Notes under the pieces: model-generated
What the model was told of the DNA's origin: nothing
Databases searched by the model: none
Seen by the model: only the letters and a program-made list of their open reading frames with translations
Made by a program: the position numbers and the translations under genes
Source of the DNA: Oscillospiraceae bacterium
Lineage (GTDB): Bacteria > Bacillota > Clostridia > UBA1381 > UBA9506
Length of the DNA stretch: 53,986 nt
Assembly (NCBI GenBank): GCA_015068615.1
Contig: SVKE01000002.1
Location: 1-53,986, forward strand
Direction of reading: 5' to 3'
Part shown: piece after piece, positions 1-53,986 of the stretch
Layout of the letters: every line of letters begins with the position of its first letter
Position numbering within the stretch: the first letter of the stretch is position 1

Positions 1-14
1 GGAAAAGCTTTGTA

Positions 15-43
15 TTGAATTTTTCTTAAATCTGTGATAAAAT
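15..43 (+). promoter_or_regulatory. Sigma-A promoter of the rsmB operon
   Basis: TTGAAT (15-20) and TAAAAT (38-43) are separated by 17 bases, and TGA directly before the -10 gives an extended -10 element. Transcription would start near base 50 and give a leader of about 28 nt before rsmB. This is probably the only promoter for the seven following genes, since no other clear one is seen before 7.3 kb. Confidence 0.65.
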
Positions 44-77
44 ATATACAATGAGAATTATGGCGTGAGGTTTGCCT

Positions 78-1406
78 ATGATACAGCCCAGAGAGCTTGC
101 ACTTAAAATTTTATCAGATGTAGAAAAAAATCAGGCGTACTTAAATATCAGCTTTCAGGAAAAAACAGAGGGAAAAGAGCTGTCCGCGCGGGATGCAGCC
201 TTTCTTAAAGAGCTGGTCTACGGCGTTATCAAACGCAAAATCACATTGGATTATACCATCAGCCGGTTTTCCTCAATCAAGCTTAAAAAGCTCTCTGCCT
301 ACATTCTTTCCATTCTGCGAATGGGTCTCTATCAACTGTTTTACATGGACAGAGTTCCCAAAAGCGCCGCCGTGAATGAATCAGTAAAGCTGGCAGGAAA
401 ATACGGTCACGGAGCCTCCCGCGGCTTTGTCAACGCCATTTTGCGTCGGGCGGCGGCAGAGGGACCCGCGATGCCGCAACAGATAGACAAGATAGCTACC
501 CTGAGCGTATTATATTCACATCCCGAGCCACTTGTGGCGTGGTATATGAAAACCTTTGGAGAGCGGGCAGAGGAACTGCTTGCTGAAAATAATGAAACGC
601 CACCGCTTTCGGTGCGGGTCAACACCTTAAAGACAACTCAGGAGGCACTCTCAGAACGGCTATTACATGAAGGCATAGAGACAAAAGAAGGCACGCTTAC
701 GACATCTGCGTTGCTTTTTGGTGGTGGTTCTGCTCAAAAGCATGCGGCATATAACGAGGGCTTATTTACCTTTCAGGATCAAAGCGCCCAGCTGGCGGCG
801 CTGGCACTTTCTCCCGTGCCGGGCGACCGGGTGCTGGATGCTTGTGCTGCGCCGGGCGGCAAAACGACCCATCTGGCAGAATTAATGGAGAATCGGGGCG
901 AAATTTTGGCTTTGGATTTGTATGAAAAACGGCTTGCTTCCGTGCTGCAAACAGCCGGACGTTTGGGGCTTACCATCATTACAACAAAAGCTGCGGATGC
1001 TTCGGTATATCAGACGGAAAAACGCTTTGACAAAATCTTGGCAGATGTCCCCTGTTCGGGGCTCGGTGTAATACGCCGGCGGCCGGACATTAAATATAAA
1101 GAAAACATAACGGATTTTACCGAGCTTGTGGCTATTCAGTTTGCTATTTTAGAAAACTGTGCCGGACTGCTGAAAAAAGGTGGAGAGCTTGTTTACAGCA
1201 CCTGCACGGTGAACCCGGCAGAGAATGAGGGCGTGATTGAGGCTTTTCTGCGCACACACAGCGATTTTTCGCTGATGCCCGTAAAAAATGCAATGATTAA
1301 AGAGCGTGCAGCCGGCCCTTTGAGCACAGGCATGGCTACGGTATATCCGCAAAAAAATGGCGGCGACGGCTTTTTTATTGCCAAGCTAAAGAGGAATGAA
1401 GCATGA
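78..1406 (+). CDS. rsmB: 16S rRNA (cytosine(967)-C(5))-methyltransferase RsmB
   Basis: RsmB methylates C967 of 16S rRNA using S-adenosylmethionine. Visible parts are an N-terminal NusB-like RNA-binding domain (residues about 1-125), then a Rossmann methyltransferase domain with the SAM motif DACAAPGGKTTHLAE (about 254-268), DVPCSG (about 323) and the catalytic cysteine in YSTCT (about 376). At 442 aa it has the usual family length. The ORF track begins at a TTG at 72, but GTGAGG at 65-70 lies at the right distance from the ATG at 78 and too close to the TTG, so I start at 78. It is the first gene of the operon, and its stop overlaps the rlmN start by 4 bases. Confidence 0.95.
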   Translation: MIQPRELALKILSDVEKNQAYLNISFQEKTEGKELSARDAAFLKELVYGVIKRKITLDYTISRFSSIKLKKLSAYILSILRMGLYQLFYMDRVPKSAAVNESVKLAGKYGHGASRGFVNAILRRAAAEGPAMPQQIDKIATLSVLYSHPEPLVAWYMKTFGERAEELLAENNETPPLSVRVNTLKTTQEALSERLLHEGIETKEGTLTTSALLFGGGSAQKHAAYNEGLFTFQDQSAQLAALALSPVPGDRVLDACAAPGGKTTHLAELMENRGEILALDLYEKRLASVLQTAGRLGLTIITTKAADASVYQTEKRFDKILADVPCSGLGVIRRRPDIKYKENITDFTELVAIQFAILENCAGLLKKGGELVYSTCTVNPAENEGVIEAFLRTHSDFSLMPVKNAMIKERAAGPLSTGMATVYPQKNGGDGFFIAKLKRNEA

Positions 1407-2422
1407 TTCAGGATGTATATAGTATGACCCGGCAGGAGCTCTGCGATTATATGGCAGCGTTGGGAGAAAAGCCATACCGGGGCAGGCAGATTTTTAAATG
1501 GCTGTATGCCGGAGCGGAAACCTTTGAGGATATGACGAATGTATCCAAGGCTCTGCGCACAAAGCTTTCCGAGCATTGCCGCATGGAGCTGCCGGTTGTT
1601 CAAAAAAAACAGGTCTCCCGTGATGGCACGGTGAAATTTGCCTTTTTGCTTTCCGATGGTGAAATGATAGAATCTGTGGTGATGTCTTATCACCATGGAA
1701 ACACCATTTGTATTTCCACCCAAGCAGGTTGTAATATGGGCTGTGCCTTCTGTGCTTCTGCCGTGGGTGGTAAGGCTCGTGATTTAACGGCGGGGGAAAT
1801 GATAGGACAGATTTTGGCGGCACAGAAGGAGCTCGGTCTGCGTATATCCAATGTGGTTTTAATGGGCATGGGGGAGCCTCTTGATAACCTTCGGGAGGTT
1901 CTGAAATTTATGGAAATTGCCAACCATGAGGAAGGCCTGCACATCGGATATCGACATTTTACCTTGTCAACTTGCGGATTATGTGATAAAATTATACTAC
2001 TGGCAGAAGAAAGGCTTCCGATTACGCTTTCTGTTTCGGTACATTCTCCCTTTGATAGTGAGCGGAGCGAAATGATGCCGGTGAACAAAAAATATCCACT
2101 TAAGCAGCTTATTTCAGCGCTTTTGGTCTATCAGGAAAAAACAGGCCGACGCATCAGTGTGGAATATGCACTGATTCATGGAAAAAACGATACGCCTGCT
2201 CACGCGGCGACATTGATGAAGCTTTTTTCCCGGCTTTCCTACCATGTGAACGTGATTCCGGTCAATCAGGCGCGGGAGGGCTTTGTGAAAAGCGGAGCTA
2301 ATGAGGTTAAGGCTTTTTTAGATTGTTTTGAAAAACAGGGAATTCCGGCTACGGCACGCCGGGAGCTCGGCAGCGATATCAGTGCGGCCTGTGGTCAGCT
2401 GAGACACGAACTTAGAACATAA
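1403..2422 (+). CDS. rlmN: Dual-specificity 23S rRNA/tRNA (adenine-C2)-methyltransferase RlmN
   Basis: A radical-SAM enzyme that makes 2-methyladenosine at A2503 of 23S rRNA and, in characterised members, at A37 of tRNA. The CX3CX2C cluster motif is C110-C114-C117 (CNMGCAFC). The second conserved cysteine needed for the methyl-transfer intermediate is in AACGQL near the C terminus. The 339 aa length fits the family. The ATG overlaps the rsmB stop (ATGA), so translation is probably coupled, and two rRNA-modifying enzymes are made together. The Cfr resistance enzyme is a relative, but the housekeeping context and sequence pattern favour RlmN. Confidence 0.95.
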   Translation: MIQDVYSMTRQELCDYMAALGEKPYRGRQIFKWLYAGAETFEDMTNVSKALRTKLSEHCRMELPVVQKKQVSRDGTVKFAFLLSDGEMIESVVMSYHHGNTICISTQAGCNMGCAFCASAVGGKARDLTAGEMIGQILAAQKELGLRISNVVLMGMGEPLDNLREVLKFMEIANHEEGLHIGYRHFTLSTCGLCDKIILLAEERLPITLSVSVHSPFDSERSEMMPVNKKYPLKQLISALLVYQEKTGRRISVEYALIHGKNDTPAHAATLMKLFSRLSYHVNVIPVNQAREGFVKSGANEVKAFLDCFEKQGIPATARRELGSDISAACGQLRHELRT

Positions 2423-2479
2423 AAAGGGATATATCCAAAGGACAGCGGACTACGCTGTAGGAGAAATTGAGGTGATACC

Positions 2480-3223
2480 ATGATTAAATGGGGTGGCTGT
2501 ACGGATTTAGGACAAAGCCGGCCTGTCAATGAGGACGGCTACTACATTTCCGATTACAGCGCAGAGCTTGATGCCATTTATGCCATCGTGGCAGACGGCA
2601 TGGGCGGACATCAGGCAGGAGAGGTTGCCAGCGCGCTTGCCCTGCGGCAGGTGAGTGAGGCAATTAATCAAGGCTTTTGTGCAGAGATGAGTTCCCAGGA
2701 GCTCAAGGAATTGCTGGGAACCGCCGTTAGGGAAGCCAATGAAAGCATTTTTAAAAAGAGCTTATCAGAGCATAGCTGCGGCGGCATGGGAACGACCATT
2801 ACGCTTTGCTTTATAGCCGGAGAAAAGGCTATGGTGGCTCACGTCGGCGATTCGCGGGCATACATATTGCGCGGTGGAACGCTCCACCAGATTACCACAG
2901 ACCACTCTCTGGTGCAGGAGCTCATTAAAAGCGGTCAGATAACGCCGGAGGAAGCGGAGCATCATCCGCAGAAGAATGTAATTACCCGTGCTCTGGGAAC
3001 CGATTCCGGTGTCGATATTGATCTGTATGAGTTTCAGGTTCTGCCCGGCGATTGCATTTTACTTTGCACGGATGGGCTGACAAACCTTGTATCGGAGGCA
3101 GAAATGACAGAGCTATTAAGCGGAGCAGACGATATGAATGCTATTTCTAAGCAGCTGATTGTTTCTGCAAACCAAAAGGGCGGCTATGATAATATAACGG
3201 CAGTCGTTTTGAAAAAAGACTAA
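2480..3223 (+). CDS. PP2C-family Ser/Thr protein phosphatase (Stp/PrpC)
   Basis: A metal-dependent PP2C phosphatase expected to reverse phosphorylation by the PrkC kinase encoded next to it. PP2C motifs in order are DGMGGHQAGE (metal-binding Asp), AHVGDSRAY, TTDHSL, LLCTDGLTN and YDNITAVV, so all metal ligands appear present. At 247 aa it is a bare catalytic domain with no signal peptide or membrane segment, so it is cytosolic. GAGGTGAT lies just before the ATG. The phosphatase-kinase-rsgA order is classical in Firmicutes (prpC-prkC-rsgA in Bacillus), which supports the assignment. Confidence 0.93.
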   Translation: MIKWGGCTDLGQSRPVNEDGYYISDYSAELDAIYAIVADGMGGHQAGEVASALALRQVSEAINQGFCAEMSSQELKELLGTAVREANESIFKKSLSEHSCGGMGTTITLCFIAGEKAMVAHVGDSRAYILRGGTLHQITTDHSLVQELIKSGQITPEEAEHHPQKNVITRALGTDSGVDIDLYEFQVLPGDCILLCTDGLTNLVSEAEMTELLSGADDMNAISKQLIVSANQKGGYDNITAVVLKKD

Positions 3224-3250
3224 GGATTTATTCTGAAAGGATTGAGATAT

Positions 3251-5041
3251 ATGATGAACGGTGGATTAATAGGAAACCGCTATGAGGTAATAGAACCCAT
3301 TGGAAAAGGCGGCATGGCAATTGTCTACAAGGCCAAATGTCTAATGCTGAATCGTTATGTGGCCTTGAAGGTGTTGCGCCCCGAATTTCGGGAGGATAAG
3401 GACTTCATCGCTCGCTTTCGGGCAGAAGCACAGTCTGCCGGCAGCCTTTCCCATCCCAACATTGTTTCTATTTATGATGTAGGACAAGAGGGAGATCTAG
3501 ATTACATTGTCATGGAATATGTCGAGGGCGTCACCCTAAAGCAATACATGGAAGCCAAGGGCATCATCCCTTGGCGGGAGGCTGTGGATTATGCGGCACA
3601 GATTTGTGCCGGTCTTGAGCACGCACATAAAAAAGGCATTATCCATAAAGACATTAAGCCTCAAAACATTATGATTACGCGTGAAGGCACGCTGAAAATT
3701 ACAGATTTTGGTATTGCGAAGGTCATCAGCTCCAGCACCATTAAAACAGACAGCGCCAACATGTGCAGCGTTCATTATTTCTCACCGGAGCAAGCAAGAG
3801 GCGGTTATACCGACTATAAAACGGATATTTATTCTCTGGGTGTTGTTTTGTATGAAATGGTCACAGGTAAATTGCCGTTTCAGGGCGATACGGCCATTGC
3901 TATTGCCATGCAACACATTGAACAGGAGCCTGTGCCGCCCCGCAGCATAAATCCTGAGGTTCCCGAGGGACTTGAAAATGTGATTCTGCGGGCGATGTGT
4001 AAAGAACAGGCGCTGCGCTATGACTCTGTGACTCAGACCTTGGTGGATTTAAAGAAGGTATACACCGGCAATGCGGTGGATTATTCTGAAATACTGTCCG
4101 GCGACACAACGGTAGTATCAATACCAACGGACGGTCGTCACTCTTCTGAGCTTCCATTGGAGCTGACAGGCAAGAAAAAAAAGAAAATCACATCTAAAAA
4201 GGACTTTTTGGCTATTGTGGCCGGCACACTCACCGGTCTTGCACTTGTACTGCTTTTATTTTTAATTGGATACCATATCACCGGTAGTGAAAATGTGGTA
4301 GAAATTGAGCTGCCTGATTTTAAAAATAAAACCGTGCAGGAAGCAGAGCAGATGGTAGTGAACAGCAAGCTTCAGATTGAGATTGAAAAAGAAGAAAAAA
4401 GTGACACCGTAGACGCGGGCAAGATTATCTCTCAAAGCCCGGCAGCCGGTAAAATGGTAAAAGAAAATGCAAAGGTTAAGGTTGTCATCAGTCTGGGTCA
4501 AGGCGAATTCCCCATGCCGGACCTGATTAACCGCAAGGATTCAGATGCACAGCGAATTCTAAATGATAACAATCTACAATTTTCAATTGTGGGTGAGCCC
4601 AGCGAAACCATTCCGGAAAATTATGTGCTGCGGCAAACCCCGGAGGCCGGCACATATATCAGCGCTGCCACAACGGTCACTGTCTATGTCAGCACGGGTA
4701 AGGAGCAGACCACCACAGAGGTGCCGAACCTGCTCGGACGTTCTGAAAGCGAGGCAAAGGCAGATCTATTAGATGCAGGACTCACCTGGGGACAGATTGT
4801 GGAAACGGAGAGCACAAAGGCAAAGGGAACGGTTATTTCTCAGTCTATCCGTGCCGGTGTAGAAGTAAAGGAAAAAACCAGCATTGACCTCAAAATTTCT
4901 GCCGGCAGTAATAAGACAACGCCACCGACCACATCATCTGCGCCGACACAGGCACCGACGCAAGCGCCAACGCAGAAGCCCTCGGCCAGACCGAGCTCCG
5001 GTGTGCCGATTGTGGCGCCTAATGCCGGTGGCACTGAATAA
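3251..5041 (+). CDS. prkC: PASTA-domain Ser/Thr protein kinase PrkC (Stk1 type)
   Basis: A membrane-anchored Hanks-type kinase that senses peptidoglycan fragments. The cytosolic kinase domain (about 10-270) has the glycine loop GKGGMAIVYK, ALKVL with the ATP-binding Lys, DFG and SPEQARGG. A single membrane span (FLAIVAGTLTGLALVLLL, about 320-342) follows a lysine-rich juxtamembrane stretch. Three PASTA repeats follow (about 352-418, 419-487 and 488-550), then a Thr/Pro-rich tail with APTQAPTQ repeats. The catalytic loop reads HKDIKPQN rather than the usual HRDIKPQN. The track starts at a TTG; I use the ATG at 3251, 10 bases after GAAAGG. It follows stp and precedes rsgA by 6 bases. Confidence 0.95.
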   Translation: MMNGGLIGNRYEVIEPIGKGGMAIVYKAKCLMLNRYVALKVLRPEFREDKDFIARFRAEAQSAGSLSHPNIVSIYDVGQEGDLDYIVMEYVEGVTLKQYMEAKGIIPWREAVDYAAQICAGLEHAHKKGIIHKDIKPQNIMITREGTLKITDFGIAKVISSSTIKTDSANMCSVHYFSPEQARGGYTDYKTDIYSLGVVLYEMVTGKLPFQGDTAIAIAMQHIEQEPVPPRSINPEVPEGLENVILRAMCKEQALRYDSVTQTLVDLKKVYTGNAVDYSEILSGDTTVVSIPTDGRHSSELPLELTGKKKKKITSKKDFLAIVAGTLTGLALVLLLFLIGYHITGSENVVEIELPDFKNKTVQEAEQMVVNSKLQIEIEKEEKSDTVDAGKIISQSPAAGKMVKENAKVKVVISLGQGEFPMPDLINRKDSDAQRILNDNNLQFSIVGEPSETIPENYVLRQTPEAGTYISAATTVTVYVSTGKEQTTTEVPNLLGRSESEAKADLLDAGLTWGQIVETESTKAKGTVISQSIRAGVEVKEKTSIDLKISAGSNKTTPPTTSSAPTQAPTQAPTQKPSARPSSGVPIVAPNAGGTE

Positions 5042-5047
5042 GACAAT

Positions 5048-5923
5048 ATGCTAAAAGGTACAATCATTAAAGGAATCGGTGGCTTTTACTACGTTCAGAC
5101 GGCAAACGGTCTGATTGAATGCCGCGCACGGGGTCGTTTCCGCAACGAGGGTGAAACCCCTATGGTGGGGGATATGGTTAGAATCAAGCAAACTGCCGAG
5201 GATGCAGAAAAAGGCAGCCTGGAAGAAATTTTACCAAGGAAAAATGCATTCATTAGACCTCCCGTGGCAAATATCGACCAACTGGTGGTTACGCTTTCCG
5301 TAAAATCTCCAATGCCGAATCTGCGTCTTGTGGACCGACTGACGGTGGCGGCTGAAGCTATGGGTGTGACGCCTGTTATTTGTATTAATAAGGTTGATTT
5401 GGATATGGAGGCGGCACAGCATATCGCATCTATATATAAAACAACCGGTTATCAGGTCATCCTTTCCAGCCGGAGAGAGGATTTGGGCACCGAGGCCTTA
5501 AAGTCCGTTTTAAAGGACAAAATTACGGCTCTGGCAGGAAATTCCGGTGTGGGCAAGTCCAGCATTATCAATCGGCTGCATAAGGCCTTTGGTCTGGAAA
5601 CAGGAAAGGTTAGCGAAAAGACGGAGAGGGGTAGACACACCACGCGGCATACAGAGCTTTTTGAGCTTCCCTTTGGTGGGTTTGTATTTGATACCCCGGG
5701 CTTTTCTGCCTATGCCGCAGAGGATATTGCCAAAGAAGTGCTCGCCGGCCTTTTTCCTGACATTGCGCGGCATGAGGGAGGCTGCCGCTTTGCCGGCTGT
5801 GCGCATGTAGCAGAGCCTTCCTGCTCGGTGAAAGAGGCCCTGCGGCAGGGCAAAATTGCACCGGAGCGTTATGAAAGCTATGTCTCTTTATATCAGGAGG
5901 CACAGGCAACAGTCAAATATTAA
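5048..5923 (+). CDS. rsgA: Ribosome small subunit-dependent GTPase RsgA
   Basis: RsgA (YloQ/YjeQ) is a late-acting GTPase in 30S subunit maturation. The N-terminal OB fold (about 1-70) is followed by a circularly permuted GTPase domain in which G4 (INKVD) precedes G1 (GNSGVGKSS), then GRHTTRH and DTPGFSA. The C-terminal zinc knuckle has Cys and His in CRFAGCAH and PSC. The order G4-G1-G3 is diagnostic. At 291 aa it is normal length. The Shine-Dalgarno site is weak and the gene begins 6 bases after prkC, suggesting coupling. PrkC phosphorylates RsgA in some Firmicutes, which fits the shared operon. Confidence 0.95.
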   Translation: MLKGTIIKGIGGFYYVQTANGLIECRARGRFRNEGETPMVGDMVRIKQTAEDAEKGSLEEILPRKNAFIRPPVANIDQLVVTLSVKSPMPNLRLVDRLTVAAEAMGVTPVICINKVDLDMEAAQHIASIYKTTGYQVILSSRREDLGTEALKSVLKDKITALAGNSGVGKSSIINRLHKAFGLETGKVSEKTERGRHTTRHTELFELPFGGFVFDTPGFSAYAAEDIAKEVLAGLFPDIARHEGGCRFAGCAHVAEPSCSVKEALRQGKIAPERYESYVSLYQEAQATVKY

Positions 5924-5992
5924 AATGCTATATATCACTGCAGGCCTGCGGCAGAACATTATTAATTTGTAGGCAGAAAGGTCATGACAACT

Positions 5993-6631
5993 ATGAACAT
6001 CAAACTGGCTCCGTCGCTTCTGGCGGCAGACTTTTCCCGCTTGGGAGAAGAGGTTAAAAACATTGAAGAAGCAGGTGCAGATTATCTTCACTTAGACGTT
6101 ATGGACGGTCATCTGGTACCGAATCTTTCCTTTGGCGGCCCTGTGTTGCAGTCGTTGCGCGCTCACAGCAAGCTGGTATTTGACGCACATCTGATGATCA
6201 GCGAACCGCATAAATATGTAGAAGCCTTTGCAAAGGCCGGTGCAGATATTATCACCATTCACGTGGAATGTGAAAGCCCCATTGGAGAAACCTTGGACAA
6301 AATTCACGCTCTCGGCAAAAAGGCAGGCCTTGCGCTGAACCCTGATGCTGATCTCTCTCGGGCAGTGCCGTATTTTGATAAGATTGACATGCTTTTGATT
6401 ATGAGCGTGTATGCCGGCTTTGGCGGCCAGAGCTACATTGATGATGTCAATGCGAAAATCAGCGAGGCGCGTAAGCTGCTCGGCCCCGACTTTGACATTC
6501 AGGTGGACGGCGGTGTATATTTACATAACCTGCATGTGCCTGTAAATGCCGGCGCCAACGTTATTGTGGCCGGCAGCGCTGTGTTCGGCAGTGACGATCC
6601 GGCACAGGCAGTGCGTGATTTTAAAGCGTGA
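5993..6631 (+). CDS. rpe: Ribulose-phosphate 3-epimerase
   Basis: Interconverts ribulose-5-phosphate and xylulose-5-phosphate in the pentose phosphate pathway. It is a TIM barrel with the family motifs LAPSLLAADFSRL at the N terminus (catalytic Asp/His region), LHLDVMDGHLVPN, DAHLMI, SVYAGFGGQ, VDGGV and the phosphate-binding VAGSAVFG. Two starts are possible: ATG 5984, only 2 bases from AAAGG, or ATG 5993, 11 bases away, giving MNIKLAPS. I choose 5993, which also matches the usual N terminus (212 aa). Its neighbours rsgA and thiN are the usual Firmicutes partners. Confidence 0.93.
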   Translation: MNIKLAPSLLAADFSRLGEEVKNIEEAGADYLHLDVMDGHLVPNLSFGGPVLQSLRAHSKLVFDAHLMISEPHKYVEAFAKAGADIITIHVECESPIGETLDKIHALGKKAGLALNPDADLSRAVPYFDKIDMLLIMSVYAGFGGQSYIDDVNAKISEARKLLGPDFDIQVDGGVYLHNLHVPVNAGANVIVAGSAVFGSDDPAQAVRDFKA

Positions 6632-6645
6632 AGGACTGTGACGAA

Positions 6646-7266
6646 ATGAGAGCAATTGTGATAGCGGGCGGCGACCTTCGCGAGCCCGCTTTTTACAAGC
6701 CGTTTATCGGTGACGAGGATTTAATCATTTGTGCAGACAGCGGATATGTACATGCGATGGCTCTGGGGGTTGTTCCCTCTGTTGTCATTGGCGATTTTGA
6801 TTCTTTTTCCCTGCACAGATTGCCGGCAGATATTCCGCGTGTTATGTTGCCCGTAGAAAAAGATGAAACAGATTTACATACCTGCATCCGTTATGCCATG
6901 GAGCAGGGTGTGGAGGAAATTCTGGTGTTCGGTAGCCGGGGAACAAGGCTTGATCATAGCCTTGCCGCCATTTCTTTAGTGTATATGGCGTATCTGCAGG
7001 GCGTGCAGGTTCGGTTGATAGACGAACACAACGAGCTCACTGTGTTCACCGGAGAGGTGACTGTGCCGCGCAGGAAGGGGTATCGCCTTTCGCTGTTGCC
7101 GTTGACGGAGGTACATGGGATTTATACAGAGGGGCTCTATTATCCGCTGCAGGGCGAGAGTATGGATTGGGGCAATCCCTATGGTGTCAGCAATGAATTT
7201 ACTGAAGAAAGTGCCACAATTCGCATCGAATCCGGGGTTATGCTGCTGATACTCAGCCGCGATTAG
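6646..7266 (+). CDS. thiN: Thiamine pyrophosphokinase
   Basis: Converts thiamine plus ATP to thiamine pyrophosphate in the cytosol. The N-terminal catalytic domain shows ADSGYVHAMALG, the acidic IGDFDS motif, PVEKDETDL and FGSRGTRLDHSL. A smaller C-terminal substrate-binding beta domain ends GVMLLI. The track starts at GTG 6628, inside the rpe stop. AAGGA at 6631-6635 fits the ATG at 6646 better, giving 206 aa, the usual size. It is the last gene of the operon, followed by a 190-base gap with a new promoter. Confidence 0.92.
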   Translation: MRAIVIAGGDLREPAFYKPFIGDEDLIICADSGYVHAMALGVVPSVVIGDFDSFSLHRLPADIPRVMLPVEKDETDLHTCIRYAMEQGVEEILVFGSRGTRLDHSLAAISLVYMAYLQGVQVRLIDEHNELTVFTGEVTVPRRKGYRLSLLPLTEVHGIYTEGLYYPLQGESMDWGNPYGVSNEFTEESATIRIESGVMLLILSRD

Positions 7267-7346
7267 TCATCGGGTGAAAAAAGTGCAGAATAAAGGAAGG
7301 GGAGTGTCCTGCACGGAAAAGAACAGAGAAAACAGTAAAAAAATGC

Positions 7347-7375
7347 TTGACAAGCTGGTTATATTTAGATATAAT
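7347..7375 (+). promoter_or_regulatory. Consensus sigma-A promoter of rpsF-ssb-rpsR
   Basis: TTGACA (7347-7352), 17 bases, TATAAT (7370-7375): both hexamers match consensus exactly at ideal spacing. The start would be near 7382, leaving a leader of about 77 nt. A strong constitutive promoter suits an abundant ribosomal protein operon. Confidence 0.85.
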
Positions 7376-7412
7376 AAATAGGTAATATATCAAAATATGA
7401 TATAAAATCCTT

Positions 7413-7433
7413 GCTCTTTGCCCGTCAAAGAGC
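7413..7433 (+). promoter_or_regulatory. Candidate S6:S18-binding leader hairpin (rpsF leader)
   Basis: GCTCTTTG (7413-7420) and CAAAGAGC (7426-7433) form a perfect 8-bp stem with loop CCCGT, 11 nt before the rpsF Shine-Dalgarno site. Known rpsF leaders bind the S6:S18 complex through a hairpin carrying an unpaired CCG, and CCG is in this loop. Autoregulation is inferred; the hairpin and CCG are seen directly. Confidence 0.5.
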
Positions 7434-7458
7434 CAAAGTCCAGAAGGAGGTGAAAAAG

Positions 7459-7773
7459 ATGGTTGATATCATCAACAAGTATGAGACTATTTTTGTGATT
7501 AATGCTTCTTTAGAGGAAGAGAAAATCACGGCCCTTGTTGAAAAGTTCAAATCATTGATTTCTGATGCGGGTGAGATTGAATCCGTTGATGAGTGGGGTA
7601 AGCGCAGACTTGCATACCCGATCGATGATCAGACTGAGGGTTATTATGTTTTGGTTCAGTTCAGCGCTAAGCCGGACTTCCCGCAGGAGCTGGAACGAAT
7701 CTATCGTATCACGGACGGCATTTTGCGCGATATCGTGATCAAAAAAGAAGAAAAGAGAAAGATCAGCAAATAA
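7459..7773 (+). CDS. rpsF: 30S ribosomal protein S6
   Basis: S6 binds the central domain of 16S rRNA together with S18. The protein has the S6 pattern NKYETIFVINAS at the start, DEWGKRRLAYPI in the middle and YYVLVQF, then a lysine-rich end; the length is 104 aa. The track ORF begins upstream at 7411 inside the leader hairpin. The true start is the ATG at 7459, eight bases from a strong AGGAGGTG. It is first in the conserved rpsF-ssb-rpsR operon, so S6 and its partner S18 are co-produced. Confidence 0.96.
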   Translation: MVDIINKYETIFVINASLEEEKITALVEKFKSLISDAGEIESVDEWGKRRLAYPIDDQTEGYYVLVQFSAKPDFPQELERIYRITDGILRDIVIKKEEKRKISK

Positions 7774-7813
7774 CCAAAGGGAAGCTCCTTTATTATGAAA
7801 GGAAGTATGGTGT

Positions 7814-8245
7814 ATGAATAAGGTTGTTTTGGTAGGAAGGCTTGCTCGTGACCCTGAGCTTAGAACAACACAGTCGGGCACAGCAGTAACCAGCTTTACA
7901 GTTGCCTGTGACAGACGTTTTGTCAGACAGGGCGAGGAACGTCAGGCAGATTTTATCAGTTGTGTCGCTTGGGGGAAAACCGCTGAGTTTGTCAGTCGGT
8001 ATTTCACGAAGGGTATGCGCATCGCATTAGATGGACGTATTCAGACCCGCTCCTGGGATGACCAGAACGGACAGAAGCGCTATGCAACAGAGGTCATTGC
8101 TGAGGACGTTGAATTTGCGCAAAGCAAAAACGAAGGTGGCAGCTCCTATCAGGCACCGGCTTATTCAGAAGCTCCCGCACCACAGGCTCCGTCTGCTGAT
8201 ATTGACGGCTTTATGCCTGTAGAAGAAGAGGATTTACCCTTTTAA
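7814..8245 (+). CDS. ssb: Single-stranded DNA-binding protein
   Basis: Coats single-stranded DNA during replication and repair. The OB fold (about 1-105) begins [16 protein letters not shown] and contains [23 protein letters not shown] and GRIQTRSW. A flexible Pro/Ala/Gln-rich linker leads to the acidic tip EEEDLPF, which is the docking site for partner proteins. At 143 aa it has typical length. GGAAG lies 8 bases before the ATG. It sits between rpsF and rpsR, the usual place in Firmicutes. Confidence 0.96.
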
Positions 8246-8271
8246 CAGTTTTCCGGAAGGAGGCGCCAAGC

Positions 8272-8511
8272 ATGGCTGAAAGATCAATGAACAGACCTAG
8301 AAAGGCAAAGAAGAAAGTTTGCGCATTTTGCCAGGATAAAATTGATTATATTGATTATAAAGATGTTGCTAAGCTCAGAAGATTTATTTCCGAGCGTGCC
8401 AAGATTCTGCCCAGAAGAATAACAGGAACTTGTGCTAAGCATCAAAGACAGCTGACGGAGGCAATCAAGCGTGCAAGACATATCGCGCTGCTGCCCTTTA
8501 GCTCCGAATAG
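8272..8511 (+). CDS. rpsR: 30S ribosomal protein S18
   Basis: A small basic protein of 79 aa that pairs with S6 on the 30S platform. Recognised by KKVCAFC near the N terminus (two cysteines, possibly zinc-binding), [30 protein letters not shown] and the end RHIALLPF. A strong GGAGG lies before the ATG, and the gap after ssb is 26 bases. It is the last gene of the operon, followed by a strong terminator. Confidence 0.96.
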
Positions 8512-8524
8512 AAAAGATTTAATT

Positions 8525-8557
8525 AAAACTGCCGGCTAAGCCGGCAGTTTTCTTTTT
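8525..8557 (+). terminator. Rho-independent terminator after rpsR
   Basis: AAAACTGCCGGC / GCCGGCAGTTTT form a perfect 12-bp stem with a TAA loop followed by a T-run. The stem also carries A-runs on the other side and could stop sigG transcripts coming from the right. Confidence 0.9.
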
Positions 8558-8591
8558 GAACTTAGTGATACCTGAAAATTTGCTTTTGCGG

Positions 8592-9371
8592 TCAGATATA
8601 TTTTTTCATGCGGTCCAGCGCGCCCTTTTCCAGACGAGAGACCTGAGCCTGTGAAATGCCAATTTCCTCTGCAACCTCCATCTGGGTTTTACCGGAAAAA
8701 AAACGCAGACTGATGATGTGTTTTTCTCGCTCCGTCAGGCGCTTCATGGCCTCGGAAAGGGCAATTTTTTCTAGCCATTGCTCATCTGTGTTTTTTGTAT
8801 CTTTTACCTGGTCCATGACAAAAATGGTGTCGGTTCCGTCGTTGTAGGCCGGCTCGTGGAGGCTGATGGGGTCTTGAATGGACTCCAGCGCAAAGACGAT
8901 ATCCTCTTTAGCAAGCCCCAGAATTTTGGCAAGCTCCTCGATGGTGGGCTCTTTTGCGTGCCTTGTGATATATTCCTCCTTGGCCTTTAGCGTTTTATAT
9001 GCTATGTCTCGCATGGAGCGACTGACACGGATTTGGTTATTATCGCGCAGGTATCGCCTGATCTCACCTATGATCATGGGAACTGCGTAGGTGGAAAATT
9101 TTACCTGATGGGATGTGTCAAAGTTATCAATGGCTTTAATCAAACCAATGCAACCGATTTGGAACAGGTCATCTAAATTTTCACCCCGGTTGTTAAAGCG
9201 TTGAATGACGCTGAGCACAAGACGCAGATTGCCGCCGATAAACTTTTCGCGGGCGTCCATGTCGCCTTGCTTTATCTTTTCAAAAAGCTCCATCTTTTCC
9301 TCGTTGGAAAGGACGGGGAGCTTGGATGTGTTTACACCGCAGATTTCTACTTTGTTTGCCAAAGATATCAC
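8592..9371 (-). CDS. sigG: RNA polymerase sporulation sigma factor SigG
   Basis: The late forespore sigma factor, active after engulfment. It is a 259-aa sigma-70 protein with no region 1. The diagnostic NKVEICGVNTSKLPVL N terminus is followed by region 2 (NLRLVLSVIQRFNNRGE, YAVPMIIGEIRRYLRDNN), region 3, and region 4 with the helix-turn-helix KTQMEVAEEIGISQAQVSR. The start is either GTG at 9371, close to AAAGG, or TTG at 9362 (MANKVEIC). A forespore-type promoter lies just upstream. SpoIIGA and SigE genes, often adjacent in Bacilli and Clostridia, are not in this window. Confidence 0.95.
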   Translation of the reverse strand: MISLANKVEICGVNTSKLPVLSNEEKMELFEKIKQGDMDAREKFIGGNLRLVLSVIQRFNNRGENLDDLFQIGCIGLIKAIDNFDTSHQVKFSTYAVPMIIGEIRRYLRDNNQIRVSRSMRDIAYKTLKAKEEYITRHAKEPTIEELAKILGLAKEDIVFALESIQDPISLHEPAYNDGTDTIFVMDQVKDTKNTDEQWLEKIALSEAMKRLTEREKHIISLRFFSGKTQMEVAEEIGISQAQVSRLEKGALDRMKKYI

Positions 9372-9393
9372 CAGCCTTTTTCAGTCTCGGTAT

Positions 9394-9423
9394 CATAATT
9401 TCCAAAAAAAGTAAATTATATAC
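9394..9423 (-). promoter_or_regulatory. Candidate sigma-F/G-type promoter of sigG
   Basis: On the minus strand GTATA, 15 bases, GGAAATTATG. The sigma-F consensus is about GYATA-N15-GGNNANANTR, so only one defined position of the -10 differs. The start would be about 15 nt before sigG. SigG is transcribed by sigma-F in Bacillus, so position and pattern agree. Confidence 0.65.
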
Positions 9424-9489
9424 CCAGACAAAAGAAAAAAGCGCTCGGCACATAAAAAATACCCAACAACTATAGATATGGCTACACAA

Positions 9490-9567
9490 GGCTTCCCCTC
9501 AAGGGGAAGGCTTTAATACTCAACGGCAAAAGCCTTTTTCGAACCACCAGCTTAGCTGATGGTTTTC
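9490..9567. repeat. Cluster of small palindromes between sigG and the HPr-like gene
   Basis: Three inverted repeats in 78 bases: CTTCCCCT/AGGGGAAG (9492-9509), AAGGCTTT/AAAGCCTT (9507-9536), and AACCACCAGCT/AGCTGATGGTT (9542-9564, one mismatch). No ORF lies here. The layout resembles dispersed intergenic palindromic elements, but only one copy is visible in this window, so the label is tentative. Confidence 0.4.
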
Positions 9568-9577
9568 GTTACACAAC

Positions 9578-9608
9578 AAAAAAACGGAGCGCAGATGCGC
9601 TCCGTTTT
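9578..9608 (-). terminator. Terminator after the HPr-like gene
   Basis: AAAACGGAGCG / CGCTCCGTTTT stem around CAGATG, with a seven-base T-run on the minus strand. The T-run on the plus side is also adequate, so it may act in both directions. Confidence 0.85.
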
Positions 9609-9644
9609 TAACTTACGTACATATAGAAGTTTGCAGTAAAAGCA

Positions 9645-9875
9645 TTAGCCCTTGATGAACGGCTCCATCTCTGTAACGAATGCATCAGCATTGTCAGAAT
9701 GAACCTCAACCTTGATGGGCTTAGATAAATCCAGGCTGAAAATGCCCATAATGGATTTTGCATCCACCACGTAACGACCGGAGGTTAAATCAACGTCAAA
9801 ATTGTACTTATTTACGATGTTAACAAAGTTTTTCACATCGTTGATTGAGCTAAGCATGATATCAAATGTTTTCAT
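9645..9875 (-). CDS. HPr-like protein lacking the active-site histidine
   Basis: A 76-aa protein with the HPr fold pattern: the AKSIMGIFSLDLSKPIKVEVHSD stretch matches the Ser46 region and following strand of HPr. The region where HPr carries GLHARPAT with phosphorylatable His15 reads LSSINDVKNFVN, so it cannot accept phosphate from enzyme I. A serine equivalent to Ser46 (S41) is kept. It could be a regulatory or structural HPr paralogue; the role is unknown. It is monocistronic, with its own promoter, a strong AGGGAGG site and a terminator. The real HPr is at 51816-52079. Confidence 0.8.
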   Translation of the reverse strand: MKTFDIMLSSINDVKNFVNIVNKYNFDVDLTSGRYVVDAKSIMGIFSLDLSKPIKVEVHSDNADAFVTEMEPFIKG

Positions 9876-9916
9876 GAGTGAGTCCTCCCTCTAAAATTTA
9901 ATTTTATTTCATAATT

Positions 9917-9945
9917 ATCATACACCTAAAATGGCTGTACGTCAA
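9917..9945 (-). promoter_or_regulatory. Sigma-A promoter of the HPr-like gene
   Basis: Minus strand TTGACG, 17 bases, TATGAT, about 40 bases before the start codon. Confidence 0.65.
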
Positions 9946-10045
9946 GTAAAAAAGAAGATTTTAACAATTTTTTTACTATTTTACCATAAACACAATGAAT
10001 AAATCGTTAAAAATTTATAAGGAGGCAGGCACGTGTGCAAAAAGG

Positions 10046-10074
10046 TTGACAAAGAAACGAAAGTGATATATAAT
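10046..10074 (+). promoter_or_regulatory. Consensus sigma-A promoter of the DeoR-family gene
   Basis: TTGACA (10046-10051), 17 bases, TATAAT (10069-10074): both hexamers perfect. The leader of about 115 nt to the TTG start carries no obvious terminator. No inverted repeat that would mark an operator was found here, so the regulator's own site is not identified. Confidence 0.8.
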
Positions 10075-10196
10075 ACAATCGAAAGATAAACGTCTTTTGA
10101 AAACAAGGAAAATGAAAGGAAAACTTTTGTTTTTCTGACAATACCGGCCGAAAATGGGTCTCGAGGTGCATTTGAGGCGGCAAAGGAGGGTGCTGT

Positions 10197-10976
10197 TTGG
10201 ATATACATATTGATGAGCGAAAAGAGAAAATACTAGCAATGTTGACCAGAGAGGGTAAGGTTAAGGTCAGTGAGCTCAGCCGCCTTTTTAATATTTCGGA
10301 GGTTACCGTGCGGATGGATTTGGCAGACCTTGAGCAAAAGGGTTTGCTCTCCCGCGTACATGGTGGTGCAGTCAGCTCCTACCGACCGTATTATAATATG
10401 AGCATGAGTCAGCGTTCCTCGGCCAACGAAGCTGAAAAAAAGGCCATTGCTGCCTATATTCAGGGAACGGTGCATGACAGCGACACCATTATGATGAATG
10501 CCGGCAGTACCACCTTATTTGTGCTACGCATGCTGGCTCAGCATAAGGATATTAAAATTGTGACAAATTCTATTGCCATCGCCTTAGAGGCCTCTAATAA
10601 TCGTAATTTCCATGTGGTGCTTTTAGGTGGCTCGGTGAATACGAAGTATCAGTTTACCTATGGGACGGATGCGCTCCGTCAGCTTTCGACCTATCACGCA
10701 GATAAGCTGATTATATCTGTAGACGGTGTGGATGCAGAGGCCGGGCTTTCGACCTACTATCAGCAGGAGGCAGAAATCTGCCGGACGATGATGCAGCGGG
10801 CTGATGTACGGATTGTGGCTGCGGATTATACCAAGATGGGCCGCGTGGCTTTTGCACAAATTGCCTCGGTGGATGCGGTGGATGATATTATTACCAATGC
10901 AAAAATAGATGCAGAAATAGAAAACACATTAAAAAAAGCACAGGCAAATTTGATTTTTGCGGACGATAAACGATAA
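10197..10976 (+). CDS. DeoR/GlpR-family transcriptional regulator
   Basis: A sugar-phosphate-responsive repressor of 259 aa. The N-terminal DeoR helix-turn-helix is VSELSRLFNISEVTVRMDLADLEQKGLLSRVHGGA (quoted in part: ISEVTVRMDL). The C-terminal sensor domain shows MMNAGSTTLFV, TNSIAIA, LGGSVN, ISVDGVDAEAGLST and VAADYTKMGR, the usual phosphosugar-binding signatures. The start is TTG at 10197, 8 bases after AAAGGAGG; no better ATG exists. It lies 115 bases before an FGGY kinase on the same strand and probably controls it. The inducing sugar phosphate cannot be told from sequence. Confidence 0.9.
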   Translation: MDIHIDERKEKILAMLTREGKVKVSELSRLFNISEVTVRMDLADLEQKGLLSRVHGGAVSSYRPYYNMSMSQRSSANEAEKKAIAAYIQGTVHDSDTIMMNAGSTTLFVLRMLAQHKDIKIVTNSIAIALEASNNRNFHVVLLGGSVNTKYQFTYGTDALRQLSTYHADKLIISVDGVDAEAGLSTYYQQEAEICRTMMQRADVRIVAADYTKMGRVAFAQIASVDAVDDIITNAKIDAEIENTLKKAQANLIFADDKR

Positions 10977-11091
10977 CCTATTTATAAAGTGGCGTGCATA
11001 TGAGTATGGAACGACGAGGATTGTCCGGTATCGGCATGCGTATAATCACAAGTATTATGTATCGCTATCCGAAAAAAAGAAGGAGGTCAAC

Positions 11092-12492
11092 ATGAATTTT
11101 TTAGGCGTAGATGTGGGAACCACATCCATGAAGGCTGCGGTATTCAGCAAGACAGGTGAGGAGCTTGCCTCGACCACCTTAGACTACACCCTGCGTCAGG
11201 AGGGGAATGTGGTTGAGTTTGATGCAGAGTCCTATTGGACGCTTTTAAAACAGGCAATCAAGGACGTGACAAAGGGCATTGAGGTGACGACGATGAGCGT
11301 TGATACCCAATGTGAAACCCTGATTTTAACCGATGCGGCCGGTAATCCTGTGCGCGATGCCATTGTCTGGCTGGATAACCGTGCCGAAGAGCAGGCCAAG
11401 AAAATTGAGGCGCATTTCGGTGAAAAAAAGGTCTATGAGGTGACAGGACAGCCGGAGATTACAGCGACATGGCCGGCCTGTAAGCTTTTATGGGTGAAGG
11501 AAAATGAGCCGGAGATTTGGGCAAAGACAGAGAAGATTTTCCTTTTGGAGGACTATCTGCTTTACAAAATGACGGGTGAATTTGTGACGGAAAAAACTCT
11601 ACAATCCTCTACGATTTATCTGGATATTCACGCAGGCGACTGGTGGCAGGAAATGCTTGATTACATTGGCGTGCGGCCGGAACAGCTGCCGGCTTTAAAG
11701 GAAAGTGCAGAGAAGGTGGGCACCTATCAGGGTATGACCGTGGTGACAGGCGCCATGGACCAGGTGGCCGGTGCGATTGGCGCCGGCGTAGTAAAGAAGG
11801 GCATCATGAGCGAAATGACAGGTACGACTATGGTGCTGTTTGTGCCGACGGACGAGGAGCCGGCCTATGACCCTGCCAGCAAAATTCCCCTGCATTATAA
11901 TTATGATGGCGGTTTTGTTAGACTGCTTTGGACCAGCACTGCCGGCATGAGCTTAAAGTGGTTTAAGAACAGCTTTTGCGAGATGAATGACTTTAAGGAA
12001 TTAGATGAGCTGGCTGCCAGTGTGCCGCCGGGCAGCGACGGTCTCGTTATGTTGCCGCACCTTTGCGGCTCGACCATGCCGCGTTACAATCCCGATGCAA
12101 GGGGTGCCTTTTATGGTATCACTCTGCAGCATACCCGCGGCCATTTTGTGCGCAGCATTTTAGAGGCAGTTTCCTGCATGTTAAAGAGTAATTTAGATTA
12201 TATCGGCATGGAGATTGACGAAATACGCCTGATGGGTGGCGGCGCCAAGAGCCCGCTGTGGTGCCAGATTAAGGCAGATATGACCGGCATCCGTTTGGTT
12301 ACGCTGAAAAATACGGAAACGGCCTGTCTGGGCTCGGCGATTTTAGCCGGTGTGGGCATAGGGGCGTATCACTCTGTGGAGGAGGCTTGTGCGCAACTGG
12401 TTAAAACCGACAAGCTATATGAGCCACAGGGCGTGGACTATAGCGCTACCTATAAGGCATATACGGAGTTGGATGATAAGCTGCATGGGTAA
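11092..12492 (+). CDS. FGGY-family carbohydrate kinase (xylulokinase-like)
   Basis: Phosphorylates a sugar or sugar alcohol with ATP. It has 466 aa from the ATG at 11092, 5 bases after AAGGAGG; the track ORF extends upstream wrongly. FGGY hallmarks are GVDVGTTSMKA (phosphate-1 loop), VWLDNRAEEQ, GAMDQVAGAIGAG with the likely catalytic Asp, MTGTTM, and the C-terminal MGGGAKSPLWCQI and GSAILAGVGIG. The overall pattern is nearest to xylulokinase, but the family is broad and substrate is not fixed. There is no transporter or isomerase gene beside it, only the DeoR regulator. Confidence 0.85.
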   Translation: MNFLGVDVGTTSMKAAVFSKTGEELASTTLDYTLRQEGNVVEFDAESYWTLLKQAIKDVTKGIEVTTMSVDTQCETLILTDAAGNPVRDAIVWLDNRAEEQAKKIEAHFGEKKVYEVTGQPEITATWPACKLLWVKENEPEIWAKTEKIFLLEDYLLYKMTGEFVTEKTLQSSTIYLDIHAGDWWQEMLDYIGVRPEQLPALKESAEKVGTYQGMTVVTGAMDQVAGAIGAGVVKKGIMSEMTGTTMVLFVPTDEEPAYDPASKIPLHYNYDGGFVRLLWTSTAGMSLKWFKNSFCEMNDFKELDELAASVPPGSDGLVMLPHLCGSTMPRYNPDARGAFYGITLQHTRGHFVRSILEAVSCMLKSNLDYIGMEIDEIRLMGGGAKSPLWCQIKADMTGIRLVTLKNTETACLGSAILAGVGIGAYHSVEEACAQLVKTDKLYEPQGVDYSATYKAYTELDDKLHG

Positions 12493-12530
12493 ACCGTGAT
12501 GCATCGCAGGCATGATGGTGCCTTTGTTGC

Positions 12531-12559
12531 CGGCGGCACATGAGCCATGAGAGCCGCCG
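12531..12559. terminator. Possible hairpin between convergent FGGY kinase and recombinase genes
   Basis: CGGCGGC / GCCGCCG, a perfect 7-bp GC stem with a 15-nt loop, lies between two converging genes. There is no T-run on either side, so termination is only a guess. Confidence 0.3.
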
Positions 12560-12578
12560 ATTCAAGAGAGTAGGGGGA

Positions 12579-13544
12579 TTATAGCTCTGACAATGGGTTA
12601 CTGTCTGCAGCCTTTCGGAGCTGTTCATTGTCTAGGTGTGTGTAAATCTGGGTGGTCGATAAATCCGTATGGCCTAAAATCTCCTGCAGCACGCGCACAT
12701 CTACATGGCCGTACTGATACATGAGGGTTGCCGCTGTGTGACGCAATTTATGTACGGAATACTTGGTGTCATCAAGTCCGGCGGCTTTTAGATGCTTTTT
12801 AATGATATGCTGAACCGTCTGGTTGCTGATTCTGCGCTTATTACGGCTGATAAATAGCGCATTCTGGTGCGGCGCCTTAATCCCTTCGTGCGGTCGCTCG
12901 TTTTTTATATAATCATCAAGAGCCTTCATACAAGCCTGATTCAGATAAATGACGCGTTCCTTGTTGCCTTTACCGATTACCGTAAGCTTTTCTTCTTTAA
13001 TGTCACGCAGATTGATCCCGACAAGCTCGGAAAGACGCATACCGCAGTTTAAAAAAAGCGTAATAATAGCATAGTCACGATAATGGTTATTGCCCTCAAT
13101 GTTTTCTAAAAGAGCGCGGCTTTCATCTAAAGAAAGATATTTAGGCAGAGATTTAGGAATTTTGGGAGAGTCCAAATCCCGTGCCGGGTTATCATCAATG
13201 AGCTTGGCTTTTACGTGTAGATATTTAAAAAAAGAACGGAGAGCTGCCACCTTCCGTGCACGGGAGTTGGCATTATTCAGCCTCTCAGAGGACGTGTATG
13301 ATAAAAATTCATACAAATCATGCAAGGTAATACCGGCAATGAAATCAATATCAATTTCGGCAATAGAAATTTCTTCAAAGTCATCCAAGGAAGCTTGACC
13401 ACGCAGAACCTTCATATAACGAAGAAAGGTGCGCAGGTCGAAGAAATATTCCTTAACGGTGTTTTTAGATTTACCTCGAATGGCTTCCATATATGTAATA
13501 AAGTCTTTAAGGAAATACGGCACGTCTTGATACGCTTGTAGCAT
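12579..13544 (-). CDS. Tyrosine recombinase, XerC/XerD-like
   Basis: A 321-aa site-specific recombinase. An N-terminal SAM-like DNA-binding domain (about 8-120, KSKNTVKEYFFDLRTFLRYM) precedes the catalytic domain. The catalytic set is visible: Arg in GMRLSELVG, Lys in GKGNKER, HKLRHTAA, His in LGHTDLSTTQ and the nucleophile Tyr in QIYTHLD. Size and architecture match Xer recombinases that resolve chromosome dimers, not phage integrases with extra N-terminal domains, and no phage genes adjoin. XerC cannot be separated from XerD by eye. It is expressed from a consensus promoter followed by a perfect palindrome, so it is probably regulated. RBS GGAGGAGGAG. Confidence 0.88.
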   Translation of the reverse strand: MLQAYQDVPYFLKDFITYMEAIRGKSKNTVKEYFFDLRTFLRYMKVLRGQASLDDFEEISIAEIDIDFIAGITLHDLYEFLSYTSSERLNNANSRARKVAALRSFFKYLHVKAKLIDDNPARDLDSPKIPKSLPKYLSLDESRALLENIEGNNHYRDYAIITLFLNCGMRLSELVGINLRDIKEEKLTVIGKGNKERVIYLNQACMKALDDYIKNERPHEGIKAPHQNALFISRNKRRISNQTVQHIIKKHLKAAGLDDTKYSVHKLRHTAATLMYQYGHVDVRVLQEILGHTDLSTTQIYTHLDNEQLRKAADSNPLSEL

Positions 13545-13559
13545 TTTTCTCCTCCTCCG

Positions 13560-13589
13560 AATTATACAAAATTCTTATTTTGTATAATT
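13560..13589. promoter_or_regulatory. Perfect 13-bp inverted repeat, candidate operator of the recombinase gene
   Basis: AATTATACAAAAT, TCTT, ATTTTGTATAATT: 13 of 13 bases match. It lies between the -10 and the ribosome binding site of the recombinase gene, where a bound repressor would block elongation; as RNA it could form a hairpin beside the Shine-Dalgarno site. It does not match the LexA, CodY or ArgR boxes I know. Confidence 0.6.
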
Positions 13590-13601
13590 GTGTATATTGA
13601 A

Positions 13602-13630
13602 ATTATATCATTTGTATTTGCGTTTGTCAA
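13602..13630 (-). promoter_or_regulatory. Consensus sigma-A promoter of the recombinase gene
   Basis: Minus strand TTGACA, 17 bases, TATAAT, preceded by TGA (extended -10). All twelve hexamer bases match. Confidence 0.85.
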
Positions 13631-13801
13631 GCAAATCTTGTAAAATTCTCCGTTCTACCCTATAGCACGACGCTTCTGCTTGTGTATAAAAAAGCAAATG
13701 GCTTCTTTTTTATATATGTCTTTGGCATTTACGCATACGTATACATACACGCTGATGCATTTATGTTTTATTATTTTTACTTATATAATATAAAAAACGA
13801 T

Positions 13802-13853
13802 GCCACAGAAATTTATTAAATGATGCAACCCACAATCAAAGAATTTCTGTGGC
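13802..13853 (-). terminator. Long-loop hairpin with T-run in a gene-free gap
   Basis: GCCACAGAAATT / AATTTCTGTGGC, a perfect 12-bp stem with a 28-nt loop. On the minus strand it is followed by CATCG and TTTTTT, so it could end a minus-strand transcript coming from the micro-ORF at 13945-14044. The remainder of 13631-13944 shows only AT-rich sequence without a gene. Confidence 0.4.
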
Positions 13854-13944
13854 CGTACAAGAAGCGTTATGACAGACAATTATTCTGTATATAAAAACAT
13901 TTAGTTTTTTACACAACAATTCTCATATGATTTATGAACTGACC

Positions 13945-14044
13945 CTAATTGGTATAAACCGGCAGATACCATTCATTTAAAAACTCATTTACGGCTTCTC
14001 TGTTTTGACGACATTATTTCATCGATTCTTCTTTTCCGCTGCAT
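13945..14044 (-). pseudogene. Frameshifted 33-codon micro-ORF, unknown
   Basis: Not in the ORF track. ATG at 14044 follows GAGGAAAGG by 10 bases and reads MQRKRRIDEIMSSKQ before running out of frame at 13985. The next frame continues sensibly as REAVNEFLNEWYLPVYTN to a TAG at 13945. Restoring one GA unit in CAGAGAAGCC would join both halves into a 33-aa protein. This could be a decayed small gene, a sequence error, or chance. I do not recognise the protein. It lies after the ribU terminator and before a hairpin with a T-run. Confidence 0.3.
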
Positions 14045-14074
14045 TTCCTTTATGCCTTTCCTCGCTTTTAAAGA

Positions 14075-14119
14075 AAAAATCCTCCCCTATTTTCGAACAA
14101 ATGTTCAGGAAGGATTTTT
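14075..14119 (-). terminator. Terminator after ribU
   Basis: Minus strand AAAAATCCTTCC pairs with GGGAGGATTTTT (12 bp, one G-T pair), with an inner GAAC/GTTC pairing in the loop, and ends in six Ts. Confidence 0.75.
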
Positions 14120-14164
14120 CTATGATTTTTGTCCCTATGACTGCAAATGGATTTTTTATACACA

Positions 14165-14722
14165 TTAAATGGATTTGTCCTTTTTGATAAAGCGCTCTAC
14201 TCCGCTTTTGCTGATTAAAGCAGCAAGGAGCGAGTTAGACAACCATTTAACAAGATTTAAGGGCAAGGCGCCCGCCAGAATGTAATATTCTGTTGCAATT
14301 CCCTGCGGAAACATGCCAATCTGCTTGTAAAGCGGCACCACTGCAACGAAATTCAATATACATGCAACCACCGTTAGGCCGAATGCAACCACAATCATTT
14401 TAAGCAGGAGCTTCCAGCTTTTAGAACGTAGGAAAAAGCAATAGATAAAAGCAAACAGAACGCCCAGAACAAAGTTAAAGGCTGTGCCTACTCCGGCGCT
14501 TGCCGTTCCCGTTAAAAACAGGGCGATAAGTGAGCGGATGCCTTCTGCGCAAACTGCGGGCACGAAACCAAGGAGCACAGCAGAGAGGATAATCGGCACC
14601 TCTGCAAAATCAAGCTTCAAAAAAGGAAAGGCCGGAATAATTGGAATTTCAAAATAAGAAAGTAATACGCTGAGCGCTGCAAAAAGCGCTGTGAATGTCA
14701 TAAATCTAATGTTTTTTTTCAT
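14165..14722 (-). CDS. ribU: ECF transporter S component, riboflavin (RibU)
   Basis: The substrate-binding membrane subunit of an energy-coupling-factor importer, 185 aa with five to six hydrophobic segments. It starts FMTFTALFAALSVLLSYFEIP and contains PFLKLDFAEVPIILSAVLLGF, the usual RibU N-terminal pattern, then a lysine-rich end. An FMN riboswitch directly upstream fixes riboflavin as the substrate. The ATP-binding and EcfT subunits are not here and are normally shared and encoded elsewhere. ATG with GGGAG 9 bases upstream. It has its own promoter, riboswitch and terminator. Confidence 0.92.
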   Translation of the reverse strand: MKKNIRFMTFTALFAALSVLLSYFEIPIIPAFPFLKLDFAEVPIILSAVLLGFVPAVCAEGIRSLIALFLTGTASAGVGTAFNFVLGVLFAFIYCFFLRSKSWKLLLKMIVVAFGLTVVACILNFVAVVPLYKQIGMFPQGIATEYYILAGALPLNLVKWLSNSLLAALISKSGVERFIKKDKSI

Positions 14723-14739
14723 GTGGAAAGACTCCCTTT

Positions 14740-14800
14740 ATTTTTTTATTTGCATAGATGGCTTTCGTCACACAAAAATCAAGACAGCAAATAAAAAAAT
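14740..14800 (-). promoter_or_regulatory. AT-only 14-bp stem between FMN aptamer and ribU RBS
   Basis: Minus strand ATTTTTTTATTTGC (14800-14787) pairs perfectly with GCAAATAAAAAAAT (14753-14740). The 3' strand ends 3 bases before AAAGGGAG. It may be part of the riboswitch expression platform. A smaller ATGAAA/TTTCAT hairpin just before the T-run overlaps the aptamer's last strand. How these switch is not clear from reading alone. Confidence 0.45.
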
Positions 14801-14805
14801 GAAAC

Positions 14806-14938
14806 CTTCTTTCATCCAGACTTGCTTTCGCTCACTGTCGGCTTTGGAATCACACCAAAATCGGCCTGTTTACAGGCTCGCGGGCTCAGAAAAATTTCTA
14901 TTACCGCCGGTCGGGATTTCCACCCTGCCCTGAAGATT
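14806..14938 (-). ncRNA. FMN riboswitch (RFN element)
   Basis: The minus strand carries the RFN conserved blocks in order: ATCTTCAGGGCAGGGTG, GACCGGCGGTA, GAGCCCGCGAGC, GATTTTGGTGTGATTCCAAAGCCGACAG and AGTCTGGATGAAAGAAGG. It senses flavin mononucleotide and normally shuts off the downstream gene when FMN is plentiful, here the riboflavin transporter gene ribU. Confidence 0.96.
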
Positions 14939-14966
14939 GTTACTATGAAACTTTCTACACATAATT

Positions 14967-14995
14967 ATTATATAACATATGCTACCGGATTGCAA
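14967..14995 (-). promoter_or_regulatory. Sigma-A promoter of the FMN riboswitch-ribU unit
   Basis: Minus strand TTGCAA, 17 bases, TATAAT. The start near 14960 is about 20 nt before the aptamer. It is divergent from the next promoter, with the -35 elements about 11 bases apart. Confidence 0.65.
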
Positions 14996-15006
14996 GCATA
15001 TTTTTC

Positions 15007-15035
15007 TTGTATTTACCATTATTTTATGATACAAT
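15007..15035 (+). promoter_or_regulatory. Promoter of the secreted CuAO_N-like protein gene
   Basis: TTGTAT, 17 bases, TACAAT, with TGA before the -10 (extended -10). Confidence 0.5.
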
Positions 15036-15090
15036 GTTACAAACGAGCCTTATAATCATTAGGGTTTAATACCTGAAGGAGTGAAAGGAC

Positions 15091-16617
15091 ATGAAAAAAA
15101 AGATTTTTGCCTTGGTTATGGCAACGATGTTTCTTCTGCTCTCAACAGTCGCCGTGGGAGCTGAATCCGAGCAGACCACATATCTCGTAGTGGATAAGCC
15201 CATTACCGTGACCTATAATGGTGACGCTATTGTTTTCCCTGACGCGCTGCCCCTTATAGAGGCCGAAAGAACGCTAGTTCCCATCCGCGCTATTTTAGAA
15301 CGTGCTGAGTTGACCGTGAATTTTGATGCTGAGTCCCGCTTGGTCACCGCTGAAAAGGACGGCCTCTTGATTTCTATGCCCATTGACAGCGCTGAGGCTA
15401 CTGTTTTTGCGGGTGATACCTCCAAGACTGTGACCTTAGAGGCCCCGGCAACCATCATTGATGACAGAACCTATGTGCCGATTCGCTTCATAGCAGAAAG
15501 CCTTGGCGCCAAGGTGAACTGGAATCCAAACGGCCGTGAGGTTGTTATTATTGACATTGCCGAATGGAAGGCTGAAATTGCCGAAAATTCAGAATTTTTC
15601 TCTATGCTGCTGGATACACCTCTTGCCCAGTCACCTCAAGCCGGCGATACCACTGGGAGCTATAACATTTCCGTCACAATGAAAAACGACTTGGTGCCCC
15701 GTTATAAAAACACTATTGATATCTCTATTGATTTTACTGCTACAGAGGTTTTTGATGGTGCAAATACCGGCTCTAACCTCATATTGGAGGCCGATTTAAG
15801 AGATCTGGCTTCCCTTCCTGCCGAGGACGAGGAAGAACTTGCTATGATGGATGTGTATGCCAAGAAGCACCGCATTGATCTTGACATGGTGGTGGACGAG
15901 GACTGGAACCTGTATCTAAAGAGCAAGGCCATTGTGCAAATTCTGCGCGATTCCGGTCAGGAACGAATTGCCGATAATATCGGAGATAAATACGTGAAGC
16001 TTTCTCTACGTGATGTGCTTGGTGCCCTTCTCCATCTGCAGGTCGATTTTGAAGAGCTAATTGCCAAATCTAACACCTTGGGTGAACTTCTTGAAAACTT
16101 AATCATAGAGGATGATATGCTCTACAGTCAAAGCGTGTATCTGATTGATTCTTATATCTCTCAGTATATCAGCATTTACAGCAACGATTTCTTTACAAAA
16201 ACCGAAAAGAAAGACGGTTCTGTGCACTGGAGCTATGCGCTGGACAGTGATGCATATTTGAACATGGTGCTTGATATGAGTCTTAAAGATGTAGCAAAAG
16301 AAGAGGCTGAAGCCGTCAGGGAAGCCTTGCAGGAAACGCTTGAGGGCATGGATATGACGCTGCACATGGATTATGTGATGAAGGATGGTATAGCGACTCG
16401 GGCAGAGGCTGTTATGAGCAATACCACAATCGCAGCCAATAGCATACATCCCGAGGAAACCACCGAAACCAAGCTGGATATGCAGGTGTCGACTGCAGTT
16501 AGACCATTTGATAAAAGAATGGATAAAAAGGTCGGCATTCCTACAAAATTTGTTGAGTTGGATGAAATCCTTGGTTTTCCTTTGGCTGAATATTTCAATC
16601 TTTTGTTAATCGGCTAA
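15091..16617 (+). CDS. Secreted protein with copper amine oxidase N-terminal-like domain
   Basis: A 508-aa exported protein. The signal peptide (about 1-23, IFALVMATMFLLLSTVAVGA) is followed by a copper-amine-oxidase-N1-like domain (about 30-155) with the repeated signature TLVPIRAILE and TYVPIRFIAESLGAKVNW. In Clostridia this domain marks cell-surface proteins and does not imply copper or amine oxidation. The remaining 350 residues are acidic and alternating in character, with no motif I recognise and no cysteine motif. RBS AAGGAG plus AAAGGA. It is monocistronic and converges on a hydrolase with the same domain. Probably a wall-associated protein; its function is unknown. Confidence 0.8.
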   Translation: MKKKIFALVMATMFLLLSTVAVGAESEQTTYLVVDKPITVTYNGDAIVFPDALPLIEAERTLVPIRAILERAELTVNFDAESRLVTAEKDGLLISMPIDSAEATVFAGDTSKTVTLEAPATIIDDRTYVPIRFIAESLGAKVNWNPNGREVVIIDIAEWKAEIAENSEFFSMLLDTPLAQSPQAGDTTGSYNISVTMKNDLVPRYKNTIDISIDFTATEVFDGANTGSNLILEADLRDLASLPAEDEEELAMMDVYAKKHRIDLDMVVDEDWNLYLKSKAIVQILRDSGQERIADNIGDKYVKLSLRDVLGALLHLQVDFEELIAKSNTLGELLENLIIEDDMLYSQSVYLIDSYISQYISIYSNDFFTKTEKKDGSVHWSYALDSDAYLNMVLDMSLKDVAKEEAEAVREALQETLEGMDMTLHMDYVMKDGIATRAEAVMSNTTIAANSIHPEETTETKLDMQVSTAVRPFDKRMDKKVGIPTKFVELDEILGFPLAEYFNLLLIG

Positions 16618-16630
16618 AGCCTGGAGATAC

Positions 16631-16691
16631 AAAAAAGGCTGCTACAATCTACCCTGCCCTTTGGGTTTGCGTTTTGTAGCAGCCTTTTTTT
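16631..16691. terminator. Bidirectional terminator between convergent genes
   Basis: AAAAAAGGCTGCTACAA / TTGTAGCAGCCTTTTTT, a perfect 17-bp stem with a 26-nt loop. Runs of T follow on both strands, so it can serve both the CuAO_N-like gene and the SleB-type hydrolase gene. Confidence 0.88.
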
Positions 16692-16692
16692 G

Positions 16693-17535
16693 TTACAGAT
16701 AAAAGTCGTGATTTTGTATGGTTGTATAATAGGGTCTGTTCTTAATAATCCAATTGCTTTGCGCCGTTTTCGGATTTAAAAAGAAAAGACAATTCCCTAC
16801 CTTCTCTTCACCCGCCAGAGCACGCTTGGCGGCAATCACGCTGTCGCCATAGGGCCTTTGGTAAATGGAGCCATCTAAAATCGGAGAAAACTGCACGCCG
16901 TTTGCTCTATCAAAAATAACGCCGTAAATGGTATCGGGATATTCTCTACTTTTCACGCGGTTCAGCACCACATTTCCCACGGCAATTTTGCCATCCATGG
17001 GCTCACCTCTGCTTTCAGCATGAATAATTTTTGAAAGCCAGTAAATTTCATCGTCGGTGTAGCTTCTTGTGGCGATGAGCTCCTGGGGCACTGTCACCCC
17101 ACCCTTTTTAATATCCACCGTATAGGTATCAAAAATCCAGTCAACCACGCAGGAAAGCTCCTCGGCCACAAAACGAACAGGTACATACACGCGATCATTA
17201 ACCAGCTTGCTTCCGCCGTTTATGTTTACTGCCTTTCCATTTACATAGGCAATGCTTTTGTTTTTAGGAAGTATAATTGTTTTTCCCTCCTGCACGATGG
17301 TGGCCTCGGCCTTTTTATCATCCCAGCTGACGCTTTCTGCCCCTAAGGCCTCGCTGACAAAACGTATGGGTACATAGGTTGTGCCGCGATATAAAAAGGG
17401 CTCGCTGTCGGTTTTAATCAAGGTCTGATTCACAGTCATGGTAATCGGCGTATCAAAATTGACCTCTGCCGAAACAGGTGCTACCGGCAAGCTTAAGGCA
17501 AGTAGCAGGCTGAATATAATTGATTTTAACTTCAT
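16693..17535 (-). CDS. SleB-type cell wall hydrolase with CuAO_N-like domain
   Basis: A 280-aa exported peptidoglycan hydrolase. After a signal peptide (about 1-24, ending VSAEV) comes a copper-amine-oxidase-N1-like domain with the two signatures TYVPIRFVSEALGAES and VYVPVRFVAEELSC. The C-terminal Hydrolase_2 domain (about 165-280) starts LSKIIHAESRGEPMDGKIAVG, where the Glu of HAES is the expected catalytic acid, and contains VLNRVKS and GVQFSP. It is related to spore cortex-lytic SleB and CwlJ. A spore or a vegetative role cannot be separated here. The track start (17634) is too early; the ATG at 17535 follows GGAGGAGAGAAGG. A possible promoter overlaps the argB terminator. Confidence 0.85.
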   Translation of the reverse strand: MKLKSIIFSLLLALSLPVAPVSAEVNFDTPITMTVNQTLIKTDSEPFLYRGTTYVPIRFVSEALGAESVSWDDKKAEATIVQEGKTIILPKNKSIAYVNGKAVNINGGSKLVNDRVYVPVRFVAEELSCVVDWIFDTYTVDIKKGGVTVPQELIATRSYTDDEIYWLSKIIHAESRGEPMDGKIAVGNVVLNRVKSREYPDTIYGVIFDRANGVQFSPILDGSIYQRPYGDSVIAAKRALAGEEKVGNCLFFLNPKTAQSNWIIKNRPYYTTIQNHDFYL

Positions 17536-17608
17536 CCTTCTCTCCTCCGGTTCTTTGTTTTTCAACAGCAATTCACAGGCTTTGCGCCCTTGCTTAAAAT
17601 CATAACAT

Positions 17609-17642
17609 AAAAAAACCAGAGATTGCAAGCGCAAATCTCTGG
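17609..17642 (-). terminator. Terminator after argC-argB
   Basis: Minus strand CCAGAGATT / AATCTCTGG, 9-nt loop, then seven Ts. The 3' half holds TTGCAA, 18 bases before TATGAT, a possible promoter for the next gene, so the two functions would overlap. Confidence 0.8.
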
Positions 17643-17669
17643 AAATTATGTAAACTAATTATGAATGGC

Positions 17670-18539
17670 CTACCCCTCCCGGGTAAACATGGTGCCAATA
17701 CCGGTGTCGGTGAAGATTTCCAACAGAATGGAGTGCAAAATCCGTCCGTCAATAATATGCACGCGGTTCACACCCTGCACGGCAGCCTCAATGCAGCCAC
17801 GCACCTTTGGAATCATGCCGCCGCTGATGGTGCCGTCCTCAATGAGGTCGGCCGCTTTTCCGGCCGTCATTTCATAAATGGTATTGCCGTCTTTATCCTG
17901 CACGCCGGAAATATCGGTTAAGAAAATCAGCTTTTCAGCACCTAAAGCGGCAGCCACTTCGCCAGCCACCGTATCAGCATTAATGTTGTAGCTCTGGCCG
18001 TTTTTATCGGTACCGATGGGGGCGATAACGGGAATAAACTCATCGTTTGTAAGGTTTTGCAGGAGCCTGTGGTTGATATTAACAATTTTTCCGACATAAC
18101 CTAAATCCACCTTATTTCCCTCGGCATCGGTATCCAGCGGCTCACATTCAATCAGTCCGCCATCAATACCGCAAACACCCACAGCCTTACCGCCGTTTTG
18201 GTTGATTAAAGAAACAATCTCCTTATTGGTTTTGCCCACCAAAACCATCTGTGCAACCCGCATCGTTTCGCTGTCTGTCACCCGCAGACCGTTTATGAAT
18301 TTGCTTTCAATCTGAAAGGTCTTTAAAGCGGCCGAAATATCCGGCCCGCCGCCGTGAACCACCACAGGATGAATACCGACATATTTAAGGAGCGTCACGT
18401 CCTCCATAACGGAATGCTTTAAATCCTCATTAATCATGGCATTGCCGCCATATTTAATAACAATGGTTTTGTTGTGCAGCTTTTGTATGTAAGGCAGCGC
18501 CTCAACTAAGATTCCTGCTTTTTTAATCAGTTCCTGCAT
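17670..18539 (-). CDS. argB: Acetylglutamate kinase
   Basis: Phosphorylates N-acetyl-L-glutamate in arginine synthesis. The 289-aa amino-acid-kinase fold shows [60 protein letters not shown] and GGMIPKV near the end. The basic FINGLRVTD stretch and N-terminal helix fit the family, including arginine-sensitive members, but feedback inhibition cannot be proven by eye. AAGGAGAG precedes the ATG. It follows argC by 16 bases. argJ and argD, often between or after these genes in Clostridia, are absent from the window. Confidence 0.96.
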
Positions 18540-18555
18540 GCTACTCTCTCCTTTT

Positions 18556-19593
18556 TTACAGATAAAATCCGGCGGCTGATATGCCTTGTGTTTCAGGGAG
18601 TCCTAAGAGTAAGTTCATGTTCTGCACGGCCTGTCCTGCTGCACCCTTCACCAGATTATCAATGGCGCTGACCACAATCACCCGCGACAGGCGTTCATCC
18701 ACACAAAGCCCTATATCTACAAAGTTTGAGCCGGACACATGATTGGATTCCGGCAGCCCCTCCTGATACACGCGTACAAAGGGCTCGTCCTTATAAAAAT
18801 CCTGATACAGCGCTATAAGCTCTTCCTTCTTTTTTAATTCTATCAGATTTGCATACATGGTTGCAAAAATGCCACGCTTCATGGGTACTAAATGCGGCGT
18901 GAAAGACAAAGTAATGGGGCTTTTTGCCACTAAAGAGAGCTCCTGCTCGATTTCGGAGGTGTGCCGATGAGTGGCCACCTTATAGGCCTTCATGTTTTCC
19001 GTGCATTCGCAAAAATGATAATCAAGCCCCAGCCCGCGGCCTGCACCGGAAACGCCGGATTTTGCATCAATGATAATATTTTTTTCCTCAATAACCTTGG
19101 CAGATAAAAGCGGTGCTAGACCTAAAATGGAGCAGGTCGTATAGCAGCCGGGGTTTCCGATCAGGCGGGTTTTTTTAATCTCTTCCCTGTGCAGCTCCGG
19201 CAGACCATAAACCGACTCTGCCAAAAGCTCTGGCGAGGAATGGGGCTGCTGATACCACTGCTCATACACAGCCTGATCGTTATAGCGGTAATCACCGGAT
19301 AAATCAATAATTTTAAGACCAAGCGCGTAAAGCCTGGGGATAATTTCTTTTGAAGCACCGTGCGGCAATGCGGTAAAAACCAAATCGCACTTTTCTGCCA
19401 CCGTCTCCGGCTCGGGTGCCTCCAGAACCAAATCACAAACTCCGCGCATAGCGGGATATATATCTGACATTTTTTGCCCCTCATAGCTTTTTGAGGTTAG
19501 CATACAAAGGCACACGCCGCCATGCTGCGATAAAAGGCGGACAAGCTCGCTGCCGGCATAGCCTGTCGCACCTAAAACACCAACGCGAATCAT
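18556..19593 (-). CDS. argC: N-acetyl-gamma-glutamyl-phosphate reductase
   Basis: Reduces N-acetylglutamyl phosphate with NADPH, the step after ArgB. The 345-aa protein has the nucleotide-binding [17 protein letters not shown], the catalytic cysteine in [17 protein letters not shown], and [11 protein letters not shown]. It is the first gene of a two-gene operon and is under an ARG box that overlaps its -35 element, so it should be repressed by ArgR/AhrC with arginine. AAAGGAAG precedes the ATG. Confidence 0.96.
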
Positions 19594-19635
19594 AAAAATG
19601 ACTTCCTTTCATAGAACTTTTTCACAATGTGTATT

Positions 19636-19665
19636 ATTATACATGATTTTGCATAAAAATGCAAT
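19636..19665 (-). promoter_or_regulatory. argC promoter overlapped by an ARG box
   Basis: Minus strand -35 TTGCAT (19664-19659), 17 bases, -10 TATAAT (19641-19636). The 18 bases ATTGCATTTTTATGCAAA (19665-19648) match the ARG box consensus TNTGNATWWWWATNCANA at all but the first position. Arginine repressor bound here would cover the -35. The match is seen; repression is inferred from the family. Confidence 0.75.
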
Positions 19666-19735
19666 AGTAAATTAAAAAAAGAGGAAAAAAATCCGGCTGC
19701 ACTATAATAGTTACGCCATTTTTCACAGAAACAAT

Positions 19736-19764
19736 GCATACTGTAAAATTATGAGGTTTATTTA
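19736..19764 (+). promoter_or_regulatory. Possible forespore (sigma-F-type) promoter of spoIIR
   Basis: GCATA matches the sigma-F -35, followed after 14 bases by GGTTTATTTA, which fits the -10 only in part. spoIIR is transcribed by sigma-F in Bacillus. Weak evidence by itself. Confidence 0.35.
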
Positions 19765-19804
19765 GAAAATATTTGTCAATACTGAGCATGAGGAGATGAT
19801 GAAT

Positions 19805-20404
19805 ATGAAAATAACAAAAAACAGACTTGCTTTTGCACTTCTTGCCGGAATAATTCTGACGGCCACGTGGGCCGCAGCATCTGAAAACTTATCGGCAGAA
19901 ATCGGTGCAAGCATCACAAGACTGCATATTTTGGCAAACAGCAATACAGAGGCAGACCAAGCCTTAAAGCTTAAGGTACGTGACTGCTTGCTGCAAGCGG
20001 CAAAAAACCGGCCGGAAAGCTTATCGGATGAAGCGATTGCAGAGCTTTGCCGCGAAGAGATAGAAAAAAACGGATATGACTACGAGGTACAGGTTTTGCG
20101 AGGAAAGTATTATTTTCCCCGCAAGCATTATGAAAATATTACGCTACCTGCAGGGAAATATCAGGCCGTACGCATTATTATCGGTAAGGGCGCGGGGGAA
20201 AATTGGTGGTGCGTGATGTATCCCCCGCTTTGTTTTTCCGGTGAGGGCAACGGTGCCTTAAACCGGGAGGCTCTTAAGACACTAAAGGATTCCATGAGCC
20301 CGGAAAGCTTTTCCGCCATTTGTGAGGGTGAGTCCATCACCATAAAGCCGGGCTTTAAGCTGTTAGAGCTCTGGCAAGAGTTAAAAGCAAGCCTTACGGC
20401 ATAA
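19805..20404 (+). CDS. spoIIR: Stage II sporulation protein R
   Basis: The secreted forespore signal that triggers SpoIIGA to cleave pro-sigma-E in the mother cell. It has 199 aa: a signal segment (LAFALLAGIILTATWAAAS, about 8-27), then the SpoIIR core with RLHILANSNTEADQALKLKVRD, the YQAVRIIIGKGAGENWWCVMYPPLCF block, and a C-terminal helix. Three ATGs are in frame; the one at 19805 is 9 bases from AGGAG and best placed. It stands alone between argC (divergent) and glgD (convergent). Confidence 0.93.
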   Translation: MKITKNRLAFALLAGIILTATWAAASENLSAEIGASITRLHILANSNTEADQALKLKVRDCLLQAAKNRPESLSDEAIAELCREEIEKNGYDYEVQVLRGKYYFPRKHYENITLPAGKYQAVRIIIGKGAGENWWCVMYPPLCFSGEGNGALNREALKTLKDSMSPESFSAICEGESITIKPGFKLLELWQELKASLTA

Positions 20405-20484
20405 GTATGGCCACATGGCCATACTTATGTCAGATGAGAAAATCCCTGCGCCTTCGGCGGTTGCAAATAAAATCCTTGCGCTTG
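20401..20484. repeat. Hairpin and short direct repeats between spoIIR and glgD
   Basis: ATAAGTATGGCC / GGCCATACTTAT, a perfect 12-bp stem with loop ACAT starting at the spoIIR stop codon, may end transcription from both sides although no T-run follows. After it AAAATCCCTGCGCCTT and AAAATCCTTGCGCTTG are near-identical direct repeats 30 bases apart, flanking a CGCC/GGCG hairpin. The look is of an intergenic repeat, but no other copy was found in this window. Confidence 0.4.
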
Positions 20485-20515
20485 TATCTTCCTTTTCGCC
20501 ATTGTGATTCTTTTG

Positions 20516-21628
20516 TTACACAGCTTTTCCCTTTCCAATAATAATCTGGTGCGCAGGTGCTCCCATGAGCAAGCGTCCCTGACTGATAACAGCATCCTTA
20601 TCTGCAATGACATACTCAAGCTCTGCACACTCACCTACCGTTGTTTCCTGCATGAGCACGCAGTTTTTGATTTTGGCTCCTTTAGAGACTTTCACACCGC
20701 GGAACAAAATGGAGTTTTCAACCTCCCCTTCAATCACGCAGCCGTCGGCAATCAGGCTGTTTTTCACGCCACTCTCCGCTTCATAGCGTGTGGGCACCTC
20801 ATCGCGGATTTTGGTATAAATCGGGCCGTTTTTAAAGAAGATTTCCTCCCGTACCTCCGGCTTAAGTAGAGACATATTTGCCGCAAAATACCGAGAGACG
20901 CTGTCAATACGAAGTACACGTCCGGAAAAATCCAGCTTGCCCATTTTAATATAAGAATGCTTTGCCTGAATAATTTCCCGTTCAAAGTCAATCAGGCTGT
21001 ATGAATGCGCCTCCTCTAATAGCTCAATTAAAAAGCGACGCTTCATCATGTACATACCCATGCCGCAATCGGCGATGCCTGGATTTTTGTAGTGCACCAA
21101 AACATCTACCACCTCGCCGCTTTTATTACTGCGAATCACAAGGTCTTTTGCATCGTCCGGCCCGCTGATACTCTCTCGACAGGTGATAATGCTGATTTCC
21201 GCACCGGATTTTATATGTTGCTTTAGTAGCCCTCGGTAATCAATGTTACACACATTATTGGAATCGGAAAGCAGCACATATTCCTCGTTTGAGCGTTTCA
21301 AAAACCGAAGCACACCTAAAAGGGCCTCAATCTTTCCGCGATACATACTTTTCTGCCCCACGCCGAAGGGCGGCAGAATGAAAAGGCCGTCTACCTTACG
21401 GTCTAAGTCCCACTCCTTGCCGCTTCCCAAGTGATCCATTAAGGACTGATAATTCTGCTTGGTAATGACACCGACATTGGTTATACCGGAATTAACCATG
21501 TTAGACATAACAAAGTCAATCAGCCGGTAGCGTCCGCCAAAGGGGACCGATGCAAGTGTTCTTTGAGCCGAAATTTCCCCCAAACTTTCATCAAAAATAT
21601 TGGAAAATATAATTCCCATCATATGCAT
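20516..21628 (-). CDS. glgD: Glucose-1-phosphate adenylyltransferase subunit GlgD
   Basis: The partner or regulatory subunit of ADP-glucose pyrophosphorylase in Firmicutes. It has 370 aa: a nucleotidyltransferase domain with FGGRYRLIDFVMSNMVNSGI, LGSGKEWDL and LLSDSNNVCNIDY, then a left-handed beta-helix (VENSILFRGVKVSKGAKIKN). The N terminus IIFSNIFDESL lacks the glycine-rich [10 protein letters not shown] loop of GlgC, the usual sign of the non-catalytic GlgD. The track begins at 21649, inside glgC; the ATG at 21628, 7 bases after GGAGG, is right. It starts 13 bases after the glgC stop. Confidence 0.92.
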   Translation of the reverse strand: MHMMGIIFSNIFDESLGEISAQRTLASVPFGGRYRLIDFVMSNMVNSGITNVGVITKQNYQSLMDHLGSGKEWDLDRKVDGLFILPPFGVGQKSMYRGKIEALLGVLRFLKRSNEEYVLLSDSNNVCNIDYRGLLKQHIKSGAEISIITCRESISGPDDAKDLVIRSNKSGEVVDVLVHYKNPGIADCGMGMYMMKRRFLIELLEEAHSYSLIDFEREIIQAKHSYIKMGKLDFSGRVLRIDSVSRYFAANMSLLKPEVREEIFFKNGPIYTKIRDEVPTRYEAESGVKNSLIADGCVIEGEVENSILFRGVKVSKGAKIKNCVLMQETTVGECAELEYVIADKDAVISQGRLLMGAPAHQIIIGKGKAV

Positions 21629-21641
21629 GTTTATTCCTCCG

Positions 21642-22808
21642 TTAGGCACTGGATTTACTTTTTGTCACTCTTTTGTTTTCAGGCACAACCGTAATGGAGG
21701 GTTCTTTTTCATCGAAGCTTTCGCTTCCTATCAAAGCACCGGCTTCAATGGTTGCGTTTTCTCCTATAATGGCATGCTGCACTCTGGCACCGCTCTTGAT
21801 TTTTGCACCGGGCAACAGAACAGAATGCATCACCTCGGCACCGGACTCAATACAGCATTCGCTGGAAATCACAGAGGAAATTATACTCCCGCCAATGCTG
21901 CAGCCGCGGGTAATTATGGAGTTCTCCAGACGCGCCCCTTCTGCAATGAAGGTGGGCGGGCAATCAAAATTTCGTGTGTATATGCGCAGCTCATCGTCAT
22001 CTAATTGCAATTTACAGCTTTTGTCCAATAGATCCATATTGGCGCTCCACAAGCTTTCTGTGGTTCCCACATCTTTCCAATAGCCATCAAAGGACCAGGC
22101 GTAAAGTCTTTTTCCCTCTGACAGCATGGCCGGGATAACGTTTTTCCCAAAATCATGGGCAGACCTTTCATTTTTTTCATCTGCCTCTAAATAGGCACGC
22201 AGAGTCGGCCATTTAAAAGCATAAACGCCCATGGAGGCCTTTGTGCTTTTTGGCTCCTTCGGCTTTTCCTCAAAGGTCTCTATTCTGCCATCCGGCCCGG
22301 CGTTTAAAATTCCAAAGCGGGAGGCCTCACTAAGTGGTACGTGAAGGGCTGCAATGGTGCAGTCCGCATCATTCTTTTCGTGAAAGTCCAAAAGCTTTGT
22401 GTAATCCATTTTATAAATATGGTCACCGGACAGCACAAGAATATGCTCAGGATTGTACCGCTCAATGAAGGGAATATTTTGAAAAATAGCATTAGCAGTT
22501 CCTTCATACCATGATTTTGATTTAATTTTTGCATAAGGCTGCAAAATGTGAACACCGCCACGCTTACGGTCTAAACCCCAGGGCTGACCGTTGCCGATGT
22601 AGTCATTTAACTGAAGCGGCTTGTATTGCGTCAGCACACCAACTGTATCAATGCCTGAATTGACACAATTTGACAGAGTAAAATCAATAATGCGGTACTT
22701 GCCGCCAAAATGGACGGCTGGCTTTGCAATATTATGGGTGAGCGTGCCTAAGCGACTGCCCTGACCGCCGGCCAACAGCATGGCAATGCACTTTTTTTTG
22801 TTCATCAT
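21642..22808 (-). CDS. glgC: Glucose-1-phosphate adenylyltransferase GlgC
   Basis: Makes ADP-glucose from ATP and glucose-1-phosphate for glycogen synthesis. The 388-aa protein has the catalytic loop [49 protein letters not shown] and a C-terminal beta-helix with hexapeptide repeats. RBS AAGGAGATGAAGGA lies before two adjacent ATGs. It is followed by glgD. The other glycogen genes (glgA, glgB, glgP) are not in the window. In some spore-formers glycogen genes are sporulation-linked; the nearby spoIIR and ylbJ are suggestive but not proof. Confidence 0.95.
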
Positions 22809-22920
22809 ACGTCCTTCATCTCCTTTTTGAGATGTTGTTTTGTCATCTCATCATTGTCCTTAAAAATGTATATAAATATATATATGTAATGATTGGAAGT
22901 TTTATACCAAAATGACGTGC

Positions 22921-24006
22921 TTAACTGCTCCTGTTCTTTTTCCGCAGCTTCATGCGAAGGGCAAGACAGATAAAGAGCAAAAGCACAGGCAGTGTTGTCA
23001 GCACCGGCGGCAGATCAAGGATTAAAGCCTCCACCCTTCCTGCACCGACAGAAACCGGCTGTAGGGCGTGCATGCAAAAGGGATAGGTAATATATATCAA
23101 AACCGCTGAAATCACGCCCTGTAACAGCTTACCAAGGACATACAGTCTCAGCTTGATGCCTGTGCCGGCCGTAACTGCCGCGACCTGCATCATCACACAC
23201 AAACCGCCAAAACCCAGCAAAAAAGCAACAACAGGCAACATATAGCGCCCCATAAGCCCTGCGGTGCTAACAAGATATACGCCGTTTGTCACCTCAATAA
23301 GCCCTTTTATCAGCATGGTCAAAAATGGCGGCAGCTGTGCAAGGACAGGCGCAAGACAGGCTGTAAGCGCCGCAAAGAAAACGATAAATCCACAGACCGT
23401 CAGCATGGTGGTAACGCTGTTGGAAACGGAGCTGGAAAAGAGCTTAAGAAAATTTGTTTTTTCTGCTCTTTTATCTGTCTCACCCGTCCCGCTGCCATGC
23501 GAAAAAAAGCGTAGCAAAAGCCCCAGTAGAAGCGCACTTATCACATGAATCAAATATAAATAAACGCCTGCTGCGGTGCTTCCCAGCATGCCCGTTCCCA
23601 TGGCACCGATAATAAACAGCGGGCCGGAATTATTGCAAAACGGCAAAAGTCGGCTCCCCTCTTCCTTTGTCAGCTTGCCGGCTAAAACCAAATCGCCGGT
23701 CGCCTTCGCCCCCATGGGATATCCGCTGATTAAACCAAGAATAAACGGAAGCGCCCCTGCACCTCTTATCTTAAAAAGCGGACGCATCACCGGCGAAAAG
23801 AAGCGTGCTGCAGAGCTGGAAAAGCCGCTGCCGGTCAAAAGTGCAGACAGCACAAAGAAGGGAAACAGCGCGGGGATGACCGTCCGGTAACATAACCTTA
23901 ATGCACCGCGCACCGCAGTGATGGCTGCTTCCGACTGTACGGCCAGCAGGAGAATTATGATAAGAACAGTCACGTAAAATGCTGCTCTTGCTACCCTTTT
24001 TTCCAT
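22921..24006 (-). CDS. ylbJ: Sporulation integral membrane protein YlbJ
   Basis: A 361-aa polytopic membrane protein with about eight to ten hydrophobic segments and nucleoside-recognition (Gate-like) patterns such as PALFPFFVLSALL, LGLISGYPMGAKAT and FCNNSGPLFIIGAMG. The family is in the mother-cell sigma-E regulon in Bacillus and needed for full spore resistance; the transported substrate is unknown. ATG after AAAGGAG. It is divergent from yqfC with 82 bases between. Confidence 0.88.
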   Translation of the reverse strand: MEKRVARAAFYVTVLIIILLLAVQSEAAITAVRGALRLCYRTVIPALFPFFVLSALLTGSGFSSSAARFFSPVMRPLFKIRGAGALPFILGLISGYPMGAKATGDLVLAGKLTKEEGSRLLPFCNNSGPLFIIGAMGTGMLGSTAAGVYLYLIHVISALLLGLLLRFFSHGSGTGETDKRAEKTNFLKLFSSSVSNSVTTMLTVCGFIVFFAALTACLAPVLAQLPPFLTMLIKGLIEVTNGVYLVSTAGLMGRYMLPVVAFLLGFGGLCVMMQVAAVTAGTGIKLRLYVLGKLLQGVISAVLIYITYPFCMHALQPVSVGAGRVEALILDLPPVLTTLPVLLLFICLALRMKLRKKNRSS

Positions 24007-24088
24007 GGCTTTAGCTCCTTTAGGTAAGTTGGATTAGTAATGAATATGAATTTTTTCGCATAAAAATAACGATAGAGGTGGTTAAAAA

Positions 24089-24364
24089 ATGAAAAAAAAG
24101 AAAAAGGGCGCAGCGCACCATGTGTCACAACTGCTCGATGTTTCTCTGGACATGGTTGCGGATGTGCCGCGCATTACGATGAATGACAATCGTGAACTGA
24201 CAGTTGAAAATTATAAAAGTGTAGAAGGCTATGAGCCGGAGGAAGTCCGTCTCAGGTGCACAAAATATCGGATTACAGCTTCCGGAAGTGATTTATCCAT
24301 TGTGGCTATAACTGATGAAGAGATTTTGATTCAAGGCAATATTGCAACCATTTCACTTACATAA
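24089..24364 (+). CDS. yqfC: Sporulation protein YqfC
   Basis: A 91-aa member of the YabP/YqfC family. After a lysine-rich start, the core has PRITMNDNRELTVENYKSV, YEPEEVRLRCTKYRITASGSDL and IQGNIATI, the typical all-beta pattern. In Bacillus yqfC is sigma-E-controlled and sits before yqfD; here too yqfD follows after 12 bases. The biochemical role is unknown. GAGGTGG precedes the ATG. Confidence 0.9.
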   Translation: MKKKKKGAAHHVSQLLDVSLDMVADVPRITMNDNRELTVENYKSVEGYEPEEVRLRCTKYRITASGSDLSIVAITDEEILIQGNIATISLT

Positions 24365-24376
24365 AGGAGTTATACC

Positions 24377-25579
24377 ATGCTGCTCACCAGGCTTTTTCAC
24401 TTCCTAGGCGGTTACCTGACAATTACAGTCAGCGGACAGTATCCCGAGCGATTTTTAAATGTGTGTGCCAAGCGTGGCATTTTAATTTGGGATGTGTTTC
24501 CTTGCTCGTCAAAGGTTTTACGCTGCTCCATCAGCATCCGCGGCTTCCGGCTTTTGCGGCCCATCGCCAAAAAAACAGCGGTTCACGTTAAAATTATAAA
24601 AAAACAGGGTTTACCTGTGCTGCTTTCACAGTATAAAAAACGCAAGCTGTTTTTGTCCGGTCTGGGACTTTTTATTCTAATATTTATTGCAATGAATCAG
24701 TTCATCTGGAAAATAGAGGTCACCGGCTGCGAAAACGTTAGTCAGGGATATGTGCTGGAAAGGCTCGCCGAATGCGGACTCAAAACAGGCAGCTTCAGAC
24801 CTTTTTTAAATGAACAAAAGCTGAAAAATGAGATGCTGATTAAAACGCCGGAGCTGGCATGGATTTGGGCAGATAAAAGCGGCTCTAAGGTTGTGGTCGA
24901 GGTCAAGGAACGCACACCTGTGCCGGAGATATATGATAAGGATGCGTTTTGTAATATCATTGCAGCAAAAGATGGTGTGATAGATTTAATGATTGTCAAA
25001 AACGGTGCCCCGATGGTCGCTTTGGGAGATACAGTGCAAAAGGGCGATATTTTGGTCAGCGGTATGCTGGTTAGTGACAAGGGCGTCCCGCCCCGCACGG
25101 TGCAGTCTGAGGCAGAAATTTATGCTCGTGTGTGGTATGAAAAAAACCGTGCTTATTCTTTGCTTGATCCCATTAAAACAGAAACAGGAGAAACAGAAAC
25201 AAAATATACGCTCTCACTTTTTGGTTGGGAGCTGAGGCTGTTTAAGCGTGAAGAAAGTCAATTTTCACATTATCTGACAGAGACTGACAAAAAGGAGCTA
25301 ACTCTTTTTGGTCGCTATCTGGGGCTGGCACTTTCCTCCGTGACCTATAAGGAAGTGACAATAACCTATGAAAGGTTGACCGCAGAAAGCGTAGCGCAAA
25401 GCAGCACGATGGAGCTTTTGAGGGAAATGGACGAGGAAGTAGCCCCCGGTTCAAAACTGACAGACAGCCGTGCTTCTCATCAGGCTATTGACGAGGAAAC
25501 AATCGAGGTAACCGTCGTGGCCGAATATCTTGAAAACATCGCCAAAAAGACAGAAATCTTGTCGCAAGAAGGAGAATAA
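24377..25579 (+). CDS. yqfD: Sporulation protein YqfD
   Basis: A 400-aa protein of the YqfD (spore cortex) family. A short N-terminal domain (about 1-85) with the heparin-like pattern VCAKRGILIWDV precedes one membrane span (FLSGLGLFILIFIAMNQFIW, about 92-113), then an extracytoplasmic region with VTGCENVSQGYVLERLAECGL, VKERTPVPEI and a long C-terminal part. It is the partner of yqfC and expressed in the mother cell in related bacteria. phoH and ybeY, which often follow, are absent here. RBS AAAGGAG. Confidence 0.9.
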   Translation: MLLTRLFHFLGGYLTITVSGQYPERFLNVCAKRGILIWDVFPCSSKVLRCSISIRGFRLLRPIAKKTAVHVKIIKKQGLPVLLSQYKKRKLFLSGLGLFILIFIAMNQFIWKIEVTGCENVSQGYVLERLAECGLKTGSFRPFLNEQKLKNEMLIKTPELAWIWADKSGSKVVVEVKERTPVPEIYDKDAFCNIIAAKDGVIDLMIVKNGAPMVALGDTVQKGDILVSGMLVSDKGVPPRTVQSEAEIYARVWYEKNRAYSLLDPIKTETGETETKYTLSLFGWELRLFKREESQFSHYLTETDKKELTLFGRYLGLALSSVTYKEVTITYERLTAESVAQSSTMELLREMDEEVAPGSKLTDSRASHQAIDEETIEVTVVAEYLENIAKKTEILSQEGE

Positions 25580-25590
25580 AATTTTATATA

Positions 25591-25622
25591 AAAGGGGCTG
25601 TAGCATTTGCTGCAGCCCCTTT
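25591..25622. terminator. Terminator between convergent yqfD and ychF
   Basis: AAAGGGGCTG / CAGCCCCTTT, extended inward by about 4 pairs. On the minus strand it is followed by TTTTATATAAAATTTT, so it serves ychF best. Confidence 0.75.
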
Positions 25623-25633
25623 GCGCTTATGAT

Positions 25634-26731
25634 TTACACATTAAATCGGAAGAGCACCACATCGCCGTCCTGCATGACGTATTCTTTGCCCTCAGAGCGA
25701 ACCAGACCCTTTTCCCTGGCTGCGGTCATGCCGCCGCATTCCATTAAATCGGTATAGGCAACAACCTCTGCTCGGATAAAGCCTTTTTCAAAATCCGTGT
25801 GAATTTTTCCGGCGGCGCCGGGTGCCTTGGTGCCACGGGTAATTGTCCAGGCGCGCACCTCCGGTTCACCGGCGGTTAAATAGCTGATGAGACCAAGCAG
25901 CTTATAGCTCTTTTTCACCAATCTGTCAAGGCCGGATTCTGATATGCCCAATTCGTTTAAAAACTCCAGTTTTTCTGCAGGTTCCAGAGCTGATACGTCC
26001 TCTTCAATTTTGGCCGAAATCGGCATGACCTCTGAGCCTTCCTTTTCTGCCATTTCTGTTAACTCGCGCACCATGACGTTGTCCTCTATACCATTTAAAA
26101 AGTCATCCTCTGAAACATTTGCTGCATATAACACGGGCTTTAAGGTCAAAAGCGGCAAATCACGCAAAAGCTCCTCCTCTTCCTCGGAAAAGCTGCGGGC
26201 GCGTGCCGGGCTTCCGCCCTCTAATAGTGCCTTTATTTCCTCTAAAAGAGAGAGCTCCTGCTGATATTTTTTTTCGCCGGATTTCATCATTTTTTTAGTT
26301 CTGTCAATGCGTTTATCCACCATTTCGATGTCTGCAAAAATCAGCTCCAGCTGAATGGTTTCCACATCACGCAGCGGCGAAACTGAGCCCTCTACATGAA
26401 CAATGTTGGAGTCCTCGAAGCATCGTACCACATGCACAATGGCATCCACCTCGCGGATGTGTGATAAAAATTTGTTGCCAAGGCCTTCGCCGCGGCTTGC
26501 GCCCTTTACAAGACCGGCTATATCCACAAACTCAATAACGGCATGTGTCACCTTTTGGGGATGGTACATTTCTGCCAGAGCGTCCAGGCGCTCGTCAGGC
26601 ACCGGCACCACGCCGACATTTGGCTCAATGGTGCAAAAGGGGTAATTGGCAGATTCGGCACCCGCCTGTGTAATTGCATTAAAAAGCGTTGACTTGCCCA
26701 CGTTGGGAAGCCCCACAATACCTAATTTCAT
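25634..26731 (-). CDS. ychF: Redox-regulated ATPase/GTPase YchF
   Basis: An Obg-family nucleotide hydrolase (OLA1 homologue) that binds ATP better than GTP and associates with ribosomes. The 365-aa protein shows G1 [12 protein letters not shown], the family-typical [15 protein letters not shown]3 [17 protein letters not shown], and the C-terminal TGS domain with [33 protein letters not shown] and the end LFRFNV. RBS AAGGAG. It is single, with a 349-base gap upstream that holds an unusual structured element. Confidence 0.96.
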
Positions 26732-26889
26732 TCTATATCACATCTCCTTGATTTATCAGTGTTTTAAGCGTTTAATATGTAGTTACTTCGCCATTTCTCG
26801 CCATTTTTGCAAATAATGGTTTTCAAATTACATCACGCATTATTATATAATTAGGTGATAGAAAAGATGCAAATCATTCTACCAGGAGC

Positions 26890-26917
26890 AAAAATGCTTG
26901 CTTGCAAGGGCATTTTT
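26890..26917. terminator. Terminator-like hairpin downstream of the structured element
   Basis: AAAAATG CTTG / CAAG GG CATTTTT, an 11-bp stem with a 2-nt bulge. Both strands end in five Ts. It could end a minus-strand transcript starting near 27003 or read-through from the phosphatase gene. Confidence 0.55.
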
Positions 26918-26928
26918 ACGACGCCGTC

Positions 26929-27012
26929 AATTGGCATACACAGGCTGAAAGACTGCAGAAAGCCGTCAGGCTTTTCAGAATTTTATAAAATAAAATTCTG
27001 TATATGCCAATT
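26929..27012 (-). other. Structured 84-bp element bounded by 15-bp inverted repeats; candidate ncRNA
   Basis: The two ends are AATTGGCATACACAG and, on the other strand, AATTGGCATATACAG (14 of 15 identical). Inside are two hairpins: AAAGCC GTCA GGCTTT (26959-26974) and CAGAATTTTAT AAA ATAAAATTCTG (26976-27000, perfect 11 bp). On the minus strand a promoter precedes it and a terminator hairpin follows. It may be a small RNA of about 115 nt, a leader of ychF, or a miniature inverted-repeat element. I do not recognise a known RNA family. The remaining parts of the 26732-27080 gap show no gene. Confidence 0.45.
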
Positions 27013-27038
27013 ATATCACATTGGTGTACATTTATCAA
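27010..27038 (-). promoter_or_regulatory. Promoter in front of the structured element
   Basis: Minus strand TTGATA, 17 bases, TATAAT, with TGA before the -10 (extended -10). Predicted start about 27003, inside the right inverted repeat. Confidence 0.6.
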
Positions 27039-27080
27039 TAAAAATGTTCTAAATCGACATTTTTGGAGTACTCTATCTAT

Positions 27081-27758
27081 TTATATTTTATTTTTTCGTC
27101 TTTTTTGTTCTTCCTGCCACCATGCTTGATTGCCGATGGTGGAAATGTCTGCAAGATGGGAATTATCGCCGTCAATCAAAAGTGTAAAGGCGCCGTTTTC
27201 ATAGTCTGCAACAGTAATGGAAGCGTTGTCACACCATTCCACATCTGTCAAGCGTGAAAGCGGCATTCCTTTAAAATATCCGGTGAGCACGCGAATGGCG
27301 GTGCCGTGCGTGGCAATGCAGAGCGTTTTTCCGGGATGTTGATTCACAAGCTCCGTCACAGCCTCCACAAGGCGGTTACGAAAAGCCTCCATGCTCTCCC
27401 CCTCCGGCATTTGCAGCAGATACGGAGTATCGAGCCAATGCGTATAGCTTTCCGGAAACTGATGCGGCAAGTCATCCCAGGGAACACCCTCCCACTGACC
27501 ACCATTAATTTCCCGAAAGCGTGGATCAGTTGCGACAGTTCCGTTATGAGGCTTTGCAACGGCCAAAGCAGTCTCGTAAGCACGTTTTAGGTCGCTTGCA
27601 TAAAAGTAATCAATTGCTGTATTTTCAAGCCTTTTTGCGGCGCGCATTACCTGTATGCGGCCGTTTTCTGTCAGTTCAGAATTCGTATAGCCGTGAAACA
27701 CACGGTCAATATTTCCCCGTGCCTCACCATGACGCACAAGAATCAACGATGTTTTCAT
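27081..27758 (-). CDS. Histidine phosphatase family protein (phosphoglycerate mutase-like)
   Basis: A 225-aa phosphatase with the catalytic RHG motif (ILVRHGEARGN; the His takes the phosphate), Arg in SDLKRAYETA, REINGGQWEG in place of the mutase pattern, and the second His in CIATHGTAIRV. The spacing between these blocks and the shortened middle favour a broad phosphatase rather than glycolytic mutase. The substrate is not evident. ATG after GGAGGAAAG. It stands alone between ychF and rplT. Confidence 0.88.
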   Translation of the reverse strand: MKTSLILVRHGEARGNIDRVFHGYTNSELTENGRIQVMRAAKRLENTAIDYFYASDLKRAYETALAVAKPHNGTVATDPRFREINGGQWEGVPWDDLPHQFPESYTHWLDTPYLLQMPEGESMEAFRNRLVEAVTELVNQHPGKTLCIATHGTAIRVLTGYFKGMPLSRLTDVEWCDNASITVADYENGAFTLLIDGDNSHLADISTIGNQAWWQEEQKRRKNKI

Positions 27759-27802
27759 CTTTCCTCCATCTGCATGTAGATTATCTGCCTTTTAATGATA
27801 AG

Positions 27803-27840
27803 AAAAAAAGGGGCTTTCACTAAAAATAGCAAAAGCCCTT
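27803..27840 (-). terminator. Terminator after infC-rpmI-rplT
   Basis: Minus strand GGGCTTTTGC / GTGAAAGCCC (with G-T pair) then a run of Ts. Confidence 0.85.
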
Positions 27841-27857
27841 ACATGCATTTTTTTGTT

Positions 27858-28211
27858 TTATAGGCTGGCTTTAGCTTTTTCTACTAAAGCTGCGAAGGCT
27901 TCCTTATCGCTGACAGCGATTTCTGCAAGCATTTTTCTGTTCATCTCAATGCCGGCCTTTTTAAGACCATTCATAAAGGTTGAATAGTTCATGCCGCAAG
28001 CCTTTGCCTGTGCGCTGATTCTGGTAATCCAGAGACGACGGAAATCACGCTTTTTCTGCTTTCTGCCGATGTAAGCGTAAGAAAGAGACTTCATAACGGC
28101 CTGCTTTGCTGTTCTAAACAGCTTGCTTTTTCCGCCTCTGTAGCCCTTTGCGAGTTTTAAGACACGTTTATGTCTTTTGCGTGTATTTAAAGCGCCTTTG
28201 ATTCTTGCCAT
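27858..28211 (-). CDS. rplT: 50S ribosomal protein L20
   Basis: A basic 117-aa protein that binds 23S rRNA early in assembly and, in Firmicutes and E. coli, represses its own operon. Recognised by [26 protein letters not shown] at the start (shown in part), [13 protein letters not shown] and [15 protein letters not shown]. It is the last gene of infC-rpmI-rplT, 36 bases after rpmI, followed by a terminator. A strong Shine-Dalgarno AGGAGG lies upstream. Confidence 0.97.
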
Positions 28212-28247
28212 TTTTCAATACCTCCTGATTTTCTCTCAATCGTAATC

Positions 28248-28445
28248 TTATTTGTAGGGGATGAGCTTTTTAATTACCTTGGCGTTTGCGTCGCAGGCGT
28301 ATGCGCCCTTTCTTAAAAGACGCTTTCTCTTTGTAGACTTCTTGGTCAAAATGTGGCTTTTAAAAGCGTGTTTCATTTTGATTTTACCGTTTTTGGTCAC
28401 CTTGAAGCGCTTCGCTGAAGCCCGGTGTGTTTTAATCTTAGGCAT
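28248..28445 (-). CDS. rpmI: 50S ribosomal protein L35
   Basis: A very basic 65-aa protein with the family start [17 protein letters not shown] and the [12 protein letters not shown] pattern. It is the middle gene of infC-rpmI-rplT and is co-regulated by the leader upstream of infC. The RBS is GAAGGAG. Confidence 0.97.
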
Positions 28446-28485
28446 AATTTGGTACTCCTTCCACTCTATAAAATATAAATGTACA

Positions 28486-29007
28486 TTAGTCCTTTTTCGG
28501 TGCAGGCGAAATGATAATGTTCATACTGCGTCCTTCAAGCTTAGGAGGCTTGTCGGATGTGCCGTAATCTGCCAGCGTTTCCTTAAAGCGTTCCAGAATC
28601 TTTGCACCCAAGGCCGAGTGATGAATCTCTCTGCCGCGGAAGCGAATGGAAACCTTAACCTTATCGCCACTCTGCAAAAACTTTTTGGCATGATTAACTT
28701 TTGTATCAAAGTCATGGTCATCAATGGAGGCCGATAGCCGAATCTCCTTGACATTGATTGTTTTTTGATTTTTTCTGGCCTCCTTGTCGCGCTTAGCAAG
28801 GTCAAACTTATATTTACCATAATCCATGACCTTACAAACCGGCGGCTCAGCTTTCGGAGCAATCAAAACCAAATCCAAATTTTTCTGATACGCAAGATCA
28901 AGGGCTTCTGCGGTCTTCATAATGCCAAGCTGCTCCCCTTCCGGGCCCACAAGGCGAACCTCGCTCACTCTGATCTCTTCATTAATCTTCATTTCTTGCT
29001 TACTAAT
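28486..29007 (-). CDS. infC: Translation initiation factor IF-3, AUU start
   Basis: IF-3 checks the start codon and initiator tRNA on the 30S subunit. The N domain has [21 protein letters not shown], the linker is lysine-rich, and the C domain has [23 protein letters not shown] and [12 protein letters not shown]. The track starts at a TTG (29046), but that would put GGAGGTG inside the gene. The ATT at 29007 lies 8 bases after GGAGGTG and gives [12 protein letters not shown], like known infC genes that begin with AUU. This rare start lets IF-3 limit its own synthesis. Length is 173 aa. Confidence 0.95.
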
Positions 29008-29043
29008 CTTTAAAGCACCTCCGTTAAAGTTCTTCCGAAAGGA

Positions 29044-29145
29044 CAAAAAAGCGGACAGGCAAACCTATCCGCAAATACACTTAAAAAGCATATTGACCAT
29101 GGCGGCTTTGCCTGATGGTGGAAAACTTCCGTTTCCGCTTACTAC
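29044..29145 (-). promoter_or_regulatory. infC operon leader with attenuator (L20 leader type)
   Basis: About 100 nt between the start site and a terminator GCGGATAGG / CCTGTCCGC with six Ts (29072-29045), placed just before the infC ribosome binding site. Known L20 leaders in Firmicutes end in such a terminator and respond to free L20. The terminator is seen; binding by L20 is inferred from family and position. Confidence 0.75.
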
Positions 29146-29151
29146 TCTATG

Positions 29152-29180
29152 AGTATACCACAATTATTTCCTGCTGTCAA
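29152..29180 (-). promoter_or_regulatory. Sigma-A promoter of infC-rpmI-rplT
   Basis: Minus strand TTGACA, 17 bases, TATACT, with TGG before the -10 (extended -10). Confidence 0.8.
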
Positions 29181-29250
29181 GAAAAAAAATTAAAAATTTT
29201 TTATATAATCCAGTTATGTTGTTTTGTTTTTAATATGCAACAGAGGCATG

Positions 29251-29293
29251 AAAAAAGGAGCTGTAAAATATCTTTTTTACAACTCCTTTTTTT
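29251..29293. terminator. Terminator after the HU gene
   Basis: AAAAAAGGAGCTGTAAAA / TTTTTTACAACTCCTTTTTTT with one mismatch-like G-T; T-runs on both strands. Confidence 0.85.
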
Positions 29294-29297
29294 GCAA

Positions 29298-29576
29298 TTA
29301 CTTTCCGGAAACAACATCCTTCAGAGCCTTTCCGGCCTTAAAAGCGGGAACAGTGCTTGCAGGAATTTTGATTGTAGCTTTTGTTTGCGGATTTTTGCCG
29401 GTCCGAGCAGCTCTTTTTCTGGCCTCAAAGGTGCCAAAACCTACCAGCTGAACCTTATCGCCCTTCTTTAAAGATGCACCAACAATATCAACAAATGCAG
29501 CCAAAACCTTTTCTGCGTCCTTCTTGCTCACATCAGCCTTTGCGGCCATTGCAGCAACCAACTCTGTCTTGTTCAT
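29298..29576 (-). CDS. HU-family DNA-binding protein
   Basis: A 92-aa histone-like protein that bends DNA as a dimer. It has MNKTELVAAMAAKADVSKKDAE at the N terminus (shown in part), the hinge VQLVGFGTFEARKRAARTGKNPQT, and the C-terminal PAFKAGKALKDVV. The conserved GFGTFE and the arm RxGRNP-like TGKNPQT are present. RBS AAGGAGGGG. It is single and terminated on its own. It sits between the infC operon and mazG. Confidence 0.95.
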   Translation of the reverse strand: MNKTELVAAMAAKADVSKKDAEKVLAAFVDIVGASLKKGDKVQLVGFGTFEARKRAARTGKNPQTKATIKIPASTVPAFKAGKALKDVVSGK

Positions 29577-29719
29577 GGGTATTCCCCTCCTTTTTCTTTA
29601 GAATTTATAAAAACGTATTCGTTATTAAACGACAAAATCCTTCTTTTTTGAAATCATTTTTTAACATAAAAGTAATCTTTGTGTAATACAACGAATAAAA
29701 CCGACGTTTTTAGTACATT

Positions 29720-30505
29720 TTAACGAAGTTTAGCCTGCTCCCAGAGGACATCCATCTCCGTAAGGCTCATCTCTTCAAGATTCTTTCCCATTCTTTTCGC
29801 CTCGGCTTCTACGTGTGAAAAGCGGTCAATAAACTTTCTCACGGTTTTTGTTAAAGCCTCCTCTGCCGTAACATGATAAAAGCGAGCGACATTCACGGCA
29901 GAAAACAACACATCACCCAATTCCTCGCTGATGTGATCTACATTCTCTTCCTTCACAGCCTCTGTGAGCTCCTCTACCTCTTCGGTAAGCTTTGCAAGAG
30001 CCCCCTCTGCACTCTCCCAGTCAAAGCCAACCTTGGCCGCCTTGGATTGCACCTTTTGGGCACGAATCAACGCCGGCAGATATGAGCAGACGCTCTCCAT
30101 GCTCTCGGTGTGGCTTTTTTGTCCTCTTTCCTTCTGCTTATTTTTTTCCCAGGTAGCCAGCACCTCCTCAGGTGTTTCTGCCGTATCTGTGCCGAAAATA
30201 TGTGAATGGCGAGAAATCATTTTTTCGCATACATGGCGTAGCACATCCGCAAGCGAAAAGGTGCCTTCATCCTCTCCGATGTGGGAGTGAAAAACCACCT
30301 GCAGGAGGATGTCACCAAGCTCATCGGCAAACTGATCCTTGGTGCCGGTATCCAGGGCCTCCAGAGCCTCATAGGCCTCCTCTAACAAATTCATTTTAAT
30401 AGAGTCATGCGTCTGTACCCTGTCCCACGGACAGCCGTTTTCGCCTCGCAGGGTTTTTATAATCGAAACCAAATCCCCGAAGGTATATTCCTTTTTTGTC
30501 ATCAT
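29720..30505 (-). CDS. mazG: Nucleoside triphosphate pyrophosphohydrolase MazG
   Basis: Hydrolyses non-canonical or excess NTPs to NMP and pyrophosphate. The 261-aa protein has two MazG modules: RGENGCPWDRVQTHDSI with LLEEAYEALEAL and ELGDILLQVVFH in the first, and LTEEVEELTEAV with EELGDVLFSAVN in the second, each with the EEXXE...EXXD metal motif. The end LWEQAK is typical. It starts 18 bases after spoVB. The weak GGTG site and the close spacing suggest coupling to spoVB. Confidence 0.94.
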   Translation of the reverse strand: MMTKKEYTFGDLVSIIKTLRGENGCPWDRVQTHDSIKMNLLEEAYEALEALDTGTKDQFADELGDILLQVVFHSHIGEDEGTFSLADVLRHVCEKMISRHSHIFGTDTAETPEEVLATWEKNKQKERGQKSHTESMESVCSYLPALIRAQKVQSKAAKVGFDWESAEGALAKLTEEVEELTEAVKEENVDHISEELGDVLFSAVNVARFYHVTAEEALTKTVRKFIDRFSHVEAEAKRMGKNLEEMSLTEMDVLWEQAKLR

Positions 30506-30523
30506 TTGTTCACCAAGCCTTTT

Positions 30524-32269
30524 CTAAGATAAGAGATGAAAACGATCCATAAGCCTTGCAAGCGCCTCGCCCTTGGGGAGCATTACAACATCCTCACGCT
30601 TAATCAGCCGCAGAACAAAGAGGCAGATTGCATAGACAAGCGCCGCTAAGCAAATTGCAATCCCCAAAGCCACAATGACCTTCAGACGCATTTCAGAAGA
30701 AACAGGCGTCACCGGCTGCGTTTGTGGCACAAAATTGACACCAAGGCCCAAAGGCACCGCACCTAAAAAACCCGCTGCAAGCTGATAGCCGATGGCGGCA
30801 ACCACACCCATAACACCGGCCGAGATAACCGGCTTTATAACGAAGCCGGAAACGGGCAGCTCCGGATGTAATACCTTTTTAACGGACAGCAGATTTAAAA
30901 CTGCGATGGTGATATAGCAGAGATTGGTGCTGATTGGAGCACCGCCTATATTAACCGAAGGGATGGCAATCAAAACAAAATTCGTCAAGATTTTAACCAC
31001 GCCGCCAATCAGCATATTCCGCACCGGAATCATCACCTGCCCTACAGCCTGCAGCATAGCTGTTGTGACAGACACAAGGCTGACAAAAATCACGGCGTAG
31101 CTAAGTATGGTAAGCATAGAGGCCGCACGAGCGTTGTTGTAAACCGCCGTCAAAATCGGTTGACTCAGCACGGAAAGCCCCACTGCACAGGGCAGCGCAA
31201 AAAGCATCGTGATGCGAATGGTAGATTCGGTTAATTTTTTTACTTCGGCCTGATTTTTCACAGCAAAGGCCGCCGAAATACAAGGCACCACACTCATAGA
31301 GAGTGCCATGATGATGGTAGGCGGCAAATTGAACATAGGAATGGCATAGCCGGAATAAGCACCGTACAGAATCTCAGACGGCTTTACCTTCATCAGCTGG
31401 CCAATGACAGCCTCAGCCCCGGAAAGTCCGTAAAATTCCGTCAACATGCTGTAGATTTCCTGAGTGACGGGAATGGTCTGCAAGCGCTGGCGAATCATGA
31501 CCACGTCAATCACGTTGGTCAACGAGGTAACTGCCGCACCAATGGTAATGGGGATGGCAAGCTTAGCAAGCTCAGCAAAAATCTGCTTGGTCGAGCGTGA
31601 CTGAGTCGAAATACCGGCACCCGGTGTATACATTTCTCTGCGCTTGATAATAAAGGTAATCGCCATAATCAAACAAGCAAAAAAGGTACCGGCCGTAACG
31701 CCCAGCACCGCACCGGCAGAAGCATTTACAACGCCGCTCGGCATTAAAAGATAGGCAAGCAAAAGTCCAATGATAAGCTTGCCCAGGGCTTCAACCACCT
31801 CCGAAAGAGCTGTGGGGCCCATGTTGGAAAACCCTTGAAAATAGCCGCGGAAGGCAGACAGAACCGCCACAAAAAATACCGCAGGCGCAATGGAAATGAT
31901 ACTCAGGTAGGAAGAGGGAGATTTCACCGCATAGTCGGAAAAAGCTCTGGCTCCCAATAAAAGCACCAGCGTGCCTGCAAGACCAATCAGGCTGAGAAGC
32001 GTCAATGCCGCTTTAAAAATTTTATTCGTTTCTGCATAATTGTGTCTGGCAAGGCTTGCAGAGACCATTTTGGAAACCGCCACCGGCAGACCGGCTGTGG
32101 CAATAACAAACATGCAGGCATAAAGATTGTAGGCCGTGTTAAAAATGGCCATGCCTTCTTCTTCAATGATATTGGCAAGCGGTATTTTAAACAGTGCTCC
32201 AATGACCTTAACCAAGGCATTGGCAAACACCAAAATGACCGCACCCTTTAAATAGGATTGTTTTTTCAA
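30524..32269 (-). CDS. SpoVB/MurJ-like polysaccharide biosynthesis flippase
   Basis: A 581-aa MOP-superfamily membrane protein with about 14 spans, close to the SpoVB/YtgP group thought to move lipid-linked wall precursors during sporulation or vegetative growth. It has the N-terminal GAVILVFANALVKVIGALFKIPL pattern, AFRGYFQGFSNMGPTALSEVVE and a short basic end. The start is TTG at 32269, 8 bases after GGAGGG; an ATG nearby is out of frame. It is followed by mazG, the usual Clostridia neighbour. Whether it is the spore-specific SpoVB or the vegetative paralogue cannot be said. Confidence 0.85.
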   Translation of the reverse strand: MKKQSYLKGAVILVFANALVKVIGALFKIPLANIIEEEGMAIFNTAYNLYACMFVIATAGLPVAVSKMVSASLARHNYAETNKIFKAALTLLSLIGLAGTLVLLLGARAFSDYAVKSPSSYLSIISIAPAVFFVAVLSAFRGYFQGFSNMGPTALSEVVEALGKLIIGLLLAYLLMPSGVVNASAGAVLGVTAGTFFACLIMAITFIIKRREMYTPGAGISTQSRSTKQIFAELAKLAIPITIGAAVTSLTNVIDVVMIRQRLQTIPVTQEIYSMLTEFYGLSGAEAVIGQLMKVKPSEILYGAYSGYAIPMFNLPPTIIMALSMSVVPCISAAFAVKNQAEVKKLTESTIRITMLFALPCAVGLSVLSQPILTAVYNNARAASMLTILSYAVIFVSLVSVTTAMLQAVGQVMIPVRNMLIGGVVKILTNFVLIAIPSVNIGGAPISTNLCYITIAVLNLLSVKKVLHPELPVSGFVIKPVISAGVMGVVAAIGYQLAAGFLGAVPLGLGVNFVPQTQPVTPVSSEMRLKVIVALGIAICLAALVYAICLFVLRLIKREDVVMLPKGEALARLMDRFHLLS

Positions 32270-32345
32270 AACATTCCCTCCAGTCTGTCCTAAGCTTTAT
32301 CTTTTTTTATTGTATGGCCGGACGCCTGAGAATATAACCTTTCGG

Positions 32346-33704
32346 CTATTTTCCCAGACAGAATCTGGCAAAGATTTCATCTATAATTTCTTCGGAAACC
32401 GTCTGTCCGCTCACAGCGCCCAAGGCGCTCACGGCACTACGCAAATCCACTGATAAAATGTCCAGCGGAACACCGGCTTCTATAGCAGAAAGCGCGTCTT
32501 TAAGATGACTGACAGCCTCGGCGACAGCCTTTTTGTGTCGCAGATTAATCACCGCGGCCTCTTGATTCTCTGTGATTTCACCCAGACGGAACATGTCCTC
32601 TACAGCCTCACCCAGCTGCGAAAGCCCCATGCCGCTTTTCGCTGAAATCCTAATCAGAGGCAGGTTTGTTGCAAACGCAGGCGGCTCCTGCTTCTCCGTC
32701 AGCTCCGCCTTATTTAAAAGTAAAATGATTTTTTTGTCACAAATAAGTTTATAAATGGCTTCGTCCTCTTGCGTATAGGGACGCGTCGTATCCAGAACAA
32801 AAAAAACCAAATCTGCCTGCTTAACATAGTCCATGGCCTTTTGAATACCCATTTCTTCTATATCGTCGGCATTTTTGCGGATGCCTGCCGTGTCAAAGAT
32901 ATTCAGCCGAGCGGCTCCAAGGCGAACACGCTCTTCTATCACGTCACGGGTTGTGCCGGCAGTCTCTGTCACCAAAGCGCGCTCTGTGCCGGTAAGAGCG
33001 TTCAGGAGTGAGGATTTTCCCACATTGGGCTTGCCCACGATAACCGTGTTGATGCCGTTTCTAATCATGCGTCCCTGGTCGGCGTGGGTATACATATCAG
33101 AAAGCGTCGCATAAATGCGTTGAATGTCTTTTTTTATTTCCTCCGCCGTTAACTCTCCAATGCCCTCATCGGGAAAATCGGCCATGGCATCAAGATGCGC
33201 AGCTAAGGAAAGCAGCGCACTTCTCTGCTCCTCAATCGATTGCGAAAGCCTGCCCTTAAGCTGATTGACCGAAAGGGACGCCGCATCACCGGATTCAGCC
33301 TGAATTAAATCAATAACAGCCTCGGCCTGAGATAAATCCAGCTTGCCATTTAAAAAGGCACGCTTGGTAAATTCACCCGGCGAAGCCAACACCGCGCCGC
33401 TCTCCAAAACAGCGGCAAGAACGCTTTGGGTTACATATACCCCGCCGTGGCAGCTGATTTCCACCACGTTCTCTCCTGTGTAGGAATTCGGTGCATGCAT
33501 CACAGCAGCTAAAACCTCGTCGAGCACACGTCCGTTGTGCTGAATATGTCCATAAGTCAACGTATGGCTTTTCGCCTCGGCAAGAGGCCTTTTTCCACTA
33601 AAAACACAATCGCAGACAGAAATGGCCGCCTCTCCGCTAACGCGGATGACGGAAATGCCGCCCTCTCCCGGCGGCGTGGCAATAGCTGCAATGGTTGTGC
33701 TCAT
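32346..33704 (-). CDS. mnmE: tRNA uridine-5-carboxymethylaminomethyl(34) synthesis GTPase MnmE
   Basis: With MnmG it modifies the wobble uridine of several tRNAs. It has the N-terminal tetrahydrofolate-binding domain (TIAAIATPPGEGGISVIRVSGE, shown in part), a helical domain, an inserted G domain (VGKPNVGKSSLLNAL, DTAGIR) and the C-terminal FCLGK with the essential cysteine. The track starts at GTG 33716; I prefer ATG 33704, giving MSTTIAAIATP, though GAAGG is somewhat distant. mnmG is not in the window. Confidence 0.95.
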   Translation of the reverse strand: MSTTIAAIATPPGEGGISVIRVSGEAAISVCDCVFSGKRPLAEAKSHTLTYGHIQHNGRVLDEVLAAVMHAPNSYTGENVVEISCHGGVYVTQSVLAAVLESGAVLASPGEFTKRAFLNGKLDLSQAEAVIDLIQAESGDAASLSVNQLKGRLSQSIEEQRSALLSLAAHLDAMADFPDEGIGELTAEEIKKDIQRIYATLSDMYTHADQGRMIRNGINTVIVGKPNVGKSSLLNALTGTERALVTETAGTTRDVIEERVRLGAARLNIFDTAGIRKNADDIEEMGIQKAMDYVKQADLVFFVLDTTRPYTQEDEAIYKLICDKKIILLLNKAELTEKQEPPAFATNLPLIRISAKSGMGLSQLGEAVEDMFRLGEITENQEAAVINLRHKKAVAEAVSHLKDALSAIEAGVPLDILSVDLRSAVSALGAVSGQTVSEEIIDEIFARFCLGK

Positions 33705-33726
33705 TACGCTGTTCACACCTTCTGTT

Positions 33727-34236
33727 TTAAAGTATATCTCCCTTCAGTTTTTCTAAATCGCTGAAGGTATCGGAAATGGCTTCTAAATATGCCGCTATCT
33801 CCGGAATTTTAACAAGGAGCCGGAAGACCTTCGTCACCCTCCGGATAAAGCGAGGGCTTATGTAAGGCGCCGCCTCGGGATGCGTCAACGGACATAAAGC
33901 AGCGCGAGGGTCTAAAATCACCTTCAGTCCCGTCTCCTTATGGTAGAGCGGAAAAAGCGGAAAAATCCGGCAGGCAAGCGGACGGTCCATGCGCGAGCAC
34001 GGACCGTGACAAACCAAAAGCTGTACCTGTCGGCCGTTTGCCTTAAAATCGGTGGGCAGAACGGAAAAATGATCATTGTTTATAAACAGTCGCTCCTCAC
34101 CGGGAAAGAGATACATGCCGCTTTCCTCATCTCCTCGGCAGCATAGCTTATCACACAGTTTCCCGCAATCAACAGGTAACGGAGTTACATCATCAAAGCG
34201 CCTGTAAATCTGTTTGTAAAGCTCACTGATGTGCAT
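33727..34236 (-). CDS. YkgJ-family cysteine cluster protein
   Basis: A 169-aa cysteine-rich protein. Two cysteine groups are seen: CGKLCDKLCC near the N terminus and CHGPCSRMDRPLACRIFPLFP in the middle. This pattern resembles the YkgJ/zinc- or iron-binding CxxxCxxCC family, whose function is unknown. It starts 3 bases after gatB and is 22 bases before mnmE, so it is likely co-transcribed with gatCAB and mnmE. A link to tRNA function is only suggested by these neighbours. Confidence 0.65.
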   Translation of the reverse strand: MHISELYKQIYRRFDDVTPLPVDCGKLCDKLCCRGDEESGMYLFPGEERLFINNDHFSVLPTDFKANGRQVQLLVCHGPCSRMDRPLACRIFPLFPLYHKETGLKVILDPRAALCPLTHPEAAPYISPRFIRRVTKVFRLLVKIPEIAAYLEAISDTFSDLEKLKGDIL

Positions 34237-34239
34237 GAT

Positions 34240-35673
34240 TTATGCCTGATCCAGCGCTTCTTTCAGCAGCTTATTAATGACCTGCGGATTGGCCTTGCCT
34301 TTGGAGACGCGCATAATCTGGCCCACCAAAAAGCCCATGGCCTTATCCTTACCGGCCTTATAGTCGGCAACGGACTGGGGATTCTGTGCCATTACTTCTT
34401 GCACCATCTGCATGAGCGCCCCTTCATCGGAAACCTGAGAAAGACCCAGCTTTTCTACAATTTTTGCCGGCTCCTCGGGATTTTCAAAGAGAGCGGCAAG
34501 CACTTTTTTGGCCGCGCTGTTACTAATGGTTCCCTTTTCAATCAAATCAATCAGCGCCTTTAGGTGAGCAGGCTCAAAGGGAATATCCCCCGGCTCACCT
34601 TCACGCTCGTTAACAAGCTTTGCAATATCGCCCATCAGCCAGTTGCTGACGGTTTTCGGGGCAGCACCTAGTGACACCGTTGCATCAAAATAATCGGCTG
34701 TTTTTTTAGATGAGGTTAAAATAAAGGCGTCATATTCCGGCAGGCCATATTCCTCTACATAGCGAGCACGGCGCTGGTCGGGCAGTTCGGGAATGGAACT
34801 TCTGATCTCCTCCACCCACTCATCCGAAACCACAATCGGAAGCAAATCCGGTTCGGGGAAATAGCGATAGTCATGCGCATCCTCCTTGGTACGCATCACC
34901 GTGCTGATACCCTTTACATCATCCCAACGACGGGTTTCCTGATCGACAACGCCGCCGTCATCTAATACCTCTGCCTGACGGCGTTGCTCATATTCCATAG
35001 AGCGAACAGCCGCACGGAAGGAGTTGATGTTCTTCATTTCACAGCGTGTTCCGTATTCCTCCTGGCCCTCAGGGCGCAGAGAAAGGTTTACGTCACAGCG
35101 CAGGGAGCCCTCCTGCATTTTACAGTCGGACACCTCGGTATATTCCAAAATGGATTTTAAGGTTTCCAAAAAGACACGGGCCTCCTCCGGGGAACGGAGA
35201 TCCGGCTCTGTGACAATCTCAATCAAGGGCACACCGCAACGGTTATAGTCTGCCATAGAGCTGTTGCCGTAATCGTCATGCACAAGCTTGCCGGCATCCT
35301 CCTCAATATGGATGCGGGTGATGCCGATGCGCTTTGTCTCGCCCTCTACCAGAATGTCTATATACCCGTTTTGGCACAGCGGCAGGTCAAACTGAGAAAT
35401 CTGATAGGCCTTGGGCAGGTCCGGATAAAAATAATTCTTGCGATCCTGCTTGCCATACCTTGTAATAGAGCAGTTCATGGCAAGACCTGCCTTAATGGCA
35501 TAATCCACAACCTTTTTATTTAAAACAGGCAGGGTTCCGGGCATGCCGGAGCATATCGGACAGGTGTGGGTATTGGGCTCGCCGCCGAACTCGTTTTTAC
35601 AGCCGCAATATATTTTGGTATTGGTCTTAAGCTCAGCATGGACCTCAAGACCGATGACGGTTTCGTATTTCAT
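34240..35673 (-). CDS. gatB: Asp-tRNA(Asn)/Glu-tRNA(Gln) amidotransferase subunit GatB
   Basis: The tRNA-binding and kinase subunit of GatCAB, which makes Gln-tRNA and Asn-tRNA from misacylated precursors. It has TVIGLEVHAELKT, the zinc cysteines in IYCGC and CPICSGMPGTLP, DRKNYFYPDLPK and the C-terminal YqeY-like domain ending VINKLLKEAL. It has 477 aa from the ATG at 35673 after GAGGAGG; the track start in gatA is wrong. It begins 17 bases after the gatA stop. Confidence 0.96.
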   Translation of the reverse strand: MKYETVIGLEVHAELKTNTKIYCGCKNEFGGEPNTHTCPICSGMPGTLPVLNKKVVDYAIKAGLAMNCSITRYGKQDRKNYFYPDLPKAYQISQFDLPLCQNGYIDILVEGETKRIGITRIHIEEDAGKLVHDDYGNSSMADYNRCGVPLIEIVTEPDLRSPEEARVFLETLKSILEYTEVSDCKMQEGSLRCDVNLSLRPEGQEEYGTRCEMKNINSFRAAVRSMEYEQRRQAEVLDDGGVVDQETRRWDDVKGISTVMRTKEDAHDYRYFPEPDLLPIVVSDEWVEEIRSSIPELPDQRRARYVEEYGLPEYDAFILTSSKKTADYFDATVSLGAAPKTVSNWLMGDIAKLVNEREGEPGDIPFEPAHLKALIDLIEKGTISNSAAKKVLAALFENPEEPAKIVEKLGLSQVSDEGALMQMVQEVMAQNPQSVADYKAGKDKAMGFLVGQIMRVSKGKANPQVINKLLKEALDQA

Positions 35674-35690
35674 TTTTATGTCCTCCTCTA

Positions 35691-37139
35691 TCACAGTGCC
35701 GGCTTTTGCTTGGAAATGGTTTTTTCCAAGGCATAAGCTGCATTGAGTATTGCTGCCTCACCGAAGGGCTTACCGATAATCTGCAAGCCAATGGGCAGAC
35801 CGTTTGCATCATAGCCGCAGGGCAGCACAACAGCCGGCAAGCCGCCGATGTTAACAGATACCGTACAGATATCCGCCATGTACATCTGCAGCGGGTCATC
35901 CGTCTTTTCGCCAAGACCGAAGGCCGTTGTAGGTGTGGTCGGCGTCACCAGCACATCATAGGTCTTAAACGCCTTGTCAAAGTCCTGCATAATCATGGTT
36001 CTGACTTGCTGTGCTTTTTTATAATATGCATCATAATAGCCGGAGGAAAGTGCGTAGGTACCAATCATGATACGGCGCTTCACCTCTGCACCAAAGCCTT
36101 CGCTCCGGGTCTGGGCATAAAGGTCAATTAAATCTTCAAATTTTTCTGCACGGAAGCCGTATTTCACGCCGTCAAAGCGAGCAAGATTTGAGCTTGCCTC
36201 CGCAGATGAAATCATGTAATAGGCCGGCAGGGCATATTCATTTAATGGTAAATGCATATCAGCATACTCTGCTCCCATGCTCTTAAAGGAGTCAAGGGCG
36301 GCATACACAGCCTTTTGCACATTGGCATCAATACCTTCGCCGATGTATTCTGCCGGCACACCGATTTTAAGACCTTTTACGTCGCCGGTGAGCGCAGCCT
36401 CAAAGCTCTCATATTCACGCTTTACACTGGTGGAATCCATGGCGTCATAGCCCACAATTTTATCGTAAACAATTGCGCAGTCGCGCACATCCTTCGCTAA
36501 GGGACCAATCTGGTCAAGTGAGGAGGCAAAGGCCACCAAACCGAAACGGGACACCGTACCGTAGGTTGGCTTCATGCCCACGCAACCGCACAGTGCTGCC
36601 GGCTGGCGGATAGAGCCGCCTGTATCAGAACCCAGCGTAAAGGCTGCCTCGTCTGCAGCAACGCAAGCCGCAGAGCCGCCGGAGGAGCCGCCGGGCACCT
36701 TTGTGAGGTCGTAGGGGTTTTTGGTTTTTTTAAAGTAAGAGGTCTCTGTGGAAGAACCCATGGCAAACTCATCCATGTTCAGTTTTCCCAGCAGAACCGT
36801 ATCTGCCTCTTTAAGCTTTTGAGCCACCGTAGAATCGTATGGCGGGCGGAAATTGTGCAGCATTTTAGAGGAACAGGTAGTCAAAACATCCTTTGTGCAC
36901 AGATTGTCCTTTAAGGCCATCGGCACACCGGCAAGGTCTCCGACCGGCTCTCCGGCAGCGATTTTTTTATCCACTGCCTCAGCTGCGGCCATAGCCTCCT
37001 CCGGCAGAACGGTCACATAGCTCTCCACCTTGTCCTCTACTTGATCGATTCTGTCTAAAAAGGCCTTTGTAATTTCCTTTGAAGAAATCTCCTTATTTTT
37101 AATTTTGTCACGTATTTCATGCGCTGTCCATGTATGCAT
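35691..37139 (-). CDS. gatA: Asp-tRNA(Asn)/Glu-tRNA(Gln) amidotransferase subunit GatA
   Basis: The glutaminase/amidase subunit of GatCAB. The amidase-signature triad is visible: Lys in ALKDNLC, cis-Ser in GGSSGGSAA and nucleophile Ser in [13 protein letters not shown]. The 482-aa length is standard. The track starts at TTG 37145; the ATG at 37139 is 7 bases after AAGGAG. Order gatC-gatA-gatB is usual. Presence of GatCAB suggests that Gln-tRNA is made by the indirect route, as in most Firmicutes. Confidence 0.96.
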
Positions 37140-37158
37140 AATCAAGCTCCTTTATTTT

Positions 37159-37446
37159 TTACTCCACAACCTTGGGTACGGTATAGCCGCCATCCTCTGC
37201 GCTCGGTGCGTTCTTTAGCATTTCCTCCCGGTCATAAGAAGGCTTAACAACATCTTCTCTGAACGCATTGCTCATGGGAATGGCGTGGGCAGTGGGAACA
37301 ATTCCCTCTGTGTCAAGCTCATTGAGCTTGTTGGCAAAGCCTATGATGCTTTCCATGTCTTTAGAAAGCGCTTCGGCCTCAGCATCAGAAAGCTTGAGCC
37401 GAGCCAGTTTTGCCACGTGCAAAACTTCTTCCTTTGAAATTTTCAT
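37159..37446 (-). CDS. gatC: Asp-tRNA(Asn)/Glu-tRNA(Gln) amidotransferase subunit GatC
   Basis: The small subunit that holds GatA and GatB together. It has 95 aa: MKISKEEVLHVAKLARLKLSD, the middle ELDTEGIVPTAHAIPMSNAFREDVV (shown in part) and VPKVVE at the end. The track start 37461 has no good site; GGAG lies 9 bases before the ATG at 37446, so that is used. First of the gatCAB-YkgJ-mnmE run. Confidence 0.94.
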   Translation of the reverse strand: MKISKEEVLHVAKLARLKLSDAEAEALSKDMESIIGFANKLNELDTEGIVPTAHAIPMSNAFREDVVKPSYDREEMLKNAPSAEDGGYTVPKVVE

Positions 37447-37498
37447 ATCACAAAACTCCATTTCCGCAGCATGTGCTGCTTTTAAAGTATTTTATAAC

Positions 37499-38167
37499 TC
37501 AACCCTTGTAGTTTTTTATCACTTTCAGGATATCCTCCGGTGTTTCGGCAAGGTAAGCCGCACCATTTTCAGATAGCTCTTCACGGGAACGAAAGCCCCA
37601 CAACACGCCGATGGGCAGCATGCCTGCGTTCTTTCCCGTCTGCATGTCTACGCCGCTGTCACCGATAAAGGCCATTTCCGAGGGCAAAAAGCCCAGAGCC
37701 TCAGCAATCTCTAAAGGTGCCTGCGGTTCCGGCTTGCGGGGAACTCCCTCTCGTTCACCAAACACATAACGGAAGGGCTGCTGAGAGAACCAAGCCTCTA
37801 CCAACTCGTTTGTAGGTATATTCGGCTTGTTGGAAAGCACATTGATGATAATGCCCTCCTCGGTTAAGGCATCCAGCATTTTGATTATGCCGGGATAGGG
37901 CTTTGTCAAATCGTTTGTGTGAGCGGCGTATAGCTCGCGCATTTTAGTCAGGCAAAGGTCCAACTTTTCTTCATCTGCAGCAACCTCCGGCGGCAGGCTT
38001 TTGCGCACATAGTTCCGCATACCGGTGCCGATGGCCAGCTTATGGAAGGCAGGGTCCGGGTGCTCGGGATAACCGAAATGCCGCAGCATGCCGTTTACGG
38101 CACCCATTAAATCGCCAAGTGTATCTAAAATTGTACCGTCTAAATCAAAAATAACTGCTTTAATCAA
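37499..38167 (-). CDS. HAD-family hydrolase (phosphoglycolate phosphatase-like)
   Basis: A 222-aa haloacid dehalogenase-like phosphatase with motif I DLDGTILDT, motif II VLSNKP, Lys in PRKPEP and motif IV FIGDSGVDMQTGKNAGM, plus a helical cap. The pattern is of the Gph/PgmB group; phosphoglycolate is possible but not proven. The start is TTG at 38167 with GGGAGG 6 bases upstream; the track ATG at 38197 would put that site inside the gene. It overlaps the stop of the upstream DUF624 gene by 8 bases, so translation is coupled. Confidence 0.85.
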   Translation of the reverse strand: MIKAVIFDLDGTILDTLGDLMGAVNGMLRHFGYPEHPDPAFHKLAIGTGMRNYVRKSLPPEVAADEEKLDLCLTKMRELYAAHTNDLTKPYPGIIKMLDALTEEGIIINVLSNKPNIPTNELVEAWFSQQPFRYVFGEREGVPRKPEPQAPLEIAEALGFLPSEMAFIGDSGVDMQTGKNAGMLPIGVLWGFRSREELSENGAAYLAETPEDILKVIKNYKG

Positions 38168-38993
38168 GGCCGTCCTCCCGCTTATTATCAAAAACATTTT
38201 CCTCTTCTTGCTTGTTCGCTTGCGGCATCATATACTTATTGATCACATGCCACACATAAAAATTCATAGTATAACCGCTCCAAGCGATTAAAATAAATAC
38301 CATCAGCACAATCCATGCAAATGGAATATACCACAAAAGGAGGATATGCACTGCAGCTATTATAATGAAAAAGAATAGATTTTGCGGCAGCTTTGCCATA
38401 GTAAAAATTAAAGCATTCTTGATGATGTCAATCAGCTTCATATCAAAGGTGACCACCATCGGATATGTATAAAAGCCCATAATCAATAAGACCACGGCTA
38501 CCACGGCTCCCAAAAACAGAATAACCTCTGTGGCAACGCCGGTTTTTAAATAAAATAGCAAAGCAGTCAAATACAAATAGGTTGCAACCGTGCTGATGAT
38601 GCTGAGCGCAAGACCCTGTTTCCAGTTCTTTTTTGTATGCTCAAAAAAATCGGATACCAAAAAGGCATGCTCCTGCCGTGACCAGTTCCTAAGTACATAA
38701 GTAAAGCCTGCAATAAACGGCCCCATGAACATAAAGGGAATAAAGGGCCCAGGCGGCAGGAGGATATACCGATTCCAAATAAGAGCGTCAATCACTGTGT
38801 CAAGCTCCATAATATACGGCATTGAAAAAAGTACGACAGCACCGATAAACACAATGTTGCACAAAACAAAGAGCAGATTCAGCTTCACTAAATCCCAGAA
38901 ACGTCTGCCTAAAATATCAAAATAGTTTCGCTTGGCAGCCTCTTCCTTACTAACCCCTTTACCGGGCTTACTGTAGTTTACAAAAAAACCCAA
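38160..38993 (-). CDS. DUF624 (YesL-like) membrane protein
   Basis: A 277-aa membrane protein with about six hydrophobic segments and the DUF624 pattern: FWDLVKLNLLFVLCNI at the N terminus, RNWSRQEHAFLVSDFFE, and a C-terminal VWHVINKYM. In other genomes such proteins accompany sugar uptake genes, but none is here. The start is TTG after GGGAGGACAAAACG. It overlaps the following HAD hydrolase. Its function is unknown. Confidence 0.8.
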   Translation of the reverse strand: MGFFVNYSKPGKGVSKEEAAKRNYFDILGRRFWDLVKLNLLFVLCNIVFIGAVVLFSMPYIMELDTVIDALIWNRYILLPPGPFIPFMFMGPFIAGFTYVLRNWSRQEHAFLVSDFFEHTKKNWKQGLALSIISTVATYLYLTALLFYLKTGVATEVILFLGAVVAVVLLIMGFYTYPMVVTFDMKLIDIIKNALIFTMAKLPQNLFFFIIIAAVHILLLWYIPFAWIVLMVFILIAWSGYTMNFYVWHVINKYMMPQANKQEEENVFDNKREDGLD

Positions 38994-39024
38994 CGTTTTG
39001 TCCTCCCAAATTTATTATATATCT

Positions 39025-40254
39025 TTATTCATCGCGCTTGCGGCGCAAAAGACTCATTTCGGGCAATCGCTCAGGCAATTTTAGCCGAAGCACCTGCTTA
39101 GGATGCGGTGCGCTTTCCACCGGATTTCCCTCTGCATCACGCAGATTCTCTGCCTTAAAAGCAAAGGAAGGTATAAACGGCGCCACAGCCTCCAGAGTAT
39201 CTCCGGTAAAAAAGCGATTCCGCTGTTCAATGAGCGTGTCACCGGTTTCCTCATCATAACCGATAACCACAGCGGATACTTCATAATTACGCACATAGGC
39301 GCTGCTTTCATAAACCTGTGCAGTCTCATCCGGCCTGCCCAGATAAAAGCCGGTTGTATAGCGCCGGTTGCTGACCTTGGAAAGCTCCTCCAGCCAAGCC
39401 GGGTCAAAGCGATAGGTTTCCGGAGACTCACAGTAGCGATCAATGGCCTCGCGATAGGCCTTCACCACCGTGGCCACGTAATACTCTGTCTTGACGCGCC
39501 CCTCGATTTTAAAGCTTGAGATGCCCGCTTCAATCAGCTGTGGAATATATTCTATCATGCAAAGGTCCTTTGAGTTAAATAAAAAGGTACCTCGCTCACC
39601 TTCAAAAACCGGGTAATATTCTCCCGGGCGCTGCTCCTCCACCAAGCTGTAATTCCAGCGGCAAGGGTGGGCACAGTTACCGCGGTTGGAATCGCGGCCT
39701 GCCATATAGCCGGACAAAAGACAGCGTCCGGAATAGGAAATGCACATAGCACCGTGCACAAAGGCCTCGATTTCCAATTCCTGCGGAATTTTATCATGAA
39801 TCTCCTTGATTTCTGCAAGAGAAAGCTCACGCGCTGCCACAACACGGCCGGCGCCTAGGCTGTGCCAGGCAGCAAAGGTCTCTGCGTTGGTGTTGTTGGC
39901 CTGGGTGCTGATGTGAATCGGCACCTTGGGCGCAAGCCGCTTGGCCATAAAAAACACACCTAAATCAGAGATAATCAGCGCATCCGGCTCAAGCTCTGCC
40001 ATCTCCTCTAAAAAGGCAGGCAAGGCTTCCATATCCTCATTATGAGGAATGATATTGGTTGCAATATATAATTTTTTATTCTTGGCTAATGTCAGCTCTC
40101 TGGCGCGTTTTAAATCCTCCGAGGAAAAATTTTTCGCGGCAGTGCGCATGGAAAACGCCTCGCCGCCGGCATATACCGCATCTGCGCCGAATAGAAGCGC
40201 TGTTTCCAGCCGCTCTAAGGAGCCGGCAGGTGCCAACAATTCCGGTTTATTCAT
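39025..40254 (-). CDS. Peptidase U32 family protein (tRNA hydroxylation TrhP-like)
   Basis: A 409-aa member of the U32 family. It starts PELLAPAGSLERLETALLFGADAVYAGG, and has the conserved cysteine-rich HGAMCISYSGRCLLSGY, RGNCAHPCRW, and FKIEGR. Family members TrhP and RlhA hydroxylate tRNA or rRNA uridine/cytidine with iron-sulfur cluster cysteines, not protein cleavage, although the U32 name remains. The length resembles the longer type of Bacillus YrrO. It overlaps the dxs stop by 8 bases (ATGAATAA), so translation is coupled. A separate second U32 gene is not seen nearby. Confidence 0.85.
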   Translation of the reverse strand: MNKPELLAPAGSLERLETALLFGADAVYAGGEAFSMRTAAKNFSSEDLKRARELTLAKNKKLYIATNIIPHNEDMEALPAFLEEMAELEPDALIISDLGVFFMAKRLAPKVPIHISTQANNTNAETFAAWHSLGAGRVVAARELSLAEIKEIHDKIPQELEIEAFVHGAMCISYSGRCLLSGYMAGRDSNRGNCAHPCRWNYSLVEEQRPGEYYPVFEGERGTFLFNSKDLCMIEYIPQLIEAGISSFKIEGRVKTEYYVATVVKAYREAIDRYCESPETYRFDPAWLEELSKVSNRRYTTGFYLGRPDETAQVYESSAYVRNYEVSAVVIGYDEETGDTLIEQRNRFFTGDTLEAVAPFIPSFAFKAENLRDAEGNPVESAPHPKQVLRLKLPERLPEMSLLRRKRDE

Positions 40255-42118
40255 CTTTTTTCTCCCAATGCAGTTGATCTGTAATGTCTTGGGTTATGGT
40301 TTTGGCATCAAGGCCGCAGGCAGCATATAAAAGCTCACGCCGGCCATGCGGCACAATCCCGTTTTCGTGCGCCTTGATTAACACCTGTGTCTGACAATCC
40401 TTAACTGCAGCAAGAATCTGCTCGCCCACGCCGCCCCGGCGAATTCCGTCCTCCAACGTAACCAACAGTCTGTGGCTTTGAGCAGCCTCCAGCATCGCAG
40501 CTTCATCAAGAGGCCTTATGGTACGAAGATTGATTACAGAGGCAGACAGCCCCCGGCTTTGCAGCAGCTCATATACCTCCAAGGCGGTGCTGAGCATATG
40601 CCCCGCAGCAATGAGACACACCATCTCCCCGCGATGTACCCATTCAGCCTTTTGAAAGGAAAAGGTTGTTTTTGTTCGGTACGTCGCCTGCATGCTGCCA
40701 CGTGGATAACGAATGGCGATTGGACCTGTGTGCTCTGTCAGCGCATATCGAAGCATGTCGGAAAGCTCTGCAAAATGAGCCGGTGCCAGCACCGCCATAT
40801 GAGGCATCTGTGAAAGATAGGCAAGGTCATAAATGCCTTGATGGGTTTCTCCATCCTCACCTACAATGCCGGACCTGTCTACGCATAACAATAAATCAAT
40901 ATTTTGCAGACACACATCATGCAGTATCTGGTCATAAGCACGCTGCAAAAACGAGGAATATATCGCCACCACCGGCTTTAAGCCACTTTTCGACAGACCG
41001 GCAGCAAAGGTGATGGCATGCTGCTCTGCAATACCGACATCAAAAAAGCGTTTTGGGAAATGCTCGGCAAATGCCTTCAGCCCGGTTCCGTCCGGCATAG
41101 CGGCCGTCACAGCGCAAATTTTTTCATTGGCACAAGCTAACGAAAAGAGCGTATGGCCAAAAACGGAGGAATAGCTCTCACAACCGGCATCTGCTTCACC
41201 GGTTTCTACTTGAAAGGCACCTATGCCGTGGAAGGCCGTGGGTGCTTCCTCTGCAAATTTATAGCCTTTTCCTTTTTTTGTTTTAATATGTATTAAAACA
41301 GGCGCCTGAATTTGCATAGCCTGCTCCAAAACATCACATAAAAACGGCAAATCGTGGCCATCAATGGGACCCAAATAAGTAAATCCCAAATCCTCAAACA
41401 CCGTGCTGCTTGTAATCAGGTATCGAAAGGCATCCTTAATTTTCTTAAGGGCCAAAACAACCGGCTCACCCACAACGGGAATGCGGCGAAAACCGCGCTC
41501 CAGCCTTGATTTCATTCGAAAATACAGCGGGCGCGTCCGGATTCTGGTCAAATAGCGGGACATACCGCCGACATTTTTTGCAATGGACATTTCATTATCG
41601 TTTAAAATCACAATGAAATTCTTTTGATATGTACCGGCAGCATTTAGAGCCTCAAAGGCCATGCCGCCCCCCAAGGCACCGTCTCCGATGACCGCAACCG
41701 TCCGGGCATTTTCGCCGGCAAGCTCAGAGGCGCGTGTCATGCCGAAGGCAGCAGAAATGGATGTGGAGGAATGACCCGTGTTAAACACATCAAACACGCT
41801 TTCGCTGCTTTTGGGAAAGCCGCTCATGCCGCCAAGCTGCCGCAGCGTGGCAAACTGCTCACGCCGCCCGGTTAACAGCTTGTGCACATAGGTTTGATGG
41901 CCCACATCCCACACGATGCCGTCTCTTGGCATATCAAGACATTTAAAGAGAGCCAGCGTCAGCTCCACAACGCCTAAATTAGAAGCCAAATGGCCACCGG
42001 TCCTGGAAACGGTTTCAATCAAAAAGCTGCGGATTTCTCCGGCCAGAGCATTAAGCTCCTCCATATTCAGTTGTTTGACATCTGCCGGTTCGTTTATACT
42101 CTCTAAAATGCGATACAT
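40247..42118 (-). CDS. dxs: 1-deoxy-D-xylulose-5-phosphate synthase
   Basis: The first enzyme of the MEP isoprenoid pathway; it condenses pyruvate and glyceraldehyde-3-phosphate with thiamine diphosphate. The 623-aa protein has SRTGGHLASNLGVVEL, the thiamine-binding GDGALGGGMAFEALNAAG with LNDNEMSI, the catalytic Glu region DVGIAEQHAITFAAG and the C-terminal LLVTLEDGIRRGGVG. The track starts at a GTG (42127); I use ATG 42118, close to GTGAGG. thiN in this window makes its cofactor, though the genes are far apart. Confidence 0.95.
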   Translation of the reverse strand: MYRILESINEPADVKQLNMEELNALAGEIRSFLIETVSRTGGHLASNLGVVELTLALFKCLDMPRDGIVWDVGHQTYVHKLLTGRREQFATLRQLGGMSGFPKSSESVFDVFNTGHSSTSISAAFGMTRASELAGENARTVAVIGDGALGGGMAFEALNAAGTYQKNFIVILNDNEMSIAKNVGGMSRYLTRIRTRPLYFRMKSRLERGFRRIPVVGEPVVLALKKIKDAFRYLITSSTVFEDLGFTYLGPIDGHDLPFLCDVLEQAMQIQAPVLIHIKTKKGKGYKFAEEAPTAFHGIGAFQVETGEADAGCESYSSVFGHTLFSLACANEKICAVTAAMPDGTGLKAFAEHFPKRFFDVGIAEQHAITFAAGLSKSGLKPVVAIYSSFLQRAYDQILHDVCLQNIDLLLCVDRSGIVGEDGETHQGIYDLAYLSQMPHMAVLAPAHFAELSDMLRYALTEHTGPIAIRYPRGSMQATYRTKTTFSFQKAEWVHRGEMVCLIAAGHMLSTALEVYELLQSRGLSASVINLRTIRPLDEAAMLEAAQSHRLLVTLEDGIRRGGVGEQILAAVKDCQTQVLIKAHENGIVPHGRRELLYAACGLDAKTITQDITDQLHWEKKDE

Positions 42119-42182
42119 GAACCTCACTCATTTGAATCGTCCGTAAATAGAACAATCGTAATTTTAATACAATATTATTGTT

Positions 42183-42211
42183 ATTGTACCACATTTTTGT
42201 CTTTTGGTAAA
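42183..42211 (-). promoter_or_regulatory. Possible sigma-A promoter of dxs
   Basis: Minus strand TTTACC, 17 bases, TACAAT with TGG before the -10. The -35 is poor, but the extended -10 is good. An AGGAAAAA/TTTTTCCT hairpin (42213-42232) over the preceding stop codon may separate dxs from the gene before it. Confidence 0.45.
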
Positions 42212-42221
42212 GAGGAAAAAG

Positions 42222-42602
42222 CTATTTTTCCTGTTCTTTTTTTCTTTTTTTATCTTTTTTAAATATTTCATACAGTCCCATGGCAAGCAAAAAGAACCCG
42301 AACAGGCGTCGCAGTAGCTTTCCTTCAATGACACCTGCCAACAAAGAGCCTCCCACGGCGCCGGCAAGTCCAAACAAAATAACGGGCACGGCCACCTTAA
42401 AATTGACCGCTTTATTTTTAATGTGAACCCAGAGCGAAATAATGGCCGTGGGGATGAAGTACAAAAGATTAACGCCCTGTGCCTCGTGCTGCCCCACGTT
42501 TAAAAAGATACTCAAGGCCGGAATCAGTATTGTACCGCCACCAATGCCCATGCCGCTGATGATGCCGGATAAAAATCCGGCGATTATGGCTGCTGTCATC
42601 AT
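42222..42602 (-). CDS. Half-size TauE/SafE family membrane protein (second of a pair)
   Basis: A 126-aa membrane protein of the TauE/SafE (anion or sulfite exporter) family with about four spans. The glycine motif GIISGMGIGGGTILIPAL is the signature that occurs once in each half of full-length TauE. Ends in a lysine-rich tail. Its ATG overlaps the stop of the preceding half-size gene by 4 bases, so both are translated together. It most likely pairs with that protein to form one exporter; substrate unknown. Confidence 0.8.
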   Translation of the reverse strand: MMTAAIIAGFLSGIISGMGIGGGTILIPALSIFLNVGQHEAQGVNLLYFIPTAIISLWVHIKNKAVNFKVAVPVILFGLAGAVGGSLLAGVIEGKLLRRLFGFFLLAMGLYEIFKKDKKRKKEQEK

Positions 42603-42970
42603 CCCACCACCATTCTTACGGCGGCCAGCAACATAAAGGCACCGAAAATTTTACGAATGACGCCTGCAGACAGCTTTTTAAGAAGGCGTGCGCCAAGAAA
42701 TCCGCCGGCCACACCGCCAAGAGAGACCTTGATGGCAAGGGCATAGTCTAAATGGTTCCCTCTTCCGTAAAAAAACAGACTGACCGTCGTAAAAGCTAGA
42801 ATAATTAAAATTGCCGTGGCATGAGAGGTATGCTCCTCCTGATCTAAAAAGGCCTCTAAAAACGGCACAACAACCGTACCGCCGCCGCTGCCGAACAGCC
42901 CGTTTAAAAAGCCGGACAAAAGTCCGCCGACTGCAGAGATGAAATACTTATTTTTAAAAAATCGCGACAT
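42599..42970 (-). CDS. Half-size TauE/SafE family membrane protein (first of a pair)
   Basis: A 123-aa relative of the next gene, with GGLLSGFLNGLFGSGGGTVVVPFL, the same signature half. Hydrophobic segments predict about four spans. The track start 42997 is too early; the ATG at 42970 follows GGAG by 7 bases. Full-length TauE proteins (about 250 aa) have both halves in one chain; here they are two genes with a 4-base overlap. Confidence 0.8.
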   Translation of the reverse strand: MSRFFKNKYFISAVGGLLSGFLNGLFGSGGGTVVVPFLEAFLDQEEHTSHATAILIILAFTTVSLFFYGRGNHLDYALAIKVSLGGVAGGFLGARLLKKLSAGVIRKIFGAFMLLAAVRMVVG

Positions 42971-42988
42971 ACATAAGCTCCGTTTCCG

Positions 42989-43010
42989 CCGCGACACAAA
43001 TGTGTCGCGG
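42989..43010. other. Perfect 10-bp hairpin upstream of the TauE pair
   Basis: CCGCGACACA AA TGTGTCGCGG, between the smc stop and the TauE ribosome binding site. On the plus strand a short T4 follows, on the minus strand none. It may be a processing or attenuation site, or a weak terminator for smc. Confidence 0.4.
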
Positions 43011-43063
43011 CAGTTTTACATAACTTAGTATGCGCGATATAACACTCGAATAAACAAAGAAGT

Positions 43064-46000
43064 TTACGCTTGTTCAATTTCATCCAAATCCAGCTTTAGG
43101 AGCTTGGAAACACCTTTTTCCTGCATGGTCACGCCATAAATCATATCAGCACATTCCATGGTGCCGCGGCGGTGCGTGACCAGAATAAACTGCGTTTTGC
43201 GGCTGAAGCGCCTGATGAACTCTGCATAACGATACACATTATTTTCATCAAGTGCTGCCTCAATCTCGTCCAAAAAGCAGAAGGGCGTGGGCTTAATACG
43301 TAATATGGCAAACAGGAGCGCAATAGCAGACAGAGCCCGCTCACCGCCGGACAAAAGCAACAGGCTTTGCAGCTTCTTGCCCGGGGGCTGCACATTGATT
43401 TCAATCCCGCAGTTTAGTACATCGCTCTCATCCTCTAAGCGCAAATCGGCACGACCACCGCCGAACAGCTCGGTAAAGGTGCTTTTAAAATGCCGAGCAA
43501 TTTTGTCAAATTCCTCTTTAAACTGCTTTTTCATGACCGACTGCATCTCATCAATAATATGCAAAAGGTCCCGCTTAGCGCGGTTTAAATCCTCGCGCTG
43601 ATTGCTTAAAAAGTCATACCGCTCGCTCACCGCCTTAAGCTCCTCAATAGCATCAACATTGACATTGCCAAGCGCGCGGATCCGGCCGCGCAGGGAGGCA
43701 ATTTCCTTTGTGATTTGTGCGTCGGAGCCTAAATCCTGCTGCATAGCCTCTGCCTCGGAATACGTCATTTCATACTCCTCCCAGAGGCGGCTGATGGCAA
43801 GCTCTGCTTCGCTTTCCACCTTTTCCAGCTGGGCCGTCAGGCGGTCCTGCTCTGATTTTAAATTATATACGCTTTCACGCGTGTCCTTCGCATCACCCTG
43901 CAGAGAACGCAGGCGCTTTTCTGCCTCCTGCCGACTTTCTGCCAGATCGCCAATCTCCTTGGTATGAGTCTCAATAGCTTTTTGGAGCAGCTCACTCTTT
44001 TCGGTTTTTTCGGTTATGCTCTGCCGGTGGCCTTCATTTGCAGCCTTGATTTCCTCGGCCTCCTTGGCACGTAGCTTAAGCAATGAGTCTGTCTGGCGAA
44101 TTTCCTGCTCCAGGGTGGAAATTTTTTCTTTTTGTCCGGCAATTTCATTTCGCTTCGCCGTTTCCTCAAACCCCTTTTCCAGCAGCCTATCACTAATTTT
44201 TTGCTTTTGATTGGCAGCCTGAAACGCAATTTGCTCAAGCTCATTTAAGAGCAGACGCTTATTTTCTATATCCTTCTCTGCCGCTAAAAGATTCTTTTCT
44301 GCGCTCTCTCGATCAGTCACGAGCCCCTCTGCCTCCTGCTCAGCAGAAAGAAGTGCGGCTTGCAGCCCGTCAATGGACGCTTGCAGCGAGGATAACAGCA
44401 GTTCATGATGCTCCCTGTCTCTGGCCAGCACCAAAAGAACCTCTTTATTCTCCCGGCAGACGGCGGCGACCTTCTCCTGCTCCTCTGTCAGAGTGAGAAT
44501 CTCTGCCTCTATGGCCGTCTTTTCCTTCTCCATTTGCTTCAGCTGCCGCTCAGCGGTCAGGAGTCCTTCCTTTAAGCTCTCCATCTCCTGCTCACGGCCC
44601 AAAAGCTGGCTGCCCTTTTGCTGCGAACCACCGGCAATAGAACCGCCGGGATAAAAAATTTCTCCCTCCAAGGTCACCAGCCGAAGGCTTTGCTTATATT
44701 TTCGGGAAATACTGATGGCCTGATCCATTTTTTCAACCACAACAGTCTTTCCCAGGAGATTTTTAATAATACCGTCATATTGGGCATCACAGCTCACAAG
44801 CGAGGAAGCAAGACCAATATAGCCGGGCTCTTGCTCCACGCGGGAAACGTCTAAAAGACTGCCGCCAACCGCCGAGATCGGCATAAAGGTCGCCCGTCCT
44901 GCTCCCAGCTGTTTTAGGCAGCTGATGGCCTTTTTGGCATCCTCCTCGGTATCCACTACAATGTTCTGCAGAGAGCCGCCAATGGCTGCACCAATGGCCG
45001 CCTCGTATTCTTTTTTTACGTGAATCAGCTTAGAAACCGGTCCGTGAATTCCAACACGCGTCAGCATGCCTTCAGCATGCTGCTTCATAATTTCGCGCAC
45101 GCTTTTATAGTACCCTTCAAAGCTCTGCTCCATCTCTGTTAAAAGATGCAGGCGCGTTCTTTTCTGGTTGCTGCTCTGCAATAGCGCATTCATTCTGGCT
45201 TGATGCTTGTCCAGCTTATCCTGCAGCTCCTGTTCTGTAGCGCCAAGCTTTGCAAGCTCTTCTTCCAGCCCCTTGATAAATTCCTCCTTGCGTTCGTGCT
45301 CAGAAAGCATGCCGCCGCCTTTTTTCTGCTGATCAGCAAGCTCCTTCTCTTTCTCTTCAATTTCTGCAGATAAATCGCGTCGGCGTGTTTTTAGATTCTG
45401 CTCTAAGAGAGCCAGATTCGAAAGCTTGATTTTACTTTCGGAAGAACTGTCAAAGGCCGACTGAATCTCCTGCTTAATTTTGTCAATCTCTCCGCTTTGT
45501 CCTTCTGTGTTTTCCGTAAAGCCGGCCACCTCTTCACCCAATGCCGCCTTTTCCTCACAGATTGTGACAAGCTCTGCTTCAAGTCTTGTTAATTGCTCCT
45601 TTAATCCGCGTAGATTTTGCTCGGCAGAAAGCTTGGCCTCGGCAAAATCCGCCGTTTCTTTATCAATGCGCTCTACAAGGCGCAAATTGCCCTCAATGGT
45701 GTTTTTGAGCACCTCAATTTCCCGTTGCGAAACCACAATGCCTTCTTCGGATGCTTTTTTTTCTTCATTCTTTTTGGCAATGGCAGCATCCAGCTCCTCA
45801 AAGCGAGCATAGCACGCCTCCTGTGCTTCATCGGCCATGGAGAGGGCCTTTTCCACCTCACAAAGCTGTGTGCGAACTGCATCCAGCTTTTCTTCTATGC
45901 TGCCGCTCTGTTCTTTACCGCGCGCAACCGTGCGTAACACAGCATTGACATCATACAGCCTTAAGCTGTCCCGGAGATTCAAATATTTTTTAGCCTTTTC

Positions 46001-46627
46001 CGCCTGTTGGGCCAGCGGCTCAAGCTGCGTTTCCAGCTCAGAAATAATGTCCGATACGCGGTCTAAATTTTCATCGGTATGCTTTAGGCGGCGCTCTGCC
46101 TCTTCCTTGCGGTAACGATATTTGGAAATGCCGGCGGCCTCCTCAAAAATTTGACGTCGATCCTCGGATTTTGTTGACAGAATTTCATCGATTTTGCCTT
46201 GACCCACCATGGAATAACCGTCACGACCAAGGCCGGTATCCATAAAAATTTCATGAATGTCCTTCAAACGACAGGGGGCATCATTAATAAAATATTGGCT
46301 TTCGCCCGAGGCATACACCTTACGGGTAACAAAAAGCTCGTCAAAATCCACGTGAAAGCTACGATCTTTATTGTCAAGACGCAGCGTGACCTCAGCAAAG
46401 CCCAGCCGTTTCCTTGTTTCCGTACCGTTAAAAATAACATCCTCCATTTTGCTGCCTCGGAGGTTTTTGGCACTCTGCTCTCCCAACACCCAACGCACAG
46501 CATCGGAAATGTTGCTTTTTCCGCTTCCGTTCGGGCCTACAATGGCTGTTATGCCCTCGCTAAAATTAAGCTCTACATGATCTGCAAAGGACTTAAAACC
46601 CTGCAGCTTCAGACCCTTTAAATACAT
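43064..46627 (-). CDS. smc: Chromosome segregation protein SMC
   Basis: The ATPase that loops and compacts the chromosome. The 1187-aa protein has the N-terminal Walker A GPNGSGKSNISDAV, long coiled coils, a hinge near 500-650 (GRATFMPIS, GYIGLASSLV), a second coiled coil, and the C-terminal signature LLLSGGERALSAIALLFA with Walker B FCFLDEIEAALDE. It is complete. It begins 20 bases after the radical SAM gene. ftsY, which often follows, is absent; the TauE pair and dxs lie there instead. ScpA and ScpB are not in the window. Confidence 0.96.
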   Translation of the reverse strand: MYLKGLKLQGFKSFADHVELNFSEGITAIVGPNGSGKSNISDAVRWVLGEQSAKNLRGSKMEDVIFNGTETRKRLGFAEVTLRLDNKDRSFHVDFDELFVTRKVYASGESQYFINDAPCRLKDIHEIFMDTGLGRDGYSMVGQGKIDEILSTKSEDRRQIFEEAAGISKYRYRKEEAERRLKHTDENLDRVSDIISELETQLEPLAQQAEKAKKYLNLRDSLRLYDVNAVLRTVARGKEQSGSIEEKLDAVRTQLCEVEKALSMADEAQEACYARFEELDAAIAKKNEEKKASEEGIVVSQREIEVLKNTIEGNLRLVERIDKETADFAEAKLSAEQNLRGLKEQLTRLEAELVTICEEKAALGEEVAGFTENTEGQSGEIDKIKQEIQSAFDSSSESKIKLSNLALLEQNLKTRRRDLSAEIEEKEKELADQQKKGGGMLSEHERKEEFIKGLEEELAKLGATEQELQDKLDKHQARMNALLQSSNQKRTRLHLLTEMEQSFEGYYKSVREIMKQHAEGMLTRVGIHGPVSKLIHVKKEYEAAIGAAIGGSLQNIVVDTEEDAKKAISCLKQLGAGRATFMPISAVGGSLLDVSRVEQEPGYIGLASSLVSCDAQYDGIIKNLLGKTVVVEKMDQAISISRKYKQSLRLVTLEGEIFYPGGSIAGGSQQKGSQLLGREQEMESLKEGLLTAERQLKQMEKEKTAIEAEILTLTEEQEKVAAVCRENKEVLLVLARDREHHELLLSSLQASIDGLQAALLSAEQEAEGLVTDRESAEKNLLAAEKDIENKRLLLNELEQIAFQAANQKQKISDRLLEKGFEETAKRNEIAGQKEKISTLEQEIRQTDSLLKLRAKEAEEIKAANEGHRQSITEKTEKSELLQKAIETHTKEIGDLAESRQEAEKRLRSLQGDAKDTRESVYNLKSEQDRLTAQLEKVESEAELAISRLWEEYEMTYSEAEAMQQDLGSDAQITKEIASLRGRIRALGNVNVDAIEELKAVSERYDFLSNQREDLNRAKRDLLHIIDEMQSVMKKQFKEEFDKIARHFKSTFTELFGGGRADLRLEDESDVLNCGIEINVQPPGKKLQSLLLLSGGERALSAIALLFAILRIKPTPFCFLDEIEAALDENNVYRYAEFIRRFSRKTQFILVTHRRGTMECADMIYGVTMQEKGVSKLLKLDLDEIEQA

Positions 46628-46647
46628 ATATCAACCAAAACCCTTCC

Positions 46648-47658
46648 TTATGATTTTGTCAACGGCAGAATTTCAAAGCTACCATGCGGAATGCTGTCTG
46701 TCTGAAGCAGCTTTATAGTTTTGAGGCCGAAGTCCTCCTCAAGCTGCAAAAGATTGCTCCGTTTATGTCCGCACAACACAGAGGTATATGCCGGATGAAC
46801 CCGAACGACAATTTCCTTTTCCGCGCGGCCCTTCATGGCCTCCTTCAGATGATCATAGCAAACAGCAGAAAGCACCAATTCACCAAAGGACGGATGATAG
46901 GGACCGGCCAGTACATCCTCTTTTTTCATATTCAAAAGTCCCATGCGTATCACATCGATATGTGCCGCAGCAAAAATGTGATACAGCTGCCGGCATCTGT
47001 CCACCGCCTCTTCAACGTCAAGCGGCGTATAGCCTCCGCTTTGGTAGAGTTCTGCAAGAGCCGTATCCCGGATGACCAGGGTGGGATACAGCCTGACACA
47101 GTCTGGCGCAAGAGCTTCAAAGCATCGGGCTGTAAAAAGCGTTTTCTCTATTGTATCTCCCGGCAGACCCGTCATCATTTGTAGGCCAAGGCCCAGACCG
47201 CGCTCCTTAATTTTACGGGCCGATTCTTCTGTCTGCGCGGCTGTATGCCCACGCTTTGCCAGCGCAAGGACCTCGTCATCCATGGACTGCGCGCCAAGCT
47301 CAACCGTCGTAACTCGGTAGGCAAGCAGCCTGTCCAACACACGCTCATCAATATAGTCCGGCCGCGTTGAAAGCCGGATGCCATCTAAAATACCCTCCTG
47401 CCGCGCCTCGCAAGCCGGCGCCAGAAGTGCCTCCTGTATTTCCTCTGCAATGCCGGTGAAGCTGCCGCCAAAAAAACCAATCTCCAGCTTCTCTCCCGGC
47501 TTTTTATAGCTTGCACCAATGCGGATCAGCTCTCGGACACGCTCCGGCGTAACCATGCTTTGTGTGCCGGTGATTTTTTTTTGGTTGCAAAACAGGCAAT
47601 CCTGCGGGCAGCCCAAATGCGGTACAAAAACAGGAATAGTTTTATGCTTTTTTGCCAC
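46648..47658 (-). CDS. Elongator-like radical SAM protein
   Basis: A 336-aa radical SAM protein with the cluster motif CPQDCLFC, then FFGGSFTG, STRPDYID, VELGAQSMDDEVL and GLQMMTGLPGDT, as in the Elp3-like group. The acetyltransferase domain of true Elp3 is missing. The track ORF extends 100 residues upstream over rnc; I choose the GTG at 47658 (MAKKHKTIPVFVPHLG), preceded by GGTGAGG and overlapping the rnc stop by 17 bases. The rnc-radical SAM-smc order is common in Clostridia, but the substrate is unknown. Confidence 0.85.
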   Translation of the reverse strand: MAKKHKTIPVFVPHLGCPQDCLFCNQKKITGTQSMVTPERVRELIRIGASYKKPGEKLEIGFFGGSFTGIAEEIQEALLAPACEARQEGILDGIRLSTRPDYIDERVLDRLLAYRVTTVELGAQSMDDEVLALAKRGHTAAQTEESARKIKERGLGLGLQMMTGLPGDTIEKTLFTARCFEALAPDCVRLYPTLVIRDTALAELYQSGGYTPLDVEEAVDRCRQLYHIFAAAHIDVIRMGLLNMKKEDVLAGPYHPSFGELVLSAVCYDHLKEAMKGRAEKEIVVRVHPAYTSVLCGHKRSNLLQLEEDFGLKTIKLLQTDSIPHGSFEILPLTKS

Positions 47659-48349
47659 TTGCCTCACCCATCTTAAAGAGCGCATCGCGTGCCGCTTCTT
47701 GCTCTGCATTTTTTTTGCTGTTGCCCTCTCCAATACCCAGTAGTTTGCCGTCAGCATGGACATGCACCTGAAATGTTTTTTTATGATCCGGGCCGGTTTC
47801 GCCCACAACTTCATAATGAATATGTGCGGCACCACCCGCCTGCAATCGCTCTTGCAATGCTGTTTTGTGGTCAGTAAAGGTTTTTCCTTTAGCAGCGAGC
47901 AGAATGGTGTCATACAATTGACCAAGCAGCCATTCACGCACCACGCTGATGCCGCCATCTAAGTAAATCGCTGCTATCAGAGCCTCGTATGCATCAGCAA
48001 GGATGGACATACGGGTTCTTCCGCCGGTCATTTCCTCTCCCTTGCCCAGTATTAAAAACTTGCCCAGCTCGATGTTTAAGGCGCATTCCCATAAAGAACG
48101 CTCACAAACAATGGTGGCTCTTGCCTTGGTTAAACCGCCCTCGGGCATTTTTGTATAATTTTCAAACAGATAGTTGCTCACAATCAGACTTAAAACAGAA
48201 TCTCCCAAAAATTCGAGTCGTTCGTTAAAGGCAAGATGCTTGCCGCGGTTTTCATTTGCGTAGGAGCTGTGAGTCAGTGCTGTTTTGAGCAACGTTTGGT
48301 TGTTAAATTTATATCCGATAATTTCTTCAAATTCCTTGAATTTGTTCAT
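47642..48349 (-). CDS. rnc: Ribonuclease III
   Basis: Cuts double-stranded RNA in rRNA processing and decay. The 235-aa protein has the RNase III signature NERLEFLGDSVLSLIVS with metal ligands, later DAYEALIAAIYLDGG with the catalytic Asp/Glu, and a C-terminal double-stranded RNA binding domain (TALQERLQAGGAAHIHYEVV, GEGNSKKNAEQEAARDAL). RBS AGAGGAAAG. It follows acpP after a hairpin-rich gap and overlaps the next gene. Confidence 0.96.
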   Translation of the reverse strand: MNKFKEFEEIIGYKFNNQTLLKTALTHSSYANENRGKHLAFNERLEFLGDSVLSLIVSNYLFENYTKMPEGGLTKARATIVCERSLWECALNIELGKFLILGKGEEMTGGRTRMSILADAYEALIAAIYLDGGISVVREWLLGQLYDTILLAAKGKTFTDHKTALQERLQAGGAAHIHYEVVGETGPDHKKTFQVHVHADGKLLGIGEGNSKKNAEQEAARDALFKMGEASGKKA

Positions 48350-48416
48350 TTTTCTTTCCTCTTTTGCTTGATGGTATGTATGCAGGCAAAAAAACAGAGG
48401 TGTAACTAAATTTTAA

Positions 48417-48491
48417 GCGGTGCCCTTTTCATCAGAAAAAAGCACCGCCGCTCGTTTTTTGCTGCGTTGTCCCGCAGGAAGAGCAGCAAAA
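48417..48491. terminator. Two hairpins between acpP and rnc
   Basis: GCGGTGC/GCACCGC (48417-48448) and TTTTGCTGC/GCAGCAAAA (about 48456-48491) lie in the 168-base gap. T-runs flank them on one or other strand, so one or both may attenuate or end transcription after acpP. Next to them ACATGTACATGT is a perfect 12-bp palindrome. Confidence 0.45.
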
Positions 48492-48517
48492 CATGTACAT
48501 GTCTGTTCAGCCTTTTT

Positions 48518-48745
48518 CTAGGACTGGGCCTTGATGTAATTTACAACATCGCCGACTGTTTTAATGGTTTCAGCCTCACCATCGGAAATCTCCATATCAA
48601 ACTCTTCCTCCATGGCCATAATCAGTTCAACAATATCCAAAGAGTCTGCTCCTAAATCATCAATAAAGGATGTTTCCATGGTCACTGAATTTTTGTCTAC
48701 ACCCAGCTGATCTACAACAATTTCCTGTACCTTCTCAAACTCCAT
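48518..48745 (-). CDS. acpP: Acyl carrier protein
   Basis: Carries fatty acyl chains during synthesis. The 75-aa acidic helical protein has the phosphopantetheine attachment Ser in [20 protein letters not shown]. The track starts upstream at 48805; the ATG at 48745 after GGAGGTGAG is right. It follows plsX, matching the usual plsX-acpP lipid cluster, here without fabD, fabG or fapR. Confidence 0.96.
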
Positions 48746-48814
48746 ACTACTCACCTCCGTATAATTACTGACTCTTACGAGGCAGAGCCGCGCTTGTAAA
48801 AACAAACAGTAGGG

Positions 48815-49831
48815 TTATCTGTCTTCGTCCTCATCACTGGTAGAATAAGCCGAAATAGCCGCCTTAATTTTCTCATTAACACCGGCTTCCACGTATAATG
48901 CCGTGGTTTTAACGGCATTTTTTATTGCCTTGGCATCAGAACTGCCGTGGGCCTTAAACACAACACCGTCAATACCTAAAAGCGGAGCGCCGCCATATTC
49001 AGAATAATCCATGCGACTTTTTACGGTTTTAAGCCCCGGCTTTAAAATGCCGGCAGCAAGCTTTGTAAGCGTGCTTTTATAAAAGACATCCTTCATCATG
49101 GAAAACAGCGCCGAAGCCGTACCTTCAATCAGCTTAATGACCACATTGCCCGTAAACCCGTCGCAAACAATGACATCCGCCAGACCATAGGGCACATCGC
49201 GGGGTTCAATATTGCCAATAAAATTAACAGGCGCGCTCTTTAAAAGCTGATGCGTCTCCTTTGTCAGCGCATTTCCCTTGGCTTCTTCGGCACCGATGTT
49301 GAGCAGTCCGACCCTTGGATGTTGAATACCAAGCACATGCTCGGCATAAATGGCACCCATCTGCGCGAACTGCACCAGGTGCAGCGGACGGCAATCGGCA
49401 TTTGCGCCGACGTCTAAAATCACACCGGGGTTGCCCACTGTGGGCAGCACCGTTGTTAAGGCAGGACGCTTTACGCCCTTCACGCGACCCAGCGTACGAA
49501 ATGCGCCGGCCAGGTAAGCTCCGGTATTACCGGCAGAAACAACAGCATCTGCTTCGCCGTTTTTAACAAGCTCTAGTCCCACAACCAAGGATGAATCCTT
49601 TTTGCGCCTGATGGAATCCACAGGAGATTCGCTTGTTTCAATCACTTCCTCCGCGTGGTGGATATGAATTTTTCCTGTCGGTACATCTTCATGTTCTAAA
49701 AGTGCTGCAAGAATCTGCTCTTTACCAACCAAAATCAGCTCCGCATTGCACTCGGAAACGGCCTGCACACATCCCTTGACTATTGCCTCAGGTGCGTGAT
49801 CACCGCCAAATGCATCTACTGCAATTCTCAA
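48815..49831 (-). CDS. plsX: Phosphate acyltransferase PlsX
   Basis: Makes acyl-phosphate from acyl-ACP, feeding PlsY in phospholipid synthesis. The 338-aa protein starts MRIAVDAFGGDHAPEAIVKGC, with SAGNTGAYLAGAFRTLG, GVILDVGANADCRP and LNIGAEEAKGN. The start is TTG at 49831, 8 bases after AGGAGG. It is the first gene of a run plsX-acpP-rnc-radical SAM-smc. A promoter lies over the uvrC stop codon. No FapR-like palindrome was noticed there. Confidence 0.95.
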   Translation of the reverse strand: MRIAVDAFGGDHAPEAIVKGCVQAVSECNAELILVGKEQILAALLEHEDVPTGKIHIHHAEEVIETSESPVDSIRRKKDSSLVVGLELVKNGEADAVVSAGNTGAYLAGAFRTLGRVKGVKRPALTTVLPTVGNPGVILDVGANADCRPLHLVQFAQMGAIYAEHVLGIQHPRVGLLNIGAEEAKGNALTKETHQLLKSAPVNFIGNIEPRDVPYGLADVIVCDGFTGNVVIKLIEGTASALFSMMKDVFYKSTLTKLAAGILKPGLKTVKSRMDYSEYGGAPLLGIDGVVFKAHGSSDAKAIKNAVKTTALYVEAGVNEKIKAAISAYSTSDEDEDR

Positions 49832-49887
49832 GCCAAATTCCTCCTGTTCATAAATTATGCCTACGGCATGGAATCAGCCTTAAAAGA

Positions 49888-49916
49888 AGTATATTATAAA
49901 ACACAAAAAAATTCAA
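49888..49916 (-). promoter_or_regulatory. Sigma-A promoter of plsX operon
   Basis: Minus strand TTGAAT, 17 bases, TATACT. The -35 overlaps the uvrC stop codon. Confidence 0.6.
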
Positions 49917-51754
49917 GATGTTTTGTGAAAAAAATTGTAAATATTTTTTGAAACCTTTTCCGAAAGCCCCGGAACAGCGCAAAGCTCCTCCAGGCCGGCC
50001 TCCTTTACGGCCGCAACCGATTTAAAGTGCCGAATCAGTTTTTTTCGGGTTTCACTGCCCACACCTTCAATTTCTTCAAGGACAGAGCCGATGACATGCT
50101 TAGTGCGCAGCTTTTTATGATAGGTGATGGCAAAGCGATGTACCTCCTCCTGTATTTCGGAAAGAAGACGGAAGGCCTCTGAGGTGCGCTGAAAGCCGAT
50201 TTCTTCCCCCTCGCTGCTAACGAGTGCCCGGGTTCTGTGACGGTCATCCTTCACCATACCAAAAAGCGGAATGTCTGTATCGAGCATTTCCAGAAGCTCC
50301 TTAACGGCACTGACCTGCCCCTTGCCGCCATCTAGCAAGATGACATCCGGAAGTGGTAGAAAGCCGCTTTCCGCATCCTTTGCCTCTGCTTCCTCCTGTG
50401 CCCGTTTGATTCGACGAAAAATGACCTCTGTCATAGCGGCATAATCATCGCCACCCTGCGCGGTTTTAATTTTAAAATGCCGATATTTGCTCCGCGCAGA
50501 GCGTCCGTCACAGAAAACAACCATGGAGCCCACAGGATCACTGCCGGCCGTGTGCGAAATATCATAGGATTCTATGCGTTTCGGCAATTGTTCAAGCCCC
50601 AATGCTTCTTTTAGTGCAAGCACAGCTTTGGGAATGTTTTTTCCGCTGTCTCGCAGGAGATGATCCACCGCATTCTGTCTGGCATTTTTACAGGCCATGT
50701 CTGTCAGCTTTTTCTTCTCGCCGCGCTGTGGACAGCGGATAAACGTGCGACGTCCGTTTTTTTGCGTCAGCCAATCGCTCAAAAGGGCTTCATCCTCACA
50801 TACATAACACGTGTAGATTGTCTTTGGAATGTCATTACGCTCGGCATAGAACTGCTTTATAAATTCTGCGCAAAGCTGTGCGTCCTCCACCTCTGCCGTT
50901 TTATGCAGCACGGTGCTGTGCCGCCCAATGAGGCGACCACGGCGGATAAAGAACACCTCGCCATAGGTCTTGCTGCCTTGCCTGTAAAAGCCGATGACAT
51001 CCTCATCGCTCTGCTTATCGGAAATCACCTTTTGTCGTTCTTCAATTTTTTTGATGCTAATAATTTTATCGCGCAGGATGGCGGCACGTTCAAATTCCAT
51101 GGCCTCTGAGGCTGCGTCCATATCCGTTTCCAGCTGCCTTAAAATAGATTCGTGGTCTCCCTCTAAAAAAGCACAGGCATCAGCAATCAGCTTGCGGTAA
51201 TCCTCCCTGCTCATGGGCTTAATGCAGGGCGCAACGCATTGGTCTATGTGCGCGTTCAGGCACTCCTTCTTGCGGCCCATATCCGCCGGCATCTTCAGGT
51301 TACACACGGGCAGGCGGAACAGCTTGCAGGTCATATCAATGGCTTCGCGGACGGCAAAGCTGCTGGTGTATGGCCCGTAGTATTTTGAGCCGTCCTTAAC
51401 CAACCGACGCGTTAAAAAAATTTTTGGATACTCTTCTCTTAATGTGACCTTGATATACGGATAATGCTTATCATCCTTTAGCAAAATATTGTAATAAGGC
51501 TTATATTTTTTAATTAGGTTGCATTCTAAAATCAGGGCCTCAATTTCGCTGTCTGTAATAATATATTCAAAGGAGTCGATGTTCGCAACCATGGCACGCA
51601 CCTTCGGCGGATGATTGGAAATCGCGGTAAAATACTGCTTCAACCGGTTTTTTAAAATTTTGGCCTTGCCGACATAAATCACGGTGCCGTCCTTATCCTT
51701 CATCAAGTAGACGCCCGGCTCCTCCGGCAGGTTTAAAAGATGTTCCTTATCCAA
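49913..51754 (-). CDS. uvrC: Excinuclease ABC subunit UvrC
   Basis: The nuclease that makes both cuts in nucleotide excision repair. The 613-aa protein has the N-terminal GIY-YIG nuclease (GVYLMKDKDGTVIYVGKAK), a cysteine group around CNLKMPADMGRKKECLNAHIDQCVAPC (in part), a UVR motif near 200-235, the RNase-H-like domain with ESYDISHTAG and LLDGGKGQ, and two helix-hairpin-helix motifs at the end. The start is TTG at 51754, 8 bases after GGGAGG. A terminator lies only about 25 bases upstream, after ptsH. Confidence 0.95.
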   Translation of the reverse strand: MDKEHLLNLPEEPGVYLMKDKDGTVIYVGKAKILKNRLKQYFTAISNHPPKVRAMVANIDSFEYIITDSEIEALILECNLIKKYKPYYNILLKDDKHYPYIKVTLREEYPKIFLTRRLVKDGSKYYGPYTSSFAVREAIDMTCKLFRLPVCNLKMPADMGRKKECLNAHIDQCVAPCIKPMSREDYRKLIADACAFLEGDHESILRQLETDMDAASEAMEFERAAILRDKIISIKKIEERQKVISDKQSDEDVIGFYRQGSKTYGEVFFIRRGRLIGRHSTVLHKTAEVEDAQLCAEFIKQFYAERNDIPKTIYTCYVCEDEALLSDWLTQKNGRRTFIRCPQRGEKKKLTDMACKNARQNAVDHLLRDSGKNIPKAVLALKEALGLEQLPKRIESYDISHTAGSDPVGSMVVFCDGRSARSKYRHFKIKTAQGGDDYAAMTEVIFRRIKRAQEEAEAKDAESGFLPLPDVILLDGGKGQVSAVKELLEMLDTDIPLFGMVKDDRHRTRALVSSEGEEIGFQRTSEAFRLLSEIQEEVHRFAITYHKKLRTKHVIGSVLEEIEGVGSETRKKLIRHFKSVAAVKEAGLEELCAVPGLSEKVSKNIYNFFHKTS

Positions 51755-51780
51755 AGCGGCACCTCCCTTTGCAAATAAAC

Positions 51781-51805
51781 AAAAAAGGCGCGCTCAAGGC
51801 GCGCC
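51781..51805 (-). terminator. Terminator between ptsH and uvrC
   Basis: GGCGCGC / GCGCGCC, 5-nt loop, then six Ts on the minus strand. It sits just before the uvrC ribosome binding site, with no room for another promoter, so uvrC must depend on read-through. Confidence 0.85.
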
Positions 51806-51815
51806 ATACACATTC

Positions 51816-52079
51816 TTATTCGTCAAAATTTGCACCAATCAAAGCAGCCAACGCTTCTAAAGCCTCCTGCTCATCGGGACCATCGGCAAACACGGTGATA
51901 CGCGTGCCCTTAGTAATCCCTAAAGAGAGAACACCTAAGAGACTTTTGGCATTGACACGGCGGTCATTTTTCTCCACCCAGATGCCAGACTTAAACTCAT
52001 TGGACTTCTGGATGAAAAATGTAGCGGGTCTGGCATGAAGGCCAACCTGATTTTGCACTACAACTTCTTTAGATAACAT
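51816..52079 (-). CDS. ptsH: Phosphocarrier protein HPr
   Basis: The PTS phosphocarrier. The 87-aa protein has His15 in GLHARPAT, phosphorylated by enzyme I, and Ser46 in NAKSLLGVLSLG, the HPr kinase target that links it to carbon catabolite control. It has a good AAGGAG and its own promoter. ptsI is not in the window. It is the active counterpart of the histidine-less HPr-like protein at 9645-9875. Confidence 0.95.
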   Translation of the reverse strand: MLSKEVVVQNQVGLHARPATFFIQKSNEFKSGIWVEKNDRRVNAKSLLGVLSLGITKGTRITVFADGPDEQEALEALAALIGANFDE

Positions 52080-52132
52080 TAAATACCGCTCCTTCTCAAA
52101 TTAGCACTGACGATGAAAACAAGCTTATATAT

Positions 52133-52161
52133 ATAATACTAAATTTTGCGCTTTCTGTCAA
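52133..52161 (-). promoter_or_regulatory. Sigma-A promoter of ptsH
   Basis: Minus strand TTGACA, 17 bases, TATTAT. A transcript would start near 52126, about 47 nt before the ATG. Confidence 0.7.
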
Positions 52162-52186
52162 TATCTAATTTACAATTTGTTTTCCC

Positions 52187-53578
52187 TTAAAACGCCAGTC
52201 GTTCTTCAAGGTAAGCACGAACCTCGTCAATTTTAATCGTTACCTGTTCCATGGTATCACGCTCGCGAATGGTCACTGTGCCGTTTTCCGGGCTGTCAAA
52301 ATCATATGTGATGCAGAAGGGAGTGCCGATTTCGTCCTGTCTGCGGTATCTTTTGCCGATGCTGCCAGCCTCGTCAAATTCACACACAAAATATTTCGAA
52401 AGCTCCTGATGTAGCTCCATTGCACCCTCGGAGAGCTTCTTGGAAAGGGGCAGAACAGCCGCCTTAATCGGTGCCAGAGCCGGATGGAAGCGCATCACAA
52501 CGCGGGTGTCGTTTTCACCGACAACCTCCTCGTCATAGGCCTCTGTCAAAAAGGCCAGCGTCACACGGTCGGCGCCCAGAGAAGGCTCAATACAGTACGG
52601 AATATATTTTTCACCGGTATACGGATCGTTATACTCAAAATTTTCACCGGAATGAGTGGCGTGCTGCTTTAAGTCAAAGTCGGTGCGGTCTGCAATGCCC
52701 CAAAGCTCGCCCCAACCAAAGGGGAACATAAACTCAATATCTGTTGTGGCATTGCTATAATGAGAAAGTTCCTCGGGAGAATGATCTCTGAGCTTTAAAT
52801 TTTCCTCACTGATACCCAGCTGCAGAAGCCAGTTCTTGCAAAAATCCTTCCAGTAGGTGAACCATTTCAGGTCCTCGCCCGGTGCGCAGAAGAATTCAAG
52901 CTCCATCTGCTCGAATTCGCGAATACGGAAAATAAAGTTACCCGGTGTGATTTCATTACGGAAGGATTTACCCACCTGACCGATACCGAAGGGCACCTTT
53001 TTGCGCGTGGTGCGCTGCACATTTTTAAAGTTCACAAAAATACCCTGGGCGGTTTCGGGACGCAGATACAGCTCCGAGGTGCTGTCCTCGGTAACGCCCT
53101 GGAAGGTCTTGAACATCAAATTAAATTTTCTGATATCGGTAAAATCCTTTTTGCCGCATTTGGGGCAAACAATGTCGTGTCCGTTGATGAACTCCAGCAT
53201 TTTTTCATTGCTCCAGCCGTCAACGGTGGCCGGCTCGCCCTGCTCCTTTAAATAGTCCTCAATCAGGTTGTCTGCGCGGTAGCGAGCTTTACACTCGCGG
53301 CAATCCATCAAGGGGTCGGAAAAGCCACCTACATGACCGGAGGCCACCCATGTTTGCGAATTCATTAAAATGGCCGCATCGAGGCCGACATTATAAGGAG
53401 ACTCCTGAATAAACTTTTTCCACCAGGCTCTTTTTATGTTATTTTTCAGCTCCACACCCAACGGGCCGTAATCCCATGCGTTTGCCAGGCCTCCGTAAAT
53501 TTCAGAGCCGGGATATACAAAACCTCTGCCCTTACATAGAGCCACAATTTTCTCCATTGTTTTTTCAGTATTTTTCAT
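52187..53578 (-). CDS. glyS: Glycine--tRNA ligase, alpha2 (eukaryote-like) type
   Basis: Charges tRNA-Gly. The 463-aa class II synthetase has motif 1 near [12 protein letters not shown], the zinc-like cysteines in [11 protein letters not shown] and VCPKCGKK, motif 2 [25 protein letters not shown] and motif 3 SLGADRV, then an anticodon domain. This is the single-chain dimeric type, not the alpha/beta type of most bacteria. The track start 53620 is too early; the ATG at 53578 has GGAGG 6 bases upstream. No T-box motif was found in its leader. Confidence 0.95.
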
Positions 53579-53661
53579 ATTCTGCCTCCGCATCCGTGTG
53601 CGGCAAAGGAGTCTTTGCACACTTTATTATTAATAATATGTAAATTTTTTTCTATTCATAT

Positions 53662-53690
53662 AATATATCTTTTTTTAACGAATTTGTCAA
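53662..53690 (-). promoter_or_regulatory. Sigma-A promoter of glyS
   Basis: Minus strand TTGACA, 17 bases, TATATT. The leader of about 75 nt contains a hairpin GTGTG CAAAG ACTC CTTTG CCG CACAC before the ribosome binding site; its role is unknown. Confidence 0.7.
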
Positions 53691-53742
53691 TAGTTTTAGT
53701 CAAAAAAACCAATTTCACCTTAAAATTCCATACATAATAAAC

Positions 53743-53764
53743 AAGGCGCGGAAAACCGCGCCTT
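53743..53764 (-). terminator. Terminator after rnpB
   Basis: AAGGCGCGG / CCGCGCCTT, 4-nt loop, followed by TGTTTATT on the minus strand. Confidence 0.8.
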
Positions 53765-53769
53765 AAATA

Positions 53770-53986
53770 AGCAATCCTGTAAGCCGAGTTCTGTATTTGA
53801 TGATCATCTATCTAGACCGGATATTACTATCCGGTTCAAGCCACCGCCAAGTACAGGCATGCCGGGCCGGCTCAGCCTGTACGAGCCAATACGGTGTTGC
53901 TTCGGATGGGGTTTACAGAGCCGTTACGTCTCCGCAACGCTGGTGAGCTCTTACCTCACCTTTCCACCATCGCCGGTAAAAAACCG
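53770..53986 (-). ncRNA. rnpB: RNase P RNA, 3' part (cut by window edge)
   Basis: The catalytic RNA of RNase P, which makes tRNA 5' ends. The minus strand has GGTGAGGTAAGAGCTCACCAGC, the conserved loop region AACCCCATCCGAAGCAA, and the 3' strand ACAGAACTCGGCTTACAG that forms helix P4. About 215 nt are inside the window; the 5' part, including the other P4 strand, lies beyond base 53986. The exact 3' end is estimated. Confidence 0.95.

Follow-up and report, generated by a model that had tools for sequence, protein, structure and literature searches.

The ychF leader

The window analysed here is a 53,986-nucleotide stretch of an Oscillospiraceae genome in which ychF (25634..26731, minus strand; 16 full-length relatives at 80-93% identity) starts at 26731, downstream of a promoter that carries an insertion. 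The initial annotation had placed a promoter here, TTGATA-17-TATAAT, and it is indeed found at 27038..27010 on the minus strand, with 11 of 12 matches and a TG one base 5' of the -10 box. Its -35 hexamer, TTGATA (27033..27038), lies outside the repeat described below and is assigned to the host ychF promoter, the same promoter type being seen without the element in relatives. The extended -10, TGATATAAT (27010..27018), is read as both target site and left edge of the repeat.

The 15-bp inverted repeat reported with the promoter is equally present, its arms being 93% complementary and spanning 84 bp. They form a stem, P1, whose 5' arm (26998..27012), beginning with the AAT of the -10 box, is supported by the inverted repeat, the fold and covariation, and whose 3' arm (26929..26943) is supported by the inverted repeat and covariation. 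Within it, hairpins H1 (AATTTTATTTTATAAAATT; 26977..26998) and H2 (AAAGCC TGAC GGCTTT; 26959..26974) are seen in the fold and in compensatory changes (helices 2 and 3, respectively), and H3 (26941..26957), weak here, is clear in the sequences of related copies. Towards ychF follow a near-invariant core, TTGACGGCGTCG (26919..26930), in which the N of GACGGC(N) shows covariation with the base that precedes the terminal TGG; the right hairpin AAAAATGCCCTTGCAAGCAAGCATTTTT (26890..26917), in the alignment of copies the most conserved part of the family; a right end, TGGTAGAAT (26876..26884), which comparison of copies identifies as a decayed terminal TGGTATAAT; and a tail module, GATTTGCATCTTTTCTATCACCTAATTATATAAT (26842..26875), terminal in many related copies and ending in a second TATAAT (26842-26847). 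All of these features are on the minus strand.

The structured stretch is thus placed within the ychF leader. Taken as RNA, its 133 nt fold at -42.4 kcal/mol, compared with -28.0 +/- 3.4 kcal/mol for shuffled sequence (z = -4.2; none of 200 shuffles equal), so that hairpins had rightly been proposed. The repeat unit is larger than originally given, running past 26886 to the right end and second TATAAT. The supposed terminator fares worse: its T-run lies in the 3' arm of the right hairpin, which was not flagged as a terminator, and the claim is weak because the run belongs to the stem.

The absence of a known RNA family was borne out, Rfam giving no match to the stretch at the gathering threshold and none that convinces at E<=1, where a single lncRNA match of 11 bits is attributed to chance. 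A dfrA-dnaX match (39 bits) beside one relative was rejected, being below the cut-off and covering A+T-rich promoter DNA only. Elsewhere in the window are an FMN riboswitch (14800-14941, minus strand, 99 bits) and a bacterial RNase P RNA (53764-53986, minus strand) truncated by the window end.

A family of dispersed repeats

The stretch that precedes ychF represents a single copy of an interspersed repeat of ~130-170 bp. Nine matches to it were found in its own genome and about 120 in relatives, spread over 27 of 41 genomes, and fetching the DNA after an exact-pattern scan of species genomes brought the number of distinct copies to 169. Across the class, the repeat core occurs in 28 of 391 sampled genomes, representing at least nine families; the reversed control pattern has no match in the same 391. 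Carriers among named records are uncultured gut Clostridia, Oscillospiraceae and Ruminococcus assemblies, along with one labelled Syntrophomonadaceae. Searches of phages and plasmids gave no match and only one of 2.9 million viral contigs has the repeat; spread by phage or plasmid was rejected on the grounds that essentially no copies reside there.

Nearly all copies share a common plan: an extended -10 (TRTGN TATAAT), the P1 stem, inner hairpins, core, right hairpin and right end. P1 begins within the last three bases of TATAAT and encloses inner hairpins, about three in number, whose sequence varies. The almost invariant module of the family is TTGACGGCNTCG..AAAAATGCCCTTGCAAGCAAGCATTTTT, with a core consensus of ATTGACGGC(N)TCG, a right hairpin AAAAATGC-CCTTGCAAGCAA-GCATTTTT and a right end (N')TGGTATAAT, the terminal TGGTATAAT being intact or decayed depending on the copy. 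In the genus of the window it has frequently decayed to TGGTAGAAT or TGGTAAAAT and is followed by the tail of ~34 nt ending in TATAAT. The base N of GACGGC(N)TC may be G, T or C, and it is Watson-Crick complementary to N' in 115 of 119 copies, three types of pair being represented. Like MITEs, the copies are dispersed, lack coding capacity and are shorter than about 200 bp; terminal inverted repeats across the whole element were not found, the 15-bp inverted repeat closing the left two thirds only and leaving the right hairpin module outside.

Units also occur in tandem, joined at the -10 box with periods of about 125 or 170. Array length differs between close species: at one orthologous locus there are at least two tandem units in G015 (L054) and one unit plus a partial one in G019 (L266). 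At another locus (L052 978-1161) stand three mini-units of 63 nt each, reduced to the P1 ends plus the right hairpin module; they look like the product of a loss of the inner hairpins followed by tandem amplification of what was left. Ten partial matches comprise nine lone 5' halves and one tail module. The 5' halves stand at promoters, having decayed from the right with the left promoter retained, and none of the ten qualifies as an autonomous parent: each is either a copy in decay or a module standing alone at a promoter.

A second family of hairpin modules (TATAAT-GATTTCATC..GATGAAATC..., hairpins separated by AATTCATG) is joined to the same GCATCTTTYCTRTCACCTAATTATATAAT tail (L046 2550-4050; L317 100-200; L049 3392-3557; L179). 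Unrelated modules therefore share the TATAAT joint.

Insertion at the -10 box

Among the copies with enough upstream DNA, TATAAT directly abuts the repeat on its left in 145 of 158 and a one-mismatch form does so in 10, against a background of 8% of random windows. A -35 TTG is found at 17-nt spacing in 68% of 92 non-redundant copies, compared with 3% at other offsets, and apart from this promoter the upstream sequences are unrelated. Part of the association may stem from the target sequence alone, because a -35 is also frequent at TGNTATAAT sites of the same DNA that lack the element: TTG is present at 16-18 nt in 47% of these, compared with 74% of element sites.

None of the 16 relatives has the element upstream of ychF, and most of them show a comparable -35 and TATAAT-type -10 there; the clearest of these element-free promoters, L201 (G001) and L203 (G007), have the similar form TTGATAA...TGTGATATAAT. 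Filled and empty sites elsewhere were sought by querying with joined flanks, which yielded three pairs, G019 versus G015. Comparison of L264 (filled; ...AATAAGGTATAAT / element / ...TATGGTATAATAATTATAGC) with L291 (empty; ...AATAAGGTATAATAAATATAGC) reveals a clean insertion, bounded by GGTATAAT at either end. For L265/L292 and L261/L293, homology breaks and resumes at or near TATAAT, the filled alleles having extra repeats that adjoin the element tail or are nested in it. L259 versus L294 was left out, the downstream genes being different. Judged from these empty orthologous promoters, the element has inserted precisely at the -10 box.

There is one TATAAT in the empty site and two in the filled, and many copies have a conserved TGG before the right one, which may belong to the element rather than be a target duplication. 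The initial annotation had offered a miniature inverted-repeat or mobile element as its second possibility, to be recognised by many copies with target duplications. The many copies, the empty sites and the direct repeats of TATAAT all favour that reading, with target duplication suggested only in so far as TATAAT stands at both ends.

Covariation and the nature of the structure

In the sequence class to which the window belongs (25 sequences), 96.9% of cells pair and 19 of 40 pairs have changed on both sides, giving a covariation score of 0.287 compared with 0.143 for shuffled sequences and at most 0.085 with slid partners. Compensatory changes affect 6 of 11 P1 pairs, in the first 8 alignment columns past the -10 box. 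Over all classes, the three positions N1-N3 after TATAAT pair in 88, 81 and 75% of cases, versus about 40% when shuffled. For a second sequence class RNAalifold recovered the right hairpin only, because the inner part aligns poorly.

At sigma-A promoters transcription starts about 7 nt past the -10 box, from which we infer that most P1 bases immediately after it are not transcribed. Since P1 pairs covary in this normally untranscribed -10/+1 spacer, the simplest reading is that selection probably acts on a DNA structure formed in the single-stranded state.

A probable promoter-targeting mobile repeat

We interpret the element, with a probability of roughly 0.8, as a small, structured, non-autonomous mobile repeat, MITE- or REP-like, whose target is the -10 box of sigma-A promoters and whose orientation follows that of the promoter. 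The copies, their boundaries, the empty sites, the promoter context and the covariation are observed directly, and mobility is presumed. It is the mobile element of the initial annotation, in a form undescribed in the literature searched, which contained no report of repeats targeted to -10 boxes or of the core sequences, only one unrelated 12-mer.

On this interpretation the element would enter at the -10 box, always oriented with the promoter, with both host boxes, -35 and -10, preserved on its left, and its right end would supply a second TATAAT, through either the extended -10 (TGGTATAAT) or the tail module. The gene would retain a -10 at the old distance and gain a structured leader from the left promoter. 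With this second TATAAT at its far end, the repeat could therefore spread into promoters without parting the gene from its -10, and a right end that recreates the target would allow units to stack in tandem arrays. Since the left edge is a promoter of working type, a transcript should still run through the element, and the effect on transcription may be near-neutral. Movement would probably take place as folded single-stranded DNA, in which P1 would link the left TATAAT to the conserved ATTGACGGC core, the other end of the core being coupled to the right end through the covarying base pair; an enzyme acting in trans would presumably provide mobility.

One speculative refinement, to which we give rather little weight, is that the repeat captures the -10 element itself, as non-template DNA left single-stranded in a promoter kept open by RNA polymerase. 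Such capture would account for the TATAAT site, the fixed direction, the preference for promoters with a -35 and the joining of unrelated hairpin modules at the same TATAAT.

Alternative explanations

A possible, if doubtful, alternative is a REP/BIME-type palindromic repeat moved by a RAYT or another Y1 (HUH) transposase. IS200/IS605 elements follow a guide and cleavage-site logic next to hairpins, and the hairpins of the present repeat, beside a fixed cleavage-like site and with the covarying N/N' pair, recall ends of the IS200/IS605 type, a likeness that may be drawn by analogy and not as an argument for membership. Y1 transposases (PF01797) occur in 25 of 41 relatives and RAYT-like ones in many of the genomes. 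However, none reached threshold in G000, G017, G018 and G019, which carry copies and are incomplete assemblies, and the RAYT and IS200 loci examined are flanked by different palindromes and not by the present repeat, so that both were rejected as carriers. Neither these Y1 loci nor the ten partial matches revealed an autonomous relative or a transposase with matching ends. One RAYT-like Y1 gene (KRKPTRLKGYDYSTPGAYFITIC...; L241-L249), present once or a few times per genome in many relatives, has no obvious flanking palindromes of the present family. Another palindrome (GTAGGGGCTTGCTCCTGCC... / ...GAGCAAGCCCGTTCCCTAC) lies near or inside some copies (in L038 around 16550-16650; in L259 on the downstream side of the element) and resembles a REP of the RAYT type. 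The REP/BIME tags were sought beside the palindrome: GTAG is missing and CGTC is not conserved. The present repeat shares with REP/BIME sequences and their RAYTs short palindromes, arrays and a logic of single-stranded folding (PMC2817692, PMC3733652), but its unit is larger and multi-hairpin, lacks those tags and was found flanking no RAYT.

Improbable, though less easily set aside than those that follow, is a cis-regulatory leader, an attenuator or 5'-end stabiliser inserted originally but retained for mRNA regulation or stability. Its structure is conserved, and most copies with a callable downstream gene stand between that gene and the promoter, with the gene in sense orientation (116, as against 28 in antisense, among which several seem to be spurious ORFs); the gene lies a median of 170 nt from the core. 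Yet these genes, named by eye as ychF, prfA, pyruvate kinase, SMC, an Era-like GTPase and response regulators, together with a tRNA gene or operon, have no pathway in common; decayed 5'-half remnants are common; and the ychF leaders of all examined relatives lack the element. In three related genomes (L096, L147, L158) the element apparently precedes the same response-regulator-like gene, according to a noisy all-against-all BLAST of flanks. Its retention there is possible and would suit a leader function.

A small RNA gene of about 115-130 nt with its own promoter and terminator, duplicated around the genome, is very unlikely, even though a promoter, a strong fold and a hairpin exist. The free-standing small RNA of the initial annotation is not supported: the unit lies in the ychF leader, its copies stand before unrelated genes with unrelated flanks on both sides, empty sites exist, there is neither a canonical terminator nor an Rfam match, and stem pairs covary 5' of the expected transcription start, in the -10/+1 spacer. 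A regulated cruciform or protein-binding operator at the promoter, suggested by an inverted repeat that takes in the last bases of the -10, can scarcely be reconciled with copies at unrelated genes, variable arms, no common operator and promoters that do without the element.

Comparison with known repeats

Pneumococcal BOX elements are modular, structured intergenic repeats with variable internal modules, and by description the present repeat is like them in all of these respects; we know of no targeting of -10 boxes by BOX elements. The repeats bcr1-bcr18 of the Bacillus cereus group, of 100-400 bp and with features of mobile elements, include bcr1, for which a site-specific recombination-like mobility at the A+T motif TTTAT has been proposed (PMC6542083 and references therein). 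They are likewise small, mobile-element-like and associated with a short A+T target motif, but differ in sequence and host group and, as far as descriptions can be compared, bcr1 is tied to TTTAT whereas the present repeat is tied to a -10 TATAAT with a -35 upstream. RUP, NEMIS/Correia, ERIC and YPAL are non-coding elements of less than 200 bp with stable long stem-loops that duplicate their target on insertion (PMC2229807). RUP-like elements carry inverted repeats at their termini and insert mainly at TA; in the present repeat, by contrast, the left two thirds are closed and the repeated target is the -10 box.

Mobile elements that avoid harm usually settle where insertion is safe, for instance at 3' ends of tRNA genes or in intergenic REP sequences. 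If our interpretation is true, entering the -10 box of active promoters while bringing a replacement -10 would be a different route to harmlessness. The filled and empty promoters provide a ready set for expression tests, and the repeat could rewire 5' untranslated regions over many families of gut Clostridia.
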